Shown: in pieces, positions 1 to 64,000 of the stretch
Position numbering within the stretch: position 1 is the first letter of the stretch
Layout of the letters: each line of letters opens with the position of its first letter
From: Chondrosia reniformis
Lineage: Eukaryota; Porifera; Demospongiae; Chondrillida; Chondrillidae
DNA: 64,000 nucleotides
Reading direction: 5' to 3'
Assembly (NCBI GenBank): GCA_947172415.1
Contig: OX359196.1
Coordinates: 4,156,501-4,220,500, forward strand
The notes under the pieces: model-generated
The model's input: only the letters and a program-made list of their open reading frames with translations
Databases searched by the model: none
Told to the model about the DNA's origin: nothing
Translations under genes and position numbers: made by a program

Positions 1-8
1 GGCAGCTG

Positions 9-800
9 ATGGATACATTTAATGACATTGATGATAAGGTTATGGTCTTTGAAACCCTTTTTCTTGGTGTCATCGATCAACATGCCCCTCTTAAGACCAT
101 AAGAGTCAAAAGCCACCCAGCCCCCTGGATTTCTAAGCCTATCAGACGTGAAATGGACAAACGTAACAAGCTACTTAAAGCCTTCCGCTCTAACCGATCC
201 AATCAAAACTGGCAACAGTACAGGATACAAAGAAATTTCGTCACCAACTTGCAGAGACAAGCCAAACAATCCCATTTCGCTCACCTCATTTCCAATAGCA
301 CTCATCCATCCACTCTTTGGAGGGCTCTGAAGGCTGCCAATCCTCGTCAGTCTTCACATAAGTGGAACGCTTTTGACTCTACCTACCAGTCCATTGCAGA
401 TAAATTCAATGTTCACTTTACCTCCATCTCCAGCTGTGCCGGCACCACTCTATCAGACCTATATCAACCTTCTACTCCTTCCTCGAATCCACCCACCTCA
501 GCTTTGTCCCCAACCATCGAAGACTGGTGTAAATCATCTCTCTCAGGACTAAACATCAACAAAGGTACTGGCTCTGATGGAATACCTGCTTCCATGCTCA
601 AGCTAGCTTCTTCAGTTATCATGAAGCCCATCTGCTCCATCTTCAATCATTCTATCCAAACTTCCACCTTTCCAACTTCATGGAAGCATGCCATCGTCCA
701 CCCTCTCCACAAAGGTGGTGATCCTTCCAGCCTCTCCAATTACCAGCCTCTCCAATTACCGTCCTATATCCATCCTACCTGCTTGCAGCAAGGTCCTTGA
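9..800 (+). pseudogene. Reverse transcriptase ORF, N-terminal frame (disrupted)
   Basis: This frame gives the linker and the first RT blocks, including a GSDGIPASML segment and a TFPTSWKHAIVHPLHKGGDP segment, typical of the fingers region of CR1-like reverse transcriptases. It leaves the true frame where the 16 bp CAGCCTCTCCAATTAC is duplicated (728-743 and 744-759); 16 bases is not a multiple of three, so translation shifts and stops at 800. The rest of the enzyme continues in another frame from about 750. The initiator at 9 is only the first ATG in the window, because the coding region continues off the left edge. Confidence 0.85.
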
Positions 801-2049
801 AAGGCATGTAAAACATCAGTTATACCATCATCTTTCTGTGAATGGCCTTATCTATCCATTGCAATCTGGTTTTCGCCCTGGCCACTCCACCACCACATCT
901 TTGTTATTTTGTACCGATACTTGGTCCAAAGCCCTTGATTCTGGGAAGTTTGTAGCCACTCTGTTCATTGACGTGTCTAAAGACTTTGACACAGTAAATC
1001 ACTCACTTCTTCTCAGCAAACTCACCAACCTGGGTCTTGATCCATCTACTGTGCAATGGTTTAGATCCTACCTAGCCAATCGTTCCCAATCCACTCATGT
1101 GGAAGGTCACACCTCTACCTCTCGACCTCTGTCTTCAGGAGTTCCCCAAGGATCCATCCTAGGCCCTTCCCTCTTCTCGGCTTTCATTAATGATTTACCT
1201 GATACCATCACTGACGCTACCACCGTCCTATTTGCCGATGACACCACTATATTCGTTGCAGGCCATGATATCTCAAATATTACCAACACCCTGCAGAACT
1301 GTCTTAACCTTGTTAATCTTTGGATGAAATCCAATGGTCTCAAGTTAAACCCACTGAAGACCAACTCCATGCTACTCCACTCTAGTCGTAAGACTAATCT
1401 TCCACCACTTAACCTCTCCTTGGACGGTCACACTATTAAGCAAGTTCGAGTCTACAAATTTCTTGGTATCCAAATTAACGACACCCTGACCTGGAAGGAC
1501 CATATTGACTTTATCATTTCCAAAGCTTCTCGGCAGATCAACCTCTTACGGAGGCTATCTTGGTTCCTTCCAACACCCTTGAGGATTTTATTCTACAAAT
1601 CCTACATTATGCCTATCTTTGATTACTGTGATGTTGTGTGGCAGCGATGTACATCCCAGGAATCAACTAGACTAGAGCGTCTCCACAATCTAGCCATCAA
1701 AACCATTCTACACAAGAGTCGCTCTGACTCCGCCTCTGCCGTCAGACAACAGCTCGGGGTTACATCCTTGGAACATAGAAGGCGTCTCCACTTGGCACAG
1801 CAAGTTTTCAAATCTGTCAAGGGCATACACCCGCCTTATCTTAAAGACCTATTTAAACCCCCCACCCACCACTACCACACAAGAGGGAGTGCATCTGACT
1901 TCAACCTTCCTCCTGTGAAAACCAACATGGGCAAACAGTCCTACACCTACCGCGGCACCTCCATCTGGAGATCACTTCCAACAGATGCAAAGACAGCCTC
2001 AACCCTGGCCACATTCTCAGTGCTTGCTGGTAATTCTATAAACAGTTAA
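688..2049 (+). pseudogene. Reverse transcriptase ORF, C-terminal frame (disrupted)
   Basis: Homology begins about codon 20 with an NYRPISILP motif; residues before that are out-of-frame read-through. The RT core follows in normal order: a QSGFRPGHST block, a DVSKDFDTVNH block carrying the first catalytic Asp, GVPQGSILGP, and FADDTTIF carrying the catalytic Asp pair. The thumb and a C-terminal YRGTSIWRSLP block end in a TAA at 2049. Apart from the 16 bp duplication upstream the frame is open, so the copy looks young. It cannot make a full-length protein in this state unless the break is an assembly error. Confidence 0.87.
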
Positions 2050-2349
2050 CCTATTATTGTTCTTAATTTGACTAAATTTTTTTTAATTTTTTTTAAAATT
2101 TTTTTTATGTATTATACCCACTCCCATTTCCTGTAAATTTGGTATTTATTATTTCCTGTATTATATCTCCCTAATTATTTCTTGTACATGACAATTAGGC
2201 CTTTTATTTTCAACCAGCTTTTCCCCCCTCATGTTCTTATTCCCATCTTACCCTATTTTTGTCATCCCCCATTCTTAATACTGGGTGCCTAGTATAGTAG
2301 CCAATGGCTAAAGGCCTCCCCAGTCTAAATAAGATACTTGACTTGACTT

Positions 2350-2420
2350 GACTTGACAGGGGTGACCCTGGTGAGGTGTGATAAGCTGGGATAAGGGTAT
2401 CATAAAGTATAATACTTATT
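2350..2420 (+). pseudogene. Fragment of EEF1AKMT2 exon 2 and intron 2
   Basis: The bases after the retrotransposon tail closely match 6675-6745, the end of EEF1AKMT2 exon 2 (encoding a GDPGEVW segment) and the first 45 bases of its intron 2. The splice donor that reads GTAAG in the intact gene reads ATAAG here, so the copy could not splice. The missing left part of the exon may lie beyond the 5' end of the retrotransposon. A further partial copy of the intron sequence lies at 6345-6400. Confidence 0.7.
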
Positions 2421-2518
2421 CATTGATCTAATCAGTGTCCACTGTTAGAGTAGATTTCCCACGGTCCTGAATGAAGATGATAAGATTGAATCGGTAACCA
2501 CTGTCAAGAAATTAAACG

Positions 2519-2692
2519 ATGGAGGAGAGACTAGTTAAGGGCGTCCTTCAAAGCAACACGACCGTTCGGTTGCAGGTTGTGGAAGAGCTCTTGACATTCT
2601 TGAGTGATCCCGCCTCGAGTTTGTCTGGATTTGAAGATTTAGATCAGGTGGTAGAAGGGTTGGTGGCATGGCTGTGAAGCAGTCATTTCAAG
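2519..2692 (+). pseudogene. CLASP-like first exon with premature stop
   Basis: From the ATG at 2519 the frame reads MEERLVKGVLQSNTTVRLQV and then a VEELLTFLSD helix and VVEGLVAWL. This resembles the first TOG-type HEAT repeat at the N terminus of CLASP (CLIP-associating protein, a microtubule-end binding protein). After codon 52 an in-frame TGA (2675-2677) stands where CLASP has Asn before a Ser-Ser-x-Tyr-Lys stretch; here the frame continues as SSHFK and then a good splice donor (GTAACG, 2693). No second CLASP exon was seen before 3395. I read it as a detached exon disabled by one nonsense change. A sequencing error in an otherwise functional first exon is possible, but the downstream exons would still be missing. 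Confidence 0.6.
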
Positions 2693-3108
2693 GTAACGTG
2701 AATGGGTCGTGTTGATGTACTAGAAAAGAGGTTTTGCCTTAGGACGCCATTTTAGACCTTGTGTGCAGGACTATTCTCCTTAAGGCAACAGATGTCAATT
2801 GAGTGTCTCGTAAATGACTTCATTGTAAAATCTTTTGAAGAATAAATGCATTATAAATAATAAAGAAAAACTGCCAGTCTTAAATTAGTTTTGATCAGTG
2901 TACATCAAAATTAGCACTTTTATGCGACACTGTTTGCATATGAACATTGTCTCATGTCAGTTGGCGAGTAATTGTGTTATATGCTACAAGTTTAGAATTT
3001 CACTGGCTACTGCAGTACTGTAGTGCACAGTGAATTATACTTGAAGGCATGCTATATATAGCTATATAAATATTGGAGTTGTTGTGTATTCTCAGCAAGT
3101 GTACTTTA

Positions 3109-3275
3109 TCTCCCCCTCTCCCTCCCTCACTCTCCCTCTCCCTCTCTCTCCCTCTTCCTCTCCCTCCCTCTCCCTCTTCCTCTCCCTCCCCCTCACTCTC
3201 CCTCTTCCTCTCCCTCCCCCTTATTCTCCCTCTCCCTCTCCCTCTCCCTCCCCCTCACTCTCCCTCTCCCTCCTT
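3109..3275 (+). repeat. Pyrimidine-strand microsatellite (CCCTCT)n
   Basis: About 165 bases of almost pure C/T on the plus strand, built from interrupted CCCTCT and CCCTCTTCCTCT units. Open frames through it (Leu/Ser/Pro-rich) are a by-product of the repeat. Homopurine-homopyrimidine tracts of this kind can form triplex DNA. Confidence 0.9.
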
Positions 3276-3394
3276 TATGGATTAAAGGTTGTTTATTAAT
3301 AAAGAAAAGTTGACAGAAGATTCACACCAGCTCTCAGGACACACCCACCAGTTCTTAGGACACACCCACTAGCCCCTCCTCTTTCTCTCTGCAG

Positions 3395-3640
3395 TCCCAC
3401 CCTTGCTACTGACTGTAAGCTCTGCTCTGATGACATGTACCTGGTGGACTCGGGTGCGCAGTACTGGGATGGAACAACTGATGTGACTAGAACTGTACAT
3501 TTTGGGTCACCAACCCAGTTTCAAAGGGTAAAACCCTTCAATTATGGGCTGTGAGCTGTATGAACCATGTGGTCTATACTGTCCCATATAGGTTCACTCG
3601 AGTGCTAAAGGGTCACATTGCTCTATCTATGGGAATTAGG
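3395..3640 (+). pseudogene. Aminopeptidase P (XPNPEP-like) exon fragments
   Basis: After a polypyrimidine tract and CTGCAG acceptor (3394), 3395-3527 encodes [20 protein letters not shown] and FGSPTQF, the metal-binding core of Xaa-Pro aminopeptidases with both Asp ligands of the DSGAQY and DGTTDVTR motifs. A donor GTAAAA follows. A second piece from 3592, after an ATATAG acceptor, encodes FTRVLKGHIALSM, the next block of the same enzyme family. After it no proper donor or continuation is visible, and the junction phase between the two pieces does not obviously fit. With no other exons of the gene nearby, this is best read as a gene fragment. Confidence 0.75.
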
Positions 3641-4003
3641 TTTTTTAACTTGCACTTTAAATTTATTATAAGAAGAACTGAATTAAAGTCAAATTTGTAC
3701 TGGGTGGATGAAATGAAGATTGCATCAGCTATCTTACTATAATACACTTCTTGTCACACTTCACTGAACATATTCATTATCAATCAATAAACACTAATAT
3801 TATTACAATACCTTATACATAGAAATTATTGTGGTTTTAATTTTTGAATTTCAACACAATGAAAATTTCTACATACATGGTAGTTTGTAAATAAACATTT
3901 GGAATTGAACTTCAAATTGAAACTGAATAAATTATTGTATAATTAATAAATTCTAATTTCTATAAATTTCAATAAGATGTTCACACTTGTTCTCTAAAAG
4001 TAC

Positions 4004-6190
4004 TCAAAGTACTACTACTCTACTGTTAAAACGATCTGCTATGTAAATGAGTCCATCACTATAAACTGTTACACCAGAAGGACGATTCAATCCAATATCA
4101 GTCACTTCATGGACACACTGTCCATCTTGTGTGAAGATGCTGAGCTTATTAGCATCATATGAAGTTACCACTATATGTCCATCACTTGTGACTGCTATAC
4201 CTCGTGGACCCTTTACAATGCCCTTACCAAACTGCCTAATAAACTGACCATTCTGCTGAAACACTTGAATGCAATCATTTCCTCCATCTGTGACATGCAC
4301 CAAATCATCAGGTGTTATGAGAATGTAATAAGGGTATTTAAACTCTCCTTTAGCTTCACCCTTGTGACCAAACCTGTACAAGAATGTACCTTCTTCTGTA
4401 AATACAGAAACACAATCACCTCCACACTCTGTCACAAATATATGTCCCTCCATGTTAACTGCCATGCCATATGGATTACTAAGTTGACCTCGATCTTTAC
4501 CTTTTCCTCTAAACTGCCTTACAAAATCACCAGCTGCTGTGTAGATACTGATGTAGCCATTCCAATAGTCACTAACTATCACATTCCCTGTTCTACTTAG
4601 TGCTATTCCACACAATGAACCACCATTCTTGACTTTGAAGCTTCTTATAACTTGACCTTGTCTGTTTAGGATAGTCACTTGTCCATTGTTATCTGAACAG
4701 TATAGCAAACCATCCGGACCTACTGCAACACCATAATACAGAGAACCTGATGGATGCTTGAACTCCTGCTTGACTGCAGTAATTACGCTAGTACCAACAA
4801 CCTCCACCTCTACTGGACTGCCCGCTACATCATGTCCTCCAACAGACACACTCAGATGGCACTTCTCTGATGGAACACTTGCAAACTGCACTTCATATGT
4901 GCCATCTCTCATGTCTGCTACTTTACCAAACACAGGAACACCTGCTGTCACAGGACGAAGGACAGCCAACACTTTCTCTCCTCCTCTGCACTCATTGTTT
5001 CTCTCGTCTCTTGTCATCACCGTCAAGTTAAGAGGTTTCTTGGCAAAGCTTCTGCAGGTAATGACGTTATCCCTCATGCTCACTTTCACTCCTTCCATAA
5101 TGCAGTTTGGTGGATGGGGACTGTGATAGATGCTTCCAAGTGTTGAGATGTACTTTTCCACTTCTTCTTGATCACAGCTCTTCAGACCAACAGAAGGTTG
5201 GATGGAGGCTCTTGGCATTGAGATACTGCTGCTGAGAGATGACATGCGACTGACAATCTTCTTTGTCACTGATAACTGCTCTTCTGTTGTTCCATTCAAA
5301 CTCATCTCTTCTGACAGGCAAAGGAATGCATCAAGCTTTTTCAGACTGACCTTCAATTCTCTCTCGCGTCTCTCAAGTTCTCTTCTTCCCTTGTCTTCTG
5401 CTTCCCTCACTTCAGCAGCAAGACCATCACAGCGGGCTGTCACCATGGCAAACAGATGCTCCTTAATTCCAGCAATCTCTCCTAACGCATTCTCAGACTG
5501 CTGTTGGAGACTAGCTTTGCTGTCCTGCACTTCTTGGAGAGCAGATCTGATTGCCTTCCTTTGAGTCCTCACGGATGAAAGGCACTGCGTCAGAGTGGTC
5601 TTGTTGGACTCTCCCAGCACATCGTCAATGTACGACACTTCATGAGAATGGTGAGGCAGGATCGATCGACATTTGTGACAAATCATTTCTTCACAAGTGT
5701 GACAGTAAAGTTCGCAATTCTTACTGTATTTTGAGCATTTGAACAAATCTTCTTTCTTACCGCCTTGCTCAAACATTCCTTGCAACGGCTTCATTTCGTG
5801 TTTCCTTAAGAGCTTGTGAGATTTGTGTTCATCGACGCATTCCTGGCAAATGAACGCATCGCAATTCGAGCAGAAACTTACGGCCGATCTCTCTTCTTCG
5901 TGTTCCCCCTGACAGATGACGCCCTCTTTCTGGTACTGGTTGCTCAAAGCCTTCCTCAGAGCGAACGGATGGTCAGAAAGATCCTTGAGAGACAAGGAGA
6001 ACACTTCCTCGCAAATTTGGCAGGAGACGCTGCGATGAAGAATCTTCTCTCGACATTCTACTTTCTCGCACAAAGCTAACGAGTGGAGACATGGTAGACA
6101 TTTCAACTCTTTTACTTTCTCTCCGCAACCGACACAAGAAAGACTAAGCTCGCTGGACTGAAGGGGTGGGATCACTGGAAGCTCCGCCAT
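4004..6190 (-). CDS. TRIM-NHL protein (RING, two B-boxes, coiled coil, filamin, NHL repeats)
   Basis: A single-exon 728-residue protein. Residues 19-60 carry a RING-like Cys/His cluster. B-box 1 spans about 93-125 (C93, H97, C107, C110, C115, C118, H122, H125) and B-box 2 about 152-183. A helical coiled-coil region covers about 195-300, a filamin/ABP280 immunoglobulin-like domain about 360-465 ending in GGHDVAGSPVEVEV, and the C terminus (470-728) is a run of about six NHL repeats, expected to form a beta-propeller. This is the TRIM2/TRIM3/TRIM71 architecture: RING ubiquitin ligases whose NHL propeller binds RNA or protein partners. The RING is somewhat irregular, so ligase activity is not certain. 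The start at 6190 gives MAELPVIPPL directly before the RING. Large intronless TRIM genes are typical of expanded families. No specific orthologue can be assigned. Confidence 0.93.
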   Translation of the reverse strand: MAELPVIPPLQSSELSLSCVGCGEKVKELKCLPCLHSLALCEKVECREKILHRSVSCQICEEVFSLSLKDLSDHPFALRKALSNQYQKEGVICQGEHEEERSAVSFCSNCDAFICQECVDEHKSHKLLRKHEMKPLQGMFEQGGKKEDLFKCSKYSKNCELYCHTCEEMICHKCRSILPHHSHEVSYIDDVLGESNKTTLTQCLSSVRTQRKAIRSALQEVQDSKASLQQQSENALGEIAGIKEHLFAMVTARCDGLAAEVREAEDKGRRELERRERELKVSLKKLDAFLCLSEEMSLNGTTEEQLSVTKKIVSRMSSLSSSISMPRASIQPSVGLKSCDQEEVEKYISTLGSIYHSPHPPNCIMEGVKVSMRDNVITCRSFAKKPLNLTVMTRDERNNECRGGEKVLAVLRPVTAGVPVFGKVADMRDGTYEVQFASVPSEKCHLSVSVGGHDVAGSPVEVEVVGTSVITAVKQEFKHPSGSLYYGVAVGPDGLLYCSDNNGQVTILNRQGQVIRSFKVKNGGSLCGIALSRTGNVIVSDYWNGYISIYTAAGDFVRQFRGKGKDRGQLSNPYGMAVNMEGHIFVTECGGDCVSVFTEEGTFLYRFGHKGEAKGEFKYPYYILITPDDLVHVTDGGNDCIQVFQQNGQFIRQFGKGIVKGPRGIAVTSDGHIVVTSYDANKLSIFTQDGQCVHEVTDIGLNRPSGVTVYSDGLIYIADRFNSRVVVL

Positions 6191-6344
6191 TTGTAGACCT
6201 CGGGAGAGGACAAGCGCTGCGCGTGTAGTTGTAGTGAGGCGGTGTTCTCCAAAGCAATCTCTCTCTCCTCTTCAGTTGAGGTCTGCGGGGACACATTGTA
6301 GTAATGGTTCAAGTATTAGCCTATATACTGGGATAAGAGTAGGG

Positions 6345-6405
6345 TAAAGTACTTTATTTATTGGTTTCTGTGCCTTATATGTCGGCAGATGGCACATATA
6401 CCTCG
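6345..6405 (+). repeat. Partial copy of EEF1AKMT2 intron 2 sequence
   Basis: The stretch CTGGGATAAGAGTAGGGTAA through GCCTTATATGTC resembles 6705-6775 within EEF1AKMT2 intron 2 and also 2386-2420. The three dispersed partial copies suggest local duplication around the first exons of this gene. Confidence 0.55.
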
Positions 6406-6497
6406 TGCGACAAATTTTGATTATAGACATACATGTATATCAACCAAGGTCTATCGACAGGTCTATGTTGGTTAGTCTATGATCAAATCATACCAAA

Positions 6498-8545
6498 ATG
6501 GCGGCCAATTCAGAGGATAACGATGCTGATAGATGGGGCTCCCTGCCTCCCTCTGCCCTTGGGGAGAAGGAATAGTGAGCTAGTGTAACACTTTTTGAAT
6601 CATTAAAATTGATATGGTCTAATATTTATTTAAGTTGGGATAGGGTCTACGATGAAGAATTGCAGGGATTTGAAGACAGTGGTGACCCTGGTGAGGTGTG
6701 GTAAGCTGGAATAAGAGTATCATAAAGTATAATACTTTAATGGATGTATTGATTTCTATGCCTTATATGTCTGATGCATGCGCCTGGCAAGAGTTCTTTT
6801 AGTTGGTGTGGTGATTGCTTTACTTACTTGCAGAAGTTACAAACGTAGCTAAAAGGAGTACGGACGTGAATCTATTGTACTTTAAAACAAGCACTGCTAC
6901 ACTAATCCTCAACTTTAGGTTTGAACACTGTCAGAAGAGGTGCTTGAAATGGTTAAATAATCATATATCAAAGGATGCTATCATTTTGGATGTAGGATGT
7001 GGAAATGGAGCAATACTGATAGAACTAGTAAGAATATATACTATTAATACTTAAGATGCCTGCATGAGAGATCAAGTTACTCTGTTATTATCCTCTCCAT
7101 CTTGCCTTTAGGCCACTTTGGGTTACACTAATTTGACAGGAATTGACTACTCTTCTCCAGCAATTGAACTGGCAAAGAGGGTGTCTCAACATTATGATAT
7201 AAAATATTGTGTAAGCTCTTTTTCAAAGTATTTTCACACTACTGACAGTTGCAGTCTTGGCTTTGTGCATGTGTATGCAGATTTGGGTATATTAAACCAT
7301 TAACGAAATATGAGGTATCCCACCAGTTGTGTAATCAATGAAATACAGTAAAAACTGGTTAATCAGGACTCAGTTAATAGGGATTCCCTGTTAAACTGGA
7401 GATATCAATGGAAACAGATTTCTTTACACTAAATACTTTCCTTTTGAACAGGATTTCTATATGGCTACTTAGAACAAGGTCATACGATATTGACTACTAT
7501 TGACTGGTCTGCACCACCCATTTTGATTCTGACTATGAACCTGAAGCTTGTACTGTATACTTATCCCATTGATCGAAGGTGTATGGTTAACTAGTAGGCT
7601 AAAATGGCAAACCATGTCTATTGTCGCTGTCAGAAAAGAATACGTCAATGCAGGAGTTAAAGTTTCCGGTCAAACTCAACCATCACTAGCAAAGTCTTTA
7701 AGAAGTTTGACATTTTGAATCATGCACTTGAAATTGTGCCCACAAGTTTAGTACAAACTACAATAGCTAATTAGCAATAAATTCCATTATCTATACAATG
7801 GGGTATCAGTTTCTCTTAACCCACAGTATCCCAATTAACCAGCTTCTATTGTATTAAGGTTTAACTTAATTTGCAAGTACCAGTCGATATTTTGCTACCA
7901 AAGGTTCAACATGTAAATAACGCTTGATTTTCTTACTAATTATCAGTCTTGTAGCTTGGTTTACGGGTATAGTTAAGTTCAAATTACTCAAGCTGCTACA
8001 CAAAGTACAAATGGTAAGCCAAAGTTCCAGTAGATTACTGGACTTCAGTTTACCAGCTGCCTAACGCTGCTGACTGATATACCATCTTCCTATTTTGATG
8101 TACCAGTAGCTGTGAAAATTGCTTACTACAACAAGCACATCTCAATTACAAAGATATCCACAAAAACAATCTTACAAGTACATACGTACGTGCATTTCTA
8201 CAATATGTTTATGTCTCTGTAATCCTGCAGGTAGCTGACATATGTCAAAAAGATACTCTGGAGGATAGTGTCAAATATGATGTGTGTCTTGATAAAGGTA
8301 CTTATGATGCAATAGGTTTAGCCAAAGATGGAAACAAGAAGAGACATTTGTATATTCAGAATGTGAAGAAAATACTGAAAGAAGGTGGCCATTTTGTTAT
8401 TGTATCTTGTAATTGGACAAGGAATGAGCTACTTGCTCACTTTACTGCATATTCCTTTGACTATGTGTCAGATATTCCATCACCGTCTTTTACTTTTGGG
8501 GGACAAACAGGACAGACTACAACTCTTATTGTATTTAAATGTTAA
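6498..8545 (+). CDS. EEF1AKMT2: EEF1A lysine methyltransferase 2-like (METTL10), 5 exons
   Basis: Exons: 6498-6574, 6635-6700, 6919-7027, 7112-7210 and 8231-8545. All junctions are GT-AG and in phase, giving 221 residues. Exon 1 ends in a PPSALGEKE segment and exon 2 has WDRVYDEELQGFEDSGDPGE, both matching the N terminus of METTL10. Exon 3 holds the SAM-binding motif LDVGCGNGAILIEL, exon 4 TGIDYSSPAIELA (motif II), and exon 5 YDVCLDKGTYDAIGL, SCNWTRNELL and FGGQTGQ, all hallmarks of this seven-beta-strand methyltransferase. In yeast and human the family methylates a lysine of elongation factor eEF1A in the cytosol. The gene converges with DALRD3: its stop is only 173 bases from the stop of the first DALRD3 tail copy. 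Intron 4 contains a pogo-like MITE. Exon 5 is duplicated at 11401-11715. Confidence 0.93.
7346..7851. mobile_element. pogo/Tigger-like MITE in EEF1AKMT2 intron 4
   Basis: The element begins CAGTAAAAACTGGTTAATCA and, read from the other end, CAATAGAAGCTGGTTAATTG, with a TA on both sides (7344-7345 and 7852-7853). About 500 bp lie between the inverted ends with no coding capacity, which fits a non-autonomous Tc1/mariner-pogo derivative. The left edge of the 3 kb duplication (7831) falls inside the right terminal repeat, so the second duplicate starts with only the last 21 bases of this MITE. Confidence 0.7.
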
Positions 8546-9140
8546 AATAAAACATTATACAATATGTACGTATATACATACCATATTAATGTTTGTAAAC
8601 AGTCAAAAGTTATTATTTGGAAATACAGCAAGAAATAAAATGTATCGTCGTACAATTTGTAAAAATAAATTTTTAATGTAATTTTTCTCTAAAGAGAATT
8701 TCTTCCCAGAGCCTCTCTTCAAATCTGTTGGAGTGGTTCTATATCCATCAAGTGCAGCACACTTAGGAATACCTGTGGTAAAAGATCTTACTTGTGTGTC
8801 CATGATGTCAAGATTGTATGAAATACTACATACATAAGTAACTTTATACTTACTGTACATAACTTTAAATGGATATGTGAATTGTAAGGGTGACTAGCAA
8901 TATGATCTGTAGGTTATATACGTGCATTAACTGATTATTGTGAACATACAGTATGTATGGAACTGCAAGGAAGTGCTTATATATAGTACTTTATTTCTAC
9001 TGTGATAGCAAACAAGTAATGTTACCTGTTTCACTGCTTTCAGAAAATATAATCGAGCATGCATAAGTGGAAACATATGTTTCATTGGTTCCTAAAGGAA
9101 AAGAACAAACCATGAATACTACATACGTATGTATACATAC

Positions 9141-9275
9141 ATCCAGTATCCGTATCTTTATCCAAAGCTCTCTCCAGGTTTAGTTCCCTATACGTAGGCT
9201 TTTTTAAAGAGTAGGCATAGCATGTAGGAAAATGGTGTATTAGATTTTCATATATTAAGCCAGTGCTGCATGATA
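9141..9275. repeat. Interspersed repeat family member
   Basis: The block ATCCAAAGCTCTCTCCAGGT followed by TTTAGTTCCCTATA, AGGC and GCATAGCATGTAGGAAAATG recurs at 12310-12440, 21541-21760, 22890-23095, 23165-23320 and 26444-26690, and in reverse at 39340-39445. No coding content is visible. Confidence 0.65.
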
Positions 9276-9935
9276 TACATAAGCACTAACAAATCAATAG
9301 ACCAACATCTAGAGGAACATTTACTATCATATTATTCTGAATTTCGGTGACCAAATGCTACTAAGTGAATCAGAATGTTGGTCTACACTATATATTACGT
9401 TTTTTATTACAGATACATATGTGCATGTATGTATATCTCACAGTCAGGATCCTTGTCTTGCTGTAGTACACACTGAAATCAGCTGCAAAATATGCTAGAA
9501 ATTGGCACAACTACGTACATTAAAATAAGAAAACACAGTTGTCAGCCAAACAGTAGCACCACCATTTTAGAATTCTATACATTCTTCCTAAACCACAATT
9601 ACATATACTATATGCAACTCTTATACTCTAAACCTAAAAGTTACAAACTTTTGGAGCTGATATATACGTATGTACGTACAGTATGTATAAAAGGGATTAC
9701 AGCAATGTTACATGTGTACATATACATACGTATATGTACGTATTACATCTGTACATATATCTTAGATCAGAAATGTTATATGAGATGGACCTTCTTTAGT
9801 TTCACTTGGAGAAACAGCTCACTGCCTTTAATAGCTTCTGCTATCAATTCTTTGATGAGAGGAGGATACTGGTAAATATATTCAAACAACAACTGCCATT
9901 CTGCCTAGATATACAATATGAATATATAGGACTGA

Positions 9936-10250
9936 TAAATTTAATGAATACCACATATATGTGAAGGTAATCAATGTAGGCATAAAATGTATACATAAAT
10001 TTATTGTATTAGAGTAGATCAAAGCTCCATAGACTCATTATAAATTTAATGAATACCACATATATGTGAAGGTAATCAATGTAGGCATAAAATGTATACA
10101 TAAATTTATTGTATTAGAGTAGATCAAAGCTCCATAGACTCATTATAAATTTAATGAATACCACATATATGTGAAGGTAATCAATGTAGGCATAAAATGT
10201 ATACATAAATTTATTGTATTAGAGTAGATCAAAGCTCCATAGACTCATGA
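9936..10250. repeat. 105 bp tandem repeat, three copies
   Basis: Three direct copies of a 105 bp unit beginning AAATTTAATGAATACCACAT lie in a DALRD3 intron of copy A (9937, 10042 and 10147). The equivalent site in copy B (about 13110-13215) has a single copy. This accounts for most of the length difference between the duplicates. Confidence 0.9.
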
Positions 10251-11400
10251 TGATAATATAAGCATACAAGAGATAGAGTAAATTAATAAATATCATACAT
10301 ATAGAAGCAACATCTGGGATGACTACCGTACCGTACATATACATATATGTATATTCGTACAGTATGTATTACATCTGTACATACGTACGTACATCCTGCA
10401 GAAGTGAGAAGTCAATTTCTTCTAAAGGAGGTAATTTAGGATACTTTCCTAGATAAAAATGATGAATAACAATTCAAAAATAATGCAATAAATAAATAAA
10501 TGAAATATTCAACTGAAATATTACCGTGGTAACCCTGCAGCATATGAAACATTAAGAAGCTAACCTGAGCTAACTGCCTTTTCAAACTTATTTAAGATGG
10601 TACATATCCTAGCATAGTTATACAATACAAAACTGCCAGGAGCTTTATTGTCTTCCCTCAGCTTATCAGACTGGTAAAGTTTGACTGGTAAGTGCTGCTC
10701 CTGACTTAGTAACTCAAACTTCATGACAGCTTCAGTCATTACATCCACTATAGCTTCTAAGGGAGACCCTGTAATTGGTTTACCAAGTATAGCAAAGTGG
10801 CCTGCAGACTTTAGCTTGTTTGTACCTTTCTCAATGTCTCCGTATTTCATGGAACATGCATTCTCCATTTGCAGTCTTACAGTCCTAGAGGACAGGAAAA
10901 TGATAACTAAAGCATTTCTCCTCTCTTACTGTAAGTGTGCTTCACAGAAACTAACATGCATGGTCTGAAAGGCTCACAAAGGTTATGTGTACATAATTAA
11001 CCAATTAACCAGCTTCTATTGTATTAAGGTTTAACTTAATTTGCAAGTACCAGTCGATATTTTGCTACCAAAGGTTCAACATGTAAATAACGCTTGATTT
11101 TCTTACTAATTATCAGTCTTGTAGCTTGGTTTACGGGTATAGTTAAGTTCAAATTACTCAAGCTGCTACACAAAGTACAAATGGTAAGCCAAATTTCCAG
11201 TAGATTACTGGACTTCAGTTTACCAGCTGCCTAACGCTGCTGACTGATATACCATCTTCCTATTTTGATGTACCAGTAGCTGTGAAAATTGCTTACTACA
11301 ACAAGCACATCTCAATTACAAAGATATCCACAAAAACAATCTTACAAGTACATACATACGTGCATTTCTACAATATGTTTATGTCTCTGTAATCCTGCAG

Positions 11401-11715
11401 GTAGCTGACATATGTCAAAAAGATACTCTGGAGGATAGTGTCAAATATGATGTGTGTCTTGATAAAGGTACTTATGATGCAATAGGTTTAGCCAAAGATG
11501 GAAACAAGAAGAGACATTTGTATATTCAGAATGTGAAGAAAATACTGAAAGAAGGTGGCCATTTTGTTATTGTATCTTGTAATTGGACAAGGAATGAGCT
11601 ACTTGCTCACTTTACTGCATATTCCTTTGACTATGTGTCAGATATTCCATCACCATCTTTTACTTTTGGGGGACAAACAGGACAGACTACAACTCTTATT
11701 GTATTTAAATGTTAA
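11401..11715 (+). pseudogene. Orphan EEF1AKMT2 exon 5 (duplicate)
   Basis: This encodes the same 104 C-terminal residues as 8231-8545 with only synonymous change seen (for example CCG to CCA in the SPSF segment) and keeps its CTGCAG acceptor. No exons 1-4 adjoin it. It could be used as an alternative last exon by splicing from exon 4 over copy A, which would give the same protein. Confidence 0.85.
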
Positions 11716-11885
11716 AATAAAACATACAATATGTACGTATATACATATGATATTAATGTTTGTAAACAGTCAAAAGTTATTATTTGGAAATACGGCAAGA
11801 AATAAAATGTATCGTCGTACAATTTGTAAAAATAAATTTTTAATGTAATTTTTCTCTAAAGAGAATTTCTTCCCAGAGCCTCTCT

Positions 11886-14800
11886 TCAAATCTGTTGGAG
11901 TGGTTCTATATCCATCAAGTGCAGCACACTTAGGAATACCTGTGGTAAAAGATCTTACTTGTGTGTCCATGATGTCAAGATTGTATGAAATACTACATAC
12001 ATAAGTAACTTTATACTTACTGTACATAACTTTAAATGGATATGTGAATTGTAAGGGTGACTAGCAATATGATCTGTAGGTTATATACGTGCATTAACTG
12101 ATTATTGTGAACATACAGTATGTATGGAACTGCAAGGAAGTGCTTATATATAGTACTTTATTTCTACTGTGATAGCAAACAAGTAATGTTACCTGTTTCA
12201 CTGCTTTCAGAAAATATAATCGAGCATGCATAAGTGGAAACATATGTTTCATTGGTTCCTAAAGGAAAAGAACAAACCATGAATACTACATACGTATGTA
12301 TACATACATCCAGTATCCGTATCTTTATCCAAAGCTCTCTCCAGGTTTAGTTCCCTATACGTAGGCTTTTTTAAAGAGTAGGCATAGCATGTAGGAAAAT
12401 GGTGTATTAGATTTTCATATATTAAGCCAGTGCTGCATGATATACATAAGCACTAACAAATCAATAGACCAACATCTAGAGGAACATTTACTATCATATT
12501 ATTCTGAATTTCGGTGACCAAATGTTACTAAGTGAATCAGAATGTTGGTCTACACTATATATTACATTTTTTTTATTACAGATACATATGTGCATGTATG
12601 TATATCTCACAGTCAGGATCCTTGTCTTGCTGTAGTACACACTGAAATCAGCTGCAAAATATGCTAGAAATTGGCACAACTACGTACATAAAAAAATAAG
12701 AAAACAGTTGTCAGCCAAACAGTAGCACCACCATTTTAGAATTCTATTCATGTATACTATTCTTCCTAAACCACAATTACATATACTATATGCAACTCTT
12801 ATACTCTAGACCTAAAAGTTACAAACTTTTGGAGCTGATATATACGTATGTACATACAGTATGTATAAAAGGGATTACAGCAATGTTACATGTGTACATA
12901 TACATACGTATATGTACGTATTACATCTGTACATATATCTTAGATCAGAAATGTTATATGAGATGGACCTTCTTTAGTTTCACTTGGAGAAACAGCTCAC
13001 TGCCTTTAATAGCTTCTGCTATCAATTCTTTGATGAGAGGAGGATACTGGTAAATATATTCAAACAACAACTGCCATTCTGCCTAGATATACAATATGAA
13101 TAGGACTGATAAATTTAATGAATACCACATATATGTGAAGGTAATCAATGTAGGCATAAAATGTATACATAAATTTATTGTATTAGAGTAGATCAAAGCT
13201 CCATAGACTCATGATGATAATATAAGCATACAAGAGATAGAGTAAATTAATAAATATCATACACTACGTATACATAGAAGCAACATCTGGGATGACTACC
13301 GTACCGTACATATACATATATGTATATTCGTACAGTATGTATTACATCTGTACATACGTACGTACATCCTGCAGAAGTGAGAAGTCAATTTCTTCTAAAG
13401 GAGGTAATTTAGGATACTTTCCTAGATAAAAATGATGAATAACAATTCAAAAATAATGCAATAAATAAATAAATGAAATATTCAACTGAAATATTACCGT
13501 GGTAACCCTGCAGCATATGAAACATTAAGAAGCTAACCTGAGCTAACTGCCTTTTCAAACTTATTTAAGATGGTACATATCCTAGCATAGTTATACAATA
13601 CAAAACTGCCAGGAGCCTTATTGTCTTCCCTCAGCTTATCAGACTGGTAAAGTTTGACTGGTAAGTGCTGCTCCTGACTTAGTAACTCAAACTTCATGAC
13701 AGCTTCAGTCATTACATCCACTATAGCTTCTAAGGGAGACCCTGTAATTGGTTTACCAAGTATAGCAAAGTGGCCTGCAGACTTTAGCTTGTTTGTACCT
13801 TTCTCAATGTCTCCGTATTTCATGGAACATGCATTCTCCATTTGCAGTCTTACAGTCCTAGAGGACAGGAAAATGATAACTAAAGCATTTCTCCTCTCTT
13901 ACTGTAAGTGTGCTTCACAGAAACTAACATGCATGATCTGAAAGGCTCACAAAGGTTATGTGTACATAATGTTAATAAACAATTTCAAAGTCTCTTCTAT
14001 AGCAACAGATACGTACGTATACCAGTAATACATAAGAAAAGTATAATTGCTTCTTAATGTACTTTTCATAATCTTTGAATGATACATCTAATGCTTTGGT
14101 TTCAATATTCCTGACTCCACCATGTGACAAAATGTGCTACATACGTACGTAAATACACAATTCACATACATATGTGTACAGAAATGGTACCATAAAGATA
14201 TGCGTAAACACAGGGCTACACAAAATAGATGGACAGTTTTACATTCCTACAAATGACCAAGGTTCCATAAAGCCAAGTAACAAGTAACAATACAGACCTG
14301 CAACAGTTGGATATATATGTATACGTACGTATGCATGTGACAAGGTAATCAGTCAAAGTATTTGTATGTACGTATGTACAGGCCTGTACGCAGCTCCAAG
14401 ACTGGAGGGTCTTTTGTTCTCAAAGTGGAACTTATCTTATAGATTAACATGTAGCATGTGATGCTTTCTCATTCAGCACATGTGATGTATTTCGCACGCC
14501 CAATTTTTGGTATGTGCAAGGAGGAGGTCTAGTTTGTGCTCACTAGCTAGCAGACCGGTATAATAATAAGTTGCTGCTCAGAACTCCTAGGCAAGTGGGG
14601 CCTAATGTACGTATGTACTTACATGGCTGTTTATACTCAGGTTACTACTCTGTGCTGCACACAGAATGATTTTCTGTAGTTTGTAGACATCTCTTTCACA
14701 ACAGACATGAGCAATACTAGCGACTGCTGCATTATCAAGACTAGCCAAAGACTCTCCAACTTGAACACCATAGTTTGCTTCAGATGTGAGACCCGTCTGT

Positions 14801-16083
14801 ACTTTAGCTATTAGAGGAAGCATCCATTCGCAATTAAAATTTGAAAGTGGCTATATAAATATACTTGAAGTAGCTGAATTATGTAGGTATTACCATAGTT
14901 CTATAAATATGCATTGTTTTATATACACAAATTACTATATCAAATCACATAATTTAATATCCACTTATATCTGTAGAACTACAATAATGTTACTTGCCTA
15001 CTTTCAAATGTTGTGATGTTCTTGCTGAAACCGAATAAATCTACATAATTATGGTATTTATCTATATACTGTACTATTATATGTGTCATAAATTCTATTA
15101 TTTGTATTGGACATCAAGCAGAGTGAACCACAACTTTATAAAGTTGCACATAACAGATAAAAATGAATATACAATTAGAATAATGTGGATAAAGTGTGTG
15201 TCTTTGCATGGCGTCACTGTGTGTGCTTGAGCATAATCTAGAAGAGAAACTGTAATAAAATGGTACTACCCATCAGTGTAAGGAAGACAAATATAATGTG
15301 TGGGGTGTACATACACGTATGTGGAGATCTAACTAACATAAATCCTGTCCAATTATGATCTTTGTTGGCAGTTTGTCCATTTCCTTGACAAGCTTTACAC
15401 TCATCCAAGGATAGGTTTCACTCATAAACCTAGGCTATATATCCAAACAGTTCAAACACATACATTAAGGCATGTACAATATACCTAGCTGCACAAGTTA
15501 TTAATCTTACTCTTTCTACTGTTCTAGCAACACCAATCAATTGACTCGTCTTCCTCAGCAGGTTACACAGAACTAAGGTCATTACTTCTGTTCTAGCGGA
15601 AGCACATCCCCAACCTTCAGTAGTATATGGGAAGACAATGGTCCTGCTACTTCCAGCTTCCTGTAGCCCGTAGCAGGTTCCACTGAGGATCACCTGTCTG
15701 ATACAGCCCTGCATTAAAGGTAGTCTGTGCATGCAAACGAATATCTGGTTTTCCCCTGGAGCACCACAAAAGGATGTAAACAATTTCTGTGAACTAGTTT
15801 CTTTATTCGATTGATACTGACATTCCTCATTCAACCTATCCACGAGAGTTTTATAAGAATCTGGAGTTATCTCTGTTTTAAGTATTAGCTCTAAAGGCTT
15901 TCTCATGATAGCGAGATCTGATCTGTTTTGCGCAAATCTACAAACTCGTTGAGTAGCTATCAATCGATCTAATGTGCCTTCATCTATATTATCTTTTTGA
16001 TGAGAAACAACTTTCAGAACTAAACGAGCAAGTTCCTGTTTTATTTGAAGTAGAGCAATTACGGGATCAACACATTCAGCCAT
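11886..16083 (-). CDS. DALRD3: DALR anticodon-binding domain-containing protein 3-like, multi-exon
   Basis: The minus-strand exon chain with matching phases is 14850-14623, 14136-14063, 13857-13538, 13421-13366, 13082-12969, 12679-12611, 12258-12193 and 11939-11886 (TGA). It reads IAHVCCERDVYKLQKIIL, HILSHGGV, DYEKTVRLQMENACSMKYGD, KFELLS, GSFVLYNYARICTIL, LPPLEEIDFSLLQDAEWQLL, FLAYFAADFSVYYSK and HARLYFLKAV, in the order of vertebrate DALRD3. The N-terminal exon begins MAECVDPVIALL at 16083 and runs to about 15511. One exon near 15434-15340 and the join to 14850 are not resolved. DALRD3 resembles the C-terminal anticodon-binding part of arginyl-tRNA synthetase; in human it works with METTL2 in 3-methylcytidine formation on tRNA-Arg. 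The start is 220 bases downstream of the KLF gene's stop. Confidence 0.85.
12310..12440. repeat. Interspersed repeat family member (in copy B)
   Basis: The counterpart of 9141-9275, carried along by the 3 kb duplication; it lies in the DALRD3 intron between the two exons ending at 12258 and 12611. Confidence 0.65.
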
Positions 16084-16305
16084 TTTAAATTAGAAACAGC
16101 ACTTTACAGAATTCACAAAGGAACAAACATACAAATATTCAAAAAATAATGTCTTACAAAATTAGTCTACAAAAAAGGTTTTAGTTTGTCACTTCTTTTT
16201 GAGATACATATTGATAAAGAATGAATGAATCTGAGTGATGCTTGAGTTGCCTGATGAATAACTTGTCCTGTCAAGGATACATGATTGAATTTGTAAACAA
16301 GCTGA

Positions 16306-17232
16306 CTACGCTGATGAAAATGAAGCTTCTGAAGACTCTGAAGGAGATGCAAGAGGAGTAGGGCAATATCCAGGAGACAGAGGATCATCGAAACTTTGAA
16401 GAGACTCAAGGCGTTTTCTAGTTCTTGGAGTACCACCAGTAGCCCTAGTCTTTCTTTCTTTGGTCTTCTTTGGTTTTGAATGAATTTTTATATGCTTTGA
16501 GAGATGGTCTGATCGAGAAAACTTTTTGCCGCAAATATCACAGCTGTACGGCTTGTAGCCCGTATGCGACCTTTCGTGGCGCGCCAACTCGTCAGATCGT
16601 GAAAATCTCCACTGACAGCCCGGCCACTGGCAGGCAAACGGGCGCTCTCCCGTGTGTCTTCTAAGATGTGCTCTTAAGTGAGAGTTTTTGGCATAAGATT
16701 TTCCACATTCCTCATAGGGGCAGATGAAGGATCGGGCTTGCGGATCGCTGGGGCTTAATGGACAATCAAAGGTCGTTTCTGATTTGGTTCGTCGTCGGCA
16801 CTTATTGAGTGGACTTCTCCTCTTCTTTGTAACAGGTCGCTCTTCGGTCGGTGCATACTCGATATCTTGCTTTTCAGGAGATTTGATGGACCAATCTTGT
16901 GTAGGATCTCGAGTTTTCTGCTGTTGGTGCGGTGGGATTGTTTGCGCAATGTCCGTGAACCATGGGTCAACAATGTTATCATTGAAAAGTGACTCCAAGT
17001 TAATATCAAAGGCCTGAGGCATAGGTAAATCGTGGTAACAACTTGCGGCCGAACTAAGATAAGGGTCCTCTTCATTTGCACTGCAAATTACAGCTAAATT
17101 GTGAGATGGTTCTGGATAGGGGATCGGTTGCATTTGAGGGTAATATTGCGGCTGAAGCCTTCCAACTTCCACGGGTCCATAGCAAGCCATAGCGATAAGA
17201 AATTCCTGCTTTGGAGGATAGTACAACTGCAA
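16306..17232 (-). CDS. Kruppel-like factor, three C2H2 zinc fingers
   Basis: A single-exon 308-residue transcription factor. The three fingers are at 171-193 (C171, C176, H189, H193), 201-223 (C201, C206, H219, H223) and 231-251 (C231, C234, H247, H251). Spacing is C-x4-C in the first two and C-x2-C in the third, with TGERPF and TGYKPY linkers: the exact KLF/SP plan for binding GC/CACCC boxes. The N-terminal 165 residues are acidic and low in complexity apart from a basic KKRR patch (136-139) that may be a nuclear signal. A basic and Ser-rich tail follows the fingers. A second in-frame Met at residue 15 could also serve as the start. The gene lies 228 bases downstream of the GPKOW stop on the same strand. 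The fingers do not show which KLF subgroup this is. Confidence 0.92.
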
Positions 17233-17459
17233 TACTTTAGCTCAAAAGCGACTTCTATTTGAAGCTACCACACAGACAATTAACTATATTCATGGATTAC
17301 TCTCAACCAATCGTATTGCTGCGCAGGATATGACCTTACAACTTAGGCATTTTGGATCCCATGAATACTGTTAACGAATTTTGTTTACCCGCCATGTTAA
17401 ATGATATGCACTGTCAAATAGTTCCTGTGTTATATGATATGTAACAGTATTTAAAAGCC

Positions 17460-20400
17460 CTACGTCTCACCAACATATTCACATACATTATCATAGTCCA
17501 AAGTTAAAATTTTTCGACTAGAAGTTAGTTCGACAACTGCTCTGTATTTCCTGGAATCTCTATCAATCAATGTACCTTTCTACAGAGTACAAAGGGAAAT
17601 ATATACGTACAAGTCTTACATGTGCTACTATATAGAACTGCATCAGCTTAAAAGGCCCAGCTAAATTGTACACATTGGGAGCAGGTTGTATTAATATTAA
17701 TTATCCTAAGGCAAATAATAGGAGAATCACTCAATAATGTTGACCAATCAATGGGCTATGTATGTAAAGTGACTGGGTTCAACACATGAATATCATTATC
17801 ACCCTAATCAGTATAATGTATAGTAACTTTTCAGTTTCTTCCAGATTAATTATACACAAATTAGAGGTACTCCTAAATCAAATGCATATATAAATGTGAA
17901 ATAGCACTTGTTATACTTGATAGGCAATTACTGTATACGTACATTGAACCTAGGATTGATTGCATACCTCTCCTCTGTGCTTGCCACTAACAACCATCAT
18001 TGAAACATTGGTCTTCTTAGGTATATAGGTTTCCAGCATTTTCAAATGAATATCTATATAAAGATCAGGTAAAGCTAATAACATAACAGACAAACACTTC
18101 ATTTCTAGTCCATATCCAGCTAAATGATCAGCCTATCAACATGTGCTGTATACAGTTATACAATAGTACTATCCATATACACTACACTAATGAACACCTG
18201 GTAAGGTATATTTGCTAAATAAGTAAAGTACATGTCTTATAAGTCATAGGTACCTTCCAAAAGCCTTCCGTTCTCAGTCCTACACACACAGACTTCAGGT
18301 GTGACAACATCTACAATAACCATCTGGGTACAGAGATAGACATATTAGCAGTACATACCCCTTCTTCATTCCAAAAAGGGCAAACTATATAGGCCACACG
18401 CACACACAGCTAGTTAATGATATTCATGGTGTCTTGTATAAATATTCACAAGTTGCAGTGTGGTCATGAATTCCTTCTAATGTTGGAGTTATCTATATTT
18501 GGACTTTATCTGACCTTAATTATACCATACATTACAGGCAAGCCCAATTCAGCATGCAGTATTCAAGTACTACAGTGAGTTATAGTCTAGCTTTAATTCT
18601 GTCTATACATGTAATCTGAAATTCTAGACTTATATATCGGAACATTATTCAGCAGGATTACACAATCATGCCAATTTTAAAGTTGTTAGCATTACATATA
18701 CATGTATTAATTTTATATGTATTTATACACAAGGAATTTCTAATTGCTTTGATTATGCCTAAAACTATGAATAATTGATACCTTCCTGGATCCTAGTAAA
18801 GAGTTAAAGTGTGCACGGTTAAAGGGGTTGCCAGGTTTAATGTGTGCACATCCCTTTAGAGAGAAATTGGGAGACTGAGTTACGTACTCACCTTTTGATT
18901 GTAATATTTTCCTTTCTTGAACTTCTGATCAATAAGTCGAACTCTGATGTTAGGAAAGAGCCATGGTTTGTGAGAATTACTGGAAGATTTCAAGGTAGTG
19001 TATTTGTCTTCATTTCTATGTCCTTTGGAAGATATCTTTTCTCTATGGATAGGTTGGCTGTGATGATCATCTGATGACTTTTGATTTATGATGATATCTT
19101 GATACACATCTGGTTCTTGAGATCTACTCGCTGATTTAGAAGACTGCTCCTCAAAGGTGCACCTATAGTAATTAAACACTGGACAGTCAAAATGTACAGA
19201 ATCACTTATAATTTATGGGTAATCAATGTGATAATCAAACACAAGCAGTCACAGTCTATCATAAAGGGGAAAAAAGTGAAAAAGAACGTGTTGGGAATCA
19301 AATTGCGCATTTGACCACCTTGCCACTGACTACAATTGCCACAGCAACACTCCCTTCATGCACCATCTTATACTAGTACACAAAGTAAGACATTTAGGCT
19401 TTCTATGTATCTACATAAAATGAATTATATTCCGCTACAAGTGCAGACTTCAATTTTATTCCAGTGTACCTTCCATCAAAGTGGATATGCATAAATAACT
19501 GTTGTTTGTGTATGTGAATGTAGGTATAATTTCTTTTACTGGAAACTTCAGAGTGAATTATTGTGGTTTCTGTTGGAGTGTTTCACCAACTTAGCAAGTA
19601 ATAGGATATTTGTACATACGGTAGGCATACTGAATTCTATAATGGATCTTGAGAGAATAACAATATCATCATAATTACTATCTATCCCTGTAATCTTTTT
19701 CTATACCTTTGTTACACTTTGCTAATCAGTATTATTAATAAGATGCTCAAGCCAAGCAGTGACTTTTTCAGCTTAATTAGCTACGTACCTATAGATGTGC
19801 ATTACAATTACAAGAACAATTCCTCCACCAGGATAGTAATGCACACATTGTTAGATTTCGTCACCCTAATGAGGTTACAACACCTATATATATGTACCAG
19901 ATCAAGACAATTTACAATTGACAACAGTAAAACCTGTAAGAGTCTGTTACCTTTCCACCAGCCAGGCAGACTAGCAGCAGCCAACAGGTTCAATCTTCTG
20001 GTACTCCTTCCTACCACAGACATATTGTAAACATTACACAATGTACACTACTGGTGGCACTGGGATTACCTCATCACTGCCTATTGGATGTATTTACCTT
20101 GCAGCAGTTTAGCTGTAAATACCCAATAATAACAGGCAGTATAATAAAAGTAGTTTTTCCACCTCAGAAAATACTTTAGTGGAATATGTATCTGTTAGGA
20201 TTGGTTAGGTTTTAAACTTAGCAGACCACATATATGTTAGTATGTACACAATGTTTGAGAAACCTCAAAGCAACACTAGTCATGTGACCTGTGGTATTAA
20301 TAATACCTTAAGTAGGTACTAAGCATAACTCACAATTCTGGTACCTATCACATACATTACGTATCATATGTGTCAGACCAGTAGATTCATAGACAGACAG

Positions 20401-23400
20401 ACATACATACACTCAAACCAAACAGACTACAGGTGAAAAGTGTATTTTGACTTGCAGCTACCAGTGACCTAATAATATTTTCCTGTCTGGTCAATATAGT
20501 CTATAATAATTACATCATCACTAAAGAATAGGGGACACAAGCTCACTTGTAAACAAACAAACCAATGCTACAGAATCATCAACAAGTGACTGCTGACACT
20601 AATAGGTGCCTTGAGCAGTGTACATACAGCAACTCTGTGTATTTTACTTCTTCTAATAATGGCAAACTATAAAATTAGATTTATCTTCACTACTTACATA
20701 CGTACATCATATTAACATCTTTTCTACTGAGATTTAACATAAATGCATGTTGTGTTTACAGTAAATGTACAAATAGAGATCTGTTTGTTGGTTCTGGTTA
20801 GGTGTCATATAGGGGTAGAGCCACAGATAAGCTAACTTCAAGAATCAAAATTTGGACAACTTTTTAGAAACTTGCAAAATGGTAGACACTAGCTATAACT
20901 GCTAAATTGATTCAGGATTCTTTAAATTAACCTAATTCACCCACTCTGTACCATACAGTCAATCTGAGAGAATACAGGCGAAAGAAGCCAACTAAGTACC
21001 ATTTGATGACAGCATATATACATATTAGCAGAAGTGAACTTATTGTACATAATGCAGCTGTGGAGCTTACACACGTGCATGGGAGAGGTTCACTGACAGA
21101 TAGAGTCTATTCATAACGTTTGGCCAAAATATCACTTTACAATAAATGAAAAATCAGTGATAAGGAGATGTTCCAGGAAGATATGTCTGACTGGTTAACA
21201 TTCGCATGTATAGTAAGCATCAGTAGTCCTAAGATCTCTTATTAAATGTTGTTTAGAAGGGGTGTCTTGGATAATATATTCAGTAGTAGATAAGGAGTGC
21301 TACAGCTATACCTCAGACAGCTATACCTCAGACAGCTATACCTCGAACAATACAGCACTTTACGTATCTTAAAAAATATAACTGGTTAATACTTTCCCAT
21401 CAAAGTCTTTACTTTCCTTTACACTTCTAGAACACTTGTAATGTATAATAACACATTCAATTTGTAAAGAACAAAGGTACTGCATGCATGTACAGTAAAT
21501 GATACTATTCTGAAATCAGTATCGGAGGAAATAAATGAACGTAACCACGGAAGGACTCACAAAAGATCAAGAAGAAGACAAAGACTCCTGGGGTCACCAA
21601 GGAAGGATGGAATTCCCAGTAACAGCTGTCTGGCCAGTGGAGAGGAAGAAGGAGAAGACTCTTGTATCCTCATCCAAAGCTCTCACTGGGTTATTTCCCT
21701 ATAGGCCATTAACTCTAGAATATATAGATGTAGCATGTTGAATATGGTGTGCTAGATTACTTAATCATTGATCAGAAATACATCATGCCAGGCCAACCAT
21801 CCATACTGTACTATAATTACACAACAGAAAAGTAAGCTAAGTTAGGAATATGATTAGATAAAATTAACACATTACATTCAACAAGATAACATTGGTCCAG
21901 ATGAGCTAATCCTTACTTGTACTGAATATGAATATCAACTTGTTAGTCCAGAAAAGATATTGTAAACAATATTCATTAGAATAACCACAACATCAACAGG
22001 ACATTTGTTTAAGAAAACAAAATGTATACAATCACAGCAATACCATTCATCATGACCTCAGGGTAGAGTGAATAACATTATTGCTAAGGGGACTCATATA
22101 GCTATGTACGTACATAGATGGGATATATATATAACAATGAATAATCCATAAACATCAACAGATTATCTTGAGCTCAGCTACAATTACAAAGTTAGGGGAT
22201 AACAACCTGTTGCTCATAATAATGTCTTGATGACATCATCAGTGGACCAGTGCCTCAATGCACAAACCATGAATATATATTTCTCATGTATACACATGCA
22301 TTCAGTAAGATATATACTGTAGGTACATACATTATAAATAGTCTGCACCTGTACTATATTTAGAAAGCTTAACAGCCAATCTATGAACACAAAGTAGGCT
22401 TGCATGGAAAAGATAATACCACACTAACATTTAACAAACATGGTAATACTATCTACTGATAGAGCAGCTACGCCAAAGAGGACAATGTGATTCATCACTT
22501 ACATTTTCTCCTCATCTGCAATTTTCCTCTTTTTACTGACCAGACCATACACCTCCTTTCCCTCCCTATCTCTGCCTGTAGGGGAGCAATAGGGGATAGG
22601 CCAATTACTGTAATGACAATGGACACATGTAGGGTGTATAAAACTATAATAGGGTTCAAAGGTCCATCTGTGATGCATGCTGAATTAAATTATTATTGAA
22701 CTAACTTTGCCTTTTCTTGTTTTTAGAGAAATCTTCCTCTGTAACCAAATCCAAGTCAACCTTTCTAAAGGTCATTATCTACAGACATCACACAATAGGT
22801 TTACATACTAGCTGTAGCAGGTACATACATGGAACAGTAGATCATGTGTACAGGTGTGCTGACTCAGCAATTAACTGTCACACATGCACACAGGACTCAC
22901 AAAAGATCAAGAAGAAGACGAAGGTTCCCAGGATCACTGATGAAGGGTGAAATTACCAGAAACAGCTGCCTGGTCTGGTGGAGAAGAAGAGAAATAGAAG
23001 GTCTAAAGCTCTCACAAGGTTTAGTTCCCTATAGGCCTTTATTCCAAAGTAGATGTAGCATGTAAAAAGTGGTGTATTGATTATTTATGTATCTGTGGTA
23101 CATATAAAATAACTACTTATCAGTACATACATACAGCAAAATGCTGCATATAAACATACGAATGTACAGTGGAGAAGAAGAATAAAAGGATTGGCCCAGT
23201 AGAGAAGAAAAGTAGGAGAAAACTCTTGTATCTTCATCCAAAGCTCTCACTAGGTTTAGTTCCTTATAGGCCTTTTACTCCAAAGTAGATGTAGCATGTA
23301 AGGAAAATGGTGTATTGATTTATATTTTTATTTACTATACTGTAGGTTATCTGTGTTGTTGTAGTATAATTTCATAGGGCCACTTAAAAAGCTATTCTAA

Positions 23401-26400
23401 GTGAAATGTGGTATTTGGGAACTCAGTCAAGCTGAACTGATGCACCCAGGAATGCTACCTCCCTCAGTTGATGGTTAATGGGAGTGCCTATATCTCTTAG
23501 AGAATAGACCTACAAACACATACCAGTGGTACAGGCAGGACACCAATGGTTAGCCAAAGATAGCTAAACAGGAAACATGGCTTGCTATCTGCATAAACAA
23601 CAGAGTTCAGAATTCCTAGAAAATTAGCTAAACAAAATAATTAATCAAGGAAGTAGCCATCTAGAAAACTTTGCCCCAGCACCCAGCAACACAACACAGC
23701 CTAATGCTCTTACACTTCACTTTCAGGTACAGATGTGACCTCTGTACCTTCATTGCAGTCTTAGCAGTAGACAGGTACATATGTATTTTGGAAATTAATT
23801 ACTTGTGTGACACAATTTGGCAGCTAGGGCTAATACTCTTTAGAGTGTGTATAATTGAATGTCTTCTTTTAAAATGCACATATCTACATTAAGTAATATG
23901 TGTATATGACCAACTACATGTGGTATATCAAAGGTCTATGTAAACTGATAGTAATTGATCAGACTGAAGTTCTACATTACATGTCTTGGTTTAATGAGTT
24001 GTATTATAGTAAGTATATTCATTAGAGAAGGTTTAGTACAAACCTCATCATTAATAGTCATCTGAAGATCAACCAAACCCTTCTCCTCTGTCACTCTAGT
24101 AATCTGTAATTCATAAGAAGAATGTACAAACCTTATTACAAAGATTCATACGTACGTACGTACAATTACGTAGGTGTTCAGTATGTGAGTGCTTAGTATT
24201 TAAGTATTAGTATTCTGTGTATATATGAACGTAAGTATGCATATGAAATAGCTTTACTAATTACCCTATATATATAATGACAATTATGTAAATTTAATCG
24301 CCTCCCAGTCATCCAAGATGGAAAAATTCATCAAAAAACCACAGAGAGCTGATTTGCCCTCGTTTGGGCTCATCAGTGTGGTATATTTCAGTGATGGTGA
24401 GTTTGGATGACTGCCTTCACTTACTAAGCCACTACAAGTGAAACACTTGTGGTTTCATAATAAGTGAAGGTGAAGGCTGCAGTCTAAGCGAGACTGAGCA
24501 CTCACAATGAAGTAAGGGAGTTAATTGTACTTGGCCTGTGCAAGGGCTGTGATGATATGGCCATCATGGATGACTGGGAGGCGATCACTGGTTGTCAATT
24601 TAATAGGACTTCGGTCCCCCAGCCAAGATTAGACTGTGGTCACTTGGCTGGTTTGGTGTAATACTTTCCAGTGATTATTTACTTATCATCACAGCATTTG
24701 CACAGGCCAAGTGCAGTTAACTTCCCTACTTCATAAAGGTACCCACGTACCTACAGTATCTATATGTATGTACGTATGTAATCAAGGTTGAACACTATCA
24801 CATAGTTTCCACATGTGGAAGTAAGGATGCATCCCTGAATAGATGTGAAACTTATTCATGACTTAGTCTCAGTGCATGATAAGAGTCAGCTATGAATACT
24901 CTCACAAGTGTGAAGCTGCCTCAGTAGAACTGTACTATAGCATCCAGCTGGTAGTATACATTTATAATGGCAGCATCTCCATGTTGAATGTTAATTTACC
25001 TTGCCATACAGTCCCTGGTGTGGACCAAATGTCACGCAGGCATGATTACCAATAAGGAAACCTAGAAGATAAGAAACTGTTCTTAAAATATTCAAGAGAG
25101 TAAGCAAGTTATGTTTTTGTAGTACCTGACAATAGGTGGCCTTACACTCAGGTTAAAATATCTATGAATATCATCAGCAGAATAATAATATTCATAGCCA
25201 TAAAACATCAAATATACAAGCTATATTTAGGAATACCATATTAGTAACAGCTCTATGTTTTGTTGTCATAGAAACATGATAACAAACATAAGAGTCACAT
25301 TGTAGATAATTAAGTCACAAGGCCACACAGATAGGAGGACTGCTGTTTATGCTGGAAACTAACTGGACCACAGGTATGCCAAAGGTCAAGTGATGTCAAG
25401 GAAATGAAAACTACAAACATATTGCTCCAATAACAAGATGCAATTCAATAACATCCTATAAAACTTTATATAGCATGGAACAGTTAAGTCAGCCATGCAG
25501 TGTCATTCTCCTGGTGGTGCAACCATGTGACTCCAGTGATAGCATAGTTACTACTTGTTTTGTAACAGGTACATCACTGGCCCATGCAGAACAATCTGTT
25601 TAGGTGTACACACACAAATGTATATGACAACATGCTGCATCATATATCTATTGTGTGCAGCTCTCTCTGCTATGGACATTTTGCAAGAATGTTATATTAA
25701 TAAATTGAGACAATGTGTTTCCCTCAAATATCTTCAGTATGCACACACCCACATTCACAGTTAGACCATGATTAGACCACACTACAAACGTCTACTATTA
25801 TCTTCTGTACATGTACCTATCAAGCTCGTGAAACCTTCATATAAGCCTATAATTAACAGTGCAATTCTCCATTTAGAGGTATGCAAGAGTTCCATAAGAC
25901 AACTGGGTGTTTTATTTAAGTTTAATTAGGTGCAGAAGGATTGCAATTGTTTAACCTACAAAGACTTAAGAGGATAATACATTCCCTTTGACCATGAAGA
26001 CAGGTTAATTTCTATTATTAGAGGTACATACATGCAAGTATATCTATTTATTGCAGTGAATAATGAAGATAATGAGGCTAATATTGAGTGGTGGTCACTA
26101 ACACAAATATCATGGAGAAAATTGATGTGACAATGAATATCATAACTGATTCATCATTATACACAAATAATTTTAGAGGGAAAATCACACAAAAGAGAAG
26201 CAATTGCTGGGAGTCAAACCCAGGACAGATGCTTTTACCACCAATACTACTGTGTTACAAAATGCTTTCTTCCCTCTAATTGTAAACTAATTAAACACAA
26301 CTAAGAAGGTACGTACCAATGGGTAGAAACATCCAAATCATTGAATTATGTTGCTGATAGCTCCATTAGTAGAATTAACCAGATCAATGAACACAACTAC

Positions 26401-29400
26401 AACTACATCTTACCACCATACATATGCATGTATGTACATGCCAAGGATTCACAGATGATCAAGAACTGATAAAGAAAAAGACAAAGACTCCCAGGATCAC
26501 TGATGAAGGGTGGAATTCCCAGAAACGGCTGTCTGACCCAGTAAAGAAGAAGATAAAAGAAGGGAAAAGAAGGAAGAAAAGACTCCTGTATCTTCATCCA
26601 AAGCTCTCTTCAGGTTTAGTTCCCCTATAGGCTCTTTTACAGAATAGGCATAGCATGTAGGAAAATGGTATCTTAGATTTTTCATGCGTATCCATGTACA
26701 TGTATGTAAATACATATCTACATATGTATATATATGTAGATATGTATTTACATCTATGATAAGGAGTATTTGTTGCGTTCATATTAGTTATTTGAGCATC
26801 AGCAACACAAATTATTGTCAAATTGAACTTTTCAACCTGGTTAAGTTGGCTGTAATCCCCCTTTTCCTCATTAATTGCTGAAGAAGGCTGTTGATGAAAG
26901 AAATGGGCTATCCCATCTTCTCCTTCAACCACATTGTTTGTTGTTTCATTCTTGTGATAACTCTGGTAGCAATGTACTGTCACAGTTATCCTATTTAGAC
27001 TATATAATGTACTGTGAATGATCAGCAGCCATGACATCACAGGTGGAGAGGACAGCAGAGTGACCTTCCAGGAATAGCGTCTCAGATGCTGTCCTTCCTG
27101 ACCATCTTCTTATTAACAGTGACAGTCCACCTTCTTTGGGGAGATAACCTCAGAAGTTGAAGCATATGTCATGAGATTGGTCATACCTTTGAATGGAACC
27201 AGGTTTATCCAGTCATAATAATGCCTTGGGCACTTCATTGGTTCATAATACCACATGTGATCATAATCATGTTTTGCATTTTATAGTTTAGGCACTTATA
27301 AATGCACAGTATAAAGTCTCTTTTCCATCTGAATCTTCAAAACTCTCGCACTAAGTTTAAAGTGTAGAATTAGATTTAGTCTCTGAGAGGTGTCTTGTTG
27401 TATAGTTTTCCCACTAATAATTTTAGTAGCAAAACTATATGCATTATCTCTTTCCAGCAATAACTGTTGAATTAGATTGAGTTTTACTTTGAATACAATT
27501 ACATAGAGTAAACATCTATCATATGGGACACAGTGAATAGCAGGCATATTCTTTATAGTGGATAATATACGTACTGTATCTTATTCTGGCTACCTTGATC
27601 CAGCTTACATATACGTACTTCACCCAATTAAAAATGACAAATTATTTAAAGGAATTCATTGCTAAAGAATACCTACAGATCTAAACATCTGATTTTCCAT
27701 GTGCATTGTATAAGCGTTGCTGATGCTCAAATGAGTAAGTACGTACGTACCTCCCATATTCATTATGGATATAACAAATACCCTTAGTATTTCATATGTA
27801 CACATCTATGTACGTCTATTTTATTTTCTGGACCTCAAAACTGTACCAGCAAAAAGGTGTTGCATGTACTACACTGATTTGTATTGCAGTTTACACAAAA
27901 AGGACGACACTTCTAGGGACTATGCTCATAATTGTTATTTCTCAGCTCACTTGATACTTGATGAATATGCATGTCTTTATGACAACAATTATGTATGTAC
28001 ATACAATAGCACCCAATAACATCCACTCTGCCAGACCAGGTCAAAAGGTTATAGTACCTCAGGAATTACATCCCAAGCTATCACAGCTCAACAGAAGGAT
28101 CTCATTCAGAACAAAATCAGCCTTTAGAGGATCTCATGAGGTACACCAACAGACAAAGAGATTTATTGCAAGCAAGAATGTGAGAATTTCATAAATGTAC
28201 ATGTGTAAGGTACACATATCCCCTTCTTTGTATGACCTACATACGTATGTAGGTATAGCAATTTAAAAGTGATCAGTAAGAGTTAAATTAACCTACCAAT
28301 ATGTCCGATCTATAATTTGTAGATCTACATATGTACACGCACTCAAGAACAACAAAGGACATACACATATGCATATGTACATACGTATGTACCTTCTTCC
28401 TTATATTGTGGTATCTTCTCATCCAAACCTTTGTAATGTCTTACTCTGCCATCCTTATCTTTAAAGATGCTGCGAGGCTATGTACAGTATACTATATACA
28501 TGACCTGTTATTACATGCACCTATGAATAATATTACATACTGCATATGTTAGGTCACAGAAAAAGTATAAATCAATCATTTGTAAGGAAACACGCATATT
28601 CTTCCTTCAGTGACTACAAATGGTCTCAATTACAGTGTTTGTGTGTGTGCAACTAGTGTATTACAGTTATCTAAGAGACTACATTGAAATTCAAGAGTGA
28701 ACTACAAACACTAGACACGTACAGTACATATAGGGATGGTACATCCTTCGACTTATTGAGCATTTTTAAACATTCAAAAAGTCGAAGGATGTACCATCCC
28801 AAAGATAAGTTCGACGCAGTTATAAGGAATCCTTATTCTATTACGTACATATAGATTGATGACATACGTACCTACTATATCACATATTCATTGTATATTC
28901 TAGGCAATATAGTAAGAAACACTCATTAGGTTAAAAACAATCTAGCAGCATACTGTATGCTTATACGTACATAGGTAGACGGAACTGCAGGTACTGCTAA
29001 AATACATGTAAACTAAAATCAACAGGCCCACACGTACGTATGTATAAGTAGTTTATGTAGTAGACACATTGTTGTAACATACGTATGTATATTGTTATGG
29101 AACATAGATTCATTGTTACAATGATAAGTAGGATTGTGAGCTTTCTGCAGTAGAGCAAAACAGAGATTATTTCAGGACCTTAGACCTTCCTCATCCCATC
29201 CTCTTATCCTCATTAGTCTTTATTCATTTTTACCAATCTCATTATTTATTCACTCATACATCATGTGACATCATGTTTTCTCTTCAACCTCTTTGTTTAT
29301 GTTAGAGGTGATTCTACTAGTGTTATATTCAGCTGAGGAAGGTCTATGGGCCAAAATGTCTGAAATAATCTTAACTGTTACGCTCTGCTATAGAAAGCTC

Positions 29401-32400
29401 ACATTCCCTCTTATCATACGTATATAGTGGCACCCATATTGACATAGGTGAATGAGGTGTACGTACCTTTGGAGGCTCATCGCCCGGCTTCCGTCTCTTT
29501 CCAGCAGTAGCATTCAGCTTTTCTTCAGCCCCTAATCCCCTCCCTTGAGCTCTTGGGAGATACTCAATGGGCTCCACTAGACTACAAGACAAACAGCTAC
29601 TATTAATACACCATACAAAGTATATACGTACAAATACACACACAAAGGTAAGTCACACCCTGGTCACTGCATTTCTAATTGAGGATTTACATACGTATAC
29701 ACACACATAGGTAAGTCACAGCCTGGTCACTGCACTTCTAATGGAGGATTTACATACGTATACACACACAAAGGTAAGTCACACCCTGGTCACTGCACTT
29801 CTAATGGAGGATTTACATACGTATACACACACATAGGTAAGTCACAGCCTGGTCACTGCACTTCTAATTGAGGATTTACATACGTATACACACGCAAAGG
29901 TAAGTCACAGCCTGGTCACTGCACTTCTAATTGAGGATTTATATACGTATACACACACATAGGTAAGTCACAGCCTGGTCACTGCACTTCTAATGGAGGA
30001 TTTACATACGTATACACACACATAGGTAAGTCACAGCCTGGTCACTGCACTTCTAATGGAGGATTTACATACGTATACACACACAAAGGTAAGTCACAGC
30101 CTGGTCACTGCACTTCTAATTGAGGATTTACATACGTATACACACACAAAGGTAAGTCACACCCTGGTCACTGCACTTCTAATTGAGGATTTATATACGT
30201 ATATACACACATAGGTAAGTCACAGCCTGGTCACTGCACTTCTAATTGAGGATTTACATACGTATACACACACAAAGGTAAGTCACAGCCTGGTCACTGC
30301 ACTTCTAATGGAGGATTTACATACGTATACACACACATAGGTGAGCCACAGCCTGGTCACTGCACTTCTAATTGAGGATTTACATACGTATACACACACA
30401 TAGGTGAGCCACAGCCTGGTCACTGCACTTCTAATTGAGGATTTACATACGTATACACACACAAAGGTAAGTCACAGCCTGGTCACTGCACTTCTAATTG
30501 AGGATTTATATACGTATACACACACATAGGTGAGCCACAGCCTGGTCACTGCACTTAGCGTTGCGGATGTACATACGTATAGTGAATATCAGCATACAAC
30601 TCCAAAACACTTTAGATCTCTGGGAGTTGGCTGCCACCTCTGCACCTCACTAAGAAGTGACAAGGGCAGAACTCTCTAACTAACAACATCTCATGGTTCT
30701 ACCAAATATTGAGTATAGCACATTGAAGTTTGCTGGCTACACCCCCATAACTGCTTAACAAAAACTATCAACTGAGGATATCCCATAGTGCATATGTATG
30801 TATGTATGTATGTATGTACTTTATCAAAATATGGCTATTGAGGCACTGTGCGTACATTAATATGACCATGACCAATAAAGATGTCAAGATGATACCAGTA
30901 CTACTTGCATGAAGCTTGTACTGTTTCTTAGACACAAAACACAAGCCAGGTTCACTATTCTTACCCTTTATTTGTTTTCCCAATAGCCTCTCCATCCTTC
31001 CATCCCATTCCTTTCAACATAGCCTTTCCAAACACTTCAATGGGAATAGTCTCGTATTCATCAAGTGTGGACTATATGAAATGACAAAAGTAAAGAACAC
31101 ATTACTACAAAGTACACTCCTAGCACATGACGTACAGTGGGAGGTAGAGTAGTAGTGTCACAGGTGGGGTAGTAGTGTCACAGGTGGGGTAGTAGTGTCA
31201 CAGGTGGGGTAGTAGTGTCACAGGTGGGGTAGTAGTGTCACAGGTGGGGTAACATTGTTACAATGGTGTGGTCTACTCAAAAGTTGAGTACGGTTAACTT
31301 ACTGATTCTGGTCTGAGATCCACATCTGCTAATTCATCATCTTCTCTACCAGCAAGAACTGGTGGCTTGTTTTGCAGCAAGAGGGGTATCATTAAATCAC
31401 TATTACTGACACCCTTTTCATTGGTCTCTTTCAAACCTTCAGATGAAACATTACAACCAGTAAACATGTAATGACGCATATACTGTACCAAGCAAACATA
31501 AATGTATTTTCGTTTCAAAAGCAATTTAAATGACAACCAAGGTTTCTTTAGAAAATTGGATAAGTACATACAATATAAAACGCTTTGAAGGTTTAATGTT
31601 TGTTTTCTGTTAAAATTGGCAATGTAATATTTCATCAAGGGGGAATTCCCCTGTCCCATTAACAAAGTAACTATTAAATGACCACCAGCACTAGTGGCAA
31701 AAGATTAGTTTATCTGATTAAACCTAATAAGGAGACAACTAGAGCCCACAGCCAATTAAAAAACAATGACAAGAATGATGGTTGTGTACAAACATACCTA
31801 TGTTCAAAAGTATGCAATATACACTCATAGACACATCCTAAACTGACATACTGAAAGTATTCAAATAAGAATTTACAAAGTTCATAAATTCTTTTAATCA
31901 AGAAACAGATTGCTTAGTTGACATTTAACTTACATAAAATCATACATTCAATCAGAGTACAGTTTGTACACACTTTGGAATATCACTTCACATTTCACTA
32001 GTGCTAAATATTCCATAAATACAATATATGGCAACAATGATTTAAGTTTCGCAGCCATTCAAAGTGCCTATCCATACTTCCTACACTTTTGGGCTATGAA
32101 TGCTCATACATTAGGTATTAAATACTTGGGTTAGAATAAAGGAATAAAGATGAAGATAAAAATGTATTATTTTACAGAAGATGGCTTGGTCTATCATTCC
32201 AGGACAACCACTATTCATTAATTTATGCAGCTAGAATCCCCTGTAACTCTTACCCAGACAATTCTGACCCTCATTTAAATCTGTATGTTCAGTATATACA
32301 GTACGTACATATGTACATAGATGCTGTACATACGTATGTACGCATAAACAAATGTTCATCAAGTTCCACAATTTAGTTTAGAAATATTTGCAATGTAGTC

Positions 32401-34738
32401 TCTACTTGTACCTTACCATTCCAACCTCTTATCACTGATATCAAGTTATGAAATATATGCACAGTGGGCAGTGGGAGATAGCCCTAATAACACACACAAC
32501 TACTACAGAGCAGACACTAAGTATGCAGATACTGTACTGTACTACATAATTATAAGTAACATTCTCATCCTCTGTAATGCGGTAGCTAATGTGAATGTAA
32601 GGCTTCTGATTGTACACATACACAAACAAAACCAAATTATGGAAATGAAGTTATAATACTAGTACTTAATGAAGTGCATATAGAAAACTTAATAAAATCC
32701 ATCAACCTTTGAAGCACAAATCCTTACAGAAAATGAAGTAGATACAGTGACGTGACTGAAATCATCATACACAAAAGAACTGAAACTATAGCACAATGCA
32801 CCATCAATGCACATATACACCAGCACCATTCCTAATCAGCTTATATGACATTCATATGAATCCACATATACCTAATGCATATGTGCTATCGTGACTAACT
32901 TTCTAGGCTCTGTTGATTCATTTATATGTAATACTGTTATCAAATTACGTTGTTTTGTACAGCATACAGTGGACACGAGTTATAATTAAGTGTGTGCAAG
33001 TATACGTACTGTACTGGGTTACAATTAAGTGTGTGCAAGTATACGTACTGGACCTTATAGGTAAGGTTACAAAGTCTTAAACCAACAAACTTATTTCAAT
33101 TTCATCTTAATTTAGTATCGTTTCACTTTCATCACTGCATCATGCATCACTTCCTAGCAGTGATGTTTCATGTATTACAAACACATCTGACTAAAAATGG
33201 ACATTGGAACAGGTACATATGAAATATAAATGTATAATTTATATTTTAATCCCAAATTCCTCATTATTAGATTTGGAAGAAACTCCAATCCTTTGATTAC
33301 CTTTATATCATCCAGAGACAATTCAACTCTTTTTTGCTTTAAAATTGATTACACAGTAAATATTATCCAAACTTTGTTTATCGAGTACTTTTATAGGTGT
33401 TAATACCTTATGGGACTAGAACTGTCATTCGTTTTTAGAATTCAGATACATAGTCCGGTTTACTGAGGTGCTTCATCTAGTTATTGTAAAACGTATGCAG
33501 AAAATCTGGAAAGTATACATAAATCGTTCGGCTTAAGAGTAATTACAGTTTACCAAGGGTTTGGCTTATAAACGTTACACTGTACATTGGATTAGCATTA
33601 CTAATATATCTTCTAAACAAGACATTATGCAATATCAACATTGGTCATGATCTCTGTCATGAGATGATATAATGTCTACTAATCTTTTAAACAGGACATT
33701 ATGCAATAATGTTTACTAACTGCTGATAATTGCTTCGGCTGCTTGCTGTTCCAAAGTCTTCTCTCCAGTTGCATCTTGCCATAAAGGTTTATCTTCAGAG
33801 GAGGGTTGCTCAGCCTCTCTTGGAAGTCTCCAGTTGTTATCTTTGATCAATGGAATTACAATATCCTGCTTTACTGGCTTAGGGTCAGTACTGCAAGACC
33901 AGCAAAACAAACAACACAATGACACAACAACACAATGACACAACAACACAATGACACAACAACACAATGACACAACAACACAATGACATAAACTGGAATA
34001 TCATGTGCAAATAAGGCAATTCATTCAACTAAATCCATAAAATGTGATAAACTGAGAAGGTTGAAAGGAAGGAAGGCCATTATGAAAGAGCTTCTGGGAA
34101 CATCATACATCATACAATGGGACATAGAGATATAGGGTTGATGTATTGATATAGGGTCAATGTATTAATATATAGGGACAATTTACTAATCTATGGACAA
34201 TATACTGCATGATGTATACATACGTACGTAGGTAGGAATTAATTAAATTTATTATATAAGTGAGTTACATACATCACACACAGCCAAAACATACCCATAT
34301 ACATCAACCTAGCTTGGTCTGGTACAGACACATTATGTAAACAGTTGGGTGAAATCCAGCCAAAGGACCTGAAGCTTTGGTATGTTTGTATCTAAACATA
34401 CCATGACAGTTAACTTGTTCAAATCGCTAAGATACTCCCTCTAGTCCCACTGCCCACTTGTGTGCATACACTCCAAACAAATTATGCCCAACAGATAGTT
34501 TATTGTTATATTTCCGAAATATTACATCTAATTACATCTTAGGGTCAGGTAGCTATGTATGTAGTTCGTTCTAATCCTACCTTCTTATTTTAGAATCTTC
34601 TATACTGGTAATGAAGTCCTTTTTATGCTCAGAGGAGTCTTCGTCTTCTTGGGCACCTAATTTAGCGGGAATTTTTGAGATTTTACTAGACGAAGGCTTA
34701 GAAAACAACGAGAATGACACTTTATTTCCTTCCACCAT
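17460..34738 (-). CDS. GPKOW: G-patch and KOW domain protein (GPKOW), 14 exons
   Basis: Exons on the minus strand: 34738-34581, 33890-33721, 31436-31303, 31071-30965, 29581-29467, 28477-28393, 25061-25000, 24103-24044, 22760-22706, 22575-22503, 19162-18892, 18323-18254, 18053-17968 and 17579-17460 (TAG). Phases agree at every junction and give about 521 residues (human GPKOW has 476). Exons 2-3 carry [15 protein letters not shown] and LMIPLLLQN. Exon 4 is the G-patch ([20 protein letters not shown]). Exon 7 starts the first KOW motif ([14 protein letters not shown]). Exons 11-12 read [18 protein letters not shown] and [19 protein letters not shown], and exons 13-14 hold the second KOW motif and the end. 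GPKOW is a nuclear spliceosomal protein that binds DHX16 and RNA. Its introns make up over 90% of the locus and hold most of the repeats nearby. Confidence 0.92.
21541..21760 (+). repeat. Interspersed repeat family member (full-length-like)
   Basis: Opens with GGACTCACAAAAGATCAAGA AGAAGAC and ends near TAGCATGTTGAATATGGTGT. The same order of blocks (AAGATCAAGAAG, TCCCAGGATCACTGATGAAGG, CAGCTGTCTGG, ATCCAAAGCTCTC, TAGTTCCCTATAGGC, GTAGCATGTA) appears at 22890-23095 and 26444-26690. It may be a SINE or a decayed MITE; no A/B boxes or clear inverted ends were seen. Confidence 0.65.
22890..23320 (+). repeat. Two adjacent members of the same interspersed repeat
   Basis: 22890-23095 is a nearly complete member and 23165-23320 a 5'-truncated one starting at the GAGAAGAAG block. 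Both lie in the GPKOW intron between exons 8 and 9, just upstream of exon 9 in transcription order, and both end near the GTAGCATGTAAG motif followed by GGTGTATTGAT. Confidence 0.65.
24299..24588. mobile_element. MITE with CGCCTCCCAGTCATCCA inverted ends
   Basis: The left end CGCCTCCCAGTCATCCAAGA and the reverse complement of the right end, CGCCTCCCAGTCATCCATGA, match over about 17 bases, bounding a 290 bp non-coding unit. Downstream, 24695-24741 is an inverted partial copy of 24511-24557 (around TTGGCCTGTGCAA), so part of the same family lies adjacent in opposite orientation. It sits in a GPKOW intron. Confidence 0.7.
26444..26690 (+). repeat. Interspersed repeat family member
   Basis: A well-preserved copy of the family seen at 21541 and 22890. 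It begins GGATTCACAGATGATCAAGA and ends around GCATAGCATGTAGGAAAATG. It is followed almost at once by a 50 bp palindrome. Confidence 0.65.
26704..26753. repeat. Perfect 22 bp arm palindrome
   Basis: ATGTAAATACATATCTACAT plus AT on the left is exactly reverse complementary to the last 22 bases ending at 26753, with only a six-base centre. It would extrude as a cruciform or fold in RNA. It lies in an intron of GPKOW. Confidence 0.85.
28733..28800. mobile_element. Minimal hairpin MITE, GGGATGG ends
   Basis: Perfect 22-base inverted arms (GGGATGGTACATCCTTCGACTT and its complement, 28733-28754 and 28779-28800) enclose a 24-base AT-rich loop. The GGGATGG terminus is shared with the foldback elements at 46772 and 62683, suggesting a minimal member of that family. 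It lies in the GPKOW intron between exons 5 and 6. Confidence 0.7.
29646..30545. repeat. 63 bp minisatellite, about 15 units
   Basis: Head-to-tail units of 63 bp. Each contains AGGTAAGTCACAGCCTGGTC, ACTGCACTTCTAATTGAGG and ATTTACATACGTATACACAC. Units differ at a few positions (AATTG/AATGG, CACACAAAG/CACACATAG, and GTAAGTC/GTGAGCC in some). The array starts about 65 bases upstream of GPKOW exon 5 on the transcribed strand. Each unit carries an AGGTAAGT splice-donor match, but on the strand opposite to GPKOW. Confidence 0.93.
31151..31250. repeat. 20 bp tandem repeat, five units
   Basis: Five consecutive copies of AGTAGTGTCACAGGTGGGGT, identical except at the final unit. They lie in GPKOW intron 3 between exons 3 and 4. 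Confidence 0.92.
33903..33988. repeat. 18 bp tandem repeat (ACACAATGACACAACAAC)n
   Basis: About four to five units immediately upstream of GPKOW exon 2 on the transcribed strand, where the complementary strand reads GTTGTTGTGTCATTGTGT. It ends within about 12 bases of the exon's CAG acceptor. Confidence 0.9.
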
Positions 34739-36415
34739 TTTTAAGGTCGAGGGGTCTGATTGCGCAATAAGAACACAGGTCTTTATTACACTTTTAGCAC
34801 ATTTGTAGCTATGTGGTGTATACACATGAGAAATGCAAAACAAATTGCAACTTATTCAATGATATTCTAAATATATAGTTAAAAACATAACTGTACATGT
34901 CTTCTTTTTCATATATCTAAATGTTTGGATCCTTAATAATTGGTAAAGGTGAATGTATAGTTATGAATGTATTTCATCTCATGTCAGCTGTCTGCCAACA
35001 CCTAGATCTCACAAAAGGGACCTTAGATCTAAAGCTATTCTTAAAGCTTTGACTTTATCCCACCCATTCCTCAGGAATGATGAGTTGATGGGATAACCAC
35101 ATAGTCAATTATGATGGTATATATACTCTTTTAAGCAGAGCTATTATTACATAGGCATATATAACCCATAATTCTTCTCTGATAAGAAAGAGGTACCAAA
35201 GAAATAAATTGATTTCTTAAGCTTTGTTTGAGTTATTTCATTATGGTTGTGTTAAGTTACCTTACAATGTAAACATCTTACAAGTGTTTCAGATCTTCCC
35301 TTTTTAACTAAAAACAACACAATATACTTTGATCTTGATGATTTCAAAGGATTTAAGAGAGGTATATCAAAAGTAAATCAATCCCTATTTGGTGCTTAGT
35401 AGGTTACAAATAATCTATTTATCAAATTTAGATGAATATTTTGGCCGTTGAAGTTTCCCTTACAGTGTATAAAAGCTGACCATAATTGGAATTTGTATAT
35501 ACAAGTACATATGTAGCTGTATGTTTACAGTTTATATACTATATGTTGGGCAAGAACACAAGAGATATATACTTTCGAACAATACACAAGAGATAGTGAG
35601 AATAAGGACAGGCAATTGAATATTAGTTGTATCTACAAAAGTATATTACATTATGTAACAAAAACTACTTTTAATCGATGAGGAGTCTAAAATATGCTAT
35701 TCATTTACAAAATATTATTGCTTAGTTGGTAAACGAAGTTAGTAAAATATTCAAAATATTCATACACGTATGTACGTATATGAACTATACACATTATTGT
35801 ACTATATGGAAATCACTGGAATATATTAACAAACCAGCCAAGGGACCACAGTCTCATCTTACACATTAGAATACAAATTTCCAATATGCACAGGTTCTTT
35901 GAAGTATATAGGGCTAAAAATGTAGCTATATATACTATAGTAAATTATTGTGTATATATTATAAATACATGCAGACATATATATATATACGTGTATGTAT
36001 TATATATACTAGTTTTTATTCTGTACTTTAATCCATAATTCATACATACTATTGTGGTATAGTTCAAAAATGATGTGGAATACATATACTAGTATCCCTA
36101 TTTCCAGCTAGGAAATACCAGTACCTATATTGGTCTGATGTGCCTTTTACACATTGTCAAGTAAATGATTAAGGAATCCTTATTCTATTGTCAAGTAAGT
36201 TGTAAAGTTGTTAATTAAACAAATTTCAAGAATTTTATGAGCTAAGGAATCCCTATAGTTTCATCAGACCATTGTCTACCCACAAAATCACCACCTAATT
36301 GTATGAAAATACCTGTTTTAATATATAATGACAATTTTATTATATTCATGATATATGTAATTAATATTCTTACACAATCCTGCAGGAAGTACTCTCTAAC
36401 CACATACTTTCAGTT
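34739..36415. other. Intergenic region between GPKOW and the peroxidase
   Basis: The two genes are divergent here, so this 1.7 kb should hold both promoters. It is AT-rich with many stop codons. Apart from the TATA box at its right end, no gene, repeat array or RNA gene was recognised. Confidence 0.5.
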
Positions 36416-36421
36416 GAGCAG

Positions 36422-36429
36422 GTATAAAA
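36422..36429 (+). promoter_or_regulatory. TATA box of the peroxidase gene
   Basis: TATAAAAA stands 50 bases before the peroxidase ATG. A transcription start about 30 bases downstream would leave a short 5' leader of some 20 bases. Confidence 0.6.
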
Positions 36430-36471
36430 ATGGTACCAAGTTGCAGACTGCTATAACTTAAAGCTTCAAAG

Positions 36472-38782
36472 ATGAAGAGAAAGATGTCTTTAGTAGCTGC
36501 CAGCCTTTTAGTGCTGATTGCTGTACAAGTTGGAGTCTCAAATGCCATGACATGTAAGCTTTGAAATACTGTAGTGTGTCACTATTTGATAAACCTAATA
36601 ATTAATGCATAAAGAGTAAATACTTATCATATCCTAACTATATATATATACGTAGTACTATGTATATATGTATATACAAATCTTCTCTCCTTTTATAGAC
36701 CGTGTTAAGAATGAAATAACAAAAATGATGACAAGTGTCAATGCTCACATAAGCAGTGTCATGGAAAAGAATGGAGATCCATCCAAGATTACCATACAGT
36801 CTCCTTTTTCACTTCACAAGCTAATGAATCTACCAACAAATCGATCCTATTCACTGGTTAGTGCTGCTCTCTCAACAGAAATGGCATACCATAAGCTCAA
36901 AAGAATGGCTGAAGCCGATTCTGAAATAATGACATACCTTGAAGATGGCTTGGAATTGATCACCCAAAACTGTGTTGATCCAACAGAAGAAAACATCGAC
37001 TGTACAGAAGAAGAAATACGGCTACAGTCTCAATTACCAGGGTTTGATAGATGGAGGCACTACAGTTTTGATGGCACATGCAACAATCTAGCCCGTCCTA
37101 GCAGAGGAGCTACATCTGTTGCACTTAGAAGGCTACTTCCGGCTGCTTATGATGCCTTACCAGCAAAACCAAGACAAACATCAGTTCTTAACGCCCCCCT
37201 GCCAGGTGCTAGAACAGTCTCAAATGGTCTTAGTCAGGGTACTCAAATCAATGGACAGCTTTTCACTACATTAGGTCTTGTGTGGGGTCAATTTACAGAT
37301 CATGATATAACCCTTACATGCGCTGGAAACTTTGAATCCGAACTAAACTGTGAAGAAACATGCAGTGATGTGCCTAGAGATTCTTGTTTACCGATTGATA
37401 TAACTGGACGCAGAGATATTCTCAGTTGCAGAGAATGTATTCCATTTGTTAGGTCCTGCCCTGTCTGTATGAAATCTAGAGATTGCCAAAGGGAGCAGCT
37501 TAATCAAATTACACCCTATATTGATGCTTCAGGGGTGTACGGACAACCTGATGCCCCTGAACCAAACTTTTGGAAAAACCTGGTTGATCTGTCCACCGGG
37601 AAAATGAGAGTATCTGTCAGTGCTTCGAATACAGATTTGCTACCTGAAGGTAATTCGATGTGTGTTGGTGGTTGTTTTCTAACTGGGGATGAGCGTGGAA
37701 ACGAACAGCCACTATTAACTGCTCTTCACACAATTTTTGTCAGAGAACACAATAGGTTAGTGGATAGACTGCGAAGGCTAAATCTACGCTGGTCACCCAG
37801 TAGGCTTTTCTTGGAAGCAAGAAGAATAGTAGCTGCTGAAATACAAAATATTGTCCAAACTGAATTTATACCACTCCTTCTTGGTGGAAGCCCACCACCA
37901 CCGGATCAGGAATGGACCGGATATTATTATGATAAGAACATTGACCCCACCATAACCAATGCATTTGCTACAGCCAGTTACAGATTTGGTCATAGTGGTA
38001 TCCCTGAGTTTTTAAAAAGAGTAGATAGTACCTTCTCAGAAATACAGCCTCTACTATTATTCCAAGGCTTCTTCAACACAAAGCACATCAGACAAAGCTC
38101 TGATGAAGGAGGTTTAGACAGCATTCTACGGGGAGCAACAATGCAAGGGGCATTCAAAGTAGACAATGTATTCTCTAACTCAATCAGAAACCAACTTTTT
38201 CAAATCAATCAAAGTACAGAAATAGCTGAGCCAAATTGTGGTCTTGACCTGGTTTCCCTCAATATCCAGAGAGGGCGTGAACATGGCTTGCCATCCTATA
38301 ATGAATATCGTGAGTTTGCCTTTAGAAAATGTGGAGTTACCAGTGGTAGGGTTCGAAGCTTTGAAGAGCTCAAACGTGACATACCCGCTGATACAGTGAA
38401 CATTCTGAGGTCAATCTACCGAAATGTAAATGATATTGATCTCTTTGCTGGTGGAATATCTGAAAGGCAACATATTTCTTATGGAGGGAATAGGGCTGCT
38501 ATTGGTCCAACCTTCTGGTGTTTAAACAGGCTACAGTTTATAAACATAAGACTTGGAGATAGGCTATGGTATGAAAATTCAAGAGTTTTCACAAGAACGC
38601 AGCTAAGGGAAATCAGAAAAGTTACCTTAGCCAAAATTCTTTGCAACAATGGAGATAATATCACTCGAATCCCAAGACAAGTGATGAAGTACTCCAGGTC
38701 ACCCCAAATAGTGGACTGCAGCAACATACCCGACTTGAACCTGTTTGCCTGGAAAGAGTATCGATATCGTCGCCGCTATTAG
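36472..38782 (+). CDS. Secreted animal haem peroxidase, 2 exons
   Basis: Exon 1 (36472-36553) encodes a signal peptide (MKRKMSLVAASLLVLIAVQV and on to an Ala/Thr). Exon 2 (36699-38782) carries the rest; the join is phase 1 and gives about 721 residues. The peroxidase fold shows the distal His in WGQFTDHDITL (about residue 229), the distal Arg in LHTIFVREHNRL (about 376) and the proximal His in TASYRFGHSGIP (about 459), as in myeloperoxidase, thyroid peroxidase and peroxidasin. The LNIQRGREHGLPSYNEYR block near the end is also diagnostic. There are no Ig, LRR or von Willebrand domains and no C-terminal membrane anchor, so a soluble secreted or granule enzyme oxidising halides or phenols with H2O2 is likely. 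The protein ends in a basic YRYRRRY tail. Confidence 0.93.
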
Positions 38783-39228
38783 CAAGGAAGAAAATTTAAT
38801 TATAACTGTAGACTGTACATATAGAGACTAATGTATGCCCATGCATGTACGTATGTCCCTGCAAACTCTAACATCCTATTAACCATCCATTCACACTCCT
38901 TAGATTAGTACTTTGTACATTAATACAGCTTTGAGAACCTTTCGTATTTATGGGCTGAGAATCAGTGATCGAAGAATCTAACCTCAATATACATATCATA
39001 TATTTTTGCTTCTATAAAACCTGAATGTTATAAATACATATAGCAAATGGTGTTTAGGGAAGCTGATACCTTCTTAGTTGTCGATTTCTTAAGGCGAGAC
39101 TGCATGAATAGTTTCGGCCATATTTATCGAGCCATCCTATATCTGGGAGAGGATCTGGGGGCTTCTCTTTCATCAGCACCAATTTACCAAAGATGCTGGT
39201 TTTGTCGCCAACTTTTTTAACACCGGTG

Positions 39229-39322
39229 CATTACCCGGACCAGAGCGCAAACGCCATTGTAATGTAATTCTAGGGTTAGGGTTAGGGCTAGGGCTAGGGT
39301 TTGCGCTCTGGTCCGGGTAATG
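39229..39322. repeat. Hairpin carrying TTAGGG-like repeats
   Basis: Perfect 24-base inverted arms (CATTACCCGGACCAGAGCGC plus AAAC at 39229-39252, complement at 39299-39322) enclose TAGGGTTAGGGTTAGGGCTA GGGCTAGGG (39270-39298), four to five units of the animal telomere repeat with C variants. It has no coding content. It looks like a small mobile hairpin or the scar of a telomerase-assisted repair. Confidence 0.85.
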
Positions 39323-39339
39323 TACCTTTTTTATCACAC

Positions 39340-39445
39340 ACGAAAAATCTAATACATCATTTTTCTACATGCTATAAGCCTATTCTGTAAAAAACCTATA
39401 TATAGGGGAAGTAACCTGAAGAGAGCTTTGGATGAAGATATACAT
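39340..39445 (-). repeat. Interspersed repeat family member (reverse)
   Basis: Reverse complement of the family at 9141 and 26444: TTTTTCTACATGCTATAAGC, CTATATATAGGGGAAGTAACC and AGAGCTTTGGATGAAGATA. It lies directly after the telomere-like hairpin. Confidence 0.6.
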
Positions 39446-40519
39446 GTATAAGTGGAGCTGGGAAAAAATATCTCTAGCAATTAGGTTAACTTTTAATACG
39501 ATAATACGATAATGTTGCATGTGTTAATAGACCTATGGTCAGATATTAGATCTCCCAATGGCTTTTAATCTGTTAAGTTGGACCAATCAGAGTGATGAAT
39601 GTATGAGTGTATTTTTAATCATTCAAATGATCATCTTGGTTACATAATAAATGGACTAGTACACACAGCATTAGTAAGAAGTAAAGTACATTGCAATCAA
39701 AGATAAATTTGTTCTAGACCTTGATCAAATTAGTTCATAATAGTAGACTTAATGTCCCTGCAAACTTTAACATCCTATTATCCATCCATTCACACTCCTT
39801 AGATTAGTATATACTTTGTATATTAATGGAGCTTTGAGAATCTTTTGAGTATTCTCAGTGTAAAATTATACAATTATATACACATATAGCTAAACAGGTT
39901 GATTGTGTAAATAAGTATCATTTGCTTCATCTTGGGGTATAGGCTAAGAATCTAACCTCAATATACACACCATATAGTTTTGATTCTATGAAACCTGAAT
40001 ATTACAATAAAGGTGTTTATTACCAGAAGCTGATAGCTTCTAAGTTGTCAATTTTTATTATAAATAGTGCGGCCTTGTTTCGATGGACCTTAAACATATA
40101 TTAGTCTCGAGCGTCCCATACCCTCATACAGTCGCTCTTAATGTTTTGGTACGTCGCGAGATATCCAGAGATGAGACAACGTAATCATCATGTGCATGTC
40201 ACGAGAAATGGTAAGGGAGAAATTAGCATATGATTACATGCGTCATCAGATCTCAGGTGTCAGAGATAAAACCTCGCAATGGGTTGGAATCTGTTAAAGT
40301 GGAACAGTGTCTATCAGTAATCAGTGATGGAAGTATAAAAGTGTATTTTTAATCATTCAACTAGTACACACAACATTGGTAAGAAGTAAAGTATATTGCA
40401 ATAAAGATAATGTGTTCTAGACCAAATTAGTACATAATATTAGAATTAATATATACTGCATGCATATTGCACTCAACACACAATAGGTTAATCATTACAT
40501 GTTAGTATAGAGTTCAACC

Positions 40520-40700
40520 CTAATTATAAGCTCGAGGGTTAATCACAGGTTCTCTAGCAGGTTTTGATTTTGCTTCTTTAACGAGTTGTCTATGTCCAGC
40601 ATATCCTATGAATCTATATGGCATTTTTTGACCAAAGCAGCTGGATAAGGTAAGGCCCATTTCATATGTTTCCACTAGATTCATATGTTCCGTAGCACCT
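40520..40700 (-). CDS. Possible terminal exon, unidentified
   Basis: After an ATATGTAG acceptor near 40700 a frame encodes about 58 residues, including LSSCFGQKMPYRFIGYAGHR and ending KPAREPVINPRAYN before a TAG. Its composition looks like real protein rather than repeat. No upstream exon was found; it could be an alternative last exon of the J-domain gene to its right or part of an unrecognised gene. I do not recognise the family. Confidence 0.3.
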
Positions 40701-40901
40701 ACATATATTAACATGCAGGAAATTAAATAGACACATGTATAAATGTTGTAAGTGTATAACATGTAAGTTACAATGATTATGTGCTTGACAGATGAGTCTA
40801 CATGTATCATTGAAAATTTAACATTGTTACAGTATACAAATAGAAATGCTACAATATAGCACTAAAGGTACATTAAATACATATTTAGCTAGCTTTAAAT
40901 A

Positions 40902-41090
40902 CAGCGGAAACTGTAAGAATTATCATTCCTTTTTAGGATGGTCACTTGCCTTAAGTGGCCATTTTATTCAATCAAGGTCGAAAAGTTCACATACAACATT
41001 ATGTTATTACTTTTAAATCCTAATAATTTCATCATCTGTCTAATGCAGATAAAATAGGTTCATGGTGGATGGTTTAGGAAGGTTCCACTG
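40902..41090. mobile_element. pogo-like MITE at the 3' end of the J-domain gene
   Basis: The ends read CAGCGGAAACTG (left) and, in reverse, CAGTGGAACCTTCC (right), with TA on both sides (40900-40901 and 41091-41092), bounding 189 bp. The minus-strand gene at 41040 runs into this element, so the last 16 or so codons (QWNLPKPSTMNLFYLH) and the stop codon come from the MITE. Confidence 0.65.
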
Positions 41091-44000
41091 TATAGTTATT
41101 ATAATTATATCAAACTCACTTTGACTTGATCTTCTAAAAGCCTTGAAAGCTGAATTGAACTCTTCTTCATTCTTTGCATTAAGGACTTGCTGAGGTATGT
41201 GATTTAGATTAATCTCAAAGTGATGAACAGCTGTATCTTTTCCTCTTTCCTGCAGTGCAATTAGTCTAAGGCTGGTCGGTGCCTCATTGTGTGCTGCAAT
41301 GTATTCCCGGCGGTAGTTCAATATCTGCCTCATGTGATTGAAATATTCAGATTTGGAGAATTGAGCTTTCCTGGTAGTTTTTAACTCATTAATGACCACA
41401 CCCTTGCTGGTTTTAACTACTAGATCCAAAAATCGGTTACCAACCCGCTCCTCAGCCGTTATTCCTTCAACTTTGCCAGGCATAGTAGAGAGAGTTCTTT
41501 TAAATACTGTTTGGATCATACTTTTAAATGTAATGGGATTGTAGAGATGTGAGTGAATTCCTGGAAAACCACCAGATCCCCCACCACCTCCTGAGGTTCC
41601 ACCAGATCCCCCACCACCTCCTGAGGTTCCACCAGATCCCCCACTGCCTCCTGAGGTTCCACCAGATCCCCCACCACCTCCTGAGGTTCCACCATATCCC
41701 CCACCACTTCCTGAGGTTCCACCAAATCCCCACCACCTCCTGAGGGTCCACCAGATCCCCACCACCCCCTGAGGTTCCACCAGATCCCCACTACCTCCTG
41801 AGGTTCCACCAGATCCCCCACTGTCTCCTGAGGTTCCACCAGATCCCCCACTGCCTCCTGAGGTTCCACCAGATCTCCGACCACCTCCTGAGGTTCCACC
41901 AGATCCCCCACTACCTCCTGAGGTTCCACCAGATCTCCGACCACCTCCTGAGGTTTCACCAGATCTCTGACCACCTCCTGTGGTCTGAAGAGAACTTTTG
42001 CAATTTCTGGATGCCCCAACAGATCCTGTACCTGTTGCTCCGACTGATCTTTCACTGGTATGCCTAGGCTTATCAGAGGATGTAGCAGATGAGGGCTTCC
42101 ATCCAGTTATAAATTTGGACTTGCTCCGACTTTGTACTGATTTTGCTGAAGAAAGATTCCTGGGTTGCAGCTGATATTTTTGAGATGATGTCTTCCTAAG
42201 ATGAACTTTGCTGTGTTTTATGTTTGGTGCCAGAAACACTCCTCCATAACTGAGAAAGTAAGCGTCTTCACCCATGGCTTCCTGATGGAGTGCAGCAGGG
42301 ACCCACATGGTCATTCCTATTTTAGATGAGTTCAGTCTACAAGACTGAGCAGCTGCAGTCTGCAATTGATTCATGAGACCGTTGAATGCTCTATATGTTT
42401 TGTTTCGCTCATCCTGGATCATTTTTATGATGTCTTGCTCAGTGATTTGGCAACTGCTCATATAAACAGCAAGTACTTGTGTGGCATAAGAGCTACCACC
42501 ACTGGAAATCCATGAACTAACATGACTTTCTAGGGAAGAATATGACATATTTTTGCTTCCATTGTGCATTAGTCCATTGACTACTTCTGTTGTGATTTCA
42601 GAATCAGTTGGAATGGCATACCTTATTCCAGAATGAGAGTTCCACCTATTATGCTCTATTGCTTCTTGAATAGAAGCTTGAATATCACAGTAGATTTTAG
42701 ATAACACTGGAACCAGATCCTTGGCATTCCTTATACAGATTTCCTGAAGCAATTCCTTGGGCACTCTCACTCTGGCACTGCATTTGTCCTTCAAATCTTT
42801 TACAGTGCTCTTCATCGCCACAACCAAAAATTGCAATTTCACTAGTTCTTTCAGGCGGGCAAACATTGGAAAATAAGTAGCAAGTAGGTCATATTTCTTT
42901 GTTAATTCTTCGGCAAATTTCTTTTCAGGACTGTTTGGATCATTATCCTCCTCTGTGTCATGCAGTGAGCCATCAGGACCTGGGAGAATTCGGTGAGTAC
43001 GAATTGACATTTTTGGCTCAGAAACAAGAAATTCTACTGTAGAACCCTTTTGTTCAGAGCTGTAAGTCAACTCATCTGCCTGAATCCAGAATCTATTAAT
43101 ATGGCTAGCACTAGGTCCTCGCTCATGAATTGGCTTTAGTAGCTCTTGAAGTTCAAAGGGTAAATCTTTAGTTAGATTAGCAGAAGTTGGTTGCTGCTGA
43201 AAAGGAGGAGCTGAGGAGACTTCAGATCCCACAGTGAAAGATTTCAGTAGATAATCAGTTTCAAATAGAGCATGTAGCAGGGGTGTGCCAGCCAGATTTT
43301 GTGGTTCGAATCTAAATTCCTGAAAAGGATGGTAATGTTGATCTAAATTGGGAGGGTCCAAACTAAAATAAATGGGGAAAAGATTTTCAGAATCAAGTTG
43401 AAGGACCGTATTTACATCGGTAGTTGAGAAGAGCCCAACTTTCCCTATTTCCTCATCTGTTGGAACAGTTAACAAGCTAATTGATGGATTTTCTGAATTT
43501 ATGTCAATTACTATGCCATGGAGACTGGAAAATTGCTCGTGAGTACCCAGGGTTTTTTGTTGAATAAGCCATCCATCCTTGGACCTTGGGCTTTGTGGGG
43601 AATAAAGAAGATTAGACACATCATCCAAAGACAGCCCTACTCTTTTTAGCAAGGCAGACATGGCCTTTTCTTTGGGTTTATCATCTTCATCAAGGACTTG
43701 CAATTTCTTCAAATCATTCTCGTACAGGTGATACCTAAGCTCATGAAATTGAATAGGGCAGCCATCACCTTGGGTATCCTGTAGTGCTACAGTGTACTCA
43801 GAGTGTAATCTACCAGAGAATATGTGCAGCAACAAGGCCTCAGAGACCATTACAGTGGGTGTGTCCCAAAATGGACAGAACCTAACATTATATACGAGCT
43901 TATGCAACCACCAAATCAAACATTCGCTCTCATCTTTAGTGGCCAATTGTGGGATCAATTTTGTGCACTGTAGTACCAAAGCAATGGCTAAGCGGAAAAT

Positions 44001-44261
44001 GTATGTCTGCATTGCAGGATGCAGTGACATTGTGGCAATTTCAACAGCTACTTGGGAACACCAAATTATAGATTTCCTGAGGACATATAGATTCTGCATT
44101 CTTTCCTTGGGATTCTGTAGGACTACAGAAAGGTGCTTAAGCAACCATAAGGCTGCATTGATAAAGCAAGTAGCCACTTGGGATGAGTGTTCACATGCAG
44201 GTACAAGGTCAATGTAGGCCATAGCCACTTCTAATTCGTTCCATCTTTTTTTTCTCTTCAA
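41040..44261 (-). CDS. J-domain locus, C-terminal frame: novel region, Gly/Ser repeat, PD-(D/E)XK-like domain
   Basis: A 1073-codon open frame, most likely the continuation of 46263-44209 after a one-base shift in an eight-A run (44246-44253). No named domain was recognised over about residues 10-740; residues 440-500 form a helical block (FAEELTKKYDLLATYFPMFA). Residues about 755-900 are a low-complexity Gly/Ser/Thr array from a 30 bp minisatellite. The last 143 residues include RFLDLVVKTSKGVVINELKT: D946, E959 and K961 have the D-(x)n-E-x-K spacing of restriction-endonuclease-fold nucleases, followed by a helix with QILNYRREY. Nuclease activity is inference from this motif alone. The C-terminal 16 residues are encoded by an inserted MITE. 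Confidence 0.75.
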   Translation of the reverse strand: MKRKKRWNELEVAMAYIDLVPACEHSSQVATCFINAALWLLKHLSVVLQNPKERMQNLYVLRKSIIWCSQVAVEIATMSLHPAMQTYIFRLAIALVLQCTKLIPQLATKDESECLIWWLHKLVYNVRFCPFWDTPTVMVSEALLLHIFSGRLHSEYTVALQDTQGDGCPIQFHELRYHLYENDLKKLQVLDEDDKPKEKAMSALLKRVGLSLDDVSNLLYSPQSPRSKDGWLIQQKTLGTHEQFSSLHGIVIDINSENPSISLLTVPTDEEIGKVGLFSTTDVNTVLQLDSENLFPIYFSLDPPNLDQHYHPFQEFRFEPQNLAGTPLLHALFETDYLLKSFTVGSEVSSAPPFQQQPTSANLTKDLPFELQELLKPIHERGPSASHINRFWIQADELTYSSEQKGSTVEFLVSEPKMSIRTHRILPGPDGSLHDTEEDNDPNSPEKKFAEELTKKYDLLATYFPMFARLKELVKLQFLVVAMKSTVKDLKDKCSARVRVPKELLQEICIRNAKDLVPVLSKIYCDIQASIQEAIEHNRWNSHSGIRYAIPTDSEITTEVVNGLMHNGSKNMSYSSLESHVSSWISSGGSSYATQVLAVYMSSCQITEQDIIKMIQDERNKTYRAFNGLMNQLQTAAAQSCRLNSSKIGMTMWVPAALHQEAMGEDAYFLSYGGVFLAPNIKHSKVHLRKTSSQKYQLQPRNLSSAKSVQSRSKSKFITGWKPSSATSSDKPRHTSERSVGATGTGSVGASRNCKSSLQTTGGGQRSGETSGGGRRSGGTSGGSGGSGGTSGGGRRSGGTSGGSGGSGGTSGDSGGSGGTSGGSGDLVEPQGVVGIWWTLRRWWGFGGTSGSGGGYGGTSGGGGGSGGTSGGSGGSGGTSGGGGGSGGTSGGGGGSGGFPGIHSHLYNPITFKSMIQTVFKRTLSTMPGKVEGITAEERVGNRFLDLVVKTSKGVVINELKTTRKAQFSKSEYFNHMRQILNYRREYIAAHNEAPTSLRLIALQERGKDTAVHHFEINLNHIPQQVLNAKNEEEFNSAFKAFRRSSQSEFDIIIITIQWNLPKPSTMNLFYLH
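41568..41990 (-). repeat. 30 bp coding minisatellite (GGGGSGGTSG)n
   Basis: About 14 units of 30 bp (plus strand CCACCAGATCCCCCACCACC TCCTGAGGTT) encode a ten-residue Gly/Ser/Thr repeat on the minus strand. Three consecutive units (about 41719-41805) are each 29 bp because a five-C run is four Cs. The three losses add up to one codon, so the frame shifts to LVEPQGVVGIWWTLRRWW and then returns. Confidence 0.9.
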
Positions 44262-46263
44262 CTTGCTTAAATATGGCTGCCTCGTATTTGTAGAAATTTA
44301 CACCACTTGTTGTGCACAGTTCTGACCACTGCTTAGTGGTGGGGGGCTTAAGTTGCTCAACTGTTGGTAGGACTATACAGGAAGTCTCAGCTGCACAACT
44401 GGCCACTGGATCTTCTGATTGTTTTAATTGGTCAAGAGCAGTTTGAATGCTTTCCATTGTAACTGCTGAGTGGTCAGGTAGATAGTGCAGGACAAGATCA
44501 ATTGCTGTCTTTCTCAGGCATGAAGAAAGAGGTGCAGTAAGCACAGCCAAATGAATCAGAGAAAACCCTGTGTGACAATTCTGTCTTTGGAGATTTAGGC
44601 ATCCTCTGAAAAAGAGCAAGTGTGCTCTATCTTCTGCAAGCATATGATCTTGAAATGACTTCTTTGAGTCAAGGAACATTGTAAGTGCCTCCAGTATGTA
44701 ATCCTTGCTATTGTTAATGGCAATTAAATCATCATTCCTCTCATCCTGTAGAATTTGCATTATGCTTTCAAACTCCCTCTTTCCCCAGGCAGCCTCAAAT
44801 TTGATATGATAAGTTTTCATGCATTGTTTCCACTCTTCTTTCTTTTGGGAGATAGTGGTAGAAATCACTACTTCAATTTCTTTCTTCTTATCAAGGAGTT
44901 CTTCCAAGCTAAAGGCATCTTTAGCATTTATGCTAGCATCACATGCAGAAAGGTGAGCCTCTTTAGCAGTTAGAAGAAGGCAATACTTATCAAACCAATC
45001 GATATCATCCATTTCTTCTGACATCACAATTAGGGCCTTTGAAGATATTAAGTGAGCTTTAACAACATCACTCGGATTGGTGGCTGCTTTTAGTGCATCA
45101 GAAACTAAAGGAAATACCATTTCTGGCAATCCTGTGCTAATGAGATCTTTTGCATCGTGTAGTAGAGTTGATGGTCCTGGGGGTCGTGAGCAATAAGCTA
45201 AGTGGAGGCAGCCCACTCCTGCTGATACATTGGGGTTGTCAGAATTAAGGTAAGATGATCCAGCATTGGTCCAATCATTCATATCTTGACTGTGGTTCTC
45301 ATCCCGGCAAGATTCACAGACTGGCTGAGGTAGCATCAAGCCATAACGAGGTAGGCAGTATTGGTCTGTGGTTAAGGCAGTGACCCTATTGCAAAGTATG
45401 CAAGTATCCTTTTGGCGTTTCTTAGGCAAATCTAGTGGTTTCACTTCAGTGTGTGGGATGAAGGTTTCTAAGAGCTTCAGCAAATCTTTGTCTTCGTCAG
45501 CGCCCAATTTATTTTTGTGGATTCCAAAGACACCTAGTAGTAGTAGTAGATCCTCCTTTGATGCATCAGAAAAGTCAATTATAGGCACTAACTCTCCACA
45601 GGTTAAAATATTCTTTCTTCCTCTTTTTTTCGTAATACGTGCAGAAAGTATAAGATGATTAATACGATCATTAAAAGAATCTGTTTTTTCCCCTTTCCTT
45701 TTTGAAGGGTTGCTGTCAACAGACAAAAGAGAGGCATATTCTAGATGTTTCATTTTTTTAATATTTGTCCTGAGGGCAGCACACTTTTTCATTTGACTCA
45801 TTAGTTTTGGCATTGACTCCTGTGAAAACTTTGTCATTTCATCTCTAAGAAAACTGGTAAATTTGCCAATATCTTCCACATTTTTCCATTTTATCTTTTC
45901 CCACAATATCATTTTGGCTTTAAGCTTCGCTGAGAATTTTGGCCCATCTGGTAGAGGGATCATGTGACCTTGTGGTGCATCATCGTCATCTAGAAGCTTC
46001 TGATCATATTCTCTTCTTTTGATACGGTCTGTAAGGACACTATAGGCTTCATTAACTTTCTGCATCCATTCTCTTGCTTGTGAGTGTGGATTCTTATCAG
46101 GATGTAGTTGGCGAGCTCGTTGCCTATAGGCCTTGCGAATGTCTTCTTCCGTTGAATTAGAGCAAATGCCTAATGTATCGTATAAATTGAGATTTGGTGT
46201 AAGATCTGGTATAGAGATATTTGGCTGGCCCTGTGACTCTGCCATGTTTATGCTTATTGTCAA
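44209..46263 (-). CDS. J-domain (DnaJ) protein, N-terminal frame
   Basis: The N terminus after a short leader is a J domain (about residues 26-92): LYDTLGICSNSTEEDIRKAY, RQLHPDKNP with the HPD signature that stimulates Hsp70 ATPase, and NEAYSVLTD. No G/F region or DnaJ zinc finger follows. A Cys cluster (CILCNR...CESCRDEN, about 288-322) could bind zinc. The rest is helical and unrecognised. The frame ends 20 codons past an A8 run; the sense continuation is the 1073-codon frame starting at 44261. With one A fewer, the two join to about 1,740 residues. The start at 46263 is followed by an alternative Met seven codons later. Hsp70 co-chaperone activity is the only function the sequence supports. 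Confidence 0.85.
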   Translation of the reverse strand: MTISINMAESQGQPNISIPDLTPNLNLYDTLGICSNSTEEDIRKAYRQRARQLHPDKNPHSQAREWMQKVNEAYSVLTDRIKRREYDQKLLDDDDAPQGHMIPLPDGPKFSAKLKAKMILWEKIKWKNVEDIGKFTSFLRDEMTKFSQESMPKLMSQMKKCAALRTNIKKMKHLEYASLLSVDSNPSKRKGEKTDSFNDRINHLILSARITKKRGRKNILTCGELVPIIDFSDASKEDLLLLLGVFGIHKNKLGADEDKDLLKLLETFIPHTEVKPLDLPKKRQKDTCILCNRVTALTTDQYCLPRYGLMLPQPVCESCRDENHSQDMNDWTNAGSSYLNSDNPNVSAGVGCLHLAYCSRPPGPSTLLHDAKDLISTGLPEMVFPLVSDALKAATNPSDVVKAHLISSKALIVMSEEMDDIDWFDKYCLLLTAKEAHLSACDASINAKDAFSLEELLDKKKEIEVVISTTISQKKEEWKQCMKTYHIKFEAAWGKREFESIMQILQDERNDDLIAINNSKDYILEALTMFLDSKKSFQDHMLAEDRAHLLFFRGCLNLQRQNCHTGFSLIHLAVLTAPLSSCLRKTAIDLVLHYLPDHSAVTMESIQTALDQLKQSEDPVASCAAETSCIVLPTVEQLKPPTTKQWSELCTTSGVNFYKYEAAIFKQVEEKKKMERIRSGYGLH

Positions 46264-46734
46264 ACTCTGTAATATGTAGGAAATAAAAGGGATTCTAAAT
46301 TATATATTTAATATTTATTTTGCATGCATAAAGTATATTTAAGTATGAATTTCCTGAAACAAACACACCGTATTTGTCCGCATACAGTATATAGAAGCCC
46401 AGGCTTCTATGTTTTCAGTTATTTACTATATATACAGTGTACTGACTAAATCTTCACTATATAATATTTAACTTGATTGTAGCTATCCCAAGAGTCAGAG
46501 CATTAATGTAGTATTTAAATGTAACTGTAAATTTATATTTTATGTTAAGGTTGTATTTTGATTCCTGGTGTTAGTATATATCCCCATTTTACTAATTTAT
46601 AATAATAATAATAATTAATAATATGCAATTGTAGTATTAATATTATGCCGGTAATAATACCGTATGTAAAATGTTCTTCCAATTAAGCTCCGTGAAATAC
46701 TTCACATTGGTGACAGGCCGATTATATTTACAAA

Positions 46735-47106
46735 GTTAAATAAAAACATTCAAAAATGAAGTTAAAAGTAGGGATGGCACTATAACAGTGATTGGCACAT
46801 CTAGAAAAAGTAACGAAACAAGAAAGTGATCATATGGTATAAGACTAACATTGCAGAAGTGGCATACTGAAACTTAACTATACACATCACTTCTATGTTT
46901 GGGCGCATCATGGATATACTAGAAGTAGGGATCGATGCGCCCAAACATAGAAGTGATGTGTATAGTTAAGTTTCAGTATGCCACTTCTGCAATGTTAGTC
47001 TTACCATATGATCACTTTCTTGTTTCGTTACTTTTTCTAGATGTGCCAATCACTGTTATAGTGCCATCCCTACTTTTAACTTCATTTTTGAATGTTTTTA
47101 TTTAAC
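46735..47106. mobile_element. Near-perfect 370 bp foldback element
   Basis: Left arm 46735-46909 and right arm 46934-47106 are reverse complements over about 173 bases with a single two-base indel seen; the loop is 24 bases. The inner 300 bases start and end with the TAGGGATGGCAC / GTGCCATCCCTA termini shared with other hairpins in the window. RNA from either strand would fold into a long duplex. It has no open frame of note. Confidence 0.92.
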
Positions 47107-47600
47107 TTGTATTGCTCCTTTTTTCTTGTTAATATTTGTTTTGAAAGTTTTCTTGGCGAAAACTCGAAATAAAGTAGCAGAATAGACGATATAATAGAGA
47201 GCTCTAAATTAAAAAATGGCGTCCGAAAAGATCCCAAATTTGATAAGATGTTTTCTACCGTTCTTTAACATTTAGTTTAGGATATTAAAGGGTCCATAAT
47301 CGTTAAGAATACGACTGTATATAGGCCCTGCAAAGCGACTAAGAAATTCGATCGCGGGTAACGGCAGTACCACAAACATTACTCATTCGGGTTACTTATT
47401 TTATATACAGAGAATTTGAAACTTAATTAAAACATGGCGTTCAAAGAGGCCCTAAATTTGGCACTTTCAAAAGTAACACGCTTCGGTTGGAGCGCGTTGA
47501 AATCTAGGGTAGCCTATTCCCTAGTTCGGAAACATTCATGACGATTTAGTATTTGTATGTACCTGCGTAAGTTCGCATGTTAGCGCTAGTTCATTTGAAA

Positions 47601-47633
47601 GAAGAAGAAGAAGAAGAAGAAGAAGAAGAAGAA
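47601..47633. repeat. (GAA)n microsatellite
   Basis: About ten GAA units. A TAGGGATGG-family end (GGCCATCCCTACTTA) lies about 80 bases to the right, at 47713-47727. Confidence 0.9.
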
Positions 47634-48101
47634 TGCAACCGAAAATCTGAACGTTGTTGATTTATGAGGTGTTAATTGATAATACATTGAATAGGGCGGC
47701 CATGTTTTTTTCGGCCATCCCTACTTATAGAGTACTACCGTACTCTATGATTATCATGAAATGTTACGTTTCTCTCTTATATTTGCGCGCGGGCGGCCAT
47801 CTTTAGCATTAGTATGGAGACGATACGTCAGTAGTTCAGTCTGGTGGTCGATGACGCACGGACGTCTGCAGGAATTACCGTACTTGTTGAAATTACAGCA
47901 CCCCCGTCCCCCCAAATGATAGTGCCCTCTAGACCAAATTAGTCCTAAAGGAAAGTACTTAGCAATTATAAATGCCTTCTTCAAGATGGACTACGAACAG
48001 GTCATGTGGATTATTTCACAATCCAAGGTCTCTCCAACAAATGGTTCGAACGTTGTTCTCACTTGTCTTTATAAACGTGGATGTGTCATGTAAAATTCGC
48101 A

Positions 48102-48190
48102 CCCCCTCCAAAAACGGATCCCCGCGCTGCGCGCTTGGCAAAAAAACGGACCCCCTCGACCCACTTTTGGCAGGGGTCCGTTTTTGCTAT
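48102..48190. repeat. GC-rich inverted repeat
   Basis: AAAAACGGACCCCC (48145-48158) pairs with GGGGTCCGTTTTT (48174-48186) around a loop containing CGACCCACTTTTGGCA, and a partial copy (AAAAACGGATCCCCGC) stands just upstream at 48110. It probably belongs to a degraded small transposon; no ends could be fixed. Confidence 0.6.
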
Positions 48191-48199
48191 ATACGGGCC

Positions 48200-49380
48200 A
48201 ATTTTGCCGTCACAGTACCCGCGCACGACATAATCTATACAAGTTTTCCGTACATTCGACACCACCATTGATATAGAATTTTCGTTCAAATTAAATAGTT
48301 GTTGGAATTAAAGCGCCTCCAAAATTTAAAGGGCGTTTCCATTACAGCTCTAAAAAACCTTCAGGGGAATAGGGGGCGCTACGGTATCTGATTTCACATT
48401 GTGAAGCTACTGTACAATTGCTATTCTTTGTCAAATCGCTCAGCTCTCTGTGCCATCACCCATTTAAATTGGCAAACGGTAAATTACGGTTATTTGGAAC
48501 TCGAGACAGACTTTTTTAATTAGACCTAGAGATCCTATTTTAAGCTCCAGACTGGAGGAGATTTGCCTATTTAATCTCTCAAGTCTCCAAAATGTGTGGC
48601 ACCATTTGATTCTAATTCCACCAGCAGTCCAGTGAGCTCAAACCACCAAATATCCTTTCCCTCTCTTCTTTTAAAATTCCTTACAAGTTTTAAAACTGTT
48701 CAGCCTTTCCCAGCCACAATTCCCTTCCAAACTACGCATACTTGTTCCACACACCTTAATTCCTTAATTGTTTCTATCATATATGTTGAAATGCGGTCAT
48801 TATGGATCGTTTAGAGGACGAATTTATAAACTCCATACGATATCGGCCATTCCGCTACAACTTGCGCTTGAACAGGAGGGGAATATAGCTACTGAATAGA
48901 ATAGTAATATGCTGACATGTAGCCTAATTGTATAGACTAACGATCGAAATAATAAGATTTAAATACATGCATGGTGTTCGTAGAGAGAGATAGCCTTGGG
49001 TGATTTATATATTTTTACAACAAGATAGTCTACACATGACAATATCGTCATGATGACAATGAAAGTTTCCAGTCTTAAATGATTGACAATCATGTACACT
49101 TACATTTTACAGTGAAGGCGATACGGTTCGAATCGAAATACAGATACATCTACAGGTCTGGGGATTCTCACGTTTCCATGTAGTCGTCCTTGTATAGACT
49201 TGGCGAAAGATGGTACACTCCTACACAAAGCTACCACGAACATCACGTGAAATATAGATTCCTGGAACAGAAGGATCTAGGAATCAATGAATATAATGAA
49301 TAAATTTCAGTGCATGTACATACACGTGTCAGGGTGTGACTCTTGCAATCCATTATTTCTATTTCACAAGTTTAATTCAA
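48200..49380. other. Intergenic region with no recognised content
   Basis: 1.2 kb with frequent stops in all frames and no convincing exon, RNA gene or tandem repeat. Confidence 0.45.
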
Positions 49381-49384
49381 TTCA

Positions 49385-50430
49385 ATATTAATAGATGGCT
49401 ACATCATCAGCATACATGTTCACGGTGCACTTTGTTACTACATCCAGTAGGTCATTCACGTAGATGAGAAACAGCAGGGGGGCAAGAATAGAACCTTGGG
49501 GCACACCTTGCAACACATTGGCCCATTCTGAGCAGCAGACTTCCAGTATCACTCTCTGCTTTCTGCCATCTAGCTAATTTGAAAACCACCCACTCCATAG
49601 GACTTCAGGTCCCCGAGTAGTAGACTGCAGCTGTGGTCAATCGAGTCAAAGCTTTACTTAGGTCAAGAAGGACTGTTCCAACACACTTTCCTAAGTCGAG
49701 TGCTCTGCACCAATCGTCTGTAGTCTTGTGCAGAGCATCCTGAGTGCTGTGAGAGGGACGAAAGCCAGATATTGATTAGGATGAAGTAGAGAGGTATAGT
49801 AGTTAGATAGGAGTAAAGTTGCTGGTAGATGAGTGACTTGTACACCTTAGCAATCACCGGGATCACAGAGATGGATCTAAACTCAGAGGGAAGCTTGGCC
49901 AATTAATGGAGACTTTGGGACTGGAGTAATATTTGCCTCCTTCCACTCAGCTGGGGTCTAGCCATTCACAATACAGTCATTGAAAAGCTTGGTAATGCTT
50001 GGAGACATCACAGCTGCCACAGTTTTTAGGAGATGAGCTGATATGCCACCCGGTTGCCTTGTGCATGTTTAGCCTCTCTAGGACTGCCAATACTTGTTCC
50101 TCCTCAATGCGTTGAAGGTGGAAGACTGTGTTGGTATGGTATACTGCGCTAGTTTGTCCAGGTCTGGGGCAGATGAGGTGCCAGGAGGTGAAAAGTGATA
50201 TAGCTCAACTGGCTGGCAATTAGCTTGGGAGACTGTAGGGTGACTGAGCCTTTGTCCAGTTGAGTTATCCTTCTGATGATCCTGTGATCAAGAGCAGTGT
50301 TTACCTCCTTACCACTGGAAGAGAGAATGTTGTGCCTTATTTGACTGGGTCCTTTCAAGCCCTTGTGTACAAAATGGGCCAGAACCCAGTAGGCATGTGC
50401 ATGTGTATTCAGGTATATAGTCAAACTTCA
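49385..50430 (-). mobile_element. Degenerate non-LTR retrotransposon relic (RT)
   Basis: Read on the minus strand in order from 50200 to 49385, with several frame changes and stops, one sees an AEWKEANITPVPKS-like block, an FRSISVIPVIAKVYKSLIYQ block (about 49885), a block of the SGFRPSHSTQDALHKT type (about 49730), a DLGKCVGTVLLDLSKAFDSI-type block (about 49660) and a GVPQGSILAPLLF-type block, ending near a YADDVA-type catalytic box at about 49410. The element is cut off just after the catalytic box. Compared with the element at 1-2352 it is much older and has accumulated frameshifts. Confidence 0.8.
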
Positions 50431-51432
50431 TAGTCTAGCTCACATTACTGGTATATATGGCATTTCCTCTTTAGCATTATATGGCAACGGAAAGTTTCAG
50501 AATTGAGTACATATAGATATTTAAACAAATATCCCAAAATTGAGTGTATATAGTATAGTAGCTTGTGTAACTTGCTGTCTGTATAATATAAGCAATTGTA
50601 TGCATTAGCAGTTTCACACATCGATCATCTCTATATTCATTCTCTAATATATAGGGCAAATAGGGTCATCCTTAATGGTGATTTCTATGTACATGGCATG
50701 TAATTAACCATTTCCTCTGCTAATGAGGGCAGCTATATTGGATACTAGTATAGAACATCCATAATGTAATTAGCCCCACTATCAATTTTTGCATTAGTAA
50801 ATGCATCAATTGAAATCAATTACATTATATTAGTTACATTACGGTCAGCATTTAATTTGGCCACACCTACTAACTATTTATATAAACGTATGAACCTATG
50901 AAACTCATCATTATATGTATATTTAGTGTACTGTACGTATATAGAACTGTATGACATATAAAATTTATATAATTATTATGATCACAGGAACAAAGCTGTT
51001 GTAAAACATGTTTGCACTGCGTGCATGATTTTATAAATGAAATTGAATTGTTATACATAGGTTAGAGGATGAGTAATTTGTGTAAAAGAATGTATATTAT
51101 TATTCAAAAATTACAAAAATACTCTAGAGTTAGGCTTGTTGTTTAATTCTTTATACCTATATACCATTAATGTTGCCAAAATACAGTCCATAATTATTAC
51201 CTGTACCAGGTATATAATTATGGAAATATAACCAAAAATATCTTAGATGTTGTGGTGAAATACGTAATGCATGGAAATACACTATATATAGATATATCAG
51301 GTCAAAATGATTCTATCTTTGAGGATCTATTATATTTATACCTATAATATACATGTTTATATGCAGAAAATAAGTCTGTTATTGGTATTTTGTCATAAAT
51401 TATTTCTTATAAAGTGGATAATTAATAGTTTA
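50431..51432. other. Intergenic region with no recognised content
   Basis: AT-rich, with stops in all frames. It should include the 3' UTR of the membrane protein gene, which ends at 51433. Nothing else was recognised. Confidence 0.45.
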
Positions 51433-53059
51433 TCAGATAGTAAAGAGTTTGCAGATGACCTTCTTCACATACATTGCCAGTCTTGGTACTAGCATAGTCA
51501 TTATGACTGAAAAGATCCACGAGAAGTTGATACTGTATCTCACAGGTAGTCTGATGTCCATGAGGACTAAGCAGTGGATAGCTGCTAAGAACGTTGCTCC
51601 ACACAATGCTAGTGTTGTGAGGAATAGCCAGGATAGACATCTCTTTAAACCTGCTCTCCAGTGAATAGCCACTCTGTAGTCTGCAATGAATATTTGATCT
51701 AAACTGACAAAAGCTGCCAATAGTGAAGCTAATCCACCGACTAAAATAGTGATTGATGAAATGATAAATCCATTTCTGTATGGATCTGTTAGAAGAGCTA
51801 GTATTGTAGAGGGTAGGTGAAAGCACAAGTATCCCAGTGAGACACCTATGACACTCCACACTCCTAACAATATGGTTATTCTCTGTGCTGCTTTTTCACT
51901 CAAACAATAAAATGTTGTGATCCTCAAGAAAAATGTCAGACATTTTGGTACAGGAATGTTAGTTGGTAACTTGGATGCAGCAATAATGACTATAGACATG
52001 ATAATGATACTAACTGTAGCAATTAATATACATAATCCGAGGTACTTGGTAAGGTGTCCTTTCTTATAGCATGTCATTTCAGTGTGCAGTACCGCAAATC
52101 CTAATGTAAACCCATTTAGAGTCATGTATACATGTAGAATAACTGCTGATAGAATAACTCCCCATGCTGTGCTGAATGTAGGTGGCCGAGCTGATATTTG
52201 TGCTAGTTGTCTAATAATACTGTGTCGATTCTTCAAGAAAAGGATAGACACTATTAATGGCCAGAACCCGCATACAAGAGCTGCATAATTGCTAACAAAA
52301 AAGGAGTTGTGACTACCTTGATTTGGAAAGCATTCTGAATTACAGAAAATGTCATCAATTTTTTTTTGCCAACAGCTAAGTCCTGAGGGGTAGAAATGCT
52401 TGAAAATGTAAGATATATCTATTCTAGTTCCTTTTGTTCCTTTCATTAATTGTACTGCCTAAAGCAAGAACAAATTTGAAAGTACATATGCGAGAAGTAA
52501 TAGCTCATTGTAACCATACACATAGAGCATGCTCATCCTTACTTACAGAATCTATGGTTTGAAGAAGAAAACCTCTTGTTACCTCATCTTTAGAGATAAT
52601 GTAAGGTACAGTCAAGCAAGCGGCCGAATAGCTGCTGATGATTGTTGTCTTCTTGAAGAGTAAACCTAAGGTCATTACAGGTAGGAGTAATCCTGCCTCA
52701 GTTAGTGTGGATGCCGACAGTATCATATATGAAGTAGATGAATACCACATTGCTGCATGTACGTTCTCTTCTCCACTGAGTTCCATGATCATGCCTACAT
52801 ATGGTGTCTGGTTACACAGTGATTGTGAAATGGGAGTTCCATTAGTGAAGAATATGAGACTAACAAACTGAGGCACTGCATGGCTGATAGGGTAGAAGGC
52901 TTCCATCAATCTATGATAATTTCCTTGGTCAGAGAGGATAGCTGTCACAATATCATCAGTATTGTTACAGACTTTGTGAGGTCGGCAACTGTATAGTTGG
53001 GTTCCTTGTACCCCTACACTGATATACAGTAGTCCTGTAAGAGTGAGAATAGACTCCAT
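51433..53059 (-). CDS. Polytopic membrane protein, 2 exons, unknown family
   Basis: Exon 1 (53059-52547) and exon 2 (52458-51433) join in phase 0 across a GTAAGT donor and a CTTTAG acceptor, giving 512 residues. Residues 1-19 look like a signal peptide (MESILTLTGLLYISVGVQG). An extracellular-type segment with an even set of Cys residues and N-glycosylation sequons (NNT, NQT) follows. Two hydrophobic helices lie at the end of exon 1, and exon 2 has a Cys-containing loop then about seven more, for example CGFWPLIVSILFL, LGLCILIATVSIIIMSIVII and WLFLTTLALCGATFLAAIHC. That is roughly nine membrane spans with an N-terminal ectodomain. Receptor- or transporter-like topology is possible, but no motif of rhodopsin-, adhesion- or transporter families was recognised. 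It may be lineage-specific. Confidence 0.75.
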
Positions 53060-53637
53060 ATCATCTACAATATACTCTGCTCAGTTCAAGATCAGTTGTA
53101 AACTTATAAGCTGAACTTTCAATGTTTATTATATACGTAAGTTACTCAAGTTTCAGTTTCAATATAGTGCACTTAAATTACAGTATATTTATTGAACAGA
53201 GAATTGGGAAATTGGAAGATCTGAGAAGTTAGTCAGTAAACAAAATCCATCTGTTAAATTTACATTTCAATTCAAGTAATACATAAGCTTGATTTTAAAT
53301 TTTATGTATTATGTATGGGTTAGCAGCAGTTTTGGGGGTTCCTAAAAGTCTAGGGGGATAAAATCAATCAAATCACCCCCACCCCCTCTCTATGCAACCC
53401 TGCATGACTACAGTAGTAAAATTGGTACTATATAGTAATTTAATTTTCATTCCAGCAATATACTCTGGAAGAGTGAAACCTAATAGTATCAAATCCTTGA
53501 TATACAGTGAAACCTCCGAATAACGGACACGCTCGGACCCACCATCTTGTCCTTTATTCAGAGGTTGTCCTCTTCTCGGAGGTCGGCCCATAATCACCCT
53601 CTAAACAACTAATTGTGTAATAGCAACTAGCTACCAG

Positions 53638-53739
53638 TTATATATGTCATGCGCAAAGTCTGCGCAAAGCGTTAATCCACGGTTTGCGCAGGCCAATCTG
53701 TGGATTGTCCGAATCTGTACTTTGCGCATAACATATATA
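53638..53739. repeat. Small hairpin next to the nested transposon's left end
   Basis: TATATATGTCATGCGCAAAG at the left pairs with CTTTGCGCATAACATATATA at the right; TGCGCA motifs recur between. The nested transposon begins at the TA that closes this hairpin, so the hairpin may have been its insertion target. Confidence 0.6.
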
Positions 53740-54196
53740 GAGTAAGTGATTGAAATTCGGACACCAGGTTAAATCGGACACTTGTACAACTGCTTCTAAA
53801 GCCTAAACGAGGTTTCTTGTGCATGATCTCATACCCCGTGGTCCTGCTAATTTGCCGACCAACTTTGGTACGCTGAGCTTTAGCAACACGGGAGCAAAGC
53901 ACCATTAACGACGATGTCCGGATGTAGGGAACATCGGACATATTAACTAAGCGTCGGACAAAAGCGATTTTATTCTACTTAAGACTCACAAATTGCTCTC
54001 CTTACACGTAAAACTTATTCGAGAGCTTTACAAAGGTTTTGGAAACCAATTTAACGCCACGTGGGCGGTTAAGGTTGACTGATGACGTCATTAAAATGGA
54101 GGGCGAAAATTGTCGATTAGGTTTCTAAGCTGAAAATTACCCTTTGACCTGTACCGAAGTTTCTTCGAGCATTTACTACGCATGCGCAAAAGATTT
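53740..54196 (+). repeat. Left terminal inverted repeat, 457 bp
   Basis: Matches 60086-59629 in reverse with few differences (for example GACTGATGACG against GACTAGATGACG). It contains a short palindrome around CCGATGTTCCCTACATCCGG and an open frame of about 50 codons that also appears, inverted, in the other end. The frame starts inside the repeat and has no known relatives that I recognise. Confidence 0.92.
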
Positions 54197-54398
54197 CCAA
54201 AAGATTATAATAGCAGTTTTAGGTTTCGCAACAGTCATGTATATATATAAGCTATTTTGCTAGAGAGGAAAAAACTACAGTTGATATATAATACACTGCA
54301 TTTCTATCCAGTTTGGACTGTGAATAATTTAATTCATGCTTATTTTGCACTGATAGGAAAGGAATATAGCTAAACATTTTCAATCTTTGCAGACACAC

Positions 54399-54448
54399 AA
54401 TTGTGAGCGCCGCCAGTAAAAATCGCAGTGCTGGCGGCACTCACAATT
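54399..54448. repeat. GC-rich hairpin downstream of the protease-PHD exon
   Basis: AATTGTGAGCGCCGCCAG (54399-54416) pairs with CTGGCGGCACTCACAATT (54431-54448) with one mismatch. It lies about 120 bases past the stop codon of the transposon gene on the minus strand and could act in 3'-end formation or simply be another tiny foldback. Confidence 0.7.
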
Positions 54449-54566
54449 ACTAAAAAGCAATTTTGGCCACTGTCAAAGTCCAAAATTAAGTAAGGAAGTA
54501 TAAGTTTACATAATAGCTTCTGTTTGTTATAGCTAAGCAAAAACAGTCTACTATTGAAAGGTTAAG

Positions 54567-55516
54567 TCATAAAAATTCAGCAGGCTTGCAGAAAGAAACA
54601 ATATCATCTCCTGTTAAGCATTTTGAGCACTTCCACATCTCAGGGACTGGATACTTCACACCCACACATGAAAAGTGATACCAGCGTTTACAACATCCAC
54701 TGCATTGTACCATTTCAGTATCGTAGTCTGCAGGCATTCTGCATACACAGTAGAGTTTGAAACTCTGTATTTTGCTAACAGTTCGCTGAACAGTTCTGGA
54801 GCTTCTAGGAAACGCACTCATTTTGCCATCTTGAAAACACTGGAACAAATGTTTACGTGCTCTCTTTTGATCAAAAGCAACACTTGTGACATCATTTCCA
54901 AGGCAGGTTTCGGTTGCATATACCATGCAGTACACCCCACAGTCCACTGCACCTTGTTGTTGCTGAACTGAGAGCTTTTTGACCTTCAGAGAACTTGATG
55001 GAGCAACAGAATAGGCTTTGCAAATTTGCAAAACTGTCTTTCTGTTCAGGGGCAGAGAAGTTCCTAGACTGTCCATAACATGGATCATTCCTCTACTACC
55101 AACTGTTGAGATGCAAATCCAGTGATTTGTACTTCCTATATAAAATATATATAACACAAAATGCAGGACTGCATGCATGAGTATACACAATGTCACATAT
55201 ATACAGTCAATAATATACCTGTATGAAATATCTGAACACTGTCAAACTTTACTGATATTGGCTCAAATTTCAGCCGATATCCTAAACGAGTGCTTTGGAA
55301 CCCATGAATATGATTGAACTGATTTTTCAACAGCTTCTGTCCTGCATTAATGATACGATCATTTAATTCTTTCCCAGAAAGCAGTATTTCTCACTCCTGT
55401 GATGTCAAATCTAAATCCTTTTGCCACCATGTTGCTGATGTATATTCAGATTCATCAGTTTCAGATGAAACCTCGATTGCTGTAGCCTTATATAGTTCAC
55501 CCTCCTGGTCAACATC
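54567..55516 (-). pseudogene. Ulp1/SENP-type protease plus PHD finger exons of the transposon
   Basis: Exon 55516-55219 (phase 1 in and out) encodes the region before the active site: LLSGKELNDRIINAGQKLL and NHIHGFQSTRLGYRLKF. Exon 55135-54567 encodes the active site: His in STNHWICIS, Asp in IHVMDSLG, Gln in VQQQQGAVDCG and the nucleophile Cys in the same DCG motif. These are the four residues of clan CE C48 cysteine proteases, which cleave SUMO or related modifiers. A C4HC3 PHD finger follows (LYCVCRMPAD...MVQCSGCCKRWYHFSCVGV...WKCSKC), a module that reads histone H3 tails. The first exon has an in-frame TGA at 55391-55393, just before LLSGKEL. This copy would therefore stop before the protease unless the base is polymorphic or wrong, so I mark it as disrupted. 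Confidence 0.85.
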
Positions 55517-55671
55517 TATATTATTTATCAGAAACTGGTCATTTTATACAAAACTCACTAAACCTAAATTGTATATATATACATCCAAGAACTGATCACT
55601 TGATCACGATCCAATTATATAAACAAAAGCTTTGTATGCTTTATATATATGCAAGCAGGTTTTCTCCTTAC

Positions 55672-56556
55672 CGGCAACACCATTCTTCTGTTTTAGGACA
55701 CCTCTGGTGGAGATATTCCGCCCACCCCTAAGGGTGGTGGAAGGAGCCTTTTTCTTTGTCACACCCATCAGGCCAACATCAGATTCTGTAGTAACTACAA
55801 AAAGGAGTTACAAAGACATACTATAGATATATATGTACATGCACATGTATAGTTAACATGCACCATGCAGCCTTTTCCTATAGCTAGTCACACCATTCTC
55901 TTGTTTCAGGCTCTGCTTACTTGATTTGACCTTCACATCGCCACTTGGGTTGGTGGGTGAGATGGACACTTTCTTTCTCAGATCAGTCACTCCAACATCT
56001 GCATGCATAAAACAGGAATGCTTTTCCATTCAAGCATGCAAGCCATTAAGCACCGTGCAAATTTTCCTTACCACTCGTCTGTTTCAGGTCTTGTTTACTT
56101 CCAGACTTCGTTTTCAATTTATTTGAGCTCGGGAGAGAGATGGATGTCTCATTTCTCACTTCAGTTACTCGACCATCTGCAAAGGTAACAATGAAAGGAT
56201 TTCCATATATATAAGCAAGTTATATATATTACATCCCAGTATTCCTTACCAATGTCACCAGTCTTCTGTTTCAGGCGTTGTTTACCTCTTGATTTGATTT
56301 CCACTTCATCACATGGGCTGGATGCTTCCTTTTTCACATTAGTAATTCCAATTGCAACATCTGTGTATATAAAATGGAACAGGAATATCATACTTAAGCT
56401 ATATGCATGCACAATCTACACAATGCATGCATCTAATAGATTTTTCCTTACCAGTGCCACCTTTCTTCTGCCTCAGGCCCTGTCTACTTCTGAACTTGAC
56501 TTCATTCAACTGATCACCTAGGCTGGTAGAAGGGATGGTTGCAGATTCCTCTTCCT
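55672..56556 (-). CDS. Five tandemly repeated phase-1 exons of the transposon gene
   Basis: Exons 56556-56452, 56360-56250, 56176-56072, 55998-about 55885 and 55785-55672 are 105-114 bases, start after ATCTGT/CTCTGT-type acceptors (read on plus) and end at G|GTAAGG donors, all phase 1 to phase 1. Each encodes a 35-38 residue unit: a hydrophobic-acidic start (DVAIGITNVKKE type), a Ser/Pro middle and a basic end of the pattern K-Q-x-L-K-Q-K-x-G. They connect the transposase exon (phase 1 donor at 56622) to the protease exon (phase 1 acceptor at 55517). In the fourth unit the donor has decayed to AGCTATAGG; because the exon is symmetric it can be skipped without a frameshift. The function of the unit is unknown; a basic flexible linker is one reading. 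Confidence 0.8.
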
Positions 56557-56622
56557 CTGTATACACAAGAGCATGAACAAACTATAAAAATGTCATACAT
56601 ATAACATATAATATAAACATAC

Positions 56623-58249
56623 CTTGTGATGACTTTTTCATGGTCTGCTTTGTTTTCCTTGTGCCTTTCCCCGCATTCTTTTTCTTTTCCTTATCTTGTA
56701 AGCACTTCAGATTTTCTTGGCTTGTAAGCACTCTTGCACAAGCCTTTTTCTCAAGGTAAGGCCCCTTAGAAGGAGGTGATGGTATTTTCAAAATGCCATG
56801 CAATGTTTTTTCACAACCTATAGATAGGGGCATGTGTTGCTCATTCCCGTCTAATTCATCTGCAGGGAGTTGAATCATTGACACTTGAGGCATGTCATCA
56901 CTGGAATCAGAATAGCACGATTCATCTAAAGTATGATCAATTTGATCAAACTTTCCACGCTTAGACGGAGTATAGAGTGGAATAAATGAAAGGCGTGTCC
57001 TCTCAGACAGCGAAAGCCTTGTTTCTGGTACTCCAGGCAAACTAATGGCATCTCTGTTTACTGGATACACTCCAGTTGTACGAAAGCCTGACACTATATT
57101 CCGAATAGTCATAGCCTCAGTCCAGGATTTGTTGAACAACTTTGAGAATATGTAGCGATGAATAATTTGTCCAGGGTTACTGGCCATGTAGTCATGACAT
57201 ACCTTCCTCCAAGCCATCTTTAATGGACCAAATATCCCCTTATCCAATGGTTGGCTCAAGTGGGTAGTATTTGGAGGCAGGACAAATAACAGCACCTGCT
57301 CCTCAGCGGCCATTGTAATGGCCTCGGGGGAATAATGAGAGGTATGGCCATCAAGTAAGATGAGTAATGGCCTTACAGGTGGTGCATAACGCAAAAAATG
57401 CCTCTTGAACCACTTCTCAAAGTGATGTTGGTCCATCCAACCTTTCCCTGAAAGACCATATATGGTTCCAGGTACTTCTCCTATTGTTAGTTCAGGTCTC
57501 AGTTGCTTCCGATCCCAAATCACCATGGGGGGCAAACATTGCCCTGCAGCGTTTACGCATGCTACAATGGTAATTTGGGTCTTCATTGAAGATGTCATGG
57601 CAAATGCGTTTTTTGTTCCTTTTTCATGAATCGTCTTTAAAGGCTTAGGCGCAAGAGGCATACCGCTTTCATCCATGTTATAGATTTGGCAAGGACTGTC
57701 TTTCAGATTATTTTCTACTAATGTTTCTTCTAAAAGATCAAAATAATGATCTAATACAGCCCTGTTTGAGGCCATTGCCCTTGGTTTTGATAAGGAAGCA
57801 GGGATCCTAAGGGAGAGATTAGGGTGCCTCTTTTTGAAGGCTTCCCACCAACCATAAGAAATAGGACGATAAGTTCCTCGAGCTGCCAGAATCCGCTGAA
57901 CTACCGCAAGAATCTCCTTCACCGTCTTTGCATACCCAATAGTGGCACAACCAATGATAAAGGACACAAGTTCCTGTTCTTCATCATCAGTTAGATACCT
58001 TGAATTTGTACCACCACCAAGTATCTTTCCACTAATTCGGTCTCCAAGCGTACTCTTGGGGATACCATAAGCTTCGGCAGCTTGTCGTATAGTGGCTCCA
58101 TCGCAACAAACAGCCTTAACTGCTCTTTCTAGCTTTTCGGAATCCCATGCTTTATAACGTCCTTGCCTAGATGGCAACACATTTAGAGGCTTATGCTCTA
58201 CTTCACATGCTGAATTGGAATACAGCACTCTTTGGCTAAGAGGTAACAT
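56623..58249 (-). CDS. pogo/Jerky-type DDD transposase, first exon
   Basis: This exon gives 542 codons and ends at CAAG|GTATGT in phase 1; reading on would stop 13 codons later. Residues 30-75 form a Psq-type helix-turn-helix (ERAVKAVCCDGATIRQAAEA YGIPKSTLGDRISG), residues 85-150 a CENP-B-like second DNA-binding domain, and 185-380 a DDE superfamily catalytic core: D193 in YNMDESG, D300 in LILLDGHTSH and D336 in QPLDKGIFGPLK (DD35D). All three acidic residues are intact, so this copy could be active. The C terminus is Lys-rich (KKKNAGKGTRKTKQTMKKSS), a likely nuclear signal. The same exon structure continues into the repeat and protease exons, so the full protein is probably about 1,000 residues. 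Confidence 0.93.
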
Positions 58250-58799
58250 CTAAAAAACAAATGTTTAACAAAAAATGAAAGTGCATGCAGTAGTCCTTGG
58301 CAGAGTTTTAATTATCAATGATTAGTATAATATAGGGATGACCAGATAGTGCATGCACTGCATGGAATATTGGTAAAATTAATAAGATAATCGCAGACTG
58401 GGAATTAACCTTAACACCTGTGTTTCTGTTGTCACAACCACATGACATTTATGCATGCTTTGTAGTCATAGTAATATCATGTACTTCCTTAATTTCAAGG
58501 GACTTAATTTTCACAGAATGCGTTCTATGCATATTTATTACTTTTTTTTGGAATAAATTGTGTTTAGAAGCATTATACTATGAAATTATACTAAAAAGGT
58601 GATTTCATTGATATATATTTATGGATGTTTCTTGACCCTAGCTGATCAACAATTAGCAATATATATAATATATCAGGCAGCTAGTTTTCTCACAATGCAA
58701 ATATGTAAAGACTGATTGTGAAGCTTAATTTGAGGTTGCAGTGCATGCATAAAATAAAAATTCTTTTTATCCTTCAATCAAGAGCTGTGAATTAACCTA

Positions 58800-59079
58800 C
58801 AGTGAATCCTCGGTTATCCGAACCCCATTGGTCAAATGGCACAAAAATTTTGTTCGGATAAGTGAAATACAATCAAATATGTAGAACAGTAGAACGATTT
58901 CTTATTTGTTCTCTTTCACTTAGGCTTCGCAGTACTAGAAGACTCCGCCATCCTTGATCGAGCAAAAAACATTAGCGCGACTGAAACGTGTCACATTTGC
59001 ATACGTTGGTATCATAATTGTGTGATCCACGTGTCACGTGCAAGGTAATTTTGTGATCTGGATAATCGAGGATTCACTA
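58800..59079. mobile_element. MITE inside the transposon
   Basis: CAGTGAATCCTCGGTTATCC at the left and TAGTGAATCCTCGATTATCC in reverse at the right bound 280 bp, with TA at the left edge. It is a separate pogo-like MITE that landed about 550 bases upstream of the transposase start codon. Confidence 0.75.
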
Positions 59080-59128
59080 TATATATAAAATCTTTTTATG
59101 CTTGAACAAAAGGGTTGTGAAGTTTAGT

Positions 59129-59575
59129 GATTAGAGGCAGTGTTAAGAACCAATTAGGACTAACTTTTTTAACCTACCAAGCAAACGAAACCTCTGACTC
59201 AAATTTGAACTTGTGACAAACAGCAACAAACAGTCTTTATAGGATCTACATTTAGATATATTAAACAAAAAGATTAGAGGCAGTGTGAAGAACAAATTAT
59301 AGGACTAATTTTTTAACCTACCAAGTAAAGACACCTCTGACTTAACTTGTGACAAACAGCAACAAACAGCCTTTAGGATCTACAGTTAGACAATTTAAAC
59401 AAAATGATTAGAGGCAGTGTGAAGAACAAATTATAGGACTAATTTTTTAACCTACCAAGTAAAGACACCTCTGACTTAACTTGTGACAAACAGCAACAAA
59501 CAGCCTTTAGGATCTACAGTTAGACAATTTAAACAAAATGATTAGAGGCAGTGTGAGAAAATTGGGACTAACCTA
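59129..59575. repeat. Tandem repeat of about 135 bp, four units
   Basis: Four direct units start GATTAGAGGCAGTGT at 59129, 59272, 59406 and 59540; the second and third are nearly identical and the last is truncated. They lie just inside the right terminal inverted repeat. Subterminal direct repeats often bind transposase in other DNA transposons; that role here is inference. Confidence 0.88.
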
Positions 59576-59628
59576 CCAAGCAGAAAATCTTCATATGAAA
59601 AACTTTAAAAACCGCAAGGGAGGCATGC

Positions 59629-60086
59629 AAATCTTTTGCGCATGCGTAGTAAATGCTCGAAGAAACTTCGGTACAGGTCAAAGGGTAATTTTCAGCTTAG
59701 AAACCTAATCGAAAATTTTCGCCCTCCATTTTAATGACGTCATCTAGTCAACCTTAACCGCCCACGTGGCGTTAAATTGGTTTCCAAAACCTTTGTAAAG
59801 CTCTCGAATAAGTTTTACGTGTAAGGAGAGCAATTTGTAAGTCTTAAGTAGAATAAAATCGCTTTTGTCCGACGCTTAGTTAATATGTCCGATGTTCCCT
59901 ACATCCGGACATCGTCGTTAATGGTGCTTTGCTCCCGTGTTGCTAAAGCTCAGCGTACCAAAGTTGGTCGGCAAATTAGCAGGACCACGGGGTATGAGAT
60001 CATGCACAAGAAACCTCGTTTAGGCTTTAGAGGCAGTTGTACAAGCGTCCGATTTAACCTGGTGTCCGAATTTCAATCACTTACTC
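59629..60086 (-). repeat. Right terminal inverted repeat, 458 bp
   Basis: The inverted partner of 53740-54196. It ends CGAATTTCAATCACTTACTC followed by TA. Confidence 0.92.
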
Positions 60087-61600
60087 TAGTGACACTATAT
60101 TACGGCTCATGATCAAGATCCAAGAGATGCAATAAATACACACCAACAAGTTATAGGAAGCTACAAACACTAACATTTTACTAACATAACGGTTTACTAA
60201 CTTAAAGGTTATGCTGGGCACGATCCTCAGAAGCAGGACTTCCTATTAGATGGTTTGGTACGAGTGGTTTTAGGACAGTTAAAATGAACAACTACCAAAT
60301 GGATAAATCATTCGCTTAGATCAATCAGGTTTAAGGCCACTTTTATCGACCTTTGAATAGTTGAAAAAATAGGAGCGCAATGAGCTAGCTATATAGCGGG
60401 CGGAACCGAAATTCACTTGAGACTACTGTACGTACGATCCGCTGGACATCTGTAGCTATTTTATGTAGCTAGATACTTATGACTTACGTTAATTTTGTTC
60501 ACTGTACTATATTATCGTTTTATCGTATTAGTTTCGTCTCGTCTTTAGTTTAACTGTCCGCTTTCGGAGGTCAGTATGTATTGTCAGAGATCAGTCTGAG
60601 GCTTGGTCAGTGTCCGTTGTCCGGAGTTCGGAGGTGCCGCTACTCGGAGGTTCGGAATGTACTAGTTCTATGGGAAAGTCAATCGGGGGCGTAAGATTTG
60701 TCCGCTGTACAGAGGTTGTCCGCTTTTCGGAGAGTCCGCTATTAGAGGTTTTACTGTATAGAAAATGAAAGAAAAATTATTTTTAATATGTACAGTTGTG
60801 TATATGAAACACATACGTAAATACATTGTATATTCTGTCAGAGAAAAGTGAATCTGACTCTTTGAGAAATTAGAAGGTTCTGAGAAGTTAAAACACAATC
60901 CATCACATCACAAATGGGATCTGTTATATTTCAGTTTAAATAATGATCAATATTGTAGATTTGTTTACATAATTTAATGTAGTTACTTTCCTTTTGTGCT
61001 TTGTCCTAGCTGTTTATTAATTTGTTAAATGAAAGTAATTTATTTTTAAAAGGAAGTCCAGTTATACCATCTATATATGAGTGCACATAAATACTTTGTA
61101 TATATACATATATACCTATACTGAAAAGTGAATCTGTTTTAATTTCATCTACAAAAATTATGCAAGTTATGGTAAAGCTATACACCAGCACCTTCAGTCA
61201 TTAGAAAACTCCTTTGATCATGCAAACCATGCTTCAACTCCTACATACAGATTATATATCACAAGGTAAACATATATACTACAAATATACACAATAATCA
61301 AACCACAGATGTTTATGTTTACGTAAATATACATGTATATACGTACTATATAGATAAAGAGCCAATGACATTTGATTAATTGGACTACAACAACAATCAC
61401 AGTAATTGTCGAGGCCATGCAAAATCCAATGTCTCTCTCAAAATAATGAAAGGATTTCTTTGACTTTCTGTGTACTTAAATCTCTCAGACATATAGGACT
61501 CATCAGACTATACTAGTTGCATTCTAATACAATAAGCTTGTATATACGTATATATGACTATGTTTACTTTCAGATATAGGCTACCCTATATATTTTGCAT

Positions 61601-61908
61601 CACAGGATCAAATCTCAGGTTTCATATGGCATGATACCTATTTGAAACCTCTTTAACTGCCAGGTACTCAAGTATGCACTAATAGATTACACAGGATCAA
61701 ATCTCAGGTTTCAGAAGGCATAAAACCTATTTGAATTGCGAGGTTTCAGAAGTTATGAGAGTATGTATAAACTCGGAAAGAGGGTTGTGAAAAACTCGAA
61801 ACCCATGAAATTAATCTATTAGCACATACTTAAGCACCCTTTGAAACCTGGCTGTTCAAGAAGTTTCAAATAGATTTCTGAAACCTGATCATGAGATTTG
61901 ATCCTGTG
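61601..61908. mobile_element. MITE with CACAGGATCAAATCTCA ends, plus a partial copy
   Basis: From 61690, CACAGGATCAAATCTCAGGT TTCAG is matched in reverse by CTGAAACCTGATCATGAGAT TTGATCCTGTG ending at 61908. The same end sequence also starts at 61601, so a second, truncated copy lies directly to the left. GAAACC motifs recur inside. No coding content. Confidence 0.75.
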
Positions 61909-62681
61909 CATGCCATACTGATGCATCCAAGTAAGAAAAACATTGAGTTAGTGATTAGGGGGAAATTCTGGTCTGCATGCCTATATATCTTTACCAATAG
62001 AGTTTCAAGTATTACATGATAAATGTGTATATTACCCTTAAATGCAAATATTATGGCAAGATATTAAGAAGAGTATCTGTAAGTTAATTGATTCACATGC
62101 ATGCATAGAACTGCATGCATGCGTGTGTGTACATGTCCAAAGAGCATCTCATCCAAGCAAGCATGCCTCTTATGTACATGTGAAGATGCCAACAATGATA
62201 AGATTTATGAAGTTTGTGATGTGTACATGGCTTTGGAAAACCAAATCCTATACAAGATTGATCATGACAAAAAGACTGAAGCTGTGCCAGCCCTGTTTTC
62301 AACTTTTTTTGTTTTCCACATGAACTATCCTCCTGGCATTTCTCATGTTTTTCATTTTTTGAGTTTCTTTTTTTACAAGTGTAAATATATTGCATGCAGG
62401 ATTGCGTACCTATATACATAGAGTTTGGAGTCTGTATTCTTCGGTTCTATATAGATATAGATATATATATATATATACGTACGTATAACATTTGTTCTGT
62501 ATGTCATGCAATATAGAAAAGGTATATATATGTACGTATGTGCCAACTGGTAAAGGGTAACAAATTATTATAGGCATAACTACAAAATGTAAATCTCACA
62601 AATGATCAAAACTAGAAATGAGGCTAGGTTCAGTAGATAATTATAAACCAGGTATGCTGTACTCTCTAAGCCTATATAGGG

Positions 62682-62825
62682 ATGGCACAAAAACATGGCC
62701 ACCTTATATTCAATGTACCACTTTGCATTGTTAGCCTTACCAATTAAGGATAACAGTTTTGTTTCATTACTTTTCCAGATGTGTCAGTCACTGTTGCAGG
62801 CACTGCCATCATTTCTTGTATAACT
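62682..62825. mobile_element. Degraded TAGGGATGG-family element
   Basis: It starts AGGGATGGCACAAAAACATG and then follows, with many changes, the right-arm sequence of the foldback at 46950-47072 (GCAATGTTAG.CTTACCA, TTTTGTTTCATTACTTTT, CAGATGTGTCAGTCACTGTT). Its first bases also match, in reverse, the end at 47702-47724 (GGCCATGTTTTTTTCGGCCA). Confidence 0.6.
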
Positions 62826-63207
62826 TTTTATTATGACCTTAATTATCTTAATTCATCCACATGTATATAGAATTAATAAACCATAAAAATTTTCATTATC
62901 TTCACAATGCATGCAGCCCAATTAATTCAAATCTCAAGGGACAAAATAATTTTTTAAAGTAAACTGTAGTGAATTCAAATTAAACATATCAGATTAATAG
63001 TTTTAATATATAGTCAGTAATTAGCATGCCGACTGCCACCGTACTAATATTGCCCTGGTCACGTACAACCTGAACACTAGATCTAATAGGTAGCAAATAC
63101 ATAAAATATATATTTACATGTGAGTAATAGACTTTAAAATTCTTTTAAATCTTCCATGCAGAGTACGTACTTGTATAGTTTCAAAAGTGAAATCAATTGT
63201 AACTTAC

Positions 63208-63281
63208 TAAGATATAGGTACTGATGCACTGCCCTTGTTTGGACTGATAGTAGGATCCTCAATGTCATGCATTATTGCTAC
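63208..63281 (-). CDS. Possible internal exon, unidentified
   Basis: Between a CCTCCAG acceptor and a TTA|GTAAGT donor lie 74 open bases encoding VAIMHDIEDPTISPNKGSAS and a few more residues. Splice signals and composition suggest a real exon, but no partner exon was recognised in the remaining 700 bases and I cannot name the protein. Confidence 0.3.
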
Positions 63282-64000
63282 CTGGAGGATGAAAGATAGA
63301 AGGAATTTGCATACATTGAATTATTGAGGGTGTGATCATATATATTTATATGTAATCACATAAAGAGAATGGCAACAATTTATAAATTTAAAGAGGAAGA
63401 ATTGAGAAAATGAGGAAAACCTGGAAGTGTACGTAGGCTGGTAAATGTTTCAGATACATAAACTATTATGTACATACATATGTACGTATATGTATATATA
63501 TATACTCCCAAAAGTTAGGGGAGTATATCAGCAGAGTGTACATATATACAACCACTCGAGACTTCCATTGTGCCAGGTTGATGAGTCATATATCAAACAT
63601 GTACAGTTGTGGGTCTATGGCTTGACCATCTTTTTGAGTGGCTAAGGGGAAATCTGTTTCCTATCAGGTGAACTTCGCATCCTTTAATTGCTCAGTGCAC
63701 TCCTCAGGAGACATAAGTGGGTGGGGTAAAATCCAGAGTCAAATAATTAAGAGTATACATATATAGTACTCATGCAGTTTAAAATGACCATAGTTGCTTT
63801 GTCAAAAGTTTACTAAAGGCAATACTTTAAGGCAATACTTTAGGGCTATAATAAAGACAGCAATGCATTCTTTTTTGGCTTTAAATTTAAGCTAGGTACA
63901 TACGTACTAAATATATAAATATACGAACTTGGACTCTGATACCTATATATGTATATAGGGTAAAGTCTATGAAAGCTGCTACATATATATATTGTTTATT

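Follow-up and report, generated by a model that had tools for sequence, protein, structure and literature searches.

A transposon in the genome of the sponge Chondrosia reniformis raises the question of whether a pogo-type transposase can be joined, within a single gene, to a SUMO-type protease and a PHD finger, and what such a protein might do. The element lies in a 64,000-nucleotide stretch of DNA, the whole of which we call the window. An earlier note had described a TA-flanked element with 457-bp inverted ends, and this description was borne out. The transposon spans positions 53740 to 60086 with inverted ends of about 460 bp, and TA is present on either side in all seven family copies that have both ends, with variable bases beyond it. 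The outer inverted arms (53738-54080/59746-60088) are 99% identical over 343 nt and the inner arms (54081-54199/59626-59744) 98% identical over 119 nt. Terminal inverted repeats of this size (about 462 bp, 98-99% identity) exceed the length typical of pogo-type elements. When the flanks of the element were fused with a single TA, the fused sequence was 100% identical to three other places in the genome over 208/208 bases, and a fourth place matched from end to end and scored slightly lower. These matches, which run the full length of the fused flanks, represent preinsertion sites with an unoccupied TA. The features of the window copy are as follows.

53740..54199, plus strand, left terminal inverted repeat, beginning GAGTAAGTGATTG; target TA (53738-53739) directly before
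59626..60086, minus strand, right terminal inverted repeat; target TA (60087-60088) directly after
56623..58249, minus strand, exon 1, transposase with HTH_psq and DDE_1; DDD, 35 residues from D2 to D3
56452..56556, minus strand, repeat exon 1, phase 1
56250..56360, minus strand, repeat exon 2, phase 1
56072..56176, minus strand, repeat exon 3, phase 1
55894..55998, minus strand, repeat exon 4, phase 1; its donor GTGTGA is weak, with an alternative at 55921
55672..55794, minus strand, repeat exon 5, phase 1; acceptor 55794 or 55785
55219..55515, minus strand, exon 7, encoding the N-terminal half of C48, interrupted in the window copy by an in-frame TGA (55391-55393)
54567..55135, minus strand, exon 8, encoding the catalytic half (H, D, Q, C) of Peptidase_C48 followed by the PHD finger; own stop

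The exon check and profile searches confirmed the proposed order, in one orientation, of a pogo-type DDD transposase exon, five repeat exons, a two-exon C48 protease, and a PHD finger. Compatible phase-1 splice sites had also been claimed. All seven modelled introns, on the minus strand, are indeed phase 1, as is the alternative donor of repeat exon 4, but the acceptor placed at 55516 was one base off, since 55516 shifts the frame and 55515 does not. The two-exon protease stood with respect to its H, D, Q, and C residues and its profile match. The TGA, which had been overlooked, lies in frame and upstream of the catalytic residues, so the reading frame across the Peptidase_C48 domain is interrupted in the window copy.

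DDE_1, Peptidase_C48, and PHD, the profiles suggested for checking the joined exons, all scored above their Pfam cut-offs. In the transposase, DDE_1 reached 85.5 bits (cut-off, 22) and HTH_psq 33.6 bits at the N terminus (cut-off, 20.4); DDE_3 (24.8 bits; cut-off, 28.6) and HTH_Tnp_Tc5 (15.8 bits; cut-off, 22.2) fell below theirs. The DDD triad is found in NMDE, DGH, and QPLD, with 35 residues between the second and third aspartates (DD35D). The integrase model (rve), our criterion for Ginger1 transposons, gave no match to the window transposase. DDE_1, a DDD triad, a TA target, and a helix-turn-helix are features of the pogo superfamily, and these, together with the N-terminal position of the helix-turn-helix and the terminal inverted repeats, identify the element as pogo-type (IS630-Tc1-mariner). 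Scores for the tail were lower: Peptidase_C48 reached 22.7 bits with exon 8 and 24.2 bits with the assembled tail, low scores against a cut-off of 20.7, and PHD gave 27.8 and 27.2 bits, respectively (cut-off, 24).

Full-length copies of the same family lacking the protease and PHD exons, which the earlier note would have counted against a joined gene, were looked for and not seen in six of the seven copies with both ends, which keep these exons; C5, a deleted copy, lacks a portion of exon 8 together with the PHD finger. Of the seven copies read, just one (C7) has an open exon 7. That exon has two stops in C5, and C1, C9, C11, and C12, which are a common deletion-inversion derivative, have a different stop a few codons past the window TGA site; C2 is fragmentary. 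Among the genome copies read, no intact member of the window family was found, as a 481-bp loss in C7 removes the last part of exon 1 along with most of exon 2. The tail gave dN/dS values of 0.72 and 0.74 (L018 versus L019 and L021), and the transposase gave 0.67 and 0.75. Recent copies are thus nearly neutral, with little purifying selection and no clear selection in the codon comparison. This near neutrality, the single open exon 7, and the spread of a derivative without most repeat exons all fit a view of the C48-PHD tail as a captured passenger with no present role in transposition, to which we return below.

Could the tail instead be an unrelated C48-PHD gene that neighbors or is nested in a pogo element by chance? 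Such neighborhoods do occur, as at L037, where a DDE_1 gene adjoins a C48-PHD gene of integrase type. In a scripted count, however, 13 of 79 merged C48-PHD loci had a psq-type transposase upstream on their own strand at a distance of no more than 6 kb, compared with a mean of 0.19 and a maximum of 2 in 1,000 random placements. These 13 comprise seven same-family copies and six diverged loci. Four diverged loci show a matching layout enclosed by their inverted repeats: transposase and tail lie within clear inverted repeats (382-388 nt, 88-98%) at L018, L019, and L020 and within short, decayed ones at L021. The window family, L020, and L034 share the codon position of the donor that separates the pair of C48 exons. 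A further 10 of the 79 loci are downstream of rve integrase genes. At C13, a DDE_1 neighbor scripted as pogo-like, the frames revealed an integrase-type gene and an unrelated DDE_1 gene, and this candidate was rejected. None of the eight MULE matches in the genome, which stood outside the scripted 79-locus count, had a C48-PHD locus within 6 kb when inspected by eye. A search for KDZ as a source of Ulp1 tails gave no match, and neither did its controls.

The tail tree also bears on chance association. When all 14 rows were included, psq tails separated from the rest with weak support (44/80); the rve-linked L039 grouped with the psq tails, and the row from Amphimedon fell on the opposite side. 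When the fragmentary or long rows L022a, L022b, and L039 were left out, the psq tails formed one side of a branch with 97/92 support. In groups picked after the first tree had been inspected, a constraint uniting the psq tails was not rejected (p 0.289), one uniting all DDE_1 carriers gave p 0.032, and one uniting the four integrase-type rows was rejected (p 0.0005). On the neighbor count, the inverted-repeat layout of the relatives, and this tree, we rejected chance or nested insertion, which we regard as very improbable. A transposase tree of 34 rows required two changes for C48, and a single origin appeared in 27% of its bootstrap trees; it is compatible with one gain followed by losses or with two gains and does not decide between them.

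Joined proteins are predicted in another sponge. In Amphimedon queenslandica, the predicted proteins P0123 and P0124 (isoforms X6 and X18) carry psq, DDE, repeats, C48, and PHD in one chain, and isoforms X14 and X15 are listed with the identical Pfam set. The A. queenslandica tail shows 39% identity over 246 residues; C48 received no Pfam call in these proteins at E<=1. At the Chondrosia locus L038, DDE_1, C48, and a PHD-like finger share a single intronless reading frame of 692 aa. Together with the copies and diverged relatives, these proteins support a predicted joined architecture. They also count, along with the uniform phase of the seven introns and the lack of any in-frame ATG in exon 7, against a two-gene element in which exon 1 alone gives the transposase and the protease-PHD part is an accessory protein with its own promoter. 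That arrangement gains something from unspliced exon 1, which is open down to 56582 and encodes a 555-aa transposase, and from the repeat linkers, which by eye differ from family to family; we consider it quite unlikely.

The residues of the tail suggest what the joined protein may do. In an alignment of 10 tails (C7 as the first row; L019, L020, L021, and the pieces of L022 left out), the active-site H, Q, and C are invariant and D is present in 9; the other nine tails are 30-42% identical to the first. L020 has no recognizable active-site His, and one of its zinc-ligand Cys residues is Ser; the PHD finger of L022 is altered as well. His-Asp-Gln-Cys, in C48 order, aligns with Ulp1-like and SENP1 chains. 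The C48 profile also reaches SENP8 and OtDUB, so specificity for SUMO stays putative. The C4HC3 zinc ligands of the PHD finger line up with PHF2 and EBS, with one additional residue between ligands in the window family, and the nearest solved structures are those of PHF2, EBS, BPTF, PHF8, and ING1. Tyr, Met, and Trp presumably occupy the ING2 aromatic-cage positions in the window element, and H3K4me is a putative ligand. On these conserved residues, the tail may both remove SUMO and read histones. A length-limited protein search with the tail alone as the query returned none of 968 candidates at E<=0.001. Overall, the anatomy of the element (borders, TA target, domain content, tail-transposase association, and conservation of most active-site residues) is well supported.

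The residue conservation among these tails counts against a passenger, as does the presence of C48-PHD tails beside rve genes and, in L038, on another DDE_1 type, a distribution hard to account for without use. In 14 of 20 psq relatives, no C48 was read downstream in matching orientation, which counts against a joined protein as the rule. In favor of the passenger view, distant psq relatives with a PHD-like exon only, or with neither exon, are also bounded by terminal inverted repeats. Relatives of the PHD-like-only kind (Halichondria panicea LOC135348769, A. queenslandica LOC109582507, L023, and L027) have HTH_psq and DDE_1, a linker, and a C-terminal PHD-like finger (17.9-22.4 bits, under the Pfam cut-off of 24), with no C48 match; in L023 and L027 the finger is in a separate downstream frame. 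Of four loci tried, L023, L026, and L027 had splice pairs joining the transposase to the PHD-like exon and L025 had none. We judge it unlikely that the tail is a passenger.

How new is this combination? The literature search found no description of C48 with PHD on a pogo element, and the main text of PMC7386202, on the pogo superfamily, makes no mention of PHD, Ulp1, psq, protease, or sponge. The element also differs from the superfamily in its long inverted ends (about 460 bp) and seven modelled introns. Ulp1, and Ulp1 with PHD, have been published for the Ginger1 transposons of Hydra (Ginger1-9_HM; PMC2836005), so the novelty is narrower than was proposed at first. Ginger1 elements are likewise DNA transposons in which an Ulp1 (C48) protease and a PHD finger form the C terminus of the transposase, but that transposase is of integrase type with a zinc finger and a GPY/F motif, whereas the window element has a pogo-type DDD transposase, a psq helix-turn-helix, a TA target, and a repeat-exon linker. 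In the tail tree, most integrase-linked tails from C. reniformis are separate from the psq tails. Mutator elements of hydra, lancelet, Arabidopsis, maize, rice, and melon also carry Ulp1, as cited in PMC2836005, on a transposase of another type. Their target-site length and gene layout differ as well. Crypton elements (CryptonF-2_PS and others; PMC3212892) are mobile with a C48 peptidase as well, but their enzyme is a tyrosine recombinase, not a DDE transposase.

On balance, we lean toward a pogo element encoding a DNA-tethered, chromatin-reading deSUMOylase that would aid transposition or block SUMO-dependent silencing. A single gene with seven phase-1 introns would yield one polypeptide with a psq helix-turn-helix, DDD transposase, repeat linker, C48/Ulp1 protease, and PHD finger, and retention of intron 1 might give the 555-aa transposase without the tail as a second product. 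The psq-type helix-turn-helix would bind the element's own inverted ends and recruit the protease to them, and the PHD finger would anchor the complex to chromatin methylated at H3K4. At such sites, host silencing factors or the transposase itself would lose SUMO, or a related modifier, to the protease, favoring expression or transposition. We infer the splicing in C. reniformis, the SUMO substrate, the H3K4me ligand, and the anti-silencing role. C48 enzymes perform both precursor processing and deconjugation, and here the protease and transposase would share one chain with a long linker, which would suit a protease that acts on the element's own protein, by tail cleavage or SUMO removal from the transposase, rather than on host silencing factors. 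The PHD finger suggests chromatin targets, and we think this self-directed role improbable.

A wider and more tentative reading, which we hold to be possible, is that the deSUMOylase and chromatin-reader tail is an exchangeable anti-silencing module, joined separately to three kinds of transposase in one genome: psq-pogo, Brinker-HTH DDE_1, and integrase-type (Ginger1-like). Such separate joinings would make SUMO-dependent chromatin silencing a common obstacle for unrelated transposons in early-branching animals. SUMO takes part in animal transposon silencing, and the element is therefore a testable case of a transposon-borne countermeasure. It equips a transposase of the pogo superfamily, the source of CENPB, POGK, and POGZ (PMC7386202), with a domain resembling SUMO proteases and with a PHD finger. 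It also gives a possible reason for the recurrence of Ulp1-like domains in transposons, and the related tails on another DDE_1 type and beside integrase genes in the same genome hint at a shared chromatin strategy.

The pogo-type element at 53740-60086 contains a minus-strand gene whose anatomy is largely as the earlier note had described it: a psq-DDE_1 transposase, repeat exons, a C48 (Ulp1-type) protease, and a PHD finger, joined by introns that are all phase 1 as modeled (7 of 7). One splice acceptor had been placed a base off. The transposase occupies the first exon:

58249-56623, minus strand, exon 1, profile matches to HTH_psq and DDE_1

The second and third Asp residues of the transposase are 35 residues apart. 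Exon 1 is followed by five mutually similar exons of 35 to 41 codons each and then by two exons, 7 and 8, encoding C48 and PHD (the "tail"). The weak donor of the fourth repeat exon is also present in C7 and C5 (copies are named by contig), the other two copies readable there. The earlier note overlooked an in-frame TGA in exon 7 of the window copy.

Inverted arms of ~462 bp enclose the element. When its flanks were joined with a single TA, full-length matches were found at four other places in the genome, 208/208 with the top score at three and with a slightly lower score at the fourth. The element was therefore inserted into a copy of another repeat, and these unoccupied sites directly demonstrate its borders and the TA duplication. 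The 117-Mb, 15-contig genome contains seven two-ended copies, all with TA on either side and with differing neighboring bases, and a single fragment of the family on C2. Hits in Amphimedon and Halichondria suggest a demosponge source. The flanks (53639-53739 and 60089-60188) are a many-copy repeat, with at least 69 matches listed (40 of 50 candidates scored), the left part of which is hairpin-like. A small TA-flanked, MITE-like inverted-repeat element (58798-59081) is nested in the stretch that separates the right inverted repeat from exon 1, and a 134-bp unit is tandemly repeated directly inside that inverted repeat (59240-59556; two full copies and one partial).

To assess the association genome-wide, 94 C48-PHD matches were merged into 79 loci, and same-strand transposases or integrases lying up to 6 kb upstream were counted, with 1000 random placements as the control. 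A psq-type transposase was present at 13 of the 79 loci (random mean, 0.19; maximum, 2), and the pairing is thus not due to chance. These 13 comprise the seven window-family copies and six diverged loci (L017-L022), whose transposase shows 39 to 60% identity across aligned pieces. An rve integrase was upstream at 10 of 79 loci (random mean, 0.39; maximum, 3), as neighborhood counts rather than genes read as joined. One locus (L037) had a DDE_1 neighbor, and 55 had no psq, rve, or DDE_1 neighbor in the lists used. Both transposase and C48-PHD lie within clear inverted repeats in L018, L019, and L020 and within short, decayed ones in L021, all starting TA-GAG; the ends of L017 and L022 are unclear, and L022 is fragmented. 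Among the 20 psq relative loci read, C48-PHD was downstream in those six. Eight more (L023, L025-L029, L035, and L036) have a PHD-like stretch, recognized by eye, in a downstream frame; the two scanned scored 22.3 and 22.4 bits, below the cutoff of 24. Neither C48 nor a PHD-like stretch was found downstream in that orientation in the remaining six (L024, L030-L034). C48 pieces occur on the opposite strand in L031 and L034, those of L034 with their own transposase fragments. In L034 (G000:C12:2473000-2482900), the transposase fragments and C48 exon (minus strand, 8248-6543) belong to one more psq family; a relative of L031 nested there apparently interrupts them.

Transposase and tail are also predicted in one chain. 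Two gene models of Amphimedon queenslandica, the predicted proteins P0123 and P0124 (LOC109581489 isoforms X6 and X18), combine HTH_psq, DDE_1, numerous repeats of ~25 residues, a C48-like region, and PHD; for isoforms X14 and X15, the listing gives an identical set of Pfam domains. Pfam made no C48 call in P0123 or P0124 at E ≤ 1. By BLASTP, the P0123 tail is 39% identical to the window tail over 246 residues, with His, Asp, Gln, and Cys matched. In this genome, L038 (G000:C6:2991000-2996500; 968-3043, minus strand) has an intronless 692-residue frame with DDE_1 (53.7 bits), an acidic linker, C48 (22.7 bits; cutoff, 20.7), and a PHD-like finger (22.2 bits, below the cutoff of 24). Because these domains share one reading frame, their joining requires no splicing. 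A Brinker-type HTH (30.0 bits) lies upstream in a separate frame. Another predicted Amphimedon protein, P0127 (UniRef), joins a psq-DDE_1 transposase to further Pfam domains, which we take to be kelch repeats; this fusion could be a gene-model error.

In an alignment of 10 tails, which left out L019, L020, L021, and the L022 pieces, H, Q, and C do not vary, and nine tails retain D. L020 has no recognizable active-site His. Against solved structures, the C48 profile ranked Ulp1-like proteins and SENP1 first, with SENP5, OtDUB, and SENP8 lower. The best solved relatives of the PHD are PHF2, EBS, BPTF, PHF8, and ING1, presumably all methyl-lysine readers. SUMO is the likely partner of the protease and H3K4me that of the PHD.

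How many times was the tail acquired? With three fragmentary or long rows removed, a tail tree placed the psq tails, including that of Amphimedon, on one side of a 97/92 branch, opposite L037, L038, L031, and the rve-linked L040 and L041; the L038 tail there groups with tails of integrase type. With all 14 rows, the psq/other split was weak (44/80): rve-linked L039 grouped with the psq tails, and the Amphimedon tail was placed opposite them; L039-L041 are the three tails retrieved from the ten rve-linked loci. Constraining all DDE_1 carriers together gave a P value of 0.032, for groups picked after a first tree. These splits and the constraint moderately support a history in which the tail would have been joined to DDE_1 transposases at least twice. 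L037 (G000:C13:4009500-4014500; 2571-4232) has a putative integrase end followed by a C48-PHD frame, adjoined by an unrelated DDE_1 gene. We read the integrase-like remains as Ginger1-like; no rve match is listed there, and the sole match in the scanned neighbor frame, SH3_Tf2-1, was below the cutoff.

No whole copy was found among those read. Of the seven two-ended copies, exon 7 is open only in C7, where exon 8 is also open and 481 bp spanning the exon 1 end and most of exon 2 are missing. C5 has two stops in exon 7 and has lost the PHD. The single open exon 7 and this loss reflect decay of the copies. C1, C9, C11, and C12 (L010, L011, L012, and L014) share another exon 7 stop, an internal deletion, and an inversion of the transposase exon. 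They apparently multiplied in that form, which suggests a nonautonomous derivative that spread.

In the literature searched, which included few subscription papers, we found no description of a pogo or Tigger element with Ulp1. The parts of the Ginger and Crypton accounts available do not mention Ulp1 on a pogo element (PMC2836005, PMC3212892), and "ulp1" and "phd" do not occur in the main text of a pogo paper (PMC7386202). In the parts available, Ulp1 is reported for several Ginger1 families, with a proposed role in transposition, and both Ulp1 and PHD are reported for Ginger1-9_HM (PMC2836005). The window gene is a conserved transposon gene architecture, in which a psq-pogo transposase is a new carrier of an already known kind of tail.
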